Positions 1 through 64,000 of a stretch of DNA of 64,000 bases are shown here, one piece after another. The stretch's first letter is position 1. Every line of letters starts with the position of its first letter. Origin of the DNA: Fragilaria crotonensis. Taxonomy: Eukaryota; Bacillariophyta; Fragilariophyceae; Fragilariales; Fragilariaceae. The translations under genes were made by a program, and so were the position numbers. Under the pieces are notes generated by a model. It had not been told where the DNA came from and did no database searches. It worked only from the letters and a program-made list of their open reading frames with translations. The DNA is taken from NCBI GenBank assembly GCA_022925895.1, contig JAKSYS010000019.1, positions 176,982 to 240,981 of the forward strand. The letters are read 5' to 3'.

Positions 1-2
1 AA

Positions 3-2489
3 GAACCGTCGCTGCAATTATCCTCGTATTGGGAATCTGGCGATTCCAGAAAGCTCTTCGCACCAAAGTTGTATTATGGCACTGATTGCGATGTTCGGAA
101 AGCTGTCATGGATCGAATTGAAAAATTGGAGATGGTTAACAGTATTGCTGCAGATTGGAGGACACTTGTAGATGGTGGCGATCAAGAGGATTTGTGTTCA
201 GAACACGACATCTTTATGATCAGGCATCGGAGCATGTACCTTGCATGTGCCTTGCGAAAATTTGTCGACGAGGCGAGCAAAACATCGAGGTGGACATGGC
301 AGCAATGTATCGAGTACTCAATTGGATTGATGAATGATGTCGGAGTTGAAAGCTACTCCCATTGGCGACCACTGGCAAGGTGGCACAGACGACTGGCCTA
401 CAGCCCGAAAGGCACCTTTATCAAATCACCTGTACCCAAAAATTGCTTGCCACCGTTCTTTATCGAGAATCCAGACGCAATGGATGCTTTCAGGAAACAT
501 GGAGTAAGCATTCTGAAAGAACTGTCGGTGGAAAGAATGCACACGTACGTGCTTGAAACATTGATTCCAACGATGATGGCAAGAGTTGAGCGAGGCATCG
601 AGGAGACTTCTGACAATTCGCAAGAAAATGACCTTGTTACACCGCCAGTGCTGGAGCTATCGCAAGAGACGAAGAGCTTCCTTCAAAGTTACCGTTTATC
701 TAAGATATCCATTGCCACAGTTGTTCGATGGATGCATGCCACGGGTTTCAGATACAAAAACCGCAGCAAGCATTATTTTGTTGATGGACACGAGAAGGCG
801 GAAACACTTGCTTATCGGCCTGTCTTCACAAAGCGATACATCGCTCATGAAGTTCAAGCTCATCGGTGGGTTCAGCTTAGTCTTGTAGCTTCTAAAATTC
901 TAGAGGCACAAGATTCGGTTGCAAAAACTGTGGCTATCATTACGTAGATCCTATCAGTAATGTTGAGATGGTGGAATATCACGTTGACGCCATTTCGAGT
1001 GAAGCAGTGGCGGATATAGTAGGGACGGCGTTCTTTGGAGCACACTTAAGCATACGACGGGACACAAGCAAGCCAATAGTCATCTTTGTCGGGCAGGACG
1101 AGGCCATCTTTAAGCAGTTCTCGTTTCTTTCAAAGATGTGGACAGGTCCCAAAGGCGAGCGTCCTCTCCTCCCCAAGGATGAAGGAGCGGGGTGATGATA
1201 TCATCATTTATCTGCAGGGAATATGGTTTGATCCAAGAATTAGATCAAAACACACTAGACTCGGTGAACGAGATACGGCAAGGAACGAGATATGCCGATG
1301 AAGAAGCAGCAATGGAAGTCTTAGGCTCTTCCCTTAAGCCCCTTCTATTAGCTGGCAAGTCGCCATTCCTAACATACTTCGACTACGGGGAAAACAAAGA
1401 GGGCTACTGGGATTATAATCACATGGTGCTACAGTTCGAAGATGTCGTTGATTGTCTAAAGGTTATGCATCCACAGGTCCATTTTGTATTTCTATTCGAT
1501 CATTCATCAGGACACGCAAAGCAGCGCCCCGATGGTCTCAATGCAGCTAAAATGAATAGATCATTTGGTGGAAAATGCCCAGTCATGCACCCGACTGTCA
1601 TTGAAAGGGAATCCGGCTTCCTCGGTCCATATGCACGTATCCTGGAGCCCGGCCAAACTCAGCGATTGACATTTACCGAAGTTGATGTTGGACCTTTCTG
1701 GATGATACCAAACGAACGCATTCTCAGTCGCCTTGATCAAGTCGATGGCGATCCGTCAAATGTCTCAAGAAACAAATCCGAATTAATCCTCGAACTACGT
1801 CGTCAAGGCATTAACACCAAAGGAAAGAACAAAAAAAGAACTGATCGCTATTTGTATCGACAAAAATATCCCGATCAATCGCGAAGTTCCTAAAATAAAG
1901 GAAGGTTGGGTGGGAAAGGCAAAGGGTTTGCTTCAGGTGTTGTGGGAGCGAGGATATATTGATATGAACAAGCTGTCAAGCTATACACTTACCGGCAGGA
2001 AGGATGAGCTCGGAAACGTGGACTTGAGCTTGAGTTTGCGCCATCTAATGGCGATGTGTTCTGATTTCTTGAACGAAGAAAGCATGATGGAGCATGTCGG
2101 AGCAAAAATTGGCGTGGAAGTCATGCTAACCCCCCAAGTGTCATGCCGAAATAGCAGGTGAAGGCGTTGAGTACATGTGGGCATGCAGCAAAGGTGCATA
2201 CCGCAATCTCACCTTAAAAGAAAAGAAAGGGAAGGAAAATTTCATGGCAGGCGTTAGATATTCTTTGTCGGAGAAAGTCCTTTCAATTGAACGCATTCGA
2301 AAATTTGCGAAACGAGCTCGTCAATATCTTCTTGCTTACCACGCCATTGATAGCGGGCAAGTCAGTGCTGAAATACAGCAAGACTGTGCAAAGTATGGTC
2401 CTGTTGCATTGGAGAAACTGCTTCGGGAGTTCAAAACACATCGATGTGTAATGGACTTCGATTTCAAGTTTGTGATGAATCCAGATTAG
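3..2489 (+). pseudogene. DDE-type transposase, 5'-truncated by window edge and frame-disrupted
   Basis: Five consecutive open segments in frames 3, 2, 1, 2, 3 together read as one transposase. They run about 3-925, 925-1190, 1192-1835, 1835-2133 and 2133-2489, and the first is open to the window edge. Diagnostic stretches are a YFVDGHE-like motif near 780, GQDE near 1093 followed by a PKDEG motif near 1175, and FDHSSGH near 1495. These suit a DDE endonuclease fold of a family I recall as common in diatom genomes. Each frame change falls at a homopolymer: A5 at 923-927, G4 at 1189-1192, A7 at 1831-1837 and C6 at 2130-2135. The gene may therefore be intact in the organism and broken only in this consensus. 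No terminal inverted repeat was found on the right. Exact superfamily is uncertain. Confidence 0.72.
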
Positions 2490-2612
2490 AAACCTCGATC
2501 CATTTGCGTTTGCGTAGACTTAGTATACTTTCTACGTCTGAACAAAAACATTGAATACTACGACCTACGTGGGGCTACCTCGTGTACCCAGAATATGCAT
2601 CCAGCCATAGTA

Positions 2613-2768
2613 CCGATTAGAATGCAAGGAAATGACGTCAAGCATGACGTCACAGTACTAACCCTTTCACGTGCTACATACGGTGATACAGTACTCCAGT
2701 AAGACAGTAACATATGGAGAGCACGCTGATTGGTACGGCTTGACGTCATTTCCTTGCATTCTAATCGG
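2613..2768. mobile_element. MITE-1, 156-bp element with 31-bp perfect terminal inverted repeats
   Basis: The left arm 2613-2643 and the right arm 2738-2768 are exact reverse complements over 31 bases. The interior resembles, in reverse orientation, the core of the element at 62550-62712. It carries three TGACGTCA palindromes (2633-2640, 2645-2652, 2741-2748). It lies about 440 bp upstream of the bL9 start codon. No clear target-site duplication is visible. It has no coding capacity, so if mobile it must depend on a transposase encoded elsewhere. Confidence 0.75.
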
Positions 2769-3208
2769 ATCCAAGTAGTAATCGTAGTACATACTACCGG
2801 TAGTCAAAAAATATTGCTGGTACAAGTAGATTTCACGCTACTGTAGTAAGAGTGGTACTGTACTACTTTGAGGAACTTGTACTGAACTCCGATCATGTGA
2901 GAGGTGAGAGCGTGAAGAAGATCTGATGAGTGGTCCGCGCCGGCGTATGTCATACTGGTACTACTCTACTACACCAAACCCTCACGTTTCGGCACCATGC
3001 TTCATGTTCACCGAATCCTGCAGGTTGATGTTACACAGTGTATTATGTGCGTAGAGTTCTACTAACGCGTGTCCTCGATTCAACTCACCTGCATTTATCG
3101 TCGCTGAAATCTCTGTATCATATCTGATCGAATTCGACAGAGAACACTCGACACTCCCTCTCAGCAACTGGTCGTCTCTGTCGGTGCCGTGCGAATTCCT
3201 AACATCAA
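2769..3208. other. Intergenic/promoter region of bL9
   Basis: There is no supported ORF. The segment holds GTAC- and TACTGTA-rich sequence around 2775-2890 and the presumed 5' untranslated region of the bL9 gene. No clear TATA box was identified. Confidence 0.4.
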
Positions 3209-3916
3209 ATGAAATCGTCTTTCATGATGTGGAACCAGGCTATCCTCCTCTTCGTCCTCATTCAATGTTCAAATGTTGTCGCGGCGCCGAGGATAACCCG
3301 AGCCTCGTTCGTCCCACCAGCCTCTCCTCGAATCGCCTCTTCTAGAGCTCCAACTTCCACAGTTGCTGGTGGTTATGGCTTGTGCGCAGATTCTAAGCTC
3401 TTTGCGAAGAAAAAGACTGTGGCTGCTGCTCCCAAGAAAGTTCAAGTTAAATTGTTGAAACACATTGCTGGAACAGGTCAGGCCGGTGACGTGATTATGG
3501 TGACACCAGCTTTCTTTAACAATAAGTTGCGACCGACGAAAAGTGCTGAGATAATTTCCGACGAGGAAGTCGCGAAGCAGAAAATTGAAGCAGAGAGAAG
3601 GCAAGCAGCGCTGGATGCTGCTGCTAATGCAGTTGTGAAAAACTTGGAGGAGTTTGTCTTGTCGATTCCGCGAAAGAGTGGCCCTGATGGGCAACTTTTT
3701 GGAGGAATCGGACCGAAGATTATCATGGAGGAGCTCGCGAAGCATATGCCTAATGACTTATGGAGTGAAAAGAATGTGAGAATCATTACCGTGACGGATG
3801 AAGAGGGAAACGCGTTGAAGGGAGACATCAAGCATTTGGGGAAGTTCAGTGCATCTATCAGTCTTACGAAAGACATTGTTGGCAAGGTGGCAATATCCAT
3901 TGTTGAAGAGTCGTAG
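3209..3916 (+). CDS. Plastid 50S ribosomal protein bL9, nuclear-encoded precursor
   Basis: This encodes a 235-residue protein. bL9 is a large-subunit protein that binds 23S rRNA near the L1 stalk base. Residues 1-26 form a hydrophobic signal peptide ending VVAAP, followed by ASFVPP, which resembles the ASAFAP cleavage motif of secondary-plastid preproteins. The mature part starts around residue 72 with a VKLLKHIAGTGQAGDVIMV stretch typical of the bL9 N-terminal domain. A charged linking helix follows near residues 115-145, then a C-terminal domain containing LFGGIGPKII. With roughly 70 residues of presequence, the mature size is close to bacterial bL9 (about 150). The first in-frame ATG (3209) gives the signal peptide, which supports this start. 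It is a single exon with no frame damage. Import into the plastid is inferred from the presequence. Confidence 0.86.
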   Translation: MKSSFMMWNQAILLFVLIQCSNVVAAPRITRASFVPPASPRIASSRAPTSTVAGGYGLCADSKLFAKKKTVAAAPKKVQVKLLKHIAGTGQAGDVIMVTPAFFNNKLRPTKSAEIISDEEVAKQKIEAERRQAALDAAANAVVKNLEEFVLSIPRKSGPDGQLFGGIGPKIIMEELAKHMPNDLWSEKNVRIITVTDEEGNALKGDIKHLGKFSASISLTKDIVGKVAISIVEES

Positions 3917-5099
3917 CTAGAAGGCGTCCGCGCCTTTGTTTATTGAATAGTTTTTTGTGAGAGCAGCACAATTGTTCGCGGTCAAAACGTAGAATGCTAA
4001 CGACGTCACTTCTTGTTTCGAAAGCTGAGGGATTTTTTACATGGTGTGCGATTCAGACAATCGATAATAAGTGAACGTTACAACCGCACTTGTTCTTGGA
4101 GGGTTCCAGAAGTCTTGGTGCATCGGGGTGCCGTTGCGGAGACGGATGCCAGGAGGAACCGGTGCCGCAAGTTGAAGCAGTTTTGCGAGATGCTCGATCC
4201 GTAGTTCTCGATATTTGTGCCATTCTCATATGAAGGTCCGGACGGGTGACGGAACATGGGCAAATGCATTGCCAGCACCTGTTCCCATGGCTAGAAGTAG
4301 GCTTTATTGGTGATGACTGCCCAGTGACGACCACATTATGTCCGCTCAACACAGGTGGCGTAGGGAGATCCATACTGCTCGACGAATTGCTTTATAGCCA
4401 CTTTTATTCACATATCTTCCTGTCAGGCAGCCATAGTGGATAGGCACACATGATATGAAAAGTAGTATTTATTACTTGGAGTAGAGATGAGCAGTTAGCA
4501 GGTCCCTGCTAACTTCGCAATACGTCCCCAATTGAACTCAAGGTCTACAGTGCGGAGTGCATGTAGTACTCGAGAACCAATACTTTAGTACTGGAGTATA
4601 TGATACTCGGCGAGACTCCAGAATCCATTCTGAGTTCTGAGAGAGAGGAGAGAGGATGAAGGAGTACTAGTACCATGTCCAAGCTAGTGCAATGAAAAGA
4701 GTAATAGCGGATACTGCATTTGCCTCTCGCAGTAATCGGAGCATGTAGATGACGGTCGGGTGGCCAGTGGCTCTGGAGTCTGGAGTCTGGAGTGGACAGT
4801 GGACGGTGGGAATCAAATTCTGTGTCAATGGCGAATCTGGCTACCGGTAGTCCCACACGAGCGCGTGCATTGGACAGACGGATCCAGGATCCAGTACAAT
4901 ATTGGAATACCAGGTACTGTAGTACCAGGTACACAAGTACTGTGCCTTATTGCTCTTGACGCGCTTTGCTCAATTGGAGCTCTATTCGATACTCGACGAC
5001 GTTCAGCGTGTTGAAGAACACACTTCTGGCGTCCCTGCTTATAGCATCGATTGGTTCAATTGTTCTCAACTTGTTCTAGCTCCTCTCCACTTACTGACG
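3917..5099. other. Intergenic region with no supported gene
   Basis: The segment has several short ORFs but none shows conserved protein character. At about 4768-4795 a CTGGAGT heptamer is repeated three times. The stretch 4545-4940 is rich in GTAC, TACTGTA and TAGTACT words, which recur in other intergenic spans of this window. The end of the interval should contain the promoter and 5' UTR of the CSN7 gene. Confidence 0.5.
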
Positions 5100-5873
5100 A
5101 TGGAACAACCGCGAATGCTAGACACAGATCATGCTCTTCAGCCATTGTTACAAATGGCAAAGGAATCGTCCAAGAACGTTGATACGAATCGCACTCTTGT
5201 CTTGAAAGCGCTGTCAGATCCAACGATTTTCTGTGGATTTGATCAAATCAAGGCAACATTGGAAATCACGGACGATCACGTGTTAGGCAGGACATTGGAC
5301 CTATTCTCCTACGGCACCTATTCAGAATATAAGAGTGCGGAACCTGGCCATTTCATCAGTTTTTCCGACGCCCATGTGTTCAAGCTTCGTCAACTTACGG
5401 TGCTGTCCCTCGTTCAAGAAGCGTGTTCGCAAGCATCATCTGCCATATCTTATGATGATTTGTCACACGCTTTGGATGTAAATAACCAAATCGATGTGGT
5501 GGAAGACGTATTGGTGTCCTGCATTTACGCAGGCGTGGTTGCGGGTCAGCTGTGCCAGAAGTCGAAAAGCTTCCTGCTCAGCTGCACCATGCCATACCGT
5601 TCTCGAGACGTTCCCCGCACCCAGACGAAAAACTTGTTGGATCGCTTAAAGCAATTTCGCAACCGACTCGACGAAACGCTCAACCATGTGCATGCAGCCA
5701 AACTGGAGGCGCAAATGCTGAAGGAGAGTCATGATGCCTTTTGGCGCCAGAATGAGGGCAACCAAAAGGCAGGAACAGCAGACCGCTTTGCTCTTCGTAC
5801 TCGAGACCGCCCAACAGTTCGTGCTTCCAACAAGCGTAGTCGCGGAGGGTTCGCTGATATCGGGCGATTCTAA
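5100..5873 (+). CDS. CSN7: COP9 signalosome subunit 7 (PCI-domain protein)
   Basis: From the ATG at 5100 this is a 257-residue PCI-domain protein, a usual length for CSN7. The open frame extends upstream to about 4950 but without an ATG. CSN7 is a scaffold subunit of the COP9 signalosome, which removes NEDD8 from cullin-RING ubiquitin ligases. The central LFSYGTYSEYK motif, then a KLRQLTVLSL helix and an IDVVEDVLVSCIYAGVVAGQL winged-helix segment, match the CSN7 PCI pattern. The C-terminal third is a charged, probably coiled region with a basic Arg/Lys-rich tail. Related PCI proteins (eIF3m, CSN8) are less likely given the YGTY motif and overall length. It is a single exon, with the Helitron inserted about 580 bp downstream. 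Confidence 0.82.
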   Translation: MEQPRMLDTDHALQPLLQMAKESSKNVDTNRTLVLKALSDPTIFCGFDQIKATLEITDDHVLGRTLDLFSYGTYSEYKSAEPGHFISFSDAHVFKLRQLTVLSLVQEACSQASSAISYDDLSHALDVNNQIDVVEDVLVSCIYAGVVAGQLCQKSKSFLLSCTMPYRSRDVPRTQTKNLLDRLKQFRNRLDETLNHVHAAKLEAQMLKESHDAFWRQNEGNQKAGTADRFALRTRDRPTVRASNKRSRGGFADIGRF

Positions 5874-6454
5874 AAAAACTGAGTTCGATGACTAAACCCT
5901 CACTATTACTCTCAATTCAATGTAGATATGATATTTCAGGCCTCTCCTTTTACATGCTTTATAAGGCCATTCTATTCCTTGCCATTCACTCTTACACCTA
6001 CCGATAGATCGATTCCGCAAGGGCGGGTCTCGCCTTCGTTTTGGTCGACGGCTTCTCGATGCCCAGCTGTGGTTTTGACAGCAATGTTCTCCGCGTTCAT
6101 ATGATCATAACATCATGACATCATAACTATCCTGCACGTGGGACATGGGACGCTGGGACTACGCGTACTGTACTCCGAATTCCGAATATGACACATTACT
6201 CTCTCTACTCTCTAGAGAGAGAAGAACTGTAGACTTGGAGAAGTAGCAGAAACAGTGCGTACCCTGTACCCTGTGTCGTACACGTGTTCCGGTAATGCCG
6301 AGATGCCGAGTACGAGTATCGTACCGAGTACAAGTACCATTTCACTCCACGGGTTCGGACACCAGTGACTCCTGATGACGTCAGTCAAAATCACTTTCGT
6401 TGAATGCCATACGAGTACTAGTACCTGATGATCTAATTCACCCAAGTACATATA
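5874..6454. other. Intergenic region between CSN7 and the Helitron
   Basis: There is no supported gene. A short CTCT-rich palindrome lies at 6200-6222 (TCTCTAGAGAGAG core), GTAC-type words are common at 6290-6345, and one TGACGTCA palindrome occurs at 6375-6382. The Helitron 5' end abuts at 6455. Confidence 0.45.
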
Positions 6455-6483
6455 TCCTACTCCTTTTTAAATTTGGTTTGTGC

Positions 6484-6505
6484 GTGTGTGTGTGTGTGTG
6501 TGTGT
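6484..6505. repeat. (GT)n microsatellite in the Helitron 5' region
   Basis: A run of about 11 GT units lies 29 bp inside the Helitron 5' end. The same position in the non-autonomous copy (minus strand, 56196-56257) carries about 31 units, so the run has expanded or contracted between copies. Confidence 0.9.
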
Positions 6506-6509
6506 CTGT

Positions 6510-7134
6510 TACGGAGTATGACCACTCTGGGGTATTGTTGTACTGTTACGTGGATTACATGTACTACAGGTCTACAGTACATAAATCGACGGTAATTTAT
6601 GTTGAAACGACAGTGTCTTACATTACTGTAGTACTGTACTGTAGGAATTCAAAGTTACTGGATGGAATAGTCATTGAATTCGTGGTGAACAGGTTGCATG
6701 ACAAATGCTACTGTAAAACATACCGTGCGATGAACTGCAATACTGGGGCATGAGCACAACACTGGGGGTACATACTGTGTACTCCTGTAGTAGCTTACGT
6801 TGGTACGTACTGTACCAGGATACTGCATACTGTAGAACAACATGTGACACTTCTGCCTCGGGTACGACGTATTGTACTGTACGTCTACTGGAATAGCATA
6901 CATTCGAAAAAACACAAGAAGCTTCGCCGGTCATTGTTTTAGCCCTAACAGCCGTGAAAAAGTTATTCCGACTCACTGACTTCCCATCGAAAAATAGCAT
7001 TACCGGAGGTAGGTTGCGCATTTTTTTCAATTTTTCAATAGAAGCCCCGCCGGGCTGGTCAATTCGTCTCCCATGAAGGAGAGTTGGTTACCTAATTAAT
7101 CTGTTACTTCAGTGCTAAGTACTTAGTGTACTAA
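6510..7134 (+). other. Helitron 5' non-coding leader
   Basis: About 620 bp lie between the microsatellite and the RepHel ATG. The first part, to about 6722, is conserved in the short Helitron copy at 55.9-56.3 kb and so probably contains sequences needed for mobilisation. The rest should hold the promoter of the Rep-helicase gene. No ORF here has protein character. Confidence 0.5.
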
Positions 7135-10100
7135 ATGTTCTCATTCGCTACCATTGATAATAACAGTTTGCAAAGAACTTCTTTCCAGCCAATCAGCATA
7201 TTTCTGCCATCATCTATGACGCCCAGTAAACGACCACCATCAACAAATCCACTTGCAATTGCAGCAAGGAAAAGGCGTGCCAAACTTCGTCTCCTGTCGC
7301 AAGAAGGTGGTGACACTGTGGCTGCTACTCAGATGGCTGCCATTGCCACCCAGGACCGGGAGCAGACACGACGTACACGTGCACAACATCTGCAGCGGTC
7401 TCAAGATGGTGACCCCGTGGCTGCCACTCAGATGGCTGCCATTGCCACCCAGAACCGAGAACAGACACGACGAACACGTGCACAACGTCTGCAGCGGTCT
7501 CAAGATGGTGACCCTGTGGCTGCCGCTCAGATGGCTGCCATCGCCATCCAGAACCGAGAGCAGACACAACGTACACGTGCACTACGTCTGCAGCGGTCTC
7601 AAGATGGTGACCCTGTGGCTGCCACTCAGATGGCTGCCATCACCATCCAGAACCGAGAGCAGACACGACGTACACGTGCACAACGTCTGCAGCGGTCTCA
7701 AGATGGTGACCCTGTGGCTGCCACTCAGATGGCTGCCATCACCATCCAGAACCGAGAGCAGACACGACGAACACGTGCACAACGTCTGCAGCAGTCTCAA
7801 GAAGGTGACCCTGTGGCTGCCACTCAGATGGCTGCCATTGCCACCCAGAACCGGGAGCAGACACAACGTACACGTGCACAACGTCTGCAGCGGTCTCAAG
7901 AAGGTGACGCTGTGGCTGCCACTCAGATGGCTGCCATTGCCACCCAGCACCGGGAGCAAACAAGACATACACGCCAAAGTCACCCACGCACCCATGGCGC
8001 AGGTTATTCATCTGCTCCTATCCCAGTCCGTCATGTACTTGGCCCATGCACATTTGAGTGTCAGGGATGCTCTGCTCTGCATTTTCAGGAAGAAACATCT
8101 GAAAGAGGCTTCTTTTCATCTTGCTGTGCCAAGGGCAAGGTATCTCTCCCACCTCTTGATCCCACACCAAATGTGTTGATAGAGCTTTTTCAAGAACCTG
8201 AAACATTCATGCCATTCATACGTGCCTACAACTCTGCCTTGAGTTTTGCCTCAATAGGCGTTAATGTGGATGATGGTTTGATTGATCGTACCCATGGAAT
8301 TTATACTTTTCGCATTCATGGCTCAATGTACCACCGGTTGGGATCATTGCTTCCAGCACCTGGACAGCATCCTGCATTTGCACAGTTATATTTTTATGAT
8401 ACTGAACATGAGGCAGACAATCGTTTACGTCATATGAATAAGTTGGACAAGCATACTGTTGAATCATTGCAGCAAATGATTCAGAATGAAAACCGTCTGT
8501 ATGGATTATTCAAGCAGGCTCTTGATGAGCAAACCTTGGTCAATAGTTCTGATGGCAATGATGTTGAATTGCCTGGCCACAATCTTGCAATGCATATCTT
8601 AGAGCAACCTGAATTGGACCACAGACGTTACAATCGTCCAAGTTCCAGTGAGGTGGCTGTGATACTTCCTGACCAAGGTTCAGGGAACCGCAATATTCGA
8701 GTACTGCATCATGGTGGAGTGATTCAATCCATCTCAGAACTGCATCCTGACTATTCTCCATTGGCCTATGTCCTTCTGTTTCCAACAGGGAGCCCACAAG
8801 GCTGGCATCCTGAAATGATGCAGACTGGTCCAAATGCTATGACTCCACCGTCTACAAAATTAACTTGCCTCATGCATGCTGCATTTCGTCTTTTTGTACG
8901 CCCTGCTCCTATGTTCTCCAATCACCTTCACCTTGCAGGAAAGCTGTTCCACCAATACATTGTAGACTGCTATGCCCAAGTGGAACAAGGTCGCCTTAAT
9001 TTCATCCGTCATAATCAACCAAAATTGCGTGCTGAACTATATCAAGGCATTGCAGATGCTGTTGCTGGAGAGGATGTGACTAACACACGACAGCTTGGGC
9101 GTCGAATTATTCTGCCTTCATCTTTCATTGGAAGTCCAAGGAACATGCACCAACTTTGTCAAGATGCATTGGCAATTGTGCGCCGAATGGGCAAGCCAGA
9201 TCTTTTTATTACAATGACAACCAATCCACAGTGGCCAGAAGTCATGGAAAATCTTCTTCCTGGACAAACTGCAAATGACAGACCAGATTTGGTGGCACGA
9301 GTGTTTCATCTCAAGTTCACAGAGATGATGAGTGATCTCCAGAAACGACAAGTGCTTGGAAGGGTTGTGGCTGCTATCTACACCATTGAATTTCAAAAGC
9401 GAGGATTGCCACATGCGCACATTCTGGTTATTCTGGCAGAAAATGACAAACCCCGTACAGAATCTGACATTGATTGTATCATTTCAGCTGAGATCCCTGA
9501 TGCATTGATAGATCCTGAGCTGCATGCAACTGTGAAGCGATGTATGTTGCATGGGCCCTGTGGCACCAAAGTTTCCCCAAATCGATGGCAAAGTCTGAAA
9601 TGTTGTAATAGTCCTACACACCACCCAGGTGAATGCACTGATAAGTATCCCCAGCCATTTCAAGATGAGACAACCCTCAATGATGATGGATTCCCTCAAT
9701 ATCATCGACGTGATGATGGAAGGACTGTGACTGTTCGAGGAGCCGAGTTGGACAACCGCTGGGTAGTGCCATACAATCGCTATCTTACCAAGAAGTATGA
9801 CTGCCACATCAACGTTGAGGTTTGCAACTCAGTGCAGGCTGTCAAATACCTCTACAAATATGTATACAAAGGCCACGACCGTGCTGCAGTCCAGGTTGGT
9901 GAAGATACTGATGAGGATGAGATCAACCTCTATCTTCAGGGACGTTATGTCTCTGCATCTGAGGCATGCTGGCGCCTCTTCAGTTTTCGTCTTCACACTG
10001 AAAAGCCAAATGTGATGCGCCTAATGTACCATCTTCCCAACCAGCAATCAGTTGTGTTTCAGGAAGATGAAACAGTTGATCAAGTACTTGCAAGGGGAGC

Positions 10101-12255
10101 ACCCCATACACAGTTGCTTGCATGGTTTGAACTCAATCAAAATGATCAATATGCTTGCCAGTTCCTGTATCATGACATCCCTCAGCACTATAGATGGGAT
10201 AATGCTGGGAAATGCTGGGTGCGGCGATCACCTAATCACCAGCAAAAATTCCCCACTGTATCTCGCCTCTACAGTGCTTCTCCTTCTTCTGGTGAGCGGT
10301 ACTTTCTGCGGCGCATGTTGACTGTTGTGAAGGGTGCAACAAGTTTTCAAGCTCTACGAACAGTGGATGGAGAACTTTGTCCAACATTTCAAGATGCCTG
10401 CCGTACACTAGGTCTTCTGGATGATGATACTGAGTGGCATAGAGCCATGCAGGAAGCCACACAGATAGTGTCAGCATGCCGGCTCAGAAGACTCTTTGCA
10501 ATCATCCTTTTCAACTGTGATGTCTCTGATCCAAAGTCCCTCTATCAGTCTTACTGGGCTGCAATGTCAGAAGACTTTGCACACCATCACCCTGGCTTCA
10601 CTGAACAACAGCTGCAGGACTTCCTTGTGCGTGAACTTGATGCCCTCCTGGGGATGATGTACAGTCATTCTGTATTTGAATGGGTACCATTCCTTCGCAC
10701 ACTTCTGCTTGAGCATCCAACTGCTGTGGATAATTCTATCAATCATTGGTTGCAATTACAGCTTTCGTCATCCAGCAGTGATATTCAACAACAGCTGGAT
10801 CGCTTCCCTCTTCTGAATGCCCAACAACATGCTATTTTTGATGCTGTCCTGGCATCTGTCAATAGTGGTACTCAAATTCAGCAAAATGTGTTCTTTGTTG
10901 ATGGGCCTGCAGGCTCAGGTAAGACAGAGTTGTTCAGAATGATCCTTGCAAAGGTGCGCAGTGAAGGACATGTTGCTCTTGCAACAGCTATATCAGGTAT
11001 TGCTGCCACCAACTTTGCTCCTTTGGGCCGTACACTGCACTATATATCTGGACTTCCAATTCAATTGTACGAAACATCCATGTGCAACCTATCAAAAGAC
11101 AAGGCAGAAGTTCTGAAGGTAGCAAAGCTTTTGATCATTGATGAGATCACAATGCTCAAGGGTGTTGGTCTTGATGTTCTTTCACAGTCTCTTTGTGACT
11201 TGCTTGAATGTGCTGATGCTCCTTTTGGTGGTTTGGTTGTTATCATGGGTGGTGACTTTCGTCAAGTGCTTCCTGTACTAAGCCATGCTGGACGAGCTAC
11301 CATTGTGCATTCAACTGTCCTACAATCTAAAGTCTGGCAGACTTCATCTGTGAACATAATGCAACTCTCTGAGAATATGCGATTGCGTATAGACTTAGAA
11401 AACACAAGTGACCCACAGCTGCAAGAAGTACTTTCCCATTTTGCATCATTCCTCTTGAGGATTGGTGAGGACATGGAGCCTTCCCCAATAAATCTACCAT
11501 TGTATATTTCTCAGCCTCAAGAAGTGAACGAACTGGTTGAGCATGTGTTTGATGATTTTTCTTCTAATGATCCACTCTATTGGTCTGAACGTGCTATCCT
11601 ATGTCCCAAAAACAAAGATGTTCAACAAATAAATGATATGGTATCATCAAGATTACCACATGATGAGCATATATTTCTCAGTATTGACAACATCATGTCT
11701 GAAGAAATTGATGATCCTGCATATACCCTCTATCCTCCTGAATTCCTGAACTCTTTGGAGCCATCAGGCCTCCCACCACATCGCCTCAGTCTAAAAAAAG
11801 GCATGCTGGTCATGTTGCTCCGAAACCTATCAAGTACACTCAGCAATGGCACCCGACTCATGGTTCGCCGTATCTCACGGTCCATCCTTGAATGTTCTGT
11901 TCCTACCTCTGGAGAAATTGTGGACATACCACGAATTGCACTCCTTTCACCAGAAGATGAACTGCCTTTCATCTTTAAACGACGACAGTTTCCAGTCCGA
12001 CCAGCATATGCAATGACCATCAACAAGAGTCAAGGTCAAACATTGCGAAAAGTTGGAATCTTTGTGCCACAAGGCATATTTGCACATGGTCAACTTTATG
12101 TTGCTCTTTCACGAGTTCGTAACCCACATGATCTTTTTTGTATTTACTGGTGGTCATCCACTGCACAACATTGTTTACAAGGAGGTCCTCATTTCAACAT
12201 TGTGCCCTCGGCATCATCAGCAACAAAATTAAACAAGTTCACTGGCTATTTATAA
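7135..12255 (+). CDS. Helitron replication initiator-helicase (RepHel)
   Basis: A single uninterrupted 1706-residue ORF. Residues about 55-280 form a basic N-terminal region of near-identical 33-residue repeats. A Helitron Rep domain follows: the HUH motif is GLPHAH with His760 and His762, and the tyrosine segment around 905-911 (KYLYKYVYKG) offers the paired catalytic tyrosines. The C-terminal third is a Pif1-type SF1B helicase, with Walker A GPAGSGKT at 1257-1264, Walker B IIDE around Asp1336, a GDFRQVLPV motif and the late INKSQGQT and YVALSRV motifs. Rep nicks and joins DNA ends while the helicase unwinds donor DNA. No OTU, RPA or endonuclease extra domain was seen. The ATG at 7135 is the first in frame. 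With all catalytic motifs present and no stop codon, recent activity is plausible. Confidence 0.93.
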   Translation: MFSFATIDNNSLQRTSFQPISIFLPSSMTPSKRPPSTNPLAIAARKRRAKLRLLSQEGGDTVAATQMAAIATQDREQTRRTRAQHLQRSQDGDPVAATQMAAIATQNREQTRRTRAQRLQRSQDGDPVAAAQMAAIAIQNREQTQRTRALRLQRSQDGDPVAATQMAAITIQNREQTRRTRAQRLQRSQDGDPVAATQMAAITIQNREQTRRTRAQRLQQSQEGDPVAATQMAAIATQNREQTQRTRAQRLQRSQEGDAVAATQMAAIATQHREQTRHTRQSHPRTHGAGYSSAPIPVRHVLGPCTFECQGCSALHFQEETSERGFFSSCCAKGKVSLPPLDPTPNVLIELFQEPETFMPFIRAYNSALSFASIGVNVDDGLIDRTHGIYTFRIHGSMYHRLGSLLPAPGQHPAFAQLYFYDTEHEADNRLRHMNKLDKHTVESLQQMIQNENRLYGLFKQALDEQTLVNSSDGNDVELPGHNLAMHILEQPELDHRRYNRPSSSEVAVILPDQGSGNRNIRVLHHGGVIQSISELHPDYSPLAYVLLFPTGSPQGWHPEMMQTGPNAMTPPSTKLTCLMHAAFRLFVRPAPMFSNHLHLAGKLFHQYIVDCYAQVEQGRLNFIRHNQPKLRAELYQGIADAVAGEDVTNTRQLGRRIILPSSFIGSPRNMHQLCQDALAIVRRMGKPDLFITMTTNPQWPEVMENLLPGQTANDRPDLVARVFHLKFTEMMSDLQKRQVLGRVVAAIYTIEFQKRGLPHAHILVILAENDKPRTESDIDCIISAEIPDALIDPELHATVKRCMLHGPCGTKVSPNRWQSLKCCNSPTHHPGECTDKYPQPFQDETTLNDDGFPQYHRRDDGRTVTVRGAELDNRWVVPYNRYLTKKYDCHINVEVCNSVQAVKYLYKYVYKGHDRAAVQVGEDTDEDEINLYLQGRYVSASEACWRLFSFRLHTEKPNVMRLMYHLPNQQSVVFQEDETVDQVLARGAPHTQLLAWFELNQNDQYACQFLYHDIPQHYRWDNAGKCWVRRSPNHQQKFPTVSRLYSASPSSGERYFLRRMLTVVKGATSFQALRTVDGELCPTFQDACRTLGLLDDDTEWHRAMQEATQIVSACRLRRLFAIILFNCDVSDPKSLYQSYWAAMSEDFAHHHPGFTEQQLQDFLVRELDALLGMMYSHSVFEWVPFLRTLLLEHPTAVDNSINHWLQLQLSSSSSDIQQQLDRFPLLNAQQHAIFDAVLASVNSGTQIQQNVFFVDGPAGSGKTELFRMILAKVRSEGHVALATAISGIAATNFAPLGRTLHYISGLPIQLYETSMCNLSKDKAEVLKVAKLLIIDEITMLKGVGLDVLSQSLCDLLECADAPFGGLVVIMGGDFRQVLPVLSHAGRATIVHSTVLQSKVWQTSSVNIMQLSENMRLRIDLENTSDPQLQEVLSHFASFLLRIGEDMEPSPINLPLYISQPQEVNELVEHVFDDFSSNDPLYWSERAILCPKNKDVQQINDMVSSRLPHDEHIFLSIDNIMSEEIDDPAYTLYPPEFLNSLEPSGLPPHRLSLKKGMLVMLLRNLSSTLSNGTRLMVRRISRSILECSVPTSGEIVDIPRIALLSPEDELPFIFKRRQFPVRPAYAMTINKSQGQTLRKVGIFVPQGIFAHGQLYVALSRVRNPHDLFCIYWWSSTAQHCLQGGPHFNIVPSASSATKLNKFTGYL
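7294..7974 (+). repeat. 99-bp in-frame tandem repeat, about 6.9 units, in RepHel
   Basis: Units start about every 99 bases (for example 7372 and 7471) and each encodes 33 residues with the core VAATQMAAI followed by QNREQT and RTRAQRLQ. Six full units and one partial unit are present, differing by only a few bases, so amplification is recent or maintained by conversion. The length being a multiple of three keeps the frame. Confidence 0.93.
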
Positions 12256-12497
12256 CTAACATTTGGGCAAACTAAATTAGCAAATTTCTATGAAATCATC
12301 ACATCTTCCCTTATCTACAGTTACCACTACATACATAGGTTATTTACGTATTTACAATGCCTTTCAGTATTGCACTGGAAACCAATACTATGCTGCAAAC
12401 TGGGTACTGTACATCCTTTAATACCGAACATTGGAAACACAATACCCACAACCCACTACCTATAGACCACTCCGATCAATTGTGAGGCACCCACTAG
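12256..12497 (+). other. Helitron 3' non-coding region and terminus
   Basis: This holds the RepHel 3' UTR and the terminal sequence ending CCCACTAG. The last 30 or so bases recur with few changes at the end of the short Helitron at 55935. The element ends 112 bp upstream of the GST-HIT start codon, so it probably sits in that gene's promoter. Confidence 0.65.
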
Positions 12498-12609
12498 TAT
12501 CCTTTATGCATACATCATTGTATATCATCCTCATGATGAACACGCTTCAATTGTCACAATCAGTGTGTTCGGGTTCCGCGTAGTGGATGCTTCGCATCTT
12601 TACAACGAG

Positions 12610-13825
12610 ATGAAGTACACTTCGCATTTTCTCGCCCTTGCTTTCTCATTCCTTAGTAGATGTGAGGCCTTCTCTGCCATCAGGATGTCGCTGAACTCAC
12701 AACATATCATCTACGACGTGCCAGTCTCTAACAATGGAGCTCGTTGTCGCATCATCTTGTACAAGAAGGAAATTGACGAAACGGAGGTGCACCTGGTTCC
12801 ACAGACCGAAATAGGTGGGCTCAAGGCCGCAGCATTCTTGTCGCTTAATGCCCAAGGCAAGATCCCGACCTTGCATTGTCCTGCATTAGGATTCAGTATC
12901 CCTGAAAGTGACACAATTTGCCGTTACTTACTGACGAAGTATGCCGACAGAGGACCTTCATTCTTGCCAGATGATTACAAGTCGAACCTCCTCAGTCGAT
13001 TCCATGATATGTATCTCACAACAATTCAAGGCTGCTTGTACAAGGACCGACCTCCATTTGGAATCTTTGGTACTAGAAAGGACGCATTGAGCGAATTTCT
13101 CAGGCAGATGCGCGTGTTGGACGATCTTTTGGTCGAAACTGATATGTATTTGTGCGGTTCCGAAGTATCACTTGCTGATGCAACTATCTTTCCAACCATG
13201 GTATTCGCCAAACACATGTTTCCAAAGTTTGGCTTTCCTGATGCCTTGCCTTCCAAGCTTGATGCCTGGTTTGAAAGAGTGAAGCTGAGCGATCCCGTTT
13301 TCAAGCGTGTTTTCGACGAGGTATGGTTGTCTTGTGCACGCGCTGCAATCGTTGCTTGTACTGCTGTCTCACTACTTTTAATGTCGACTACAATAGGTCC
13401 ACGGTGGTTTGCTTCAATGGGAAGAAAGGAAGCGATGGGACCCCATTTGGTTGGCAGGTGTGCGCGATGAAGCCCCTGCCACCCTCTTCGACAAGATTAT
13501 TTCAGGTGAGATTCCTGCAGCAATTGTGAAGCAGGATGACAAAATATTAGCCTTCAAGGATATCAATCCTGCTGCGCCAGCGCACATTCTTGTGATCCCA
13601 AAGGATCGAGCAGGTCTTACCAATATTCGAAAGGCTTCTCCAGAGCATATTGAAATCCTAGGCCGACTTATGGTGGCTGCTGGCGAGATTGCGAACGACA
13701 CAGAACTTGGCTTCGGCGACGGGGCCAGGATTGTGATCAACGACGGGACGGACGGCGGCCAAGAAGTCATGCACCTTCATATCCACGTGCTCGGTGGTCG
13801 AGCGATGACTTGGCCACCAGGATAG
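12610..13825 (+). CDS. Plastid-type glutathione S-transferase-HIT (HINT) fusion protein
   Basis: Two exons, 12610-13320 and 13397-13825, join in phase 0 across a 76-bp GT-AG intron (GTATGG to CAATAG). The ATG at 12610 starts a hydrophobic signal peptide ending CEAFSAIR, resembling the ASAFAP plastid cleavage motif. Next comes a thioredoxin-like and helical GST region of about 220 residues, with IPTLHCPALG then IPESDTICRYLL, and SLADATIFP later. Exon 2 encodes a complete HINT-type histidine triad domain: LFDKIISGEIPA, FKDINPAAPAHILVIPK and the HLHIHVLGG triad, ending WPPG. HINT proteins hydrolyse nucleoside phosphoramidates; GST domains bind glutathione. The fusion suggests coupling of nucleotide and thiol chemistry in the plastid, but this is inference. 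A Helitron ends just upstream. Confidence 0.83.
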
Positions 13826-14215
13826 AGTACATTAGATTTTAGGAGAGAAGATTATATAGATGTCGTCCCCGGTCAATCATGGTTCAGAATGAAGACTTGG
13901 GGATTAGGGCCTCGATTGCTTCAATACACGTAGTACGCCACCAGCCGTATCAGATGCACAATCCAGCAAGCGCCCTGGATAATAGGAACTACAGATGTCT
14001 ATCACCGATAATCCAGATTTAGTTGTTAACATAATTTTTGACAGCCCAACCGGCCGGTGAGAAAAAAATAGAGGGGAGTTCTTGGTGCGAGGGTCCCTCC
14101 AGTACCATGCATGCCAGTTGGCACTGCGAGATACGCGGAAGGCAAGATTATCAAAACGAGAGAGCGCATTTCAATACTCTAAACCACCCACCAATAAGTC
14201 TCCCCCCTGTCAAGT
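13826..14215. other. Tail-to-tail intergenic spacer
   Basis: This 390-bp spacer separates the convergent GST-HIT and Dhh1 genes and should hold both 3' UTRs. No additional gene was seen. Confidence 0.5.
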
Positions 14216-15638
14216 TTAGCCAACGTAGAGGCTGCGATCGATGTTGGGTGGAATGGCACGGATTTCCGTTCCAAGCTCTGATTCCACGCGTCGCAGCGCA
14301 TGTCGATCTTCGTAAGTGATCAAGTTCACAGCCAAACCAAGGTGGCCAAAACGACCAGAACGACCAATGCGATGGAGGTAAGTTTCGCTGTTCTTGGGGA
14401 AGTCGAAATTAATTACAACATTCACGGATTGAATATCGATACCTCGGGTGAAAAGGTCTACAAGGGGCGATGTAAGTACAAAGAAGACATCGATGATGTG
14501 ATGTATGATGGATATCTTACCTGAGGTAACCAAATGCCTCGTCGCACCGTTCCGGAACTCATGAAAGACTCTGTTTCTGTTTGCTTGTTGCATCTTGGCG
14601 TGGATATAGTAGCAGGAGTACCCCAGTTCGGTGATTTTTTTCGCCAGGAGTTCAACGCGGTTAACCGAGTTGCAGAAGATGATGCTTTGGTTGATTTCAA
14701 GCTTCGAAAAGAGCGTGTTCAGGCAGTGGACCTTTTGTCTTTCCTCAACATATGCATAGAATTGGGAAATACCGCGGAGGGTAAGCTCGTCCATGAGGTT
14801 GATACTGTAGGGGTTGGGAACGTGTTTGTTGCAGAATCCTTTGACAGTGACGGGAAAGGTGGCGCTAAACAAACAAATCTGGTGAGCGGGATCGCACATG
14901 CCTATGATTTGCTCAAGGACAGGTTGAAATTCAGGTGACAGCAACTTGTCGGCTTCATCCATGATGATTGTTCGGCAATGGCTCAGATCGGCTACATTCT
15001 TTGACGCCAAATCAAGAAGGCGACCCGGTGTCGCAACGATGATATGGACTGTGTTGTAGAGACGCATGATATCGTCCTTTAAGGATGTTCCTCCAGTAGT
15101 AACCATACACTGAACCCCCATGTGTTTGCCGATTTCCTTGACGATGGCAGAAGTTTGCAGCGCAAGTTCTCGGGTAGGAATGAGGATAAGAACTGAAACA
15201 GAATATTCAATGGATCGTGAGAGATAAGGGTAGGTAACAAAACCTTATGGTTCCACTCCATTGCCCTCACCTTGAATGTCTTTCTTGTCGGTGTCGGTTT
15301 TCTCAGGCAAGGGATAATATAAGCAGCAGTCTTGCCTGTTCCATTTTTGGCACGTGCAAGAACATTACGGTTCTGTAGAATGATAGGAATTGCTTCCTCT
15401 TGGATGGGACTCGGTTTTCGAAGCCCTTCTCAAAGATGCCCATGAGCAATTCTCGCTTGAGGAAGAAATCTTCAAACTCTCGACCCTTTGTGTCGGTGAC
15501 GTCTTCTGTCTTGTATCTCGTATCTTTTGACGGGGCCACAAGGCCATCCCTAAAAGTTCCAGTTCCTGCGACTATTTGGCCGCCCCCGGCATTGCTTTTG
15601 TTTCCCCCATTGGCTGGAGGCTTCTGAACTGATGTCAT
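14216..15638 (-). CDS. DEAD-box RNA helicase, DDX6/Dhh1 family (frame-disrupted in this consensus)
   Basis: Three exons on the minus strand: 15638-15271, 15192-14521 and 14457-14216, with 78-bp and 63-bp GT-AG introns. Conserved landmarks in order are [21 protein letters not shown], the Q motif [10 protein letters not shown], Walker [37 protein letters not shown] and [10 protein letters not shown]. These place it in the Dhh1/DDX6 subfamily, which represses translation and activates decapping in P-bodies. Two single-base losses break the frame in exon 1: near 15415 (a TTTT run on the plus strand) and near 15303. The short stretch between them is conserved in the shifted frame, so both look like consensus errors. 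The protein ends soon after the last helicase motif (SLYVG), without the usual Gln/Pro-rich tail. Confidence 0.85.
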
Positions 15639-16977
15639 GATTATTGCACTGCCTTCACGTCAATAGCAGCTCCTTCGATCCCTGATTCACTTATAATTCT
15701 CTTGTATAATTTGCAGTGTTCTATCCCGCCGGTATCAACTGGATCTCTCGAACTCCTTCAAAACGGAACAGAAGTACGGCCACGGGAGGTCTGATCGCGG
15801 TAGTGTCTTCTCGTAGAACGAACGTGGGAATTAGTAATGCCGCTAAACTTGCAAGGTTGACCTTCAAAATAAGGAATCAAACAACTCTTCTCCTCGTTTT
15901 GCTGATCCCTCTTTGTTGTCAATGTACTGTTGCGTATTCAATGAATTCACCTGATAAAGTTCAAGTGCTTTCAACAGAATCGTTCGATGGCTCTACTAAC
16001 ACTTTCAGAAGGTGTTTATGGCCGATTTCGCTGAGAACGACCTGGAGGCAAAATTATAGTGGTATACAAAGTTGGATATGAATGTATTTTACGATGCGAA
16101 GTGCAACCAGAGGCTGTCGCCCTGTCAAGGAGTCATCGACGGTCTTGCAGACGGAATTCCGTTGGGAGGAGGTCAAGCGTATCCATATTCGATATCTACA
16201 TATGTACAGTACACACTTAGAACAGTACAAATACTTGCTACTGTAGTACTTGTACCAGTATATGGAGTTTGCGAGGCATAGTATCATACGTCGCACTTGT
16301 ACCAGGGGTTCTTGCACTCCGAAATCCGATTTACACGATCGGATTCATCTGATCCCAGGTTCTACCGGTATCGTACCAGGCACAAGAGTACCTGGGAGTG
16401 TAGCACTTGGATGTGGAGCAGGGTGGTGCGAGGATTCCTTCAACACAAATGCTACAGTAGTAGCGTACTTGAGTATACCGGAGTACTTCAATCGGATTAC
16501 TGCCGGTCGTACTAGTGCATACGTTTACTGTTCTATGGTACTGCGTACCTCTGTACAGTATTGGAGTGTGAATGAGAGCGAGTATCAAGCAAACAGCAAA
16601 CGGTATGCATATATATGTCTACTCCAAGAGCTCCAATAGCGTTCTACAGTCTTTCGAGGTGCGCTTGTAACACCTTCTGCACTTCGTTACCATTGCTCTC
16701 ATCCTTCTCTCAACGCGAGAATGGATCAGGAGTTTTAGCTACATCTTGTGTCACCCAATAATCTGCACAGTCCAGGAAACCGTTATCTCAGGTAGGGTGC
16801 ATTTCTGCGACGAGCCAAGTTTGTGTCACCTGAGTGAACGAACAAAGTTGATCCGGAAGGATTAGCCTAGGATTCTATGCCACGGATTACATGAATGAAA
16901 CATGAGGCACCGAACTCGGCTGTACTCTAGCTCTCCTATTGTCGACTGTTAGCCGAATTTCCGCTAGGTACCAATAC
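15639..16977. other. Intergenic region, no convincing gene
   Basis: The Dhh1 promoter should lie at the left. An open stretch at about 15716-16081 contains a hydrophobic segment (LLLVLLIPLCCQC) but lacks a good ATG start and shows no known domain, so I do not call it a gene. From 16190 to 16600 the DNA is rich in TACTGTA, GTAC and TACCAG words like other intergenic spans here. Confidence 0.45.
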
Positions 16978-17376
16978 CTATCGGGAGCGTGGTTCCTCAC
17001 CGAAATGCTTCTCTCCGAGGAGATCCAGATATTCTTGGAGCTGCCTTCGTTGTTCGTCGGTCAAAGGCGGAACTCGCTTCTGGCGATCCTGCTCAGCCCA
17101 ACGAGCGAATTCACGTGACTCTTCAAGCTTTTTCGTCGCAGACAAGTGATTCTTCTTTATTCCATCCATCATCAGCCCTCTCGCGAAGTCGAAGTAGTAT
17201 TGCTGCATGTACATGTTCGTGAGTCCTTGCACTCGGAAAATACAATCTTGGCAAGAGGAGAACAAAGACTACGCTCGCATTCGTACCTTGACAATGGCTC
17301 CAACAACTACAACGGACCCGCCAATCAACCAAGCTTGCTTCTGACCTGGTGTGAGTCTCTTGACCCAACGTAGCAT
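16978..17376 (-). CDS. Small single-pass membrane protein, function unknown (two exons)
   Basis: Exon 1 runs 17376-17287 and encodes MLRWVKRLTPGQKQ followed by a transmembrane segment (AWLIGGSVVVVGAIVKV). A GTACGA donor at 17286 and an AG near 17232 give a 55-bp intron. Exon 2 (to 16978) is hydrophilic, with YMQQYYFDFARGLMMDG and a helical charged stretch ending LLGEKHFGEEPRSR. The whole protein is about 115 residues. With these splice sites the phase is off by one base, so either a base is missing at the acceptor or the true site differs. The architecture suggests a mitochondrial or ER membrane protein, but I do not recognise the family. Confidence 0.45.
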
Positions 17377-20300
17377 TGTTCCCCTTTAAACTTTTTCTCC
17401 TGCCGGTCCAATTCTTCACCCCGTCCTGTCCTCCAAGACGTCCAACTGAGAGGTGAGCACGTGATTCCGGTTCAGCTTGCCGTGTATCGTCTTGGGTGGA
17501 GAAGTTCCCCAAGCCATTTTAGGTGAGTCAGAAGTCAGAACACATCTTGGCGCCGCTGCCACATCACGAATCACGAACACTAAAATGTTCGTTTCGCCAT
17601 ATGTCACTTTGCCACATGCTCCGAGTACAGTTCCAGTACTGCATCAAATTTCCATTGCCTACTGCCTATTGCCTACCGGTACTGTATGTTCCGCTTTACC
17701 TGCGAGGCTGCGACTGGAACCTGGAAACTGGAGGCAACCAGGTACCAGTACTCCCATTACACGTACAATACGACTAACGGTAGTACATTACTTGTACCCG
17801 TTTTCTCATCACACAACACACAGCCGATGTTGCATGTCTACATGTCTACTGATTCCAAGACCTCTGGTGTAGCTTTTTCGTAGAAATATAACAGAATTGA
17901 AAGTGTGTACCAGGTACCAGGTACAAGTACCATCAATTTTCCCCTACATCATGTTACAGATAATGATGATATGACTTTGTTGGACTTACAACTTTACAAC
18001 ATCTAAGAAAGGTTTGTCTTTGCATTTGGAAGGTATCACAAGTGCTACTACATTCCATAATTCTTCAAGCATGCAAGCATGACATTTTTTTCAAGTGTAC
18101 TTTCCAGCAGATGTCAGTTGGTCCTTTAATACTCAAGCAATACAAGAGAGTGCTTGCAGCATTCATGTCATTCTTCCTTCATGGGTATCAGTCAGGCAAT
18201 CATTATGATAGGGACATGTGTTAATTACCAAAGTGGAATTCTTGACAGCAGTGATCCCATTGAACAAGTGTAGGTATATGAGCTTGAAGGCATAGCGTGC
18301 AGAATATCCATCTCCAGCAGACAAAAATTTTATTCATGGATAGTCGATACTCAGCCATTTCCTTTGACATGAAGGCAATATCAATTTGGATGCCTAATTG
18401 AGAGAAGTGGAGTGTAACATGAACAGAAGAAAACCCAATATAGAGTAAGGATGTGATCAATCTAATGAAAGTGGTGAAGAAGAAGGAAGTGCAGAAGCAG
18501 GGTGCAAAATCACTTGCTGTATGACACCTGATGGTAGGAAAGGAATTCAAGAGTATGTATGAACTATTGCTTGAAACTGGTAGTTGTAATGACAGGCGGA
18601 CTGCATCTCACGCATCATCATGGAAACAGTATTGAATACAAAGTGCAATCTCAATTTTCAATTTCAGGCAGCATACAAATGCTCCAAATGATGACACCAG
18701 CCATGCAGGTTAAACTTGATTACATTCATGTGCATGATAAATTCTCTCATCAATTGAAAATAAGTCTCAACTGGTGGAAGCATGTAAGATGAATGAGATG
18801 CACCAATTCAGTTTGTATTGGGGTCAATCAATCATGTCTACTGTGTTTGTGGTCACTTTGTTTATGGCTCAAATTGAGTATAAAATTGTATCTGTCAGCA
18901 ATGGAATCTCCATTTCTATTCTGTTTTTGTGATGACTTTTGGATTCCAGAAGGAGTTGTCAATTATTTTCTCATATAAGAGATGCGGCAAAATTCATGAG
19001 GGCGGAGAGGACAGAGCAAAGAAATTGATGTTGGACTTGCACAGTATGATATGCACGTTTGCATGTACTTATGCGCATTCCTGCGATATCCACAAAGATG
19101 AAAAAATCAGGATTGGCGGAGGAAAGGAAATGGGCATCTGCTGTTCTATGTGGTGGTGGTCCATATGTTTACTAAACGAGTCCAACGATTGACCCTTCAA
19201 ATATGGACTCGTTTGTTTTGAGCCATATTGGCTGTGCCAAATGCAAGGAAGAGGCTCCCTGATATAGCATGGCTTGTGCTTGGTAAGGCACTGATGTGGA
19301 TGACCACTTTGTTTTGCTGATGATCACGTCTCTGTGGAAGTTGCTTATTGATAAGGTGCTTTCGGATTGGGCTCACATTTGCGGTGGTGATTCGAAGTTG
19401 GATGTAGAACAAAGCGCAATATATAAAAATCCAAGATGAAAACATGCATTGGTGGTGTCGGGAGACTTTGGACCAGTATTCATTGACAGAATTGGGGAGT
19501 TGGAGCGCGGTGAAGAAGGGCGGGGTGGAGGAGGTAACAGAGCTTTTGGAATGCAGCAAGGATCATATGCAAACTTTTGATATTTGTTCATGGGAATGCA
19601 AATCATCATGTCTATTGGCATTGGTGAGAAAATTGAGGAATGGTATCACTGCATTCAAAATAAGTATGGAACAAAATTTTCAACAAAATCAAGGGGGGAG
19701 TGGCTGTCCAGCATGCTGGGGCAACTGTGCAATCATGCTTGTGACCCTCATGCCAACGCCCAGGAGTCTTCATGTCCTCATCTGGTGGCAGGAGCATGAA
19801 TATGGTTTTGGTGGGTGGAAAGCTACAAAGCTATTTTCCTATATTGAACGCGGTCGCTCCAAGCACACCATAATTTACCGCCGGAGAAAAAAATTGTTTG
19901 GACTTAAAAAGTGGGGTAAACATGGGCATACAGCTGATTTAGGCATATTAGATATTATGATATGCAGTGTATGGTGGGCAAACTAGTGTGAGAAACATCA
20001 TCAATGAATTGAAGAGAGATGAAGAAAATAGTGCAATGAATCCAAACCTTCTTGTTGTACAAAATGAAGATGCTTGTACTACTGAACTTTGCACCACTGT
20101 ATACTTATGTTGGAATTCTAGAGTTACTTCACACGGTGAAAAGATGGAGGGTTTCCTACAGTGGTCTTGTCACCCTACAGAGTTGTATCGTAGGTTATAA
20201 GAATTCTACCGGTAGAAAGCACCACCACAGTAGTAGCTACTACTTCTAAAGCTTGATCGTTTGAGTGCGAGCTCGGGGCGTAGGCCGGACCTTAGCCTCG

Positions 20301-21061
20301 ACACAAACATGACACATTTTCTAGGATATACATGTAAAATGTGAATTGTGCTTTAGGATTGCTCAAATTCTTCATTTTACGAAAACTATGGCTAGACAAT
20401 AGTAAGAGCTTCTCCAGATGCACCGTTTGGTCCTGTCTACAGTGACTGTTTGCATAGCCCCTTGAATCAGTTCAGTCCAAGCATGACCTGATCAACGTAG
20501 GTGATCAAGCAAGTCGGGGTCCACGCCATTCTTGTCATGTCCATAGAAGGTGACTAGAAGTCATCTCATCTTCAATAGCACGCACATTCCGCTAGAGAAG
20601 CTCCTCGTGTGATCAGAGGAGGCGAGTCGCACAACATATTCGTCTAGCGTTTCTAGCAGTTTCTTGTTGATTTGCTCATTTCGCTCTTCTTAGATGGCAG
20701 CAGAATTTCTTCTTCTACTATATGGAAGATATAACCAAGACTTGATGTCTAAAGGAACCACTAAACCACATGATAACTGTGGTGTTTTTGTATGCAACAA
20801 CGCCCATCGTCCAATTTCTTTTACACCCTTACATGTCATTATGTCAATAGAGGAAACATAAATTGTATTTTATCATTATGCATTCTTCGTTTTGTAATTA
20901 CAACTACGGAGTACTGGTGTACAGTACATCTGTAAGTCCGTTTCCGGTTTCCGCGTAAGGTTTGGTTCGTTGTATGCAGCATACGGGCATCTGCTGGGAA
21001 CATACGGGAATACGGTTACGCGAAACTCATTGCGCTTCGCGCTTCACGAGGCGTTCTGCGA
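17377..21061. other. Gene-poor region with degenerate repeats
   Basis: Many short ORFs exist on both strands but none has recognisable domains or a credible start. The AT-rich part from 18000 to 20200 has the look of decayed transposon sequence (stop-riddled, polypeptide-like fragments around 19440-19980) but could not be assigned. A 10-bp inverted repeat (AAACGAGTCC and its complement) flanks a short loop near 19175-19212. The stretch 17630-17940 is GTAC/TACCAG rich. The interval ends at the left terminus of the CACTA-ended transposon. Confidence 0.45.
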
Positions 21062-21099
21062 CACTAGAGACCATTCGGCCTCTGAACCACTGGCCCGAT
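21062..21099 (+). repeat. Left terminal inverted repeat of the CACTA-ended transposon
   Basis: These 38 bases start CACTAGAGACCATTCGG and pair with 26659-26696 in reverse complement, with mismatches at about three positions. The roughly 390 bp to the first gene hold no other clear coding sequence. Confidence 0.85.
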
Positions 21100-21489
21100 C
21101 CAGCCAGCCCCTCGTTATTACACCGTTATCACTCTTGCTCTTGTATAGTCCGAAACTTCATTCTTTATTGCAGACTCAATAACGGTTTTAGAGCTCATTC
21201 GAAGCTCGATTTCTCATCCAATTCCTCAAACGACGATGAGATCGTGCATCTTTACACTCGTTGGGTTGGCATGTACCACGAGATGCACGGACTCATCGTT
21301 GTTCGGCTTTTTGGTGAAGTCGATTTGAGGCCTGAAATTGACATTCCACGTGGATGAAAATTGTGACCTTACTAATTCCCACGTAGGCTTCACGTGAGCT
21401 CAAATTCTCGATTGCAAGAATTTGGGAAATCACAGTATCTTTTGAGATGAAAGCAGCAAAACACACTTCCATTGCAATCGACGTCAAGA

Positions 21490-24400
21490 ATGCAGCTGCA
21501 TGATCTGTACAAACGAGGTAGGAGCTACCCAATCACATGTCTTTCATTCGGAAAAAATAGGAAAGAAGACTATCCTGACCATTTTTTTTGCCATGGATGC
21601 GATTTGCTTGAGGATGCTGTCAACAACAACATAAAAAGAGCGAACCGTGAACAGAAAAAGTATGCTTGCACAGGTGGACATTCGGATCTTTCCCAACCCA
21701 CGACAATGAAAAGCAAGTATCGTGAAAAGAACACCAAGCAAATTGGAAAGGGAAGTGGGGATGATTCATGTCGCAATTCTTCTGCTTCTACCGGCTCGGA
21801 CAACAGGAAGATAAACACCCGCAATACTCAAGTCGGCAGGCAAGGAAACCAGGATGATTCATATTACATTTCTTCTACTTCTACCATTGCAAGTGATAAT
21901 GAGAATCAAATCAAATCACCAACTGCAAGTCCCACCAAGAAAAAGCCTCGACGACAAAATTCTGGGGAATTGACAGGTTGTAGTATCATAGATACTACTA
22001 CCGAAGGTGACGATGATGAAAGCGCTGATGGTGAATCAGAGCTTGCTGCGCCCCAAAGATTGTTTGTGTCATACCGGACTGACAATGATGAACTAGTTCA
22101 AGGTCATCGTAGTAGATTGTCTAGCAATTATGATCAAGGTAAGGAAAAGAGCAGCCCCGACAGCAGAAGTCAAGTACTGTCAAGCACCATGGCCACACAG
22201 TCGCAGTTGACAACATGCATCACCCCAACAAGTAATAACCATGACAATTTTGAATCAAAGAAAGACTTGTATACTGCTGTGCTTGAAGAGAAGAATGCCC
22301 GACTGCATGAGCGCGTTATTGAACTTGATCGCAGCCATGTCAATCTGGTTGTGCAAGTGGAGGCGCTCACGGCAGAGATAACTCGTCTGAAAGTGCATGG
22401 CGATGATGTACAAGAACAAGGCCATGTCATTGCTACTGAAGAAAGTCAAATGTGCGATGAGAATAACACTTCTGCAAAGTCAAGGAAGCATCGAATTCAA
22501 GTTGAGAATACTAAATTTTCTCGTGAGTTGTCCATTCTTATAAATGACTTTGTTACGAGCTCATGTTTTGCAGACAAACGAAGATTTCCAATCAGTCGCC
22601 TTGCAAAGATTGTTGTCGACAGCATTCTGTCGTTTCAATGGACTCATTCTGAAGTTGCAAAATTTTCTTCGCACTGCAATGCTGCAGATGCTTGGTCTAC
22701 ATTGTCAGAGCTCTTGAATGTAAGGAACATGAAACGATGTCGTGACAAGAGCAAAGCTGCAATTCTTGTCGATTGTATGTGGGATGATAACTTTCTTGAT
22801 GGTGAAGTTCAACGCTGCATGGTTGAAAAGGTTCGTTGTCATCTTCGAACTCACGTCTTCAGTCCATGGAAAATTTTGAAGGCCATGGATGTTTCCGGTT
22901 TCAAGTTAAGTCTGGCTGGGATCGAGGTCTTACGGCGTGTCGATATGACAAGTAAATATGGAAGGGGCATTCTTCCAAGCAAGTCGACAATACTACGAGC
23001 AGCCAGGATGCTAGAAGCAGAGGCCGAGAGGTTTTGTCCATTCTCCATGATCGGACAAACATTTCAGGGCGTTGACAAGAACAACCTCAATGACGGGAAT
23101 GACATTGGTGAGGGCTTCGAATTCGATGCCATCAAGGTTACCAAGACATTGTTTGAAGCATTTGGTCTGATGGAGGTAGCCAAGAGACGAGCAGTAGATT
23201 TGGCACTCACGTCGGATGGTGCTCAGCTGACGAATACTATCTCCCATGTAGCAGCGGGACTAAAGTTTAATGATATGGCAATCTGCGATCCATTTACGAA
23301 GCGTCCGCTTTTGCTTCACGAACCTGATTCGCTTGTTCAGAGTAGAAATCTCTGCTTTCCGCTTCGAATCGTGATTGCAAAAGACACGAAGAAGACTCTT
23401 GATGGATTTCGAGCTCTATACAACAAATTTAACAATGGTGAGGTTGCGCGGGCATTACTTTGTCAGTCGTTTAAGATGTCCTTTCCTGGAGATATGAAGC
23501 TCCAGTGGGGAGCCCTCGATGATGGTGGGGCAGCCAAGGTTAAGGATAAGTTTTGCTACATTTGCCCTTGCCGGTCTTCATCGCTCCATGTACCTCAAGA
23601 CAAGACAAGGTGCTCGATATGCAGAGAGAAGCCCATACAAGTTGATAACGAATGTTATCACTATCCATTTGTTGCAGATCCGGAAGTGAGGGGAGAGCTT
23701 GAGGATGAGCTTCGTGTCCTGACAGAATTAGTTCATGATATTCTTATTGATGCTGATGGTGGCGACAATAACGAACAAGTCAACGAAACAAATCCTCGTC
23801 AGAAGATGTATGTCCGTCGCTCAGGTGACATTAGAATTGAAGGCGACACATTTGATATCGACTTCAAAGCAAGTCAACAAAGCGATAAGGCAATCTGGGC
23901 TCGGCACATCACTGATGAACTCGCTAGCCGTTCAATGCCGGTTACAGGCACTCTCTATGATCGCCAGCAGCGACTCCGACAGCAGCTTGTAAATGAGCAG
24001 AGAACTCGAGATATAACACGAATGTTAGCAGACAGTGAACCAAAGGATCAAGCTATGTACCTGGTGATGCAGGCAGTTGTATGTATTTTGCATTTGGAAA
24101 ATCGAGTCGGGTTAAAATGTATCGAGAGCATTCTTCGTTCAGGACTCTCCCATGCTAGAAAAGGACTGCTGGACTGGACAGTAGCAAAGGGGGTGAGTCG
24201 AAGACAAGATGAGTATGTGCATCGCATCACAAGCACAATCGGCACTCAGATTCTTGGTACAGCAATGGCGCCTTCTCAATGGCGATTCCCACTTAGTGAG
24301 GATGGAAGTATGGGAACATTGTCAATGGACAATAACCGCACTCGGTCTGTTATGAACTCAATAGAGTTACTCGTTGAGGAGTCCTTTCCCAACTCAGATG

Positions 24401-24939
24401 CTAATAAACACCTGTTGCTTCGTTGCTTTCATCGATATCGGGCAGCAATGATTATCCTTCGGAAGAACACAGATGCCACCGAGGATGAGATACGAACCTT
24501 TCAGGACCATATAGATGCCTGGTTTCAAGACTGGGTTAAAGTATATGGAAAAGAAGGATGTACGAATTATACACATATGCTATCTTCTGCTCATGTAATG
24601 CGATACATGCAAGAGTGGAAGTGCCTACACCGCTTCTCGCAACAGGGATGGGAGGCTCTCAATGCATTGATAAAGGCATATTTTTTCCGTCGAACCAATC
24701 GAGGTGGCTTGGCAAGGAATACGGCGAGGAAGAGCAAGCTTTTAGGCATTGCTAGATGGCTCCAGCGACGAATGATGTGGTTCAGTGGTCATGGTGATGC
24801 CCTGTTTATAAAATGTGATGACGACAATGAAGATGAAACAAGTTCATTCGAGGACAACGATGAGGAAGGTAATGACAACGATGACACAAGTACTGACAGC
24901 GAATACGACAGCAATGACATTGACGATGACGATGACTGA
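21490..24939 (+). CDS. Putative RNase H-like DDE transposase of the CACTA-ended transposon
   Basis: The protein has 1149 residues from the ATG at 21490; the frame opens slightly upstream without an ATG. In order: an N-terminal possible zinc-binding segment (CHGC, then CTGGH); a long polar Ser/Thr/Asp-rich region; a coiled coil near 260-305; and a probable catalytic core. Candidate acidic residues are Asp576 (SDGAQL), Asp668 (PGDMK) and Glu1055 (QGWEALN), with a Cys-rich insertion after the second (CYICPC and CSIC, about 688-715). This spacing resembles DDE enzymes with a large insertion, such as RAG1/Transib and CMC transposases. The C-terminus is a strongly acidic tail of about 45 residues. 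Family assignment is inference; the catalytic triad is proposed by pattern only. The frame is intact over 3.4 kb. Confidence 0.66.
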   Translation: MQLHDLYKRGRSYPITCLSFGKNRKEDYPDHFFCHGCDLLEDAVNNNIKRANREQKKYACTGGHSDLSQPTTMKSKYREKNTKQIGKGSGDDSCRNSSASTGSDNRKINTRNTQVGRQGNQDDSYYISSTSTIASDNENQIKSPTASPTKKKPRRQNSGELTGCSIIDTTTEGDDDESADGESELAAPQRLFVSYRTDNDELVQGHRSRLSSNYDQGKEKSSPDSRSQVLSSTMATQSQLTTCITPTSNNHDNFESKKDLYTAVLEEKNARLHERVIELDRSHVNLVVQVEALTAEITRLKVHGDDVQEQGHVIATEESQMCDENNTSAKSRKHRIQVENTKFSRELSILINDFVTSSCFADKRRFPISRLAKIVVDSILSFQWTHSEVAKFSSHCNAADAWSTLSELLNVRNMKRCRDKSKAAILVDCMWDDNFLDGEVQRCMVEKVRCHLRTHVFSPWKILKAMDVSGFKLSLAGIEVLRRVDMTSKYGRGILPSKSTILRAARMLEAEAERFCPFSMIGQTFQGVDKNNLNDGNDIGEGFEFDAIKVTKTLFEAFGLMEVAKRRAVDLALTSDGAQLTNTISHVAAGLKFNDMAICDPFTKRPLLLHEPDSLVQSRNLCFPLRIVIAKDTKKTLDGFRALYNKFNNGEVARALLCQSFKMSFPGDMKLQWGALDDGGAAKVKDKFCYICPCRSSSLHVPQDKTRCSICREKPIQVDNECYHYPFVADPEVRGELEDELRVLTELVHDILIDADGGDNNEQVNETNPRQKMYVRRSGDIRIEGDTFDIDFKASQQSDKAIWARHITDELASRSMPVTGTLYDRQQRLRQQLVNEQRTRDITRMLADSEPKDQAMYLVMQAVVCILHLENRVGLKCIESILRSGLSHARKGLLDWTVAKGVSRRQDEYVHRITSTIGTQILGTAMAPSQWRFPLSEDGSMGTLSMDNNRTRSVMNSIELLVEESFPNSDANKHLLLRCFHRYRAAMIILRKNTDATEDEIRTFQDHIDAWFQDWVKVYGKEGCTNYTHMLSSAHVMRYMQEWKCLHRFSQQGWEALNALIKAYFFRRTNRGGLARNTARKSKLLGIARWLQRRMMWFSGHGDALFIKCDDDNEDETSSFEDNDEEGNDNDDTSTDSEYDSNDIDDDDD

Positions 24940-24987
24940 CATCGCAGCTACTACAAAGAATCGAACTTGACATAGAAGAACATACTA
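24940..24987. other. 48-bp convergent intergenic spacer inside the transposon
   Basis: The two transposon genes end 48 bp apart, so their transcripts probably overlap at the 3' ends. No terminator signal is obvious. Confidence 0.5.
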
Positions 24988-26472
24988 CTATTCTAACATT
25001 TGTTGTATCTTGCGATAGACGGTCTCAACATCTCTGAACACTACAACTTCCAGAGCATTCACTTTTAAAGTCCTCCCGGTGTTGTCAAGTATTTTGTATA
25101 CCTTCGTAGCATGTATCTCGCCAACATTACTTCGGACTTCTTGTACTCGCATCACATACATACCGTCAATGAACTCCATTCCTGGTGTAATGATGCTGAT
25201 TCTTTCATTGTTGTTGGAAGCGATACGATGGCGAGCTCCGGCATCACTGACACCAACATCGACAAGTGAATGCAAGGATTCATTTGTAACGACAAGCTTT
25301 CGATATCTTAGAGAAATCTGAAGTGTACCCTCCGATGAGTCATAGGACAAGTCGATACCATCTTCTGTGCAGAAACGCTGAAATACCGAACATGTTGAAC
25401 AGTCACTCTTGTCGTCATCATCCGATTCTTTGCTTTCTGAAGGACACACAGCATTTACAACATCGTTTATACTCAACAGAAATGGGCCATCACTATACTT
25501 GGGTCGCTTCTTACGGACCCCGTATCCAGCCATCCTACCAAAGAGTCCCCGAAAAACATCCAACTTTTTAGCTGTGTCAAAACGCAAGACATCAAGGCAC
25601 CCGGTACGTCGGCGCGAATGATAGACAAGTCCCCAGGAAAGGAAGGCTTGAGGTTGGCTGTACTTTACTGTAGAGATGCTTTCTACACCTCCGGCTGCCA
25701 TTGCATTCTTGATAAAGTACCAAGTGCAACTTGGTAGTTGCAGCTTCGTATTCTTCACTGTGAAATCACCCTGTGACTGGGCAACACGGCAGAGCACTCG
25801 TTGCATTTCTTGTCTTATGTGCCGGATGGCATTGAATGTAAGTTCGCAATAATCCACTGACCAAAGCTTGTGAAAACTCTCAATTTGCCCTGGAAAAGGT
25901 GGGCATGTGTGTCGAGGGATCACAGAAACAATGCCCTCTCCTGAGATGCGATACTTTGTAACATAAAAATTTGACATTCCTCTGCAATCGTCAAAGGCAT
26001 CATCATCCTCGTATGCAACAAAAGCAAGGCCAGCAATGTCATAGGATGGTATCCAGTCAAATTCATTGACTTGGACAATTCTGTGCCATCCATTAAACCG
26101 ATCATCGCCCTGAGGAAAATCGCAACCAGAAAACAATGTGCGATCGTGAAAGATGTTCACCTTCACAAATTGCACTGGAATTTCATTTTCAAATCTATCT
26201 GGTGATGCAAGCAGATGGATGATTTGATGCTTTTCATGTTCAGGAACCAAATCGATTGATGTTGCAACTTCAACCACACGACCAACTCTCGGTGATTGCT
26301 CATCCACTCTACTCCGAGTACTGTATCTCACAAACGATCCAGCTGTCACAGAGATCTTCAGGGAAGGAATGTACACGGTGTTCTTAAAGGAAGTGGGATT
26401 CAGTAATTCCCAACTTGTTGAGGATGACTTGGTGGGCTGCTGCATCTGTGTCATATCATCATTGTCAGTCAT
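24988..26472 (-). CDS. Second protein of the CACTA-ended transposon, function unknown (possible BAH-like module)
   Basis: The protein has 494 residues from the first ATG (26472). The frame is open to about 26532 and a short upstream exon is possible. Residues about 35-170 alternate beta-like segments (ISVTAGSFVRYSTRSR, PRVGRVVEV, IPVQFVKVNIF, DWIPSYDIAGLAFVAYED), a pattern reminiscent of BAH or similar chromatin-binding modules. This is weak evidence. The middle has conserved-looking Trp/Cys/His residues (HTCPPFPGQ, LWSVDYCELTF). Lying inside the inverted termini and facing the transposase, it is probably an accessory factor for DNA binding or regulation, as TNPA is in CACTA elements (analogy only). 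No catalytic motif was recognised. Confidence 0.55.
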   Translation of the reverse strand: MTDNDDMTQMQQPTKSSSTSWELLNPTSFKNTVYIPSLKISVTAGSFVRYSTRSRVDEQSPRVGRVVEVATSIDLVPEHEKHQIIHLLASPDRFENEIPVQFVKVNIFHDRTLFSGCDFPQGDDRFNGWHRIVQVNEFDWIPSYDIAGLAFVAYEDDDAFDDCRGMSNFYVTKYRISGEGIVSVIPRHTCPPFPGQIESFHKLWSVDYCELTFNAIRHIRQEMQRVLCRVAQSQGDFTVKNTKLQLPSCTWYFIKNAMAAGGVESISTVKYSQPQAFLSWGLVYHSRRRTGCLDVLRFDTAKKLDVFRGLFGRMAGYGVRKKRPKYSDGPFLLSINDVVNAVCPSESKESDDDDKSDCSTCSVFQRFCTEDGIDLSYDSSEGTLQISLRYRKLVVTNESLHSLVDVGVSDAGARHRIASNNNERISIITPGMEFIDGMYVMRVQEVRSNVGEIHATKVYKILDNTGRTLKVNALEVVVFRDVETVYRKIQQMLE

Positions 26473-26658
26473 CACATGCAGTGGCTGTAGTACTCGAGCA
26501 GAGCGACGAGGATACTCATACTTGAGTGCCAAAAATGCGCGAAGAGGAAGCTAAGCAACTTACTTAAACAATTTTTTTAAATGTTATGCCTCGAAGATGA
26601 AGTGTGCATTTCATCGAAGACGTTAAAATCAGAGTCAAATTGTGGCTCATAACCAAAA

Positions 26659-26696
26659 ATCGGGCCGCTGGTTCAGAGGCCAAATGGTCTCTAGTG
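26659..26696 (-). repeat. Right terminal inverted repeat of the CACTA-ended transposon
   Basis: It is complementary to 21062-21099 and ends TGGTCTCTAGTG at 26696. The flanking sequence ACGTACGT does not match the left flank TGCGA. Confidence 0.85.
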
Positions 26697-26920
26697 ACGT
26701 ACGTCACTTCACAAAAATCAATTGGTTTTTAAAAACGCCATGGGGGCGGACGGCGGACCGTGAAAACAAAATCGAAATATTCTTCGTTTCTGTTTTTTTT
26801 GTTGTTGACGTGTGAGCTTTAAGTATTGCCTTATCAGCATTGAAGGCGCCCCCGGGACCAAGCTTCGCATCCAATAATTTGTGGCAATAACTCTTAGAGC
26901 AGAACAAAAGGTGACATCAA
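26697..26920. other. Intergenic spacer right of the transposon
   Basis: There is no supported gene. A 67-residue minus-strand open frame lacks any family signal. Confidence 0.4.
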
Positions 26921-27020
26921 TCTAGAGCAGATCTGAGATTTGTATGCCTGTAGCCGGGGTTGCAGAAAATCTAGAGAGCAGATCTGAGATTTGTGTGCCT
27001 GTAGCCGGAGTTGCAGGAAA
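26921..27020. repeat. Tandem duplication of about 49 bp
   Basis: Unit 1 (26921-26969) and unit 2 (26970-27020) share TCTAGAG, GCAGATCTGAGATTTGT and GCCTGTAGCCGG with few differences. The same start motif (AATCTAGAACAG) recurs at about 27497 and 27774, marking joints between the broken HMG-gene copies. Confidence 0.8.
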
Positions 27021-27059
27021 TGGCTGTAATCGGTTCCACCAGTGAAGCCGTTCTACAAT

Positions 27060-27480
27060 ACCTTCCTTCTACTACCTTGGTATCGGTAGTGCAGAGTATG
27101 GGGTACCAGGTACATATTGCCTAGTTTCCCTATCGCGATACACAATGCGCTGTTGCTCCTGAAGAGCGGCTACGGACCTATACATTGAACTATCGAAGTA
27201 CGGCGCAGGGCCTGCTGAGGCACCACCAACCAATCCCGGAGGCGGAAGCGAGGGCAAATCTTGGATGTGCTGACGGACGAGCCACTGCCGGTCTCGAGGT
27301 GAAGCGGACAACGGAGGCGATCAAAAGTTGAGAATGAGCAAAATGGGCTATTGTATGTTAGGTAGAGAGTGATGATGATGGTGCAGCTGCCGATTCCATG
27401 TGGATACAAGCCAACAGAGATTGTACACTTCCGAAGGAACTGTGGGCAGCGGATGCGCCATGATATCCGTCTTGGAGAAG
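27060..27480 (-). pseudogene. Broken copy of the 3' part of the HMG-box gene (copy C)
   Basis: In the minus direction it parallels the C-terminal third of the HMG gene. It has RQHIQDLPSLPPPGLVGG and PAPYFDSSMYRS, then a diverged end. The region upstream of it aligns with the gene in a different frame and has small insertions. It lacks the HMG box and a start, so it is a truncated duplicate. Confidence 0.72.
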
Positions 27481-27544
27481 AACAAAGTTACTCTCAATCT
27501 AGAACAGGTGTAACGATTTGGTTTCTGTAAGTGAGGACGACGGA

Positions 27545-27780
27545 AAGCTAGGAATTCACACGCTACTCAATGCTGCTTCATATTGTTTCGTCGCCGCCTG
27601 CCGGCGGCTGATTTAGAATATGCTACATCATCCTGCACAGTTCCATCAAGAGAGCGTGTGCATCTCTGTAGGAATGGATTGCTGCTGCTGCCAATTGCGT
27701 GTGGGAACGAGCCAATGAAGATTGCACAGTTTAAAGGGAATGGTTTGATGGCAAAAGTGCAAGTTAATCTCAATCTAGAA
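27545..27780 (-). pseudogene. Broken copy of the 3' part of the HMG-box gene (copy B) with internal deletion
   Basis: It aligns with the HMG gene around the alanine-rich segment and then jumps directly to the C-terminal end (DGTVQDDVAYSKSAAGRR). This implies an internal deletion of about 230 bp relative to the intact gene. It lies between copy C and the intact gene in the same orientation. Confidence 0.72.
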
Positions 27781-27843
27781 CAGTTCTCAAGATTTTATGT
27801 CTGTAATTAAGCACACCGGAGAGCCAAGTTCCCTTTCTTAACA

Positions 27844-29253
27844 TTAACGCGCTTCCCAATTCCCTTTCGTATTGTTTCCTCGCCGTCCGGCGGCGGCTGA
27901 TCTAGAACTTGCTGCATCATCAGGGACAGATCCATCTTGCCTAGTTTCCCTCAAGCTATCCATAATCCGCTGTTGCGCCTCAAGAGCCGCCATGGACCTG
28001 TACAGGGAACTATCAAAGTACGGCGCAGGGCCTGAGGCGGCAGCCCCAACCAATCCTGGAGGCGGAAGTGAGGGCAAATCTTGGAGGTGCTGACGGAGGA
28101 GCAACTGCCGGTCCCAAGGTGAAGAGGACAACGGAGGCGATCGAAGTTGGGAACGAGCAAAGAGAGCCAGTGCATCTCCGTAGGAAGGGGCTGCTGCCGC
28201 TGCGGCAGCAGATTGCATGTGGGAACGAGTCAATAGAGATTGTGCACTTCCGTAGGAAGGGTTGACGGCGGCCGCCAATCTCAAGTCTCCTGCGTCCACA
28301 ATTGCTTGCTGTTGTCTCAATATCTCAGAAGCCAGCAGTTGATCGTAAAGGAAGGAATCAGCTCCGCCCATCGGAGGAAGGCTTGACCTTGCGTGTTGTC
28401 CCAATAGCCACGCCTGCTTCCGAATTGTGTCAAGCTCGTGCATGAGTCCAGCTGACCTTTGTTCTGCATCCACCGTAAATCGTGACATCCCAAGAGACGT
28501 TCCTGGCATCAATGCAGACTCACGCGAAGGAGCGTTACGAAGCTCTTCGTGAAGATCACTCAAAAACGAGGGAGCAGGGATCGATTGGTGCTGGTTGAGG
28601 GTGGTCTGGACCTGGGCGGGAGGCGGACTGTAGTCATGTTCCTGATCTGGATCAAATGCAGTTCCTGCTCTTCTGGTTTTCGCTAGATTCAGATGGTATT
28701 CTTGCATTTCGCGTTTGTATCGTCGCATGTCGTTATCTGATTCAGCCTTACATGCAGCAAGTTCACTCTCCGAAATTGCTTTCCATTTCTTTCCTATCGT
28801 TTTTGCTAGTCGATCGAATCCCAAGTTAACAGATGGGCTCTTTCCGGCAGAGACCGCATCCATAGAACTTTGTAGCATTTTTGCACGTTCAGACCGGAAG
28901 AAGATATTGTACGCGCTGAGTGGACGTCGAGGCATGTCCTTAGGCTTTCGTGGTCTTGAAATCATTCCCTTCCCTACCCTACTTTTCTTGCGACTCTTGC
29001 TGTCACGATCGTCTTCATTGTCGTCTGGCGATGGTAGAGTCGCTGCACCTCTTTTCCCTGAGGCCGTCGCCACCGTCAAATCAAGCACAGGAACGACAGA
29101 CACATCGGACTGCTCACCAGCATCCCCTTCAAGCACTGGGGACTTTTTGGAATCGTTTTGATCAGAGGGGGAAGAACCATTGGAACTCATTCGTGATGGC
29201 GCTTCCTTCCGACCAGTCGTACGAATCAATAAGTTGCTGAGTTCAGGGTTCAT
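27844..29253 (-). CDS. HMG-box protein (probable chromatin or transcription factor)
   Basis: The protein has 469 residues from the first ATG (29253); the frame is open to 29316. The N-terminal part is Ser/Asp-rich with a basic nuclear-localisation-like run (KSRKKSR). The HMG box begins around residue 108 with PRRPLSAYNIFFRSERAKML and continues through FDRLAKTIGKKWKAISESEL, a single L-shaped DNA-binding domain of the sequence-nonspecific type. The C-terminal half is low-complexity (Leu, Gln, Ala, Pro), with ARSSLPP, an alanine run and the LQDLPSLPPPGLVG segment that is duplicated downstream. Single HMG boxes with a SAYNIFF start are abundant in diatoms. The target is unknown. A GTGAGT at the upstream end of the open frame might be a 5' UTR splice donor. 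Confidence 0.82.
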   Translation of the reverse strand: MNPELSNLLIRTTGRKEAPSRMSSNGSSPSDQNDSKKSPVLEGDAGEQSDVSVVPVLDLTVATASGKRGAATLPSPDDNEDDRDSKSRKKSRVGKGMISRPRKPKDMPRRPLSAYNIFFRSERAKMLQSSMDAVSAGKSPSVNLGFDRLAKTIGKKWKAISESELAACKAESDNDMRRYKREMQEYHLNLAKTRRAGTAFDPDQEHDYSPPPAQVQTTLNQHQSIPAPSFLSDLHEELRNAPSRESALMPGTSLGMSRFTVDAEQRSAGLMHELDTIRKQAWLLGQHARSSLPPMGGADSFLYDQLLASEILRQQQAIVDAGDLRLAAAVNPSYGSAQSLLTRSHMQSAAAAAAAPSYGDALALFARSQLRSPPLSSSPWDRQLLLRQHLQDLPSLPPPGLVGAAASGPAPYFDSSLYRSMAALEAQQRIMDSLRETRQDGSVPDDAASSRSAAAGRRGNNTKGNWEAR

Positions 29254-29316
29254 AAACGGTCCACAACTGCGCGATGACGTAACGTTATTCCTTTCAATAT
29301 TATTTGACCCACTCAC

Positions 29317-30495
29317 GTCGTCTCACCGAGTCAATCAGAGTCCCTCTTTCTGTCTCTGACTGATACGCTGGGTGATATTTTTGATCGGGCTGTAACTGGA
29401 GGTGAACAATAGATGAAACCAGCAGCTGAATGCGACTACTTGTACCGACCAAGGATGTGCATTGGCGACAGGCTGACTACTCGATTTTCGGGAAACACCA
29501 AATAAACCACAGGACTTCATTTCCTGGTACCAATCGTATTTAACATGATGATGCGTATATTCGAGATATAGAAGGCATGCGAACGCGTCGCTCTATATTG
29601 AAGAAAGCGTACCCGTAAGTCTGTACCAATGACTGGTACACGGTATCGCACCTCGCATGTGCACACGCCGGGAGCAATACAATTGCAGCCAAAAATCCTT
29701 ACACCGTTAAGAAGGTTACATCTGGAAACATATATAGGGTCGTAGTACTTGTAATGTCCTCAACGTGAAAACCGCGCTTCCATGAGAACGTTAACTTGAA
29801 CCTGAGGTATTCTTACAAATGCAAAGCAAAACATGGCAACATCTAGTAGAGACAATCCGGAAAGAAACGCCGGAATTTCAGGATGTCCCTTGTCGTCGTT
29901 TATATCAATATTGAATTACTACGTATCCTTCACGTACAATGCGGTACATTTTCGAATTTCGAATAACCGCCTTTCGGCCCCCAGAGTAGAATCCAACGTT
30001 CTATCTAGTATGGGCGAATCGCCCATTTCGTATAACCTTGCTGGAAAATGTTAACTTGGACCAATCGACCAGGACCGACTTCGTTTTGTCACTTCCGTAC
30101 TCAAAACACGATACTGGAGATGAACTATAAAAGTACAGAACATGAAGCATATGCCCTTTCATCAGGTCATCCGTCATTCGCAACCATCGTTCATTCCTAT
30201 TGTACTCGGAGTACGACGTACTGTACATCATACTCTTCGTTTCGACTTATGACTTATGCTGATGCACAACGGCCATCGATTAAATATTTTCCTTTTTCCG
30301 ACTCCCGACATGACTACTCCAGTACCTGGTACTACATTTTTTCGTGTTCCTCTCTTTCAGCTCAAAATTTATTACGTGTTCACCACTCTATCTGGAAAGT
30401 CCTATCGACGCGAAATTCAGTGCAAGTACCATACAATTTAGATCCGTCACTGCCGGACCTGCAAGAAATTCCGAACTACCACAACTGCCTGTTTC
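29317..30495. other. Intergenic region upstream of the HMG gene
   Basis: It contains the HMG gene promoter at the left. Short ORFs at 30048-30575 overlap repeats and show no family signal. GTAC and TACTG words occur at 29525-29650 and 30205-30340. No RNA gene was recognised. Confidence 0.4.
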
Positions 30496-30675
30496 ATTTA
30501 CGACTCCAGAGCAGAGTCCTGCACTGGGTACCCATACCCAGTACCCACCCAGTACCCACCCATACCCATGGATAATGGGTGGGTATGGGCACGCCCAACC
30601 AGTGGGTGGGTGGGTATGGGTGGTCCAAACTCCACTGCGCAAATCGTGGGTGGGTAATGGGTGGTCTAACCTGCC
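30496..30675 (+). repeat. GGGTA/TACCC-rich repeat, left copy
   Basis: It starts CCAGAGCAGAGTCCTGCACT followed by strings of TACCCA and GGGTGGGTA with an internal dyad near 30565. The outer segment matches 35725-35752 in reverse complement, so the two copies face each other 5.2 kb apart. G-run density makes quadruplex formation possible. Confidence 0.75.
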
Positions 30676-30779
30676 CACACGAATCGACCATTGCACTCCA
30701 TTTCTCCAAGTATCCTGTATCCTGTAGCTAGTAGCCATAGGGCACTCCAGTACCATTTCCTAGTGTGGTGCGAGGCGCA

Positions 30780-33700
30780 AATCAATGTTGATTGTCACAA
30801 TCCCCAATTTAATTCATATTCTGTGTTCAGACTTGGAGTTGCAGAAAATAGTCCTATCAAATGCTTCATTGGTGATATTGATGGCACCCTTGGATTGTAT
30901 GTACTAAGCTTACTCATAGACTAGTACACAAATCAATGTGCCTCAATCCCAAAGAACAGCATGTCCTGGGTGCCAAATTCCTTTGTAAATGCAAAATGTG
31001 AGGGCTGAAATGGAGATGCAAAAAATGCAACTGTCAGGAATTATGAAGATTTTTTGGTCGTAGTACTGATGGCAGCCATTGATTGCAATGGATAGTATGC
31101 AAACTGATTGACTAGTGGGCAATTCAATGAGCAATTTGCAACTATAGCACAATTGATGCTTTCCACTTAAATGGATGATATTCAGTAGGCAGACAGTGAG
31201 ATAAAACAAAATTGTACTGGTGTGGGTTGCTTGGTGTGCATTGATTGCATTGCTTGATGGCATCCTTGGAAGCGCTTCACTTTCCAAGCTCATTGACTTC
31301 TTGAACAAGATTCAATGCATGATCCCAGAATGCAATAAAAATACTATGCAGAAATTCTCATTTTGGAAATGAAAAACTAGCTGTCATCATGATGGTTTCT
31401 TAAGTGTGTATTGGGTGTATTGACAGCACCCTTTGATTGTCAGTACTATCCATGCCCATCAACACTTGTTGAATTCAATGCACAAATCAACACTTTGGGT
31501 GTGGGATCCTAGTTAAAGAGGTGCAAAATCTGTGGTCAACCTGGGAATTGGAAAGTTTTGGTCAATATTTGTTGAGTTTTTATTATGTGGTATTGATGAC
31601 ACCCATTGATGGTAACTGACTTCTGGTAAACTCAGTGCACAAGCAAATCCAGCACACTTGTTTACTTGGTGTAGGATCCGTGCTCAAATGCAAAAACTGC
31701 GGTCAGCTATGGGCATGGAGAAATTATTCTGTCAGTGTTTGTTGTATTTTCTTCGGTTGTTTTGTTGACCCTTCTTGATTCTAACAACTTTCAATACAAA
31801 CTGACTGTTGCGCAAACAAGTATGCAAAACCCCGGAGTACACAACTTTTGCAGATTGGGGGTTCCCACTTCAATTCATATTCTGTGGTCAGACTTGGAGA
31901 TGCGGAAGATGGTCCTGTCAAAGTCTCTTTCAGTTGCATTGGTGATAATCATGACACCTTGGATTTTTGTAGTGAGCTTACTTATTGGTTGAATCACAAG
32001 GCGATGCACAGCCAAGCCCCAAATATACAGGGTGCAGAGTCCCCATTGTAATGAAAAATCTGAGGGCTGCATTGGAGATGCAGAACAAATCTTCTGTCAA
32101 GGAATGTTGAGGGTGTATCAGAAATGTTTTTGACACCTAGGATTTTGTAGTGAGCTTACTTATTGGTTGAAAGGCAAGTCAGTGCACAAGCCCCAAACAT
32201 ACAGGGTGCAGGGTCCCCATTGTAATGCAAAATCTGAGGGCTGCATTGGAGATGCAGAACAAATCTTCTGTCAAGGATTGTTAAGTGTGTATCAGAAATG
32301 TTTTTGACACCCTAGGTTTTTTTGTAGTGAGCTTACTGATTGGTTGAAAGACAAGTTAGTGCACAAGCCCCAAATATACAGGGTGCGGGGACCCCTTTGT
32401 AATGCAAAATCTGAGGGCTGAATGAAAGATGCAGAAAAAATGTTCTGCCAGAGTTTGTCAAGTTTGCATTGATGATACCGACGGCATCCTTTGAGTGGGT
32501 ATATATACCCATTGACTAGTGTGCAATTCAGTGGGTAATTTGCCACAATTGCCGATACAGGGTTTTTTGATTAATGAATATTCTGCAGTCAGACATTAAT
32601 ATTCAGAATTGTACTGTTGTATTTTGTTGAGTGTGTATGGATTGTATTGATGGCATCCTGAGATCCTTTCAACCTTTTTTGCTCATTGACTTCTTGAAGA
32701 TTCAATTATGATGCCAAAATGCGAACAAAAAAATACACAAAAATGATCAATACTCAATGGATTTTGGATTTTAAAAAATCAAAAACTGGCATTTACTCCA
32801 TCATCAAATGCCTGAGACTCATTGGCTGAAGCTCCCGCAACAATATTTGCTTTGGGAGTTAGTGTTGGTGTTAGCGACATAAGTTAATGTGAAATTTAGG
32901 ATGGGATCACATGTTATCTACTAGTATTGCAATCACACAAATCAGAAGTACTTTATGTTCTGAGCTTGTCAGTTGCACTATAACAACCCTAGCATTGACT
33001 TTCGTTGCTGGAGCTTCTGTAAATGAGTCTCAGGCATTTGATGATGGAGTAAATGCCAGTTTTTGATTTTAAAATCCAAAATCCAATGAGTATTGATCAT
33101 TTTTGTGTATTTTTTTGTTCGCATTTTGGCATCATAATTGAATCTTCAAGAAGTCAATGAGCAAAAAGGTTGAAAGGATCTCAGGATGCCATCAATACAA
33201 TCCATACACACTCAACAAAATACAACAGTACAATTCTGCGGAATATTAATGTCTGACTGCAGAATATTCATTAATCAAAACCCTGTATCGGCAATTGTGG
33301 CAAATTACCCACTGAATTGCACACTAGTCAATGGGTATATATACCCACTCCAATCAAAGGATGCCGTCGGTATCATCAATGCAAACTTGACAAACTCTGG
33401 CAGAACATTTTTTCTGCATCTTTCATTCAGCCCTCAGATTTTGCATTACAAAGGGGTCCCCGCACCCTGTATATTTGGGGCTTGTGCACTAACTTGTCTT
33501 TCAACCAATCAGTAAGCTCACTACAAAAAAACCTAGGGTGTCAAAAACATTTCTGATACACACTTAACAATCCTTGACAGAAGATTTGTTCTGCATCTCC
33601 AATGCAGCCCTCAGATTTTGCATTACAATGGGGACCCTGCACCCTGTATGTTTGGGGCTTGTGCACTGACTTGCCTTTCAACCAACAAGTAAGCTCACTA

Positions 33701-33850
33701 CAAAAATCCTAGGATGTCAAAAACATTTCTGATACACCCTCAACATTCTTTGACAGAAGGTTTGTTCTGCATCTCCAATGCAGCCCTCAGATTTTTCATT
33801 ACAATGGGGACCCTGCACCCTGCATATTTGGGGCTTTTGCATTGACTATC
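30780..33850. repeat. Diverged tandem satellite, period about 175 bp
   Basis: The landmark GAGATGCAGAA (or variants) recurs at about 30840, 31015, 31345, 31525, 31690, 31900, 32080, 32255 and 32430. That is spacings near 175 bp, or twice that once. Other shared words are AAATCTGAGGGCTG, ATTGATGGCACCC and TGTAGTGAGCTTACT. Units at 32000-32450 are the most alike. From 33000 the same units run in inverted orientation. No protein coding is supported. Confidence 0.72.
32016..33838. repeat. Near-perfect long palindrome, arms about 825 bp, loop about 155 bp
   Basis: The left arm 32016-32843 reads as the reverse complement of 33000-33838 with only scattered substitutions and small indels. Example: AAATGCCTGAGACTCATT at 32807-32824 pairs with 33022-33039. 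The loop lies at about 32844-32999. Each arm is built from the local 175-bp satellite plus a unique inner segment. A transcript through it would fold into long double-stranded RNA. Confidence 0.85.
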
Positions 33851-34399
33851 ATACTAGCTAGTCAGCATTGAATAAAGGGATACAAAGATCCATGGGTAGA
33901 ACAGTGAGAAAACCTTTAAGAATTTGTTTTGTATCTCTAACTCAGACTTCAGATTATGAACGAAAGCAACGTGTAGTAAAAAGACTGTGTACTGGTTACT
34001 GGTGTACTGAAATCGCTGAACACCGGAGGTAGACTAAGGTGCTACGGTAGTACACCAAGTACAATGATTACAATTTGCCGACAACTGAGTAAATTGATTT
34101 GACTTTACAACAATAAGAAATTGTACAAACACCAGGACCATTTTGTAGTAGTAACTGAGAAGCCCTGATGGCATTAGATGTATTGCTACTACTAGCTACT
34201 AGTATGCAAAGTTTAGTACCTAGTACTACATAGATAGGATGGGGGATCGGGAAGAGCACTGCCAAGTTCTAGTATACCTGCTGCTACCATAATGATTTTA
34301 CTGTACTTCCATCAAATACATTTAGCTGCTGTTTTTCTCTGTCTGCCAAAGCCAAGATATCTTCATCAGCAATCATGTCGACTCCACCAGTCAGATTCC
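33851..34399. other. Intergenic spacer right of the palindrome
   Basis: No gene is supported. GTAC and TACTAGC words occur at 34000-34260. Confidence 0.4.
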
Positions 34400-35474
34400 G
34401 CGTCAGGCATTGTCATCGTTCTCCTCTTCAATCATCAGGTTCTGGCATGCAAGATTGTCTTCAGCAGCAGCCAGCAAGAAATGGAGATCCAAGATGTTGC
34501 AGCCACCACTTGCAGAATTGAGAACTTCTTGTTGTTGTGTCCATTTTACGGAGAAGAAGAAGGTGCTTTGCATTAAAATGTATCGCAGTCCCGGCCCCTG
34601 TCTCAACCTTTGCAGCACCTAACCGGGCACACAAGCGACTGTGCACATGTTTTGGCGACTTGTGGTTTCTCTCTCGCCCACTTGCTCCAGCTACATTGCG
34701 GTGAACTGCAGACAGCAGGTGTTTGATTGAACTGTAGTCAGAGTCGTTGGACAACATCCGCAGCTCTGACGGTTTCATCATTGTATCCTTGAAGTTGCAA
34801 AACATCTCTTCATTTGAATTGTTGTGCTTGTTGGACCTTGTAATGTAAGTGGCGAACTCACCGAACATTTTCTGATGATGGTCATCATTGCCGTTTGCAA
34901 GACAAGCGAGAGCAATCTTGGCTTGTTGATTAATTGACGGCTTCCCCAGTTGAAGGAACTCTTCTCCAAATTCACCTGCAATCCTTGTCCGCCTCTCAGT
35001 ATACATTGGATGAGTTGCAAAGGCAAGTGCATGTGCTTCTGTGTAGATGGTTGCAAGACAATGGTCTGTTAGAATTGTCATTCAAAACAATATCATCATT
35101 ATTCAGGTTCAAGCCTTACTTGACAGCACCATCAACAAGGCAGAAGGTAGCATCCTAGCCAAGGCAGAAGGTAGCATCCTTGCCTTCAAAATAGGTGGGA
35201 CAGGAACTGATTGTTCGAAAAAGGACTTCGAAAGCGGCGACGCCCTTCCAATACGCCGGATCTGCGACAAGCTGCTTCAGCTTGTGCAGCTTGTCACACA
35301 TGTCGATGTCAAGAGAGGGGAGTAAGGGGTTGCTGTTTGATGGACAGCACGTGCAAAAAGCATGTTTAACTTCTGCATTTCGTCTGCCTTGAGAGAATCA
35401 AAGTGTTGCCAACCGCCAGAAAAGAATGATGAACTATTATACAGGTGTTGTAAACAGCGTGTATTAAACAGCAA
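34400..35474 (-). pseudogene. Decayed hAT-superfamily transposase, C-terminal part
   Basis: The longest open piece (35081-34461) contains HALAFATHPMYTERR, FLQLGKPSINQQAKIAL and SGRERNHKSPKHVHSRLCAR. This pattern fits the C-terminal half of hAT/DUF659-like transposases, with the late R-N-H-K motif. Upstream (35474-35090) the same protein continues in other frames, including an imperfect duplicated GGTAGCATCC stretch at about 35144-35178. Stops and frame changes show it is non-functional. No inverted termini were found. Confidence 0.6.
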
Positions 35475-35527
35475 TTAAACAAACACATCCATAGTTATAG
35501 TTCGCGGAGTGCGTACTACAGTGTGCT

Positions 35528-35757
35528 CTCGTTTTGTGTCGAACAGGGACTTCTACGCGCGGACAACGGGTAATGGGTAATGGGTGGGTATGGGTACGAC
35601 CTAGTGGGCATGGGTGGGTAATGGGTGGTCCGAGCTCGACCGTGCGAAGAGTGGGTGGGTCATGGGTGGTCCAAGCCTGCGTACCGGCTGTCTTGGGTAC
35701 CCATGGGCACAGGCGTCATACCCAGTGCAGGACTCTGCTCCAGAGTAGAAATTTACT
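35528..35757 (-). repeat. GGGTA/TACCC-rich repeat, right copy
   Basis: It carries GGGTAATGGGTGGGTA-type strings and ends CAGTGCAGGACTCTGCTCC, the complement of the left copy at 30500. GGGTGGTC blocks are shared with the left copy in both orientations. Confidence 0.75.
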
Positions 35758-38599
35758 TTACCAGGTTACCGTGTTACTACCGGTACTACTAGACTTTCCA
35801 GTACATTTGCATACAGAATCACACCGGACCCCGGACCCACGACAAATGACGATGTCGAATCGACATGCGACAAATGATGTACTTTGAGTAGAAGGTAGAA
35901 GGGAGTGTTTGTCTCGGGGTGGATGCTTGGTGTTATGATAGTGACAGGGCCTTTCGATTTATTGATATATGTCGAATCAACAATTCATACAAAAATTAAT
36001 CCAGAAAAAACCTTACACACTCGTAATTCTCTTGTAGTCTAGGGCTACAGTGCGATATATCATACTCGTATGGTATGCACAAAGCACGAAAATACTTCAA
36101 GAATCTGAAGTAGTCGGTTTCGTACCCTTTAAGTACTTGTATACGTACCTGGTACCACTCCTTTCCTCCTCGTTACGATGCTACATAATACATATGATAA
36201 CACATAATACAGAGATCACAGAGCACACGCCTTATTTCCCCCCCCCCCTGATCTTGCCGGCGTGGATGAGTACAGGCGACGCTTCGGAACAATAAAATTT
36301 CACAACTGACGTCTGGTATGAAAAATGAAAATAATAAAACATATTAACATATACACAGTTGTAAGAGTAAAGTGTTTGTATACATATTAAAAAAAATCTG
36401 TATAGTAGGGATTTACGTATTGCAATCGTAAGCCGAGCTTGATGAGGAAAGAAAATACATACACACGTTTCTCAACGGCGGTTCAACAGATGTAAATTTT
36501 TGAGCTGGGGTGTCCTATTTAAGGTACGTCCGTTATTTTTCGACCAACGATCATATTCGAGACTTACTTAAATTGGCCAGTGCAAAAAAACAAGAACAAA
36601 ATATTTGTTTCGCTGATGAAGAAATTGTACTCGACGGCCTTGTTGTGGTACAATTTCTGCTTGTGTCGACGCTTTCGCAAATATTCGTATGAGTACACAT
36701 GTATCTCAAGTTTTTATTTTTGACCCACCGGTGACATTTTTTCTCGTATTGTTGTCAGAAGGTATGTCACAGTGTTGCGTCGTCATTGCGAAAGTACATA
36801 CTTCGTACCAGCATAAGTCAAACCTAAGCGAATTTTGACGGAATCTGGAACGAAAAAAAGGCAAATTTTTTTTGGTCTCATCAGCAACAAAATCGATAGG
36901 GTGCGATTTTGTTGCGGATCTGGTTATGAGCACAGCATCAGCAAAAAGATTTTTTGTTTTGTCGCAAAATCAGACCGTAAGGCTGTGGAAGCCTTGAAAA
37001 CGAAAACAAAACATTTTTTGTTTCTGTTTTTTGTGTCCTGTAAGCAATGGCCTTTAAGAATGAAGAGCATTTTTATGTACTGAAATGTCCAGAATTCTCC
37101 CACCTGCAGTGCCTTTGGCATTTTGGCCCCGCTATTTCCAACTTGACACGCTATATGTGAGGTGATAAGAATGAAAATAGAGAGTGAATGCAAAATTGTT
37201 GTGTGCCTGTTTTTGACCGGTTCGACTCAAAAATGTTGAGTAATCGAATCATCCGAATGAATACTGATCCATCCGACTGCAAAACTCTGCAAATTTTCGG
37301 CGTGACACTGTCTACAGGTGCATTCAAGTTCTGCAAAACAAAATGTTTCTGATGCAAATACTTAAATCTATCTTCCTCATTCATCAGCAAAATCCAACTT
37401 GCTGGTGTGTGCCCCATAAAGTTGAGATTTGGTTGCCACAAGATTTAGAATTTAGCATGACACCGGCGCAAAAACGACAACACGCAAGTTTCACGTGGCA
37501 CCGGTGCAAAAAAGACACCGGAAATCTACGACAATAGATTTCTAAAAACGCTACTGGGGGGTGTCTTTGGAAATCAAAACAGCATGAACCGGTGGGGATG
37601 CTCTAAGGCCTCAAATACAGCCTTATATAAGCATGTTTTGATTCTACACAAGGCGTTGTTCCATAGAATCATACATACCTTTTTGTACGGAGAGCCCAGA
37701 TGTCATGGCATTTGAAATTGATCTACCCTGCTGCCATCATAAGTATAGATTAAAAGAGCATGTCCCCTGAATTAAGTTTGGGTATGATGATGTACTCAAT
37801 TAATCGAAGATAAAGTTGCCATACATACTAATCTGACTGAGACCGTAGTAGCATAATCTGAGATAGGGTCTAACAACGTAGTGACTGACAAGGCAAACGC
37901 CAAAGGCCATAACTATCATTTCAACATCAAAAATGGGAGCCATTAGGAAGCAATATCTAGCTTGCAATGCTGCACTGTTTGATGACTTATTCTTGATATT
38001 TGAGGAGTTTGATCTGTTCTCATTACATGATGTAGTGTCAAGATCGTGTTCATATTGACCGTCATGGTCAAATGTATTTTTGAGTAGACAGCAGGATTGT
38101 ACCTACACAATCTTGTTTTTAATAGGGTAAAATAAGCAAATGACGGCGTTAGTTGATCCCATGGGCCTGGGTGGATAGCATTTTCTCCTTAACAAGCAAG
38201 GTCCCAAAAGGATAATCATCACAGACCTTTGTTGAATCATCAACCAACAAGGATCCAATGTCTTAGAAGTGTGGTATGATTTTGAAGCTGTGTTGAAGGA
38301 CACACATTGTAACTATCATGTGGCCTATAAACCCATCAAGAAGGGGGTTGTACATTGATGGAGAGCAGCATGCCATGCTGGCTTATAGTAATGCTCTAAA
38401 AATCCTGATACTATGTAGCCAGGCTGTGCAGAATTCATCAAGGCATCATTGGAGGAAGAAATCCATAGTTAAACCAAAAATGAAGTCTGGGAGTTGATGC
38501 ACAAATATCATCAGCTCCAGCACAATCCAAGATTGGGCCATGCAGAGGGACAAGCACATGCCAAATTTCTACCCGGGAAGTCTACAAATGGAAAGTCAG
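35758..38599. other. Gene-poor repetitive region
   Basis: No ORF shows family character. There is a poly-C run near 36240-36249 and AT-rich sequence at 36300-36480. Around 36860-37010 long A/T runs and imperfect AAAATC...GATTTTG dyads occur. The part from 38100 may belong to the adjacent decayed copia element. Confidence 0.4.
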
Positions 38600-38962
38600 A
38601 CTAAGCATTTATCCTAGATGAAGCAAGCAAGAGGAAGGAGTCAATATCCGATTCAACCTTCTCACCAATGGCACCATGGGTACTAGCTATCACAATGGTG
38701 CTCCTCACTACTTTGATTCATGGATGCTTCACCAAGCAAATTGAATTTGTCTTGATGTGTACTCATACACCAGAACTGAACTGCCAGCTCCCCCTTACCA
38801 TAATACTGCAAGACCCTAGAATTTCATATGATGAAAATTGTGATTTGTTTACTTGGAGCTTGGGCCTGAATAAATCGTGCACTATGAGGAGGAAGGGCAA
38901 CCTGCTGCACTTATTGCAGAGAAAGACCACAATGCTTCATGTCAAAGGCTTGTTGCATGAAT
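38600..38962 (+). pseudogene. Fragment of Ty1/copia reverse transcriptase
   Basis: The open stretch around 38640-38800 reads STFSPMAPWVLAITMVLLTT followed by HGCFTKQIEFVL. This matches the start of copia RT, where an ETYSPV-type motif precedes an RLLLxxA helix and a TKQxDFVxAFPQA strand. The catalytic YVDD region is not present. The fragment is surrounded by stops, so it is an old copy. Confidence 0.58.
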
Positions 38963-41900
38963 GAAGCCACCTTGAAATTGAATAAAGAATACCAAAGGTT
39001 AAAACAAGAAATTGTGGTACCACCGAGTAGAAGTGGCTTCGAGCCATTCATTAGTAGTACAGTATCCACAAGAACGCTACTCATTATTACTTAAATGACT
39101 GCTTAATGTATGGAAAAGATGTTTCGTTCCGTAAGGAGCTCCTTTCTGTGGTGTGCTTGCTGGGAAGAATACGCACCGTTTTGAACGGCTCTGTGCTGAT
39201 GATTGCACTGGAAGTTGGTAACTCAGAACTTTTGCACCTCCCAAATCTTGTTACTTTAGCAACGCGCCAGGCCTCCATATTTGATCTTGTACCACTCCAC
39301 TTCTAAATGAATGCAAAAAAAAATTTGACATTATGTTTTGGTTGGCATGGTGTGACAGCACTGTAGCTGATATCTAGTGGGGTTGTTGTATTCGCCCCAG
39401 GTAATCCATAGTACCCGTATAATCAGCTCATGAGAATAATACCAAGTAACGCTGATGAAGTTCAAATCATCAAATGGTGGAACAAGAAGTGAAGTGATGG
39501 ATTGCTTATAAGAGAAATGCTTAGGTTCTTTAAATAGAATTGAATAAATGGCTTTGGCCCACTAGAAAACAGAAGGCTTTGCAAATTCATCAACATCTCA
39601 ATCAATTCATGGTGCTTCTGGAATGATTTAACATTCTGACCGTGATCTCAAGTTCTCTCCACCTAAGTCAACCTAGGAAAGTACAAAAGTTTCTACCGCA
39701 TTGTTTGCTTCTTTGCATGGAGCACCTTTCAACGTGCTACAAGTTGTGATGATTGTTGAGCTGATGGAAGCTTCACATTCATATCTTAAACATGCTTGTT
39801 CGAGTGATTGCCTGCATTACCTTATGAGATTATTAATCATTAAAGGACTGCTGGATCGTACATTTTTCAAAATTGATAATTCTCTTACTTACAAATAACA
39901 TATTTGTCCTTTAATAGTACCAAAAGGAAGGTTGTGGGTTGTCAACTCTATGCCTTAATAGCGGCTCACCAAAGACATGTTTAGGTGGTACTGTACTTCG
40001 ACCTGTTTGGGCTTCGAATTCTTGTCAAGGCGCCGGCAGGGTACGATATGAATAATCACCTTATTACTAGAGCTAGCTAGAGGACACCATGGAAGTATCA
40101 AGATGATGTAAAAATCAGACCACAACCACAAAGGTGATGGTTATCTTTGAACATATGGTGTAGATTGAATATCAATGCCATACTTTTACAATTTTACAGT
40201 CAATCACCTACTGCTGACAACACATACTGCCAACCACAATCAAGCTATATTCTTCTGAAATGCTGGAATTGAATTGCATTTTTGGATTGGAATCCTTTCA
40301 ACCCACCTCAATCTTGTGGGTGATGTGGTGGCGCTTGTTTGGTGTCCGTACACTATTTGATTTGATTGCTGTATCCAAAGTCATCTTGAGTCAAAGTTTT
40401 AACCCTTCAATCAGTATGCTCCACAAACCCCTCTCCTATGTGAATCGTGCTTGACTTTCCCACCTCCCTCAGATTCGGCTAAAAAGCTTTGCTGTTACCC
40501 ATCCACTGATGCCAACTTGATATTCTTGCCACAGTTCAAACAAGTCTTTTGAATTTGGGCTCAGTCTTGCCAGGGCCACCTTGTGTCCAGTCACTATTGG
40601 CAGTCATCGTGTTCCACCAGCCAGTTACTACAGTAGTTGCCTGATGTCATCATGTTCTTTCCATCACCTGTTCTACCTATGCTGATGCCCCACTCTCCTA
40701 GTTGCAAGGCAATTCTACTGCTTTTCTTATTCATGATATTGAAGCCCTTCTTTGTAGAACGTTTGCCTGCCACTTGTTGCATCCTCAACTCATGTAGCTT
40801 ACGTCATGCCTGACTGGCAAGTGACTGGTGGGCAGCGAAAAATTTGGCTGATAACCCTCCTATCGTATGGGCCAGCATTTCTACCATGACAACCATTCCC
40901 TGGCCGAATAATCCAATTGTTGTCACCTCCAACCTTCATCAGCAGCAGATGTTGTCGAAAGGAGCAATGGCTTTCATATGCTCACAACCTTCGGTTTTTC
41001 GTCGCCGCAACAATCAGCAGATTGCAGTCTGGTACCGTGACATTAACTCATGATTTCTTTGTCGAGAAGGGGTTAGGCAGAATCTTATTCAATTCCAATC
41101 GGATACCGTTTTTGAATTCGCCTGGAACCGCATGGCTGCTGGTGGTTCACAGCAGCATTATCATATGGTGAATGGAATCAGGCAAAAAGAAATCCTTTTC
41201 CAAGTACAAGCGATGACAAAGCAGGTAACATTTTTGTGATAATTCTTGGTATCACATTGCTTGGAACAAGAATGACGGTCCTCATCATTGCAAACATGGA
41301 TGTACTTGCTTTCATCCTCGTCTAGCTACTGGTTAGTCAACTCTATGGGAAAACAAAGTAGCATGGTGCCCCACCAGGACACAACTTTCTTCAACTTCAT
41401 CATCCAGGTTTGGATTCTGCGCATTCATATCCCTTTTAAACTTGAGCCTTCTACTATTATCAACTACCTTCAAGAATATTCTTGTAATCATCTATGCTGC
41501 AGCCCAACAATGTGCATGCATTTACTGCAAACTGTGAATGGGGTGACTTCCCAGGGTCTCATCATCAGCTCTTTCAGTGCCAGTGAAGCCTTTCGTGTTG
41601 AAAATCTTGATACGCATGTTGTGAGCTGCCACTTTTGACTTCTTACCTCCCCTGCAGGAATAGAGCTGTCATCATAAAAAACAAAGAATGAACATCAAAA
41701 GCAACAATGCAATGGGGTTGTTCAAGGGACCTCAGATTAAGTTCCATCCACAATGACAGAATTCGTAATGACTTGTCATAGTGCATCTGAATTTTTGGAT
41801 CAGTTCTGCCTCATCTTCATTGCGTTTCAAAGGAATTGTGGACCCGGATGTTTTCAAGTACTAATTCCTGTCTTGTATTGTCGCGAATGAAACGAACAAT

Positions 41901-42959
41901 TATAAGAAGAAATTAAAAGTTGTGAGTGCATTCAAACCAGCCATATTGCCAAATCAAGGAGTCCCTCTGATTCTATAGAACTCAACATCATTCATGATCA
42001 GATGCTTGGTTTCTGTGGGCGCACCTTGTTGCTTTCGAACTTCCTTCTTTTCAATCCGCCACTTGTTAGTATGGCTGTTGCCTTTGATGCGTCTGGTGGT
42101 AATTTCCTCATTTCCGCCCAAAACCCAAACAAGAATCAGGCATATAATAAGAAAATTTCCTTCTTGAACTATGCACCAAGTAGCTAAGTCACGCTATGCC
42201 AACGGACGGCTTGCATTGGTTGGAGTATCTGTGATGATTCCTGGATTCAAGATAATCCAGCAAACACAATCCCTCTTTGGACATAAGCATATGCTCTCAT
42301 CAAATATATCTTTACTACCGCAGATAGTGAACTTAAGAGACAGGAATCGTCATGGAATTACCAAAATGGAGCTAACCTTCCAGTGTACATTTTTGGTCCA
42401 ACAGAAAACTAAATAATGAACATTCATACTCGTCTTCCTGTATTTAATGTTTTACATTCACAGAAACCTCTCATTGAGCACTAGAATATCTGAATGACCT
42501 GACACTTTGGTTGAATGCCAGATTATGCCAGATTTTCCCGATGCAAAATGGCATGGCAGAGTTTCTTCGTGGCGCATCATGTTGTAGTACGTAAGATTCC
42601 GTCCTTGGAGCTTATCTTCCGGTGAAGTGGTTATATTTCCTCTATTTTCGGTAGTGTACGTCATCCCTCTCCCTTATAACACACACCATTCTGTGCAGAT
42701 GATAGTTAATAGTATTTCGTAGCTAGTAGCTGTTAAGTGTACGCTTGTATTGCTTCACCACATCTTTGATTGGTTGCATCATTGTACATGGAGAAATCTC
42801 GTTGTCATTGATGTAAGTGCTGCATTGCAAAGTACGCCTGTAAAGTCTGGTTCTTGCCGCAGAAACATAATGTTCTTACTAGGTTGACTAAGAATGCTGC
42901 AATTGTCATGTAGTGTTTTTCAGTGGGACTCTTCAACACGATCATTGCTGCCTTGATAA
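38963..42959. other. Gene-poor region, degenerate
   Basis: Short ORFs up to about 116 residues (for example 41288-41638) carry no recognisable domain. The base composition and broken reading frames suggest old transposon sequence, but I could not assign a family. No RNA gene was recognised. Confidence 0.4.
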
Positions 42960-43600
42960 CTAGGAAGGACTAGTCCATCATGATGTTCGAAAATTGCCAT
43001 TCAACAACTTCATGCTGCATTTCAGACATCTGTGTTTTCCATGCAGCTTGATGAGATCCTTGGGGTGGATTTATGTTGCCGCCAAATACAGCATATGCAT
43101 ACATAGAGTGCTGTGGATAGACAAGATCCCCAAACAGGGAGTATACAACCATGCCACCAGCAGATTGTTGAGCACTATGAGGCTCTGGCATGACGAGACG
43201 GAGTTGCTCCATTGGCCGACTCCTGACATGCATGAATGAATCATTCCGATTTCCAGCTCTTGGACCAAACATACAAGCAAAAAATTCATCTGGTGTTTCA
43301 ATTGATTGGAACTTGATTCCATAGCATTGTTTGTGCCCACTTCAGCATGACGCTTTGACATGCATGGAAACACTGCCAAGTCAAGATTGTTCATGTGTGG
43401 AATCTGTGGGGCCTGTGGTTGCCACATCCACTGATTTGCTTTGCAGTAGTATTCTTGCTTGCAGAATGCAACAAATGCCCAGCATGATGTGGTCCTGCAT
43501 TGTCGCCTTGGACAATAGGTATGTTCCCCACATATTTGCCATTGTTCCCAACAAGCTTGTCAGCTCGAGGAAATGGGAGGAGATGGGAGTGATCAAGGAA
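42960..43600 (-). pseudogene. Decayed Harbinger-like (DDE_Tnp_4-type) transposase fragment
   Basis: The best segment (43272-42970) has GNRNDSFMHVRS, then YSLFGDLVYPQ, then FGGNINPPQGSHQA, then EVVEWQF. These parallel the second half of DDE_Tnp_4 transposases: HDxxxxRxSG, GDxAYPxxxxLxGPF, and an N-terminal WxF after VEWxFG. Upstream fragments continue in other frames to about 43600. Multiple frame breaks indicate a dead copy. Confidence 0.58.
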
Positions 43601-45059
43601 ATGTCTCAGAGCAAACTTTGGCTTGTCTGATGTTCAAACATCGGATCCAGTCACAAAGCAAGATACCATCTAGACATCTTCCTTCTCTCCAACAATCATG
43701 TCACCATCATAAACTTGTTGTCCCACTTGTGTCTTCCAGCCTGCTCGGACACGCTTGTTGGCAATTCCTGCTTCCGGCACTCAATGCATCATGATCTCCA
43801 GCCCGTGTTCATCATTCTCAATGTTTTCATTGAGCGAATGAATAGCTTGTCACAGCAATAATCATTGTTTTATTGATGTGATGTTTGTGATATAGAAATA
43901 CAAGATTCTTTTCCAAACCGAGTTCCTCTCACTTATTTGCATTTGCATGCTGTCCAAGCCAACCATAGAAACATTTTTCATCAAAGTTCACCAACAGATA
44001 CTTTATTCCAGCAACCATGTCAAGTCCCCAGTGATATCAAACAAGCAGTGTGGCAAAGTCAATGTGCTGTTGCAACTGCTTTTTCTGAGCAATGGTAGTA
44101 GGATCCCCTCAACCAACATAGACACTGTGCTAAGAGCCATGCAATGAGAGCAAGACTGAATTGTTGTTGAAAAGCACCAGTGGTCAATATCTGCTGCAAT
44201 CTTTTCAGACACTTTGCTGGTTGGACTATTCCGAATTGTCTCAATGATTTGGTCGTGGATGTACGGCTGTCTCTCATCATGGTTCCTTTGCGTGAAACTT
44301 TCATTCTTCCCTGGCAGCATCACCAAGGAGATCCCATTTGGCTTTTGCTTCCTCCATCAATGTATAGTTTGTTCTTTCAATGACTCATATGCCAATGTCT
44401 CAGCTTCGCCTTGTATAGCTTGGACTTGTTTTTCAACAAAAAGCTGCTGCAGTGTGTAGTATCATATATGCCTTTGGTGCCTCATGGTTGTTGGCCACAC
44501 ATAGTCTGCAAGGTTGTTGGCACAGTGAACACCACGCCCCAAGCAGATTGTTAGTACTACTTGACAGTGAAAGGGTTTGTGCTGATCATTCATTACTTTC
44601 CATTACCCCTGACCACACAATTCTCGCTCACTATGCCTTTGCATTTCTGGAACAGCTGACAGAAAACCAGGCAGCTCAGCCAGATCACAACAAAAGCAAC
44701 AATGAAAGGGTACACTCTTTGTTAAGTTGGATGCTTTCCAAAGTCCACCTGTAATGTCCTCCATCCTTTTTACTTGCCATATTGACAAGCACTTCTGGTT
44801 TTCTGGAGGCGGTGTTGTCATTTGTTGTGCTATTTGACCCTTGCTTCTAGCAGAGAAGCTGCCCTTGTGCCAGGCACGATTCTTCACATTGTTGGTGCTC
44901 GTCGTGTTTTGTTTCCTGCAGCATTTTTGGCAAACTCGGCTTCCCCTAGTACCATGAACAGCCTGGACCCAGGCATCTCCACCATGTGAAAACTTTCAGA
45001 ATTGGGAGTATGTCTATGGAGATTTGTCTGAGGAACGTCCATTTGATATGCATGTCCCA
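43601..45059. other. Degenerate transposon sequence
   Basis: Several overlapping short ORFs exist on both strands but none has an identifiable motif. The right part probably belongs to the copia polyprotein whose RNase H follows. Confidence 0.4.
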
Positions 45060-45636
45060 CTATGAAAACCTGTTGAGATTTCTACATTTGAAGATGTGAA
45101 TTTGTTGCATGACCATGTCACTGAGTTTTCTGCAATGGGTATTGCACTTTGTGAATCAGACGCATGTGGAGTGCTTCTCCAAGCAACAGAATAGTGCGGA
45201 AACTGCTTCGTACGGTTCTGAATTTGTTGTTGCTTGGACTGCAACTGGATGGTTACACAATTCACATGCTCGGTGTGCCTTTGGACAGTCCTGTTTGGAT
45301 GTTGTTTGGTGACAATTAGAGATGTTGTTAAGTCTGCCACAATCCTGCATTCATCTCTGATCAAGCGTCACAATGCTTTGGCATACCACCGTGTTTGTGA
45401 AGCAATTGCTGCTAAAGTCTCCATTCTGTCATTTCCCTGGTAAGAATCAGAATCCTGCTGATGTTCTTACAAAGTTCTTGCATTCTTGGGCCACATCTTG
45501 GCAATTGATTGAGCCCATTCTGTTTTGGAAGGGGGAGACCGATAAGTCTGCATCGACTGATGATCATCAGGAGTTCTCCTTGAGTATTGCATCCATCACA
45601 GAGGGGTGTGAGCAAACCCTACTTGACTACTGGTAG
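45060..45636 (+). pseudogene. Ty1/copia RNase H and polyprotein C-terminus, decayed
   Basis: In shifting frames it reads FSKQQNSAETASYGSEFVVA (copia RNase H with the ESSTYGSE-type motif), then a GDN-like segment. It continues with IKRHNALAYHRVCEAIAAK, then GKNQNPADVLTK and ILFWKGET near the end. These are the last blocks of diatom copia-like polyproteins. There are at least three frame changes. A 3' LTR should follow (45640-45930), but I cannot pair it with a 5' LTR here. Confidence 0.72.
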
Positions 45637-46799
45637 CTATGGTTGAACTGTTGTTGGGTACTGTGTGCTTGAATACTGTACTACTGTTTGTTTCCTGACA
45701 TGACACTCCATTCTACATCCATGGTACTAGTATGTTTCTACACTGTTTTTATGTGAATTGAATGATGGAAATCCTACAATAAAACCACTACATTTGTTGT
45801 TGCCAAAATTGATAAGTATCATCGGTAGATTGTTCAGATTGGTCACCCATTTCAATCTATCATACCAATGTTTGCCCCTGTTTTGTACTGTTGTTTGCTC
45901 ACTGATAACCCCAAATGAGCTGACGTAACCCCACCATGTATTTCAGGGCATGGAAGAGATCTCTACTTAGTCCAATGACAATCTTCCCAATGAATGCACT
46001 TTATTCGCTCCATTCTCAATATGTCCAGGTCTGTTGTGATTTTGGTCTTCCAGATACTATTTTTATGCCTTATTTCTGTGGTACTAGAAATTTCACTCTG
46101 GTCAAAGTCACAAATGTCCACGAGAATTTCTAGAACACTTTCTATGGCAAGAAGAGTACTCGGAATACAACAAAAACCGCTCATGAAGCGCAAAATAGAG
46201 AAGAAAGTACAAAGTGCACCCAAGGGCAGTGCACTTTGTGGACAGGAGGACTGAAACCGTACATCCATGATCACTCCCGCCGGTGGTTATCCACGATAAT
46301 GCTGCTTGGAACTCCGGTGGTCGTGACAACCCAGATTGCTTTGTCAGGCAGGTGGTACCAAAAACACTTGGCATGTGAACAGACGCATCTGAATGCCTCT
46401 CGCTCGTTGTTGTTCAAACCAGGTCCTATGAACCAGTTGGCAATGAAGAAATTACCGCCGCACACCAACAACAAATCTGCTACTAGTTGAACAGTGACGT
46501 CCGGATGACCTGGCATTTGGCTGCCAGCCCTTCTTACTAGTTTCCCATTCAAGAAGCCACAGTTTTCTTCTCATGGCTTAGTAGAGTGACTCTCAAGCAA
46601 ATGAACTTAGTTGGTGATGAGAGCAACTACCCTTCAGGCAATAGACATTTGGTGGGCGATGTGGAAGCGTATATTGGAGTGATTGCTTGTCACGCCTGTG
46701 AAATCTTGCACCCTTCCAGCCCACCACATCACTCGCCACCATGAGGACCTCGCACGCCTTGAACCATCATGCAAGCGTCTCCCCACGAAAGCAAAATGG
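45637..46799. other. Possible LTR remnant and unassigned sequence
   Basis: No gene is supported. The first roughly 300 bp could be the copia 3' LTR. A hairpin-like pair AGTGCACCCAAGG and GCAGTGCACTT lies near 46213-46231. Confidence 0.35.
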
Positions 46800-49770
46800 C
46801 ACCAGCTCCTTGGCGAGCTATGGTCCATGTTGCCTGCTCTCATGGGCATGCTAGGGCTTGTTGCATGCGCTTGAATCATCACGTCCATGACGCAGCAACC
46901 AACTTTCGTACACTTGTCGTCCGGCGCTGCCCGTCCGACTCTCCTCCAGGCATAAGAGACTACATCCCCTTGTCACCTCGGCGCTGTGATGCATGCCACC
47001 TCCTGGGCATGTGGGAGTGCGGTTCAATGCCTTGGATCCACAAGCACTCCTTGTACTCTGGCACGCACCATTCCCTACCCACATCTCCAACGCGGCGCTG
47101 ATCAAAGTTGACACTCCCATTATTTTTGCCTATCTCCGACATGGAATGCTTCTTGGGTGCTGTCATCGCGGCACACAAGGAAATGTTTGCGTTTCATCGT
47201 AATGTTGTCAAGAGCAGGATGGTGTGCAATGCGCAATAATCGGGCCGCGGTTTCCTGGGCTAACAAGGTCTCCTTGATGTTGCTGCTGGCGGTGCGCGCC
47301 CACCTCCTTCATTTCAATGTGCTGCACCAATGTCAGCATTGCTTTATGGCCCGTAATCATTGTATTCTGGGTCACGTTAATGTTATGGCAGAGGATGCTG
47401 CTGGCCATATGTGGTGCTGGGGCTTGCCTGATGACCAGCAATTGCTCACCCATATTAACTCTAATATACCTAGTCGGTCTCCTGCTGGAGAATGCTGCAC
47501 CTACTGCCCGCAAGCAATGGCATCTTGATTGGTGCACTCTCCAAGGAGCCCAAGCCACTTGCGGCTCTGCTCAGTGGAGTGCCAAAGCATCAGCCAATGC
47601 CTGGACCCTGTGGGAGGCCTTCTGTGCCACCATGGGCACCATCCCGGCCCTCCACTTACTTGCCCAAGACCCCTCCCTCCTCTTCTTAAGCTCTATGCCC
47701 AACACTACCCTTGTACCCAGTCATCGACCTGTCCGGGCTTGCACTGAGGAGGATACCCTATGAGTCGTGGACCAGGCATAAACCAGGTTTGGGGCCTTGG
47801 AACCTTGACTTAATCCTCCGGTCAGCAGATGACACGGAAAATTCACGGCCACACCCAAGCTAAAACCTCGGCACTTCCCCCGACTGACGCAGTTCCGCCT
47901 CGGTAACGATCGGTTTAAGATCGGCTCCCATGCCTTCTTGAAGCAGCTCTTCTTTGGCCCTGATGCCTATGTACTTGCTTCCACATTTGTCCCACCACTC
48001 TCGGTTAATTGCCAAAATGGTGTCCGCAACGAGATGATAGTACATGGTCACTCGGGTCATGCTCACTTATGTCCTGCTCACTTCCTTGGGCTCAGCATCC
48101 TTGCACTTGTTTGTACCCAGAGGGCGGTTGCTGACACCATGCCATTCAATGCTGTGTGCGCGTCTCGTCCCGCTGCCCAATGGCCAATGGGTCTACGGTA
48201 TTTCACGGAGATAGTATGCAGCACCCCGCCGCGGATTCCTGTACCCACCAGCACCCAAAGATTCTATGAACAATTGGGTACAGTTCTGACCAAACGTTAA
48301 GTATTGTAAATCTGTGTAGACGATCATTGTAGTAATGTGCTCGTCAAGTCAATCATTTTTCTACCCGGAATGTCATACGTATCTCATCATCCCAGAAGTG
48401 CTGTGCAACAAACAAGTGGAGATAGTTGGCATCAACGAGCACAATCGAGGTCCTTCCTGTGAAGTGCATCAATGCCGCAACAAAGTGATGACCTTGGGCA
48501 TGGTTCTACACATGCAAAAAGTTGAAATACTAAATGGTACATTGTGAGTTGAACTACTAAATGGTACATTGTGACTGTGTTTTTACTGAGCACTCACACA
48601 AATGCACACCATCAAACATTCTTCACTCCTATACACAAAAACAATGAAGAAACAGCAATTGCTGCGTATTTGATTACTATGGTGTGGATTGATGTTGCAT
48701 GGGATTCTTACCCCTGCGTTGCAATTGCCGAGCCAATTATTATGGGCTGATGATGGTCATATAGTGCAGCCAGGTAGTAGTTGCCTTGCTTGTTGGAACT
48801 GTCTGAAAACTTAGAAAGGCAACATTTGCGCAAAAAGCAAGGTGCAAATGCAACATAATTGATTCCAAAAGTGAAAGAATGAACACACACTTGGGTGAGT
48901 AAGCTCCACCTGCTGCTAACACTCATGCTCTTGCCATTTATATCGTTGTTGCTTCTGGTTCATCAGCCAGAGAGTGACAACGATGAAGAGGAGGAGGACC
49001 CAAAAACCAAGAACTACTCCAAAAGGAGCAATGACAAATGCAAGAACAAGGACAACAATCCTAACTTGACTTGTCTAATGCTTCAAATCTATCAATTTTG
49101 TTCCTGAGTGCCTGTCATGGGCGTGCCTGACATGGCGGTATCGTTGTATCCCAACTATGCGGCAGGCAGCATGCTGCTCAGAATGAATTCTCTTCCCCAC
49201 CATATTGAAGAAGTTGGTCAATTCTGTCAAGAATATGGAGCTGCTGTAGATTTACAATGTGGCTTGTTCACAGGTTGTGATGTTTGGCAAGAACTTGTTG
49301 TGAAGTTGGTGTGTGGGAAAAGGAAGTCCAAAATGTGGAGCACCAATTGTAGTATGTCCTTTGTCCAATTTTTCACGTAATCCTGCCTCCATCTGCAGTT
49401 TTAAATGAACCTTGGGGTGGTACAAATCTCTGTGAAATATGGTAGTACATCCGTCCCTCCAACTTGACCTCACACCTTTGCACCGCCTTGATCTTGCACC
49501 CCAAACCGGCCTTTTCTGTTGCTGATGTTTTGATATGTTCAACTCAGCAGGCAGGTGAGGCAATGGCATTACTCTGCACAGGCATCAACTCTGACAACCG
49601 CATCCGACTCCTAGCAGGCCATTGTTTGGCACTCGGATAAAACGTACCGCTACATACACGTCCAGGTACAGCCTGTCATGTCCGGCATCTCTGCAGCTAT
49701 GCTGCGAGGCAGCTCTTTCCGGCTCACCCCTCTGGCTCACCCCACCCCACCTCCGGCTTCGACTCCACAA
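46800..49770 (+). pseudogene. Decayed tyrosine-recombinase retroelement (DIRS-like), interrupted by an insertion
   Basis: Pieces in several frames run in the order expected for RT/RNase H followed by a tyrosine recombinase. About 47345-47560 is RNase H-like (HVNVMAEDAAG, then NGILIGALSKEP). About 47945-48210 resembles the recombinase catalytic domain (TQNGVRNE-like, then HGHSGHAHLCP). At 49560-49770 is the recombinase C-terminus (MALLCTGINSD, then YIHVQVQPVMS with the candidate catalytic Tyr, then ISAAMLRG). The recombinase is split by about 1.26 kb of unrelated sequence (48300-49560). Many stops make it inactive. Family naming is inference from motif order. Confidence 0.6.
48301..49559. mobile_element. 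Probable nested insertion splitting the recombinase
   Basis: The segment separates two halves of one recombinase domain, which implies an insertion of about 1.2 kb. It holds only short ORFs without recognisable motifs (for example an acidic Lys-rich frame at 48895-49107). Terminal repeats could not be defined by eye, so boundaries are approximate. Confidence 0.4.
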
Positions 49771-50326
49771 CCTGGCCTGCCCTTGGCCTCTGCTGGGCCG
49801 CAGGCGACGACGACAAGCACTCTACTGTTCGTGTCGATGGAGGGCATGGTAACTCCTCCTATGGCAGCAGGAGCATGTGACAACGTCACAACCCCGCCAG
49901 CTATTACCTACCGGTAGTGCCTCTAGTGTCACTACCAATTTCGAAGTCCATTGCGACAAACAGCCGACGAGCGAGGTGGGAGAGCTGAAGAATCCCGCAG
50001 AATACCAGAATCCATGCAGAAAACAGTTTTCATCGGCGACATGTAATCCTCAGTTCTCTCTAAACTCAAAGGGAAAACCAAAAAAACAGGAGTCCTTCAA
50101 TTCTGGAGCGAACACTTAACGATCCACCGGCCCTGCTGCTGGGGAGGGACAATATCGAATTCTGGAGCGAAAACGTAACGATCCACCGGCCCTGCTGCTG
50201 GGGAGGGACACTCTCGATGCTGGAGGTGACGTACAGACGGGAGCCGATGGTGTCCTATCGTCGCATCACACGGTCTACTGTCTGCAACTGTCAGCGTCCA
50301 CCATCCAATTTGGACATGCCTCAACC
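49771..50326. other. Intergenic region and spermidine synthase promoter
   Basis: No gene is supported. The right half carries a 59-bp tandem duplication (separate entry) ending about 110 bp upstream of the start codon. Confidence 0.5.
50099..50216. repeat. 59-bp tandem duplication upstream of spermidine synthase
   Basis: Two copies (50099-50157 and 50158-50216) share ATTCTGGAGCGAA and CGATCCACCGGCCCTGCTGC, differing at only a few bases. The position suggests duplication of promoter or 5' UTR sequence. Confidence 0.9.
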
Positions 50327-51406
50327 ATGAGATCTACTCGAGGCACATCAATTCTAGCCCTTGTCTGTTCTGTTGTCCTTTCCTTCCGTCTTCTCGCTTC
50401 TGCTTTATCTACCCATCACACTAATACCATTCCAATGAGTGGTGAGAATGAATCACAGGGCATTAAGTAAGTGAAACGATTTTAAGGATTACCACTTACC
50501 ACCAAGGATTTTCGCATGTTCTCATGACAACACGCCAATAGTGGTATGGACCTCATCATTGACGGCTGGTTCCATGAGCGAGGTGAGCTGTGGCGTGGCC
50601 AAGCCATGTCTCTCAAAGTTAAGAAAGTAATTGATCATCATCGGTCGCTCTTTCAAGATATCCTCGTCTTTGAGTCGGAAGCCCACGGCAATGTTCTGGT
50701 ACTTGATGGTGTCATCCAGGTCACGGAACGCGATGAATTCTCGTACCAGGAGATGATCGCACACATTCCATTGTTTGCACACGAGAATCCGAAGAGAGTA
50801 CTGGTTATCGGGGGAGGAGACGGCGGCGTTCTAAGAGAAATCTCAAGGCACCCAGGAGTCGAGGAGATTGTCATCTGCGAGATTGACCAGGGCGTTATTG
50901 ACGTTTCCAAGAAATACCTTCCAGGCTTGGCCAAGGGGTACGACGATCCACGCGTTACTGTGCATGTCATGGATGGGGCAGTCTTTATGGAGCAGAATCA
51001 GGATTCTTTTGATGTTATCATTACAGACTCTTCCGACCCGATCGGCCCCGCATCAGTGTTGTTTGAGACACCCTTCTTCAATGCTATGAACAAATGCTTG
51101 CGTCAGGGTGGTATCGTTTGCACTCAGGGCGAATGTATGTGGTTGCATGTTCATCTCATTCGACCACTTATCAAGAGCATTTCCCAAACATTCACCGATG
51201 TTGGCTATGCCTACACCACAATTCCAACGTATCCAAGTGGTCAAATCGGTTTCGTGGTGGCCACCAAGGGGCGCGGGGCGTGCAATGTGCCTGCTCGCAG
51301 GCCCAGTGATGAGGTTCAGAAACAGCTGCGCTACTATACGCCTGAGCTCCATGAGGCAGCCTTTGTCTTGCCAGCGTTTGCAAAGAGAGCCATCTTTGAA
51401 GATTAA
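50327..51406 (+). CDS. Spermidine synthase (polyamine aminopropyltransferase)
   Basis: Exon 1 (50327-50466) and exon 2 (50542-51406) join across a 75-bp GTAAGT-to-ATAG intron. The enzyme transfers the aminopropyl group from decarboxylated S-adenosylmethionine to putrescine, releasing methylthioadenosine. Exon 2 starts GMDLIIDGWFHE and contains the binding signature VLVIGGGDGGVLREISRH, EIDQGVIDVSKKYLP, the catalytic DSSDPIGPA loop and YPSGQIGFV near the end. These order as in eukaryotic spermidine synthases of about 300 residues. Exon 1 encodes a hydrophobic leader (ILALVCSVVLSFRLLASALS), suggesting secretory or plastid entry. A later in-frame ATG (MSGENESQ) would give a cytosolic form. Spermine or thermospermine synthase is possible. 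The stop overlaps that of the next gene. Confidence 0.92.
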
Positions 51407-52665
51407 ATATTAGGCGACACGGTACCATGTGATAATCTTTCGATCAATAGCTTGCAAGCGGCGTCGACGTCATCTTCTGAGCGACATGCTGCAAAACGAA
51501 GGTATTGGCTGCGATCTTCGATAGACTTTCCATAAAAATTATCGCCTGGAACACATGCGACACCTACTTCTTCTATCAAATACATCGCAGCTTCCATAGG
51601 ACTCATGCCTTGGAGCTTGGCGACGCCTGTGTAGTTGGAAAAAAGATAGTATGCCCCTTGCGGTTGGGAGACTTTGAAACCAACGTCTCGCAAAACCTTC
51701 ATGAGCTTGACTATGCGCCCCCAATATCGTCCGCGCAATCCAACGGTAAAGTAATCATCTGGCAGGCGCAAATAGGTAAGCGCAGCGACTTGCATGGGAT
51801 GCGGACTCATGACAACTAGTTGATCGTGAATGCCGCGGTACACTTCTGTCAAATGAGGAGGGTGGAGGCACCATCCCAACCTCCAACCAGTTGCAGAGGC
51901 TGACTTGCCAATCGAATTGCACATCAAGATGCGATCTTTAGCGTCCGGAAAACTTTGAGGCAGCAAGTGGTGGCGCACATCGACGGGATAGATCATGTGT
52001 TCGTAGATTTCGTCAGTTACAATGTATACGTCAAATTCAGTACACCAATGGACGATTTCAGCGAGCTCCTCCAGACTAAAGACTTTTCCTGTTGGATTGT
52101 GTGGTGAATTCAGCAATAGGATCTTTGCTCCAGAGAGGGCTTCTCGTAACTGGTCTGAATTATACTTCCAATCCCCGCCTATCTCCTTCAGCGTCACATA
52201 GACGGGTTCGAGATGGAATATCTTGCATTGATTTGGATACAATTCGTGGAATGGTTCGAAGATAACCACCTTGTCGTTGGGTTTCCCAACTGTTCTCAGT
52301 GCCGTGGCGACCGCTTCAGTTGCACCTAGTGTGATGGTGATGTGATTGGCATCGGTTTCCTCGTAATTGTACAGCCTACTGTAGTATGAAACTATACTCT
52401 CTTGGACGTCGCGTCTTCCCATGGGAGGGGAGTACTGATTGGTAACATCCGACTTCGAATTTGACTTCGTTTCCAATGCAGTGATGAGACTCGCCTTGGT
52501 CACTGTTTCGGTCGGAACTTGACCTGTAATCACAGAGTATGCCAGCGCAAATCGCACCGACACTGGAGGTGCTTCATTTGGAAATCCTTGACTCAGATTG
52601 ACCGCTCCGTATTCATGCGCAAGGCGCGTCATTTTGCGAATCGTCGACTCCGAAACGGCGGCCAT
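51403..52665 (-). CDS. Class-I/II PLP aminotransferase (kynurenine/glutamine transaminase K-like)
   Basis: The protein has 420 residues from the ATG at 52665; the frame is open upstream without an ATG. It is a fold-type I aminotransferase. An N-terminal VNLSQGFPNEAPP and a YSPPMGRRDVQESI are followed by LGATEAVATAL (cofactor phosphate region), LLNSPHNPTGKVFS, IVTDEIYEHMIY and the lysine motif SIGKSASATGWRLGW, where Lys forms the Schiff base. These order as in kynurenine-oxoglutarate/glutamine transaminase K and plant or bacterial methionine-regenerating aminotransferases. The substrate cannot be fixed by sequence reading alone. It is convergent with spermidine synthase, sharing 4 bp at the stop codons. 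Confidence 0.85.
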   Translation of the reverse strand: MAAVSESTIRKMTRLAHEYGAVNLSQGFPNEAPPVSVRFALAYSVITGQVPTETVTKASLITALETKSNSKSDVTNQYSPPMGRRDVQESIVSYYSRLYNYEETDANHITITLGATEAVATALRTVGKPNDKVVIFEPFHELYPNQCKIFHLEPVYVTLKEIGGDWKYNSDQLREALSGAKILLLNSPHNPTGKVFSLEELAEIVHWCTEFDVYIVTDEIYEHMIYPVDVRHHLLPQSFPDAKDRILMCNSIGKSASATGWRLGWCLHPPHLTEVYRGIHDQLVVMSPHPMQVAALTYLRLPDDYFTVGLRGRYWGRIVKLMKVLRDVGFKVSQPQGAYYLFSNYTGVAKLQGMSPMEAAMYLIEEVGVACVPGDNFYGKSIEDRSQYLRFAACRSEDDVDAACKLLIERLSHGTVSPNI

Positions 52666-53255
52666 GGTGGAAACAACAAGAATTGGGCGAGAAGAGCTAC
52701 TGAGCAAAATTTGGAATGATTGGGAATTGGAAATTTAGGCGTTGGTCGGTCGCAATAAATCTGCCCCTTGTTGTCATGCTCGTGCACCTCGCACGCCTGC
52801 CGTGTCACACAGACGCCTCAACCGTTGGGATGCGTCAAATTTAGCGTGACTACTGAGTTCATCACCGTATATGATATAAAATTCAATATGCTCTTGAATT
52901 CGACAAATTTCAATCATCCATGGTGCGGATGACCTGGGATTGAAAAATGGTACATGTATACTTTCCTTGCGAGTGAGCATTTTCGCGCCTCAAGTCTTGT
53001 TTTCGAATATCCTGCCAATCCTACGTCCTACATAGCTTTTAAGTTTCATGGTGCCGCACCGAGGATGCCATAATAGCAAATTGATCGGAATAATAGAAAC
53101 GGCCAACATCCCACTACAAGACTCGCAACACATACAACATCACCACATCTTGCCCTCTAGCTACCGTAGGTCATCATTGCTGTTAACATCTAAGGGAAGC
53201 AGGCGACGGGGCCATTGAGTTAAGAGTCACCGCATTGTTGGCCCATAGTTGTGCC
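52666..53255. other. Divergent promoter region
   Basis: About 590 bp separate the start codons of the minus-strand aminotransferase and the plus-strand tetraspan protein, so both promoters should lie here. A 68-residue minus-strand frame (52980-52774) has no supporting features. Confidence 0.45.
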
Positions 53256-55661
53256 ATGGGAAACACTCATATCTTTTATCACCGTCTCCCAGCACTCTCC
53301 ACGGCCGTTCTGGCATCGATTGCATACAGCTTTGTGCTCGTGGCCGGAACAACATGCGATTTCATCAATGTCCAAGCGAACCCAGGATCCTTCTTGGAGT
53401 ATGTCACTGATGAGGGCATTACCGTGGATATTACCGAAACTAAACTTGGACTTCTCTGCGAGACGCCCCGTTTTCGTGCGGGAACTGACCAGTTATGGTC
53501 CATGAGCCTCTACTTTTGGATTGCATCTTCCGTCGTTGGAGCCCTCGGTGTGTCGCTTTCGTGGGCACTGACCATCTTCCTTGGTCCCACGGATTTGAAC
53601 TGGAAAGTTCTTTCTTTTCTCGCGGGCGTGTCGGCAATCCTCCAGTCTCCCATGTATGTGATCTTCGCTTCAGAACCCTGCAAGGAAAATGTTTGTACAA
53701 TGTCTACAGGTTGCATCATGCTCAGTATCTCCACTATATTCTGGGTTACTCTAACAATCTTGACTCAGTGTCAAGATCCACCCATGTGGGCGAACGAACT
53801 CAATGCATGGCGAGTCCAGAAGGAGCGCCAGGAAGGCATGGCAAGACAGCCGCAGTTGGAGTCCAGATGGAGTCGTTGGATCAAGCGAAGAAAGTGGGCC
53901 ACGGGTCTCGGTTTGGCAGCCACAGATTCGGAATCCGTGAATGACGTGTCGCGCATGGAGCTGTTGGAGAATGGAAGTTATTATGCAGATTCCAACAACT
54001 CGAGATTAATGCTCAAGGTCATGCCCGACGGAAAACGACCAGACGACGATAACAAGTCTGTGGGAACTTTGGTGATCTCGAGGATATGGTGCAGTATGCC
54101 GAAGAACAGCGCACATTTGCTCAATTGGAACCACTGCCACCGGATTTACTTGATGATGAAAACGACCCGCACAATACTTCTGGAGATGGCATGCCCATTC
54201 AACAACCACGTGAACTCCTGACCATTCATTCCCACACGGAAGCGCCGCCTGCGTTGGAATTAGGAGAGGAGAAGGCATTCCTCTTGGGGGACGGCGAATC
54301 GCCGAACGCGTCTTGCATGCAGCCCCCACGACAGATTATAATCACAGGGATCCGCTCCCTAGCGGAACGAATGAAGCGCGAAACGACGCGCAACAAGTCG
54401 CGATATTCTCACCTGGACGACGACGGAGATTCCGACGCTGATGTTGAGGACGAGATCGACGGTCTCCCAGAAGATTTTACGTCTCCCATGTCTCCACAAG
54501 ATCTGAGCAAACTCTGTCAAGAAGAGACGCCTTCGCCGCCGGGCGCTAAGGATTCGAGAAGTCAAGTATTACTCCACGATTGGAATGCATTGCACGCCGC
54601 GGCAAATGCTGGTATCTTGTTGCCAACGACTATTTCGATCGCAGATACTGTGGACCCCGAGCCCAAGATTTACAGGGCTGAAGATAGTGCCAGCGAGATT
54701 TCTTTGGCATCGTACGGTGACTTCCGGATGATGAAGAGGTGGACGGTGGTGTATCTGGATCATCAGTATCGTCTGATTCATCGAACGACGAATCTCCTCG
54801 AAAACACCGACGCCATCGGCGCCGTGTCCGACGAGCCTACTCGGCAACGAACTCGGTAGGTTCACGCACGTCATTGCTGGACCTAACAATTGAAGAAGAG
54901 ACAGCAGGAGATCTCCAGAGATGGGATCTTCAGGCGACGAAAGGAAGGTCAAAAAGAGTTTATCTCAGGACTATACTTTTCGAGGAGTTAAATCAGCTCC
55001 TGATCGGTTGGGCTTTGCACTTACGGAGACGAAGGAGTCTGGCGTCAATCAATCAGATTCGCTCCTTCGTCTAGAGCTGGACTGCGTTTCGGAGGATTCT
55101 GACTCACATGTCAGTGACATCCTTGGCAAAGCTGGCGAAGCGACAGGCGAATCCCAGGTGGACAACAGTGAGGAAAGTACAGAGTTGAGTTCCAGCATTG
55201 GTTCTACAAAGGACATGACACTCGATCAGCCGCAGGTCACCCTCCGCAACGTGGCCGCGGCATGAGTGTCCCGCGCAGAAAGCGGAGTTCTGTTCACCCT
55301 CTTTCTCCAACTCCGACTCCTCGTGGCAAGTCTGCAGCCGCCAGGTTTCGCGCTGAGCGCGTTGAGAAAGCTGGCATTCACTCGCCTCACATAAATGTGG
55401 TTTCGGATGATTCATCTGCTTCCGAAGATAGTCTTGCCGACAGGTCTTTCCGAAGCACAGTCTCACGTAGGGCCTCGCAAAGCTCGTGTCAGACGTATGC
55501 ACGAGGACACAGTGCGTCGACGAGCCCGAACTGTCGCCCCGTCCAACAAACGCCGTGCTCCACCACAACCAGAAGTTATCATTTTCGACCCCACATTGCG
55601 AGCAATCTTGGTGAGCCGGGATCCCGGTAAAGAGTATGGTCCAGATGAAGCGTCCCTGTAA
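53256..55661 (+). CDS. Four-TM membrane protein with long disordered tail, function unknown (frame-disrupted)
   Basis: The ATG at 53256 begins a protein with four hydrophobic segments in the first 170 residues: LSTAVLASIAYSFVLVAG, then SLYFWIASSVVGALGVSLSW, then VLSFLAGVSAILQSPMYVIF, then IMLSISTIFWVTLTIL. Several loop cysteines could form disulphides. A very long hydrophilic tail follows, rich in Ser, Asp, Glu and Arg, continuing to about 55661. The tail changes frame at about 54065, 54727, 54920, 55258 and 55470, mostly one-base losses beside short homopolymers. Low-complexity coding bias persists in each new frame, so one gene is more likely than five. The topology resembles amastin/MARVEL-like tetraspan proteins, but I do not recognise the family. 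Confidence 0.55.
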
Positions 55662-55934
55662 GCTCTTGGATCTGATTCGCGTAGCTGTGTATGAATTTTA
55701 AGTTGTTGTGCATGCTCTCTGATTTCTTCTCAATTACTTGTTCAATGAATGCGCCCATGTAGCATGTGGGTTTAGAGCTCAGTGAGTGCGCCGTGTATGC
55801 TCGGAGTCTACCGGCGTACGACTTGCATCATACTGGAGTTTGTAGGAGTTACTTGTTGCTTCACGAGGTACAGTGGTACCGTAGTAGCATGGATGATGCT
55901 GTAACACATGTCACATGTCATATATTTATATCTA

Positions 55935-56192
55935 CTAGTGGGTTCCTCACAACTGATCGGAGTATGTACGATACATTCTGGTGTTTTACAGTATTCATAG
56001 AGCATTTGCGAAGCAACCTGTTTACAGCAAATTCAATGAGTATTCCGTCCAGTAACTTTGAATCCGTATAGTATTTTACTTCAGTAACGTAGGACACTGT
56101 CGACATAAATTACCGTCGATTTATGTACTGTAGACCTGTAGTACATGTGATCCACGTAACAGTACAACGGTACCTCAGAGTGGTCATACTCC

Positions 56193-56259
<67 letters not shown>

Positions 56260-56280
56260 CAAATTTAAAAAGGAGTAGGA
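55935..56280 (-). mobile_element. Non-autonomous Helitron, 346 bp
   Basis: Read on the minus strand it begins TCCTACTCCTTTTTAAATTT at 56280 after a host A and ends CCCACTAG at 55935 before a host T. These are the termini of the autonomous element at 6455-12497. It keeps about the first 270 bases of that element, including the GT/CA microsatellite, and the last roughly 30 bases, with the coding region missing. It could be mobilised in trans by the RepHel protein. Confidence 0.85.
56196..56257. repeat. (CA)n microsatellite, about 31 units
   Basis: An uninterrupted CA run inside the short Helitron. The matching run in the autonomous copy is only about 11 units. Confidence 0.97.
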
Positions 56281-56641
56281 TATATGGCTTTTTAGTAATG
56301 CTACAAGGTATGTATTCCACCATTACGCTCCGAGTCCAAGGAGTATGCACCGGCTACAAGTACTCGAGTACCGGCATCGAAGGAACATGCAACATGCATC
56401 GTCAGTCGTCGCTCGCTAGAAACACGATTCGTGTAGTGTGCAGTTCAAATGCGTCAGATTCATTGTTCATTTCCGCCAACATCATCGAGTCACTTGTCAC
56501 TTCATGCACGTCTATGCATTGAGCACATCTGAAGAACAGAATTAACAAAAACCTTCGCACAAAAATATTCCCTTGGTTTAAGCTCCTCTCTTCACTTTCA
56601 TACACCCCAAGCAAGAACAACGTTGATAACCTCTTCACCTG

Positions 56642-58786
56642 ATGATAAGTGAAAACCACGCCAACACTGACGTTGAGGCCAATCCCCAGGGACTTGCCAT
56701 CTCAGAACTTTGGCTTTCATTTGAGATGGAGTCGAATAGTAAAGAAGGTGCAGGTGAAGGAGTTATCGTCAGGTTTGCTGAGGGGGTCCATCGCATCACA
56801 AACTGCAGGCTCCAGGGATTCCCTTTCTAGGGCATGCCCAGTGGTCAAGACCATTTTGGACGAAGTATCAGGATCGGCCGAACCTGGCGAGGTGCTGGCA
56901 TTGATGGGTCCATCTGGTGCGTATTTGCTCCTCCCTCTCCCTCCACGTTGTGGCAGCATCTCACTCTCCTGCCTCAGGTAGCGGAAAGACCAGCTTGCTC
57001 AATATTCTTTCTGGTCGCTCGAGCTATGACACTGGTACTATTAGTATTAACGGCAGGCCTCTTACTTCTCAATCAAGAAAGAAGCTCATGTCCAAGATTG
57101 CGTACGTCAAGCAATCTGATGTTTTCTTTGACCACTTGACAGTCAAAGACCAGCTTGTCTACACTGCCCTTCTCCGGCTTCCGTCCACGGTTTCAAGGGA
57201 AGATAAGATTGTTGAGGTTGACAAGGTGATTTCCCTGCTAAGATTGAACAAGGTGGCGGGTTCTCCCATCATGCTTTGTTCCGGAGGTGAAAAGAAGCGA
57301 ATAAACATTGCTACAGAACTTCTCACAGATCCCGAGGTGCTCCTCTTGGATGAACTCCACAAGTGGTCTTGACTCCACGAGCGCGGTTGCGCTGATCGAG
57401 CTACTACATAAACTATGCCGCTCAGAGAAGAAGACAGTGATCACAAGTATACATCAACCAAGTTCTGCTCTTTCGATCCTTTGATAAGCTCCTCATGTTG
57501 GCGGAAGGCAATGTGGTCTTCTTTGGAACTCCCGTTTGCTCATTGTCATATCTTAGTGACCTTGGGTTTAAGACACCGGAAGGGTACAATGCTGCTGATC
57601 ATTGGATGGACTTGCTGGTTTCCGATAACTTCGTCGAGGATGTTGTCTACGGCCTAGCCGATAATGATTCCACACGTACGAAAGGCGCAATTCAAACACC
57701 ATCTATACTCTTGGATGGACCAACGGGGGAAGACAAAGATACTCCTGACGCTTCCTCCCAACCCCTCCATCATCGTCGTAAATCATCCTTGGTCGACGAA
57801 GGCAAACCTCGTGGACGTCTAATTGATTCGTGGGACAATGAGGCGCTTGCGAGGGAGCAGGACATGCATGTCGTGGAATCTTGGCCGAGCGAAACACCGA
57901 AGGATCAAAGTTTGTTGGAAAGCATGAACAAGTACAACACTAACTGGTTATCTCAGTACCTTGTGCTGACACACAGGAGTATGAAAAACAGTCGCTCCGC
58001 CATCTTCACTCTCTCAACTTTATCAAGTCTGCTGCCCTGGACTTGTCACGGGTCTTTGTATTTCCAGTTAGGAAACACTGAAGCATCAGTGCCAGACACC
58101 TCGTCATTCTTGTTCTTCGCCATGACATACTGGGTGTTTGATTCCATGTTCAATGCTTTGATGGCCTTTCCTACTGAGCGTGACGTGATTCTCAAGGAAC
58201 GTGCAAGTGGATCCTATCGATTGAGTGCCTACTTTTTGGCCAAGACGACCAGTGAAGCTCCGACCCGCCTTATCCTTCCTCTCATCTACACCATCATTTC
58301 CTTCTGGATGTCTGGAGTCAACGGGAAGTTTACAGTGTTTCTCGGAGTGACAGGATGCAGTTTGCTAAGTGTCTTGTCTGGTGAAGCAGTTGGTCTCCTC
58401 GTCGGCGCTAGCATTTACGACCTGCAGAAGGCGCTTGCTGTAATGACTGTATTTGCGTTGGGACTGATGCTGCTCGGCGGCTTCTACGTCGAGAACGTTC
58501 CCGCCTTTGTTTCTTGGGCTCGATATTTGTCGCCTTTCAAGTTCGCTTTTGATGCAGCGCAACAGCTCGTGTTTGATGAAAATGTCCTTGTGACGGAAGC
58601 GGAGTCCTGCAGGATATATGTGGAGATTCTGACACGGGATACGCAACTCCTGATCAAGTCAAGGCGTTCCTCAGGGTGGATGGCTCACTTGCTTTCAACG
58701 TGGGCATGCTTCTTGTCCTCAGCACTGTTCCGAGGTACATTGCTTATCTGGCTCTACGATCGAAAAAGAGTGGTGACAGGGAGTGA
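56642..58786 (+). CDS. ABCG-type (WBC) half-transporter, frame-disrupted in this consensus
   Basis: An N-terminal ATP-binding domain is followed by an ABC2-type membrane domain, the ABCG order. A 61-bp GT-AG intron (56917-56977) splits Walker A between MGPSG and SGKTSLLN. Other motifs are KIAYVKQSD (Q-loop), LCSGGEKKRINIA (signature) and VLLLDE (Walker B). The membrane half has FPTERDVILKERASGSYRLS and about six hydrophobic segments. The frame changes near 57356 (in DEPTSGLD), 57471 (a TTT run) and 58636 (a GGG run). After the last, the conserved C-terminus reads in frame to a stop at 58784-58786. The N-terminal 50 residues also change frame, so the start is uncertain. Half-transporters dimerise and export lipids or other hydrophobic compounds; the substrate here is unknown. 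Confidence 0.85.
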
Positions 58787-59076
58787 CTTATGAGATGCCC
58801 TTGGGTAGCATAGCCGGAGTAATACTGTAGGTCGCGGCCTAAATTCGGTCCCCTCGGCATACAAGGATCATGTGCAAACCCGGAGTACTCCAGTACTGTA
58901 TCCTATACCGTAGACCGTAGAATGCATATCGACTGTGAACACAACTTGTGGAATCCCTCCTCAGGTTTTGCACATCATACCGTGACGACCCATTAGGTCT
59001 GTCTACATAGGCAGTGATCGATACCCTCCGCACAGTCATTAGAACACCAATTCATCACGCACTAGCATCCACAATA
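58787..59076. other. Intergenic spacer
   Basis: About 290 bp lie between the ABCG and HAD-phosphatase genes, with GTAC/TACTGTA words at 58820-58920. No gene was seen. Confidence 0.4.
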
Positions 59077-60165
59077 ATGAAGATGTCAATCGTCTTGGCA
59101 TCCATGCTTTCGCCATCCCTCTCCTTCGTGGTCCGCGTCTCGGCACGACAGATCAACCATGTGTGTGCAACTCGGTCCATCACCGACATTATGCTGGAGG
59201 AATCAGTGCAGGAGACCCAGAAACTAATTTCACACTACGGAAATATTATGTCTTCCAAGAAGCCTGTAATTTGGACGTCAAGAGAGGAAGCGGCATCATT
59301 TGTGAAGGAAAATGTAGATGCAATCCTGTTTGATTGCGACGGCGTCCTCTATCGTGGCAAAGACCTGTCACCCAACGCCTCCGAAGCTCTAAAGACTTTG
59401 CTAGAGAACGGCAAGAAGTGCTTCTTTGTTACGAATAATGCAGCTATGAATCGACAACAGCTTCAGTCCAAAATTTCGGAAATCATGGACTGTGACGGTC
59501 TTACCGTAGATCAAATGGTCGGAAGCATTTATGCTTGCTCACAATACCTGAGGAACAACTTGCCAGGTGGTTCAAGAGTGCACGTTGTGGGATCGGAAGG
59601 ACTTTGCTCAGAAATTCTGGGTTTATTGTCTCCGGTGGTACATGCGCGGATCAACCGGCCTCCATGAGCCGCGATGAGTTGGCCGACTACAATTTTCCAG
59701 AGAATCCAGTGGACGCAGTGTGTGTTGGCTTGGACACGGCCTTCAATTACCGAAAGCTCGCAATAGCCAACGTGCTACTTCAGCGAAATCCCAACGCTCT
59801 TTTCATTTCCACCAATCAAGACTCCTTTGACCTGGTGGGTGCCGATGGTAGACATTTACCGGGAAATGGATGCATTGTCAAGGCGCTTGAGCACGGCTCA
59901 CGGCGAATGTCGATCAATGTAGGCAAGCCAAGCCCTGTACTGGCGCAAATGATAATCAAAGAGCACAATCTGCATCCTGCACGAACCATGTTTGTTGGAG
60001 ACCGGCTAGATACCGATATAAAGTTTGGGGAAGACAGTGGAATGATCTCAGTCCTCGTCATGAGTGGAGTCACAACCGAAGAAAATGATCTCGTTGGGAG
60101 ATACAGGCACGTCGGAAGAGCCTATTCCACAAATCATTATGCCTTACATGGGTTTATTGGCCTAG
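59077..60165 (+). CDS. HAD-family phosphatase, phosphoglycolate/4-nitrophenyl phosphatase type (frame-disrupted)
   Basis: The ATG at 59077 starts a hydrophobic leader (MKMSIVLASMLSPSLSF), possibly for plastid or secretory targeting. The HAD motifs follow in order: I is AILFDCDGVLYRG (nucleophile Asp), II is FFVTNNA, III includes GKPSP with its Lys, and IV is FVGDRLDTDI. With the intervening C2-type cap this matches eukaryotic phosphoglycolate phosphatase, which detoxifies 2-phosphoglycolate from photorespiration. A one-base loss at AAA 59612-59614 shifts the frame in the cap. A second shift near 60105 allows the ending MPYMGLLA with a stop at 60163-60165. The stop lies only 37 bp from the convergent NOP9 gene. 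Pyridoxal or general nitrophenyl phosphatase activity is the alternative. Confidence 0.85.
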
Positions 60166-60202
60166 GGTAAACGAGAGAAAGCACCTCCTTGCCTTTGACT
60201 GC

Positions 60203-62295
60203 TCACTGTTTCACAGCGTTGGTGATTGTTTGTATTATTGAGTCGACCGCGGATGGTTTCGACTTCTTGGCAGTCTCTGTTTGCGGTTGATTGCGTTGAC
60301 GCTTCTTCTTGCCCTCTGGCTCTGCAACCAAAAGATCATTAACCCATGCGTCGCCCTTGTTTAGCTTACGTACAGCATCCTTCCAGGCATTCTCTCCATT
60401 CAAGAAAGCGTTCACAGCACAGGCCTCCATGATGCTCCTACCCATTGCACTTCCTCCAAGCCGGTTGCTACCCTGAGCTAATTCAGCCGTCAGTACTGCC
60501 TTGTCGTCCAACTTCAAGGCATCAAATAGCTTCATCACGCAATGATGACCGACGCGATCAGACGCCAGGGCAACCCACCGACCACTCAATCGTTTCAAAA
60601 GATTGCAAGCGGCATGTTGAAAGGGTTTCTCACTAATAGGGCCATCCAAAATGCCGTCCCAAACGCATCGACTCCCCAATCCATCTTTTGCTAGCATCTC
60701 GAGCTCGTCTGGAGTCATGCTCGTTAATCCATCGAGCAGGCCACCACATAGTTTGGGCTCAAAACGCAGAAGATGGTAAATGGCCCTGGTTCCTTCCACC
60801 CCTAATGTGAGGCGATCGCCATGTTTCAAAGGAGCTTTGAGATTAAGCAAGGGATGAATGCAGTCTTTCAGCGGGACAGGGGAAGCCTGTCGGCGGCTTT
60901 CTGACGAGTTCGCTCCTTGTTCCAGAACTGGAACATCCCCATCGAGTGTCATCAATGCCCCTGTTCCAAGGCTCAATGCCTTGAGAAGCGGTTCCTGGTG
61001 TACCTGGAACTTTGCAGCTAGTTCTGCGGCTCTCCAAAAGATACCCACCCGACTCTTTCTTGAGTCAATGGCGTAGCCGTTTGCAACGAGCCTTTCCACA
61101 CTTCGGAGCAGTTGGCTTGCTCCTTCGTACGAACGGTGCAGAACAATGTTTGCACTACAAAGTTGCTCACATCGTGCCACATATTCTTGCAGGGTGTTTG
61201 CAAAGTCACCCTTGGCTAAAATAATTTTGTAGATTTCATCAGGGCTGATCCGCATCAGTAATTCCAACACATGTGATCCACGCGGTTCACCGGACAAACC
61301 GTAAATGATTTCTCCAACTTTATCCTGCTTTGAATCATTCAACAACAAGAGTCGCTTGACCAAGTCGTGAGCCGGAGAACCGAGTTCGTACTGAGGTTGA
61401 GCTTTGAGGATTCCGAGTTTATTGTTGTTGCCTTTCTCGCCAGAGTCAATCCAATTGTCCGTGTTCGCGCTGTAACAGAAAGTCAGAACGCGAAGGCAAA
61501 CCATCAGGAGTGGCCCAGCGCTAGGGTGACACGCTATTTTCTGCAGTTCACCGAGCTTGTCAGATCCCCAGAAAGAGTCCAAAGGGATTGAAGCGACTTT
61601 GTCCGCAAAGAATCTGGAACTCTTGGGTGCAGGGCTCATTTCCAGAATGCCCGCATTGGTGATTTGCTGCGAGTCGTCTTGCTTTTCTTTTTCTTCTTTT
61701 TGTCTTTCGCGACCGCGTCGAGCAGAACTTCTCTCCGGCTGATGTAGTTGCACGCCTCCTAAACACAAACAAGCGATCGCAGAACATGTGACCCACAAAT
61801 ATGCACGGCCAGTTCTGGAGCCGAAGGCGTTAATTCCTCGACCATGCAGGTGATCAATTCTTGAAGGAAGATTACTTGTAGAAAGCTGCGGAGCATCATC
61901 ATGTTGCGCTAACTCCGTCCGAGGACGACGTCACTGCAAGCTGCAAAATCGTCTGCACGATGAGATCCGTAGCGATGGGTCGCTAGATGTAAATGATAGC
62001 CACTCAACCCTGCCATTAGAATACGAGCAGCCGTTTCTGAATAGGGAAGGAAATATGCGCCATGAGTTCGATAATCTGTGCACCATCTTCGTCTCCCGCA
62101 AGGAAGCAACTTCATGACGAATTTCGTCAATAGCGGCCATGGAGGCTGCCAAGAGTGAAGGGAATTCTTTGTCGGATTTGTCAAGAAACTTCGAGATCTC
62201 TTCCTTAGCAGGGACAAGAGATAGGGAAGAGACTTGAGGTAGGCGATGGTCTCAGGATTGGGCCGTCTTGGGCGATTATAATCGAAATCCGCCAT
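60203..62295 (-). CDS. NOP9-like Pumilio-repeat nucleolar protein (N-terminal third frame-disrupted)
   Basis: From 61750 to 60203 the frame is intact. It has helical Puf-type repeats such as GSHVLELLMRISPDEIYK, then GSRCVWDGILDGPISEKPFQ, then DRVGHHCVMKLFDALKLDDK, and a Lys/Arg-rich C-terminus (GKKKRQRNQ). Spacing and motifs fit NOP9, which binds pre-18S rRNA in 40S biogenesis. The N-terminus starts at the ATG 62295 (MADFDYNRPRRPNPETIAYL) and continues through several frame changes at about 62245, 62105, 62045 and 61965, and a one-base loss at 61761-61763. Conserved Puf-like text (RILMAGLSGYHLHLATHRYG, then AVHICGSHVLRSL) lies in the successive frames. These breaks look like consensus errors. 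Length after joining would be near 690 residues, normal for NOP9. Confidence 0.75.
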
Positions 62296-62549
62296 TGTCG
62301 ACTCTCAGTATTTTCCTATCGAAGATGAAGGAGTATTGTGTATTGTATTTCCTCTACTCTAGGAATGAGTGGTGAGTCGCCAGACCGTCAACATGTACAG
62401 CGTAGAGTCGATTAAATCTGTCTTAACGCTGCTCATACCGTACGGGTACTTGTACCTGGTACCCAGAAGCTGGTACTCTACTACCGCCTGATAGTACAAT
62501 ACCCAGTACTGCAGAGTTCTGATGTGCGCCGTCCGCTACAGTAACCAGA
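62296..62549. other. Intergenic spacer upstream of NOP9
   Basis: It should hold the NOP9 promoter (minus strand). It is rich in TACCTGGTACC-like words at 62440-62510. Confidence 0.4.
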
Positions 62550-62712
62550 TCGATTAGTTTCCACCAATTTGACGTCAGCGCGTATTTCATACCAATCACG
62601 ATGCTCTCAGTATGTTACTGTCTTACTGTAGTACTGTATGTCAGTACGTTGAACGTGAAGACATCAGTACTGTGACGTGGGCGCTGACGTCAAATTGGTG
62701 AAACCTAATCGG
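62550..62712. mobile_element. MITE-2, 163-bp element related to MITE-1
   Basis: The arms 62550-62581 and 62681-62712 are inverted repeats, perfect over the inner 20 bases (CACCAATTTGACGTCAGCGC) and imperfect outside. The interior (ACCAATCA, then GATGCTCTC, then TATGTTACTGTCTTACTG) matches the reverse complement of MITE-1. The outer arm words CGATTAG and TGACGTCA are shared, but the roughly 12 bases between them differ in both arms of the two copies. It lies about 430 bp upstream of the glycosyltransferase ATG. Confidence 0.78.
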
Positions 62713-63138
62713 ACCCGTATGGTTCAGTCCTACGTACTGGAACTACTGTACCTGGTACAGTAGCACACCGGTAGTTCTCGACAACTGGAGTACACGTACT
62801 GAAGAACTGTAGTGTACTGGTGCACTGGTACCGCTGAGAACTGAAGAAGTCATTGAATCTGTGTACTAGGTACTGTACATAGATACAGTGTCATCACTAA
62901 CGGTTACATAGACGTTGCATTGAACTACCGGTAGAACTCCGTAACCAGTAACAACTGTCATGCATTTTTGGCGACAAACTTACTAGTACCATGGTACAGT
63001 ACTGCAGGAATGCAGGAATCATACGAAATTACCACTCAAAGCTGTAGAGCACATGTTGTGAATGCTTCTTCTGCACACTGTGCATGGATGTTGGCCTTTG
63101 ATAGGGTCAAACTCGATGCATAAATTGAACGAGGAACT
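62713..63138. other. Promoter region of the glycosyltransferase
   Basis: No ORF is supported. It is dense in GTAC, TACTGTA and ACCGGTA words from 62720 to 63005. Confidence 0.45.
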
Positions 63139-64000
63139 ATGAAGAAAATCCAACCCTTCATGCTGTTTGTTGCCATTTCGGCGGTGGGTATGATGACGTT
63201 GCTGTCATTCATGAGCTTTCTCCCGGCAAATGTGCAACCAAACAACCACCCTTTACTTGAAATCTCTGCAGCCCAAGGCGGCTACCAAATCCGACAAGAG
63301 CACAAGCCAAAAGTTCGGGCCCCAACTATCATATGGTGTTCTCGACAAGTTGCTCGCCATTTCAAAACTGGCAAGGAATGGCGTTCTTTCACTTTGCCAA
63401 GAAAGGAAACAGGCAGGAACTGTGACAAGATTGGTTTCAGGGTGCACAAAGAAGAAGCGGCGGCGTTGACGAGATTCATGCGGAAAAGATTGCTCCACTT
63501 AGCGCAGACTTTCAGATGCACATAACTCCTGATTTCGACGTGCATGACAACCAAATATTGGAACAAACCCCATGGCTTGTTAGACTGGATGGAAAAGGAA
63601 CTTGGTTTTCCGGAGAAGCAGCTGATCATGATGATCCATAATTATCATCGTGGATCCCGACATGATGCTTCTGAGACCGATTTCACATGATTTTGGCAAC
63701 TTCAAGCCTACATGGATTGGGGCACTCAAGGGCAACAAGGTGGTCCACGGATTTCCGATCGCTCAACAATATGCATATGGCTCAGCCTGGTTGAGTTGTT
63801 TGAATGGAAATGTGTCGCATGTCGTGGGACCTGACTCTCCGGTTCATAAGTTGACAGATAGAGAAGCGGCGTTGTATTATCCAGCTGGTCCGCCGTACTT
63901 GGCCACTGGCAAAGATATGTATGCTATTGCCAAACACTGGGTCAAGTTTCTACCTCGCGTGCACGACCTCTTTCCTTTTCATGGCTGAAATGCATGCCTA
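63139..64000 (+). CDS. Golgi-type glycosyltransferase (SERGT/HPGT-like), 3' end outside window, frame-disrupted
   Basis: The ATG at 63139 is followed by a type II signal anchor (MLFVAISAVGMMTLLSFMSFL), typical of Golgi glycosyltransferases. Conserved stretches then appear in successive frames: a VFSTSCSPFQNWQG-like segment near 63335, GTVTRLVSGCT near 63415, NKPHGLLDWM near 63565, and IIIIVDPDMMLLRPI at about 63645-63675 containing the DxD metal-binding motif. The order fits the plant/algal peptidyl-serine galactosyltransferase and hydroxyproline arabinosyltransferase group; the exact acceptor is uncertain. The frame changes near 63300, 63450, 63640 and 63980. The protein runs off the right edge. 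Confidence 0.68.

Follow-up and report, generated by a model that had tools for sequence, protein, structure and literature searches.

The window analysed here, a stretch of 64,000 nucleotides of Fragilaria crotonensis DNA, contains a long Rep-helicase reading frame between two short terminal sequences, which raises the question whether these delimit a complete Helitron and whether this element moved recently. The first-pass annotation had answered yes to the first and had taken the intact motifs as pointing to recent activity. Canonical Helitrons possess a 5'-TC and a 3'-CTRR terminus, insert between A and T without target duplication, encode a RepHel protein with an HUH motif, two catalytic tyrosines and a Pif1-type helicase fused behind the Rep part, and carry a hairpin of 16-20 nt at 10-15 nt from the 3' end (features as given in PMC13286980, PMC6544945 and PMC2267711). 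Much of the known Helitron mechanism comes from the reconstructed Helraiser (PMC4778049), which gives value to natural Helitrons that are complete and have young copies; here a single genome combines an open RepHel frame with both ends of the element and with some hundreds of family ends. We are nearly certain that window 6455-12497 is a complete, canonical Helitron of the autonomous type, that 55935-56280 is one of its deletion derivatives and that both belong to a family with several hundred ends in the genome (Table 1). The element is solid but ordinary, and adds one member to a known Helitron family.

Table 1. Positions, in the window, of the Helitron, its parts and its short copy.
Feature	Position	Strand	Remarks
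Complete autonomous-type Helitron, subfamily A, 6043 bp	6455..12497	+	Adjoined by host A (6454) and T (12498); C81 has the same site
5' terminus TCCTACTCCTTTTTAAATTTG (5'-TC)	6455..6475	+	57 exact genome copies with TA before; 1 with CC before
RepHel transposase ORF, 1706 aa	7135..12255	+	Pfam Helitron_like_N 6.4e-63, PIF1 8.5e-52; Helraiser E 2.5e-274
In-frame tandem array, 99-bp unit (33 aa), 6.8 copies, N-terminal part of RepHel	7304..7973	+	
Helitron_like_N (Rep) domain, aa 592-765	8908..9429	+	HUH motif GLPHAHIL from 9403
Catalytic tyrosines Y905 and Y909 (YLYKY)	9847..9861	+	Align with Helraiser residues 727 and 731
Pif1-like helicase domain, aa 1227-1445	10813..11469	+	Walker A from 10903
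Weak imperfect palindrome CTCCGATCAATTGTGAGG	12470..12487	+	10 nt before the 3' end, the usual place of the Helitron hairpin; stability not above shuffles
3' terminus CCCACTAG (CTRR type)	12490..12497	+	Read directly; recurs on other copies
Non-autonomous copy, 346 bp, same termini	55935..56280	-	Sits between A and T

The junctions of the window copy read A|TCCTACTCC at 6455 and CCCACTAG|T at 12497, in agreement with the host bases previously assigned to them. TCCTACTCC is present twice in the window compared to 0.18 times expected, and GAGGCACCCACTAG, with at most two mismatches, also twice compared to 0.29 times expected. The claim that a 346-bp element on the other strand shares both termini was borne out as well: its ends, set between A and T, are those of the window copy, to which it is identical over 28 bp across the 5' junction; identity amounts to 85% over 253 bp of the 5' region and, at the 3' end, to 93.5% over 31 bp. 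In the assembly searched (62.1 Mb, 881 contigs, here numbered C) this short copy has at least 43 other matches longer than 150 bp, one of which, on C644, shares its flanks. Copies on C438, C775, C218 and C482 and several short ones possess the same TC...CTAG ends in unrelated flanks. TATCCTACTCCTTTTTAAATTTG occurs 57 times genome-wide (reversed control 0). A search for the exact 5' end of the window's subfamily A with a base other than T at position -2, which leaves out T at -2 followed by a base other than A, returned one place in the genome, with CC before it. The family also comprises a subfamily B, approximately 85% identical to the window ORF, with its own 5' end, TCCTACTATATTATAAATT, and at least 23 long copies (31 of 48 candidates scored). 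A pattern for the 5' ends of both subfamilies, which excludes G at -2 by design, matched 311 genome places (reversed control 0); by hand count of the 100 listed among these, TA precedes the end in 91, A stands at -1 in 95 and T at -2 in 93, and 20 are A-type compared to 80 B-type. At C25:26383-26870 and C13:95340-95394, 5' termini lie closely spaced, four of the five with G instead of A before them, which suggests tandem 5' ends from slippage or recombination. In the B copy of C144 (locus L023), G+C-rich, coding-looking sequence replaces the 3' part from about position 6600, and CCCACTAG was not found downstream in the locus; this might be either a truncation or a captured segment.

Among fetched loci with exact termini, the base at -1 is A in 23 of 24 distinct 5' contexts and the base at -2 is T in all 24, the window copy and its C81 allele being counted separately, and the base at +1 is T in 19 of 20 distinct 3' contexts. 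C182 is the exception at +1, and the one at -1 is a second 5' end that stands in tandem on C13. Deviating termini were kept apart from these counts, namely the 3' ends of L003 (CACTAC|G), L036 and L037 (CACTCTAG|T) and L038 (CACTTA|T) and the 5' end of L036 (C|TGCTAC). As only 17.6% of the AT dinucleotides in the window have a T before them, the target of this Helitron is best written TA|T, for which we claim no novelty. Insertion between A and T without target duplication follows from these contexts together with exact uninterrupted sites. For the B copy on C180, an uninterrupted counterpart is present at C871 (97% over approximately 200 bp), reading ...CAATTA|TACATT... across the junction, with zero duplication or loss. 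Four more places match across this junction at 83-94%, and because all five matching places (83-97%) look like a repeat family, we regard the counterpart as a related empty site and dropped it as a proven empty allele. A single search for allelic empty sites, in which 40 of 191 candidates were scored, gave no match across the junction for 10 of 12 joined sites; at the joined site of C711 the matches ran approximately 17 bases beyond the junction, and it was set aside. Joined sites are exact to a few bases, some left boundaries being 1-3 bases off, and the C180 junction was redone exactly.

Two further exact uninterrupted sites lie within the family itself. The A copy on C775 and a 241-bp element in C573 are each inserted in a B-element 5' terminus, TCCTACTATA|TTATAAATT; both junctions were read, and other B copies show the terminus uninterrupted. 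C182 looked like a third such case, with its 5' junction in a B terminus, and was rejected because it lacks a clean CTAG end at the far junction. With ends that recur in unrelated flanks and sites that can be read uninterrupted, the earlier claim of a complete Helitron defined at both ends holds. The apparent read-through of L005 (C23) into its right flank was discarded, the same 100 bp, counted from the junction, being present at 100% in at least eight further places; in the three of these eight that were fetched, a Helitron 3' end was found upstream in none, and the short Helitron at L005 looks as if it adjoins the border of another repeat.

The ORF at 7135-12255 has no stops, compared to 50 to 123 in its other five frames, and the HUH motif (GLPHAHIL from aa 757), both tyrosines (in YLYKYVYKG) and the Walker A motif (GPAGSGKT from aa 1257) are intact; the protein has the canonical RepHel layout with the helicase behind the Rep part. 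The claim of an intact 1706-residue Rep-helicase is thereby upheld, with a qualification for the last approximately 39 residues given below. Its closest solved relative is bat Helraiser (PDB 7lcc, E 2.5e-274), with an alignment over aa 214-1667. The N-terminal repeat matches zero Pfam families above cut-off, and a low-confidence single-sequence model (mean pLDDT 68.9, pTM 0.21) renders it as long helices. Its copy number varies, from 5.7 in C438 and C775 to 6.7 in the 11 B copies examined and 6.8 in the window. A scan of viral contigs with the Rep part yielded no relatives. In the reading frame of the window copy, with gapped codons skipped, dN/dS amounts to 0.16-0.17 (Rep) and 0.19-0.20 (helicase) against four B copies and, behind the repeats, to 0.135-0.138 against C438 and C775; the values against C81 and C218, 0.35 and 0.44, rest on few changes. 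These comparisons show purifying selection on the RepHel protein.

Whether the window copy itself is young is another matter. C81 carries the same insertion as the window contig, C120, and the flanks common to the two on both sides rule out two independent insertions. The near flanks differ by 7 substitutions in 2038 bases and the elements by 29 in 5989; in the wider left flank, identity is 93-96%. Other parts of the window have matches of 91-96% on C556 and C644. Because they match the window flanks and further window parts, C81, C556 and C644 look like a second haplotype. C644 carries the 346-bp copy too, and since each of the two insertions is thus present with shared flanks on contigs of this putative second haplotype, both would date from the haplotype split or earlier. 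Nothing marks the window insertion as demonstrably recent. The first-pass annotation had taken the intact frame as a sign of recent activity, a reading that is supported in part: the window insertion is common to both haplotypes, and C438 is open over Rep and helicase too; recent movement of the family is supported by other copies, namely subfamily B and the pair C438/C775. The annotation had also held that an element fixed at orthologous sites and with its ends lying elsewhere would speak against its proposal; the insertion is indeed common to both haplotypes, and the ends stand.

C438 and C775 have only 8 differences in 5950 bases and different flanks. Of the 23 long B copies 11 were examined and 10 enter the counts, C144 being dropped as its replaced 3' part misaligns; six of the ten are 1-4 substitutions away from the column majority in approximately 5.8 kb and the other four 6-13. 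These small distances support recent movement of the family, both in subfamily B and in the pair C438/C775. The nearest copy to the window copy at another site, on C218, is 1.68% different. This distance, the presence of the insertion in both haplotypes and a frame change in the C-terminal part of the window ORF favour the reading that the window copy is an old insertion that is no longer mobile, its frame being open by chance or domesticated by the host. Conversely, both ends and all catalytic motifs checked are intact, and dN/dS between lineages is low, though it reflects more shared history than that of the window copy alone. We consider such an old, immobile insertion quite conceivable, with the balance tilted somewhat against it; it would be compatible with the identity of the element as a Helitron.

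A second reading makes the window copy the sole intact master that drives broken copies in trans, as Feng8 drives members of the wheat Xuan-Feng family (PMC13286980). When aa 586-1706 were used in a six-frame search, a stop-free match over the full query was obtained for the window copy alone. Quite apart from the break near the 3' end, small frame breaks interrupt 14 of the 15 other long copies that were aligned; the remaining copy, C218, is free of small breaks in the part it has kept, but is without approximately the first third of the ORF. The nature of these breaks points elsewhere. Against 51 substitutions, ten B copies together have 93 small deletions and 32 small insertions, the breaks being mostly deletions of 1-2 bases, and 54 of the 93 deletions fall in runs of three or more, where 13% of the bases lie (p 4e-24). 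Host sequence is struck likewise: the C81 contig has 6 small deletions in 2038 host-flank bases compared to 25 in 5989 element bases (p 0.54), and in 1201 bases of host sequence on C556 there are 7 substitutions, a 7-base deletion and three small deletions. The small frame breaks of the other copies therefore look for the most part like indel errors of the assembly. Moreover, C438 is open over positions 1-1085 of the 1121-residue query, comprising Rep and helicase, with further breaks before aa 500. Given this indel spectrum, the similar deletions in host sequence and a C438 copy that is open over Rep and helicase, we did not adopt the sole-master reading, which we consider improbable; with C438 open and the breaks in the others mostly error-like, the intact frame does not single out the window copy. 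The case shows that assembly indel errors can make one copy seem uniquely intact.

The window copy may itself be affected. Near the 3' end of the ORF it has a run of six T, compared to 3-5 T in the 14 copies readable by pattern, and all 15 other long copies aligned have one or two bases fewer at this run. Owing to these extra bases the last approximately 39 residues of the window ORF are in a frame common to none of the 15, and this change too may be an assembly error. The C81 copy of a host GST-like ORF is also hit by small deletions, and calls based on ORFs on C81 and C556 need care because host genes are struck there too.

Helentrons and Helitron2-type elements have another target and other termini, and often an endonuclease domain. 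That the present element belongs to these instead of to the canonical Helitrons is very hard to maintain: a strong hairpin near the 3' CTAG was not found, but the 5' TC, the 3' CTAG and the A|T insertion are canonical, the protein can be aligned with Helraiser from aa 214 to aa 1667, and the 15 Pfam matches of the RepHel ORF up to E 1 include zero endonuclease families.

At the 3' end, the imperfect palindrome at 12470-12487 lies in the place of the canonical hairpin. In predicted folds of the last 40 or 60 nt, none of eight 3' ends was clearly more stable than shuffles (z -0.5 to 0.93). The most negative z, -1.99, came from one B end when its last 100 nt were folded as the bottom strand. In B ends, TGGG and CCCA can pair in a 4-bp stem overlapping the terminus (-2.9 kcal/mol, z -0.76).

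Helraiser/Helibat1 of bats (PMC4778049; PDB 7lcc) and the window family are alike in the RepHel layout with HUH motif, two tyrosines and Pif1-type helicase, in the 5'-TC and 3'-CTAG ends and in insertion between A and T. Helraiser differs in its 19-bp palindrome 11 nt from the end (PMC4778049), whereas the window family is without a predicted stable 3' hairpin, has a stricter TA|T target and carries the N-terminal 33-aa tandem array. The wheat Xuan-Feng family likewise combines autonomous and short non-autonomous members with common ends, TC/CTAG termini and a preference for AT (PMC13286980); in its member Xuan1 a hairpin of 17 nt lies 11 nt from the end, and mobility was shown experimentally (PMC13286980), whereas the window family has no predicted stable hairpin and its mobility is read from its sequences. 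Helitrons are also established in the genome of another stramenopile, the brown alga Ectocarpus, where the Helitron row of the table in PMC12477816 ends in 1.10%, the likeness drawn here being one of presence in the genome.

On the model of the Helraiser work (PMC4778049), and with the active site conserved, transposition would be of the rolling-circle, copy-and-paste kind: the transposase would nick before the 5' TC via one tyrosine, the Pif1 helicase would unwind one strand as new synthesis fills the donor again, and a cut via the second tyrosine would free the CTAG end, after which the single-stranded (circular) copy would enter a target between TA and T. Movement in trans would account for the short copies, which have kept both ends. 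Tentatively, the elements could represent a Helitron lineage that recognizes the trinucleotide TA|T and not AT, terminates without a stable 3' hairpin, carries a basic, helical 33-aa N-terminal repeat in variable number, moves as several subfamilies in parallel within one genome and inserts into its own 5' terminus, a possibility worth entertaining without being the favoured one. If true, this lineage could be a natural test case for 3'-end stopping without a hairpin. With so weak a palindrome at the 3' end and so strict a TA|T target, termination and target choice are directly testable.

The window holds other repeats besides. Positions 1-2609 belong to another mobile element with at least 14 further copies at 99-100% over nearly the whole stretch, and because C81 matches the window only from 2604 on, this insertion looks heterozygous and young. 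Positions 21472-26532 contain two long ORFs (1155 and 514 aa) with zero Pfam matches and are matched at 68-74% on C150, C87 and C421, perhaps as an unnamed transposon. At 30505-32000 another high-copy repeat starts, with many copies at 90-99% and with internal parts inverted.
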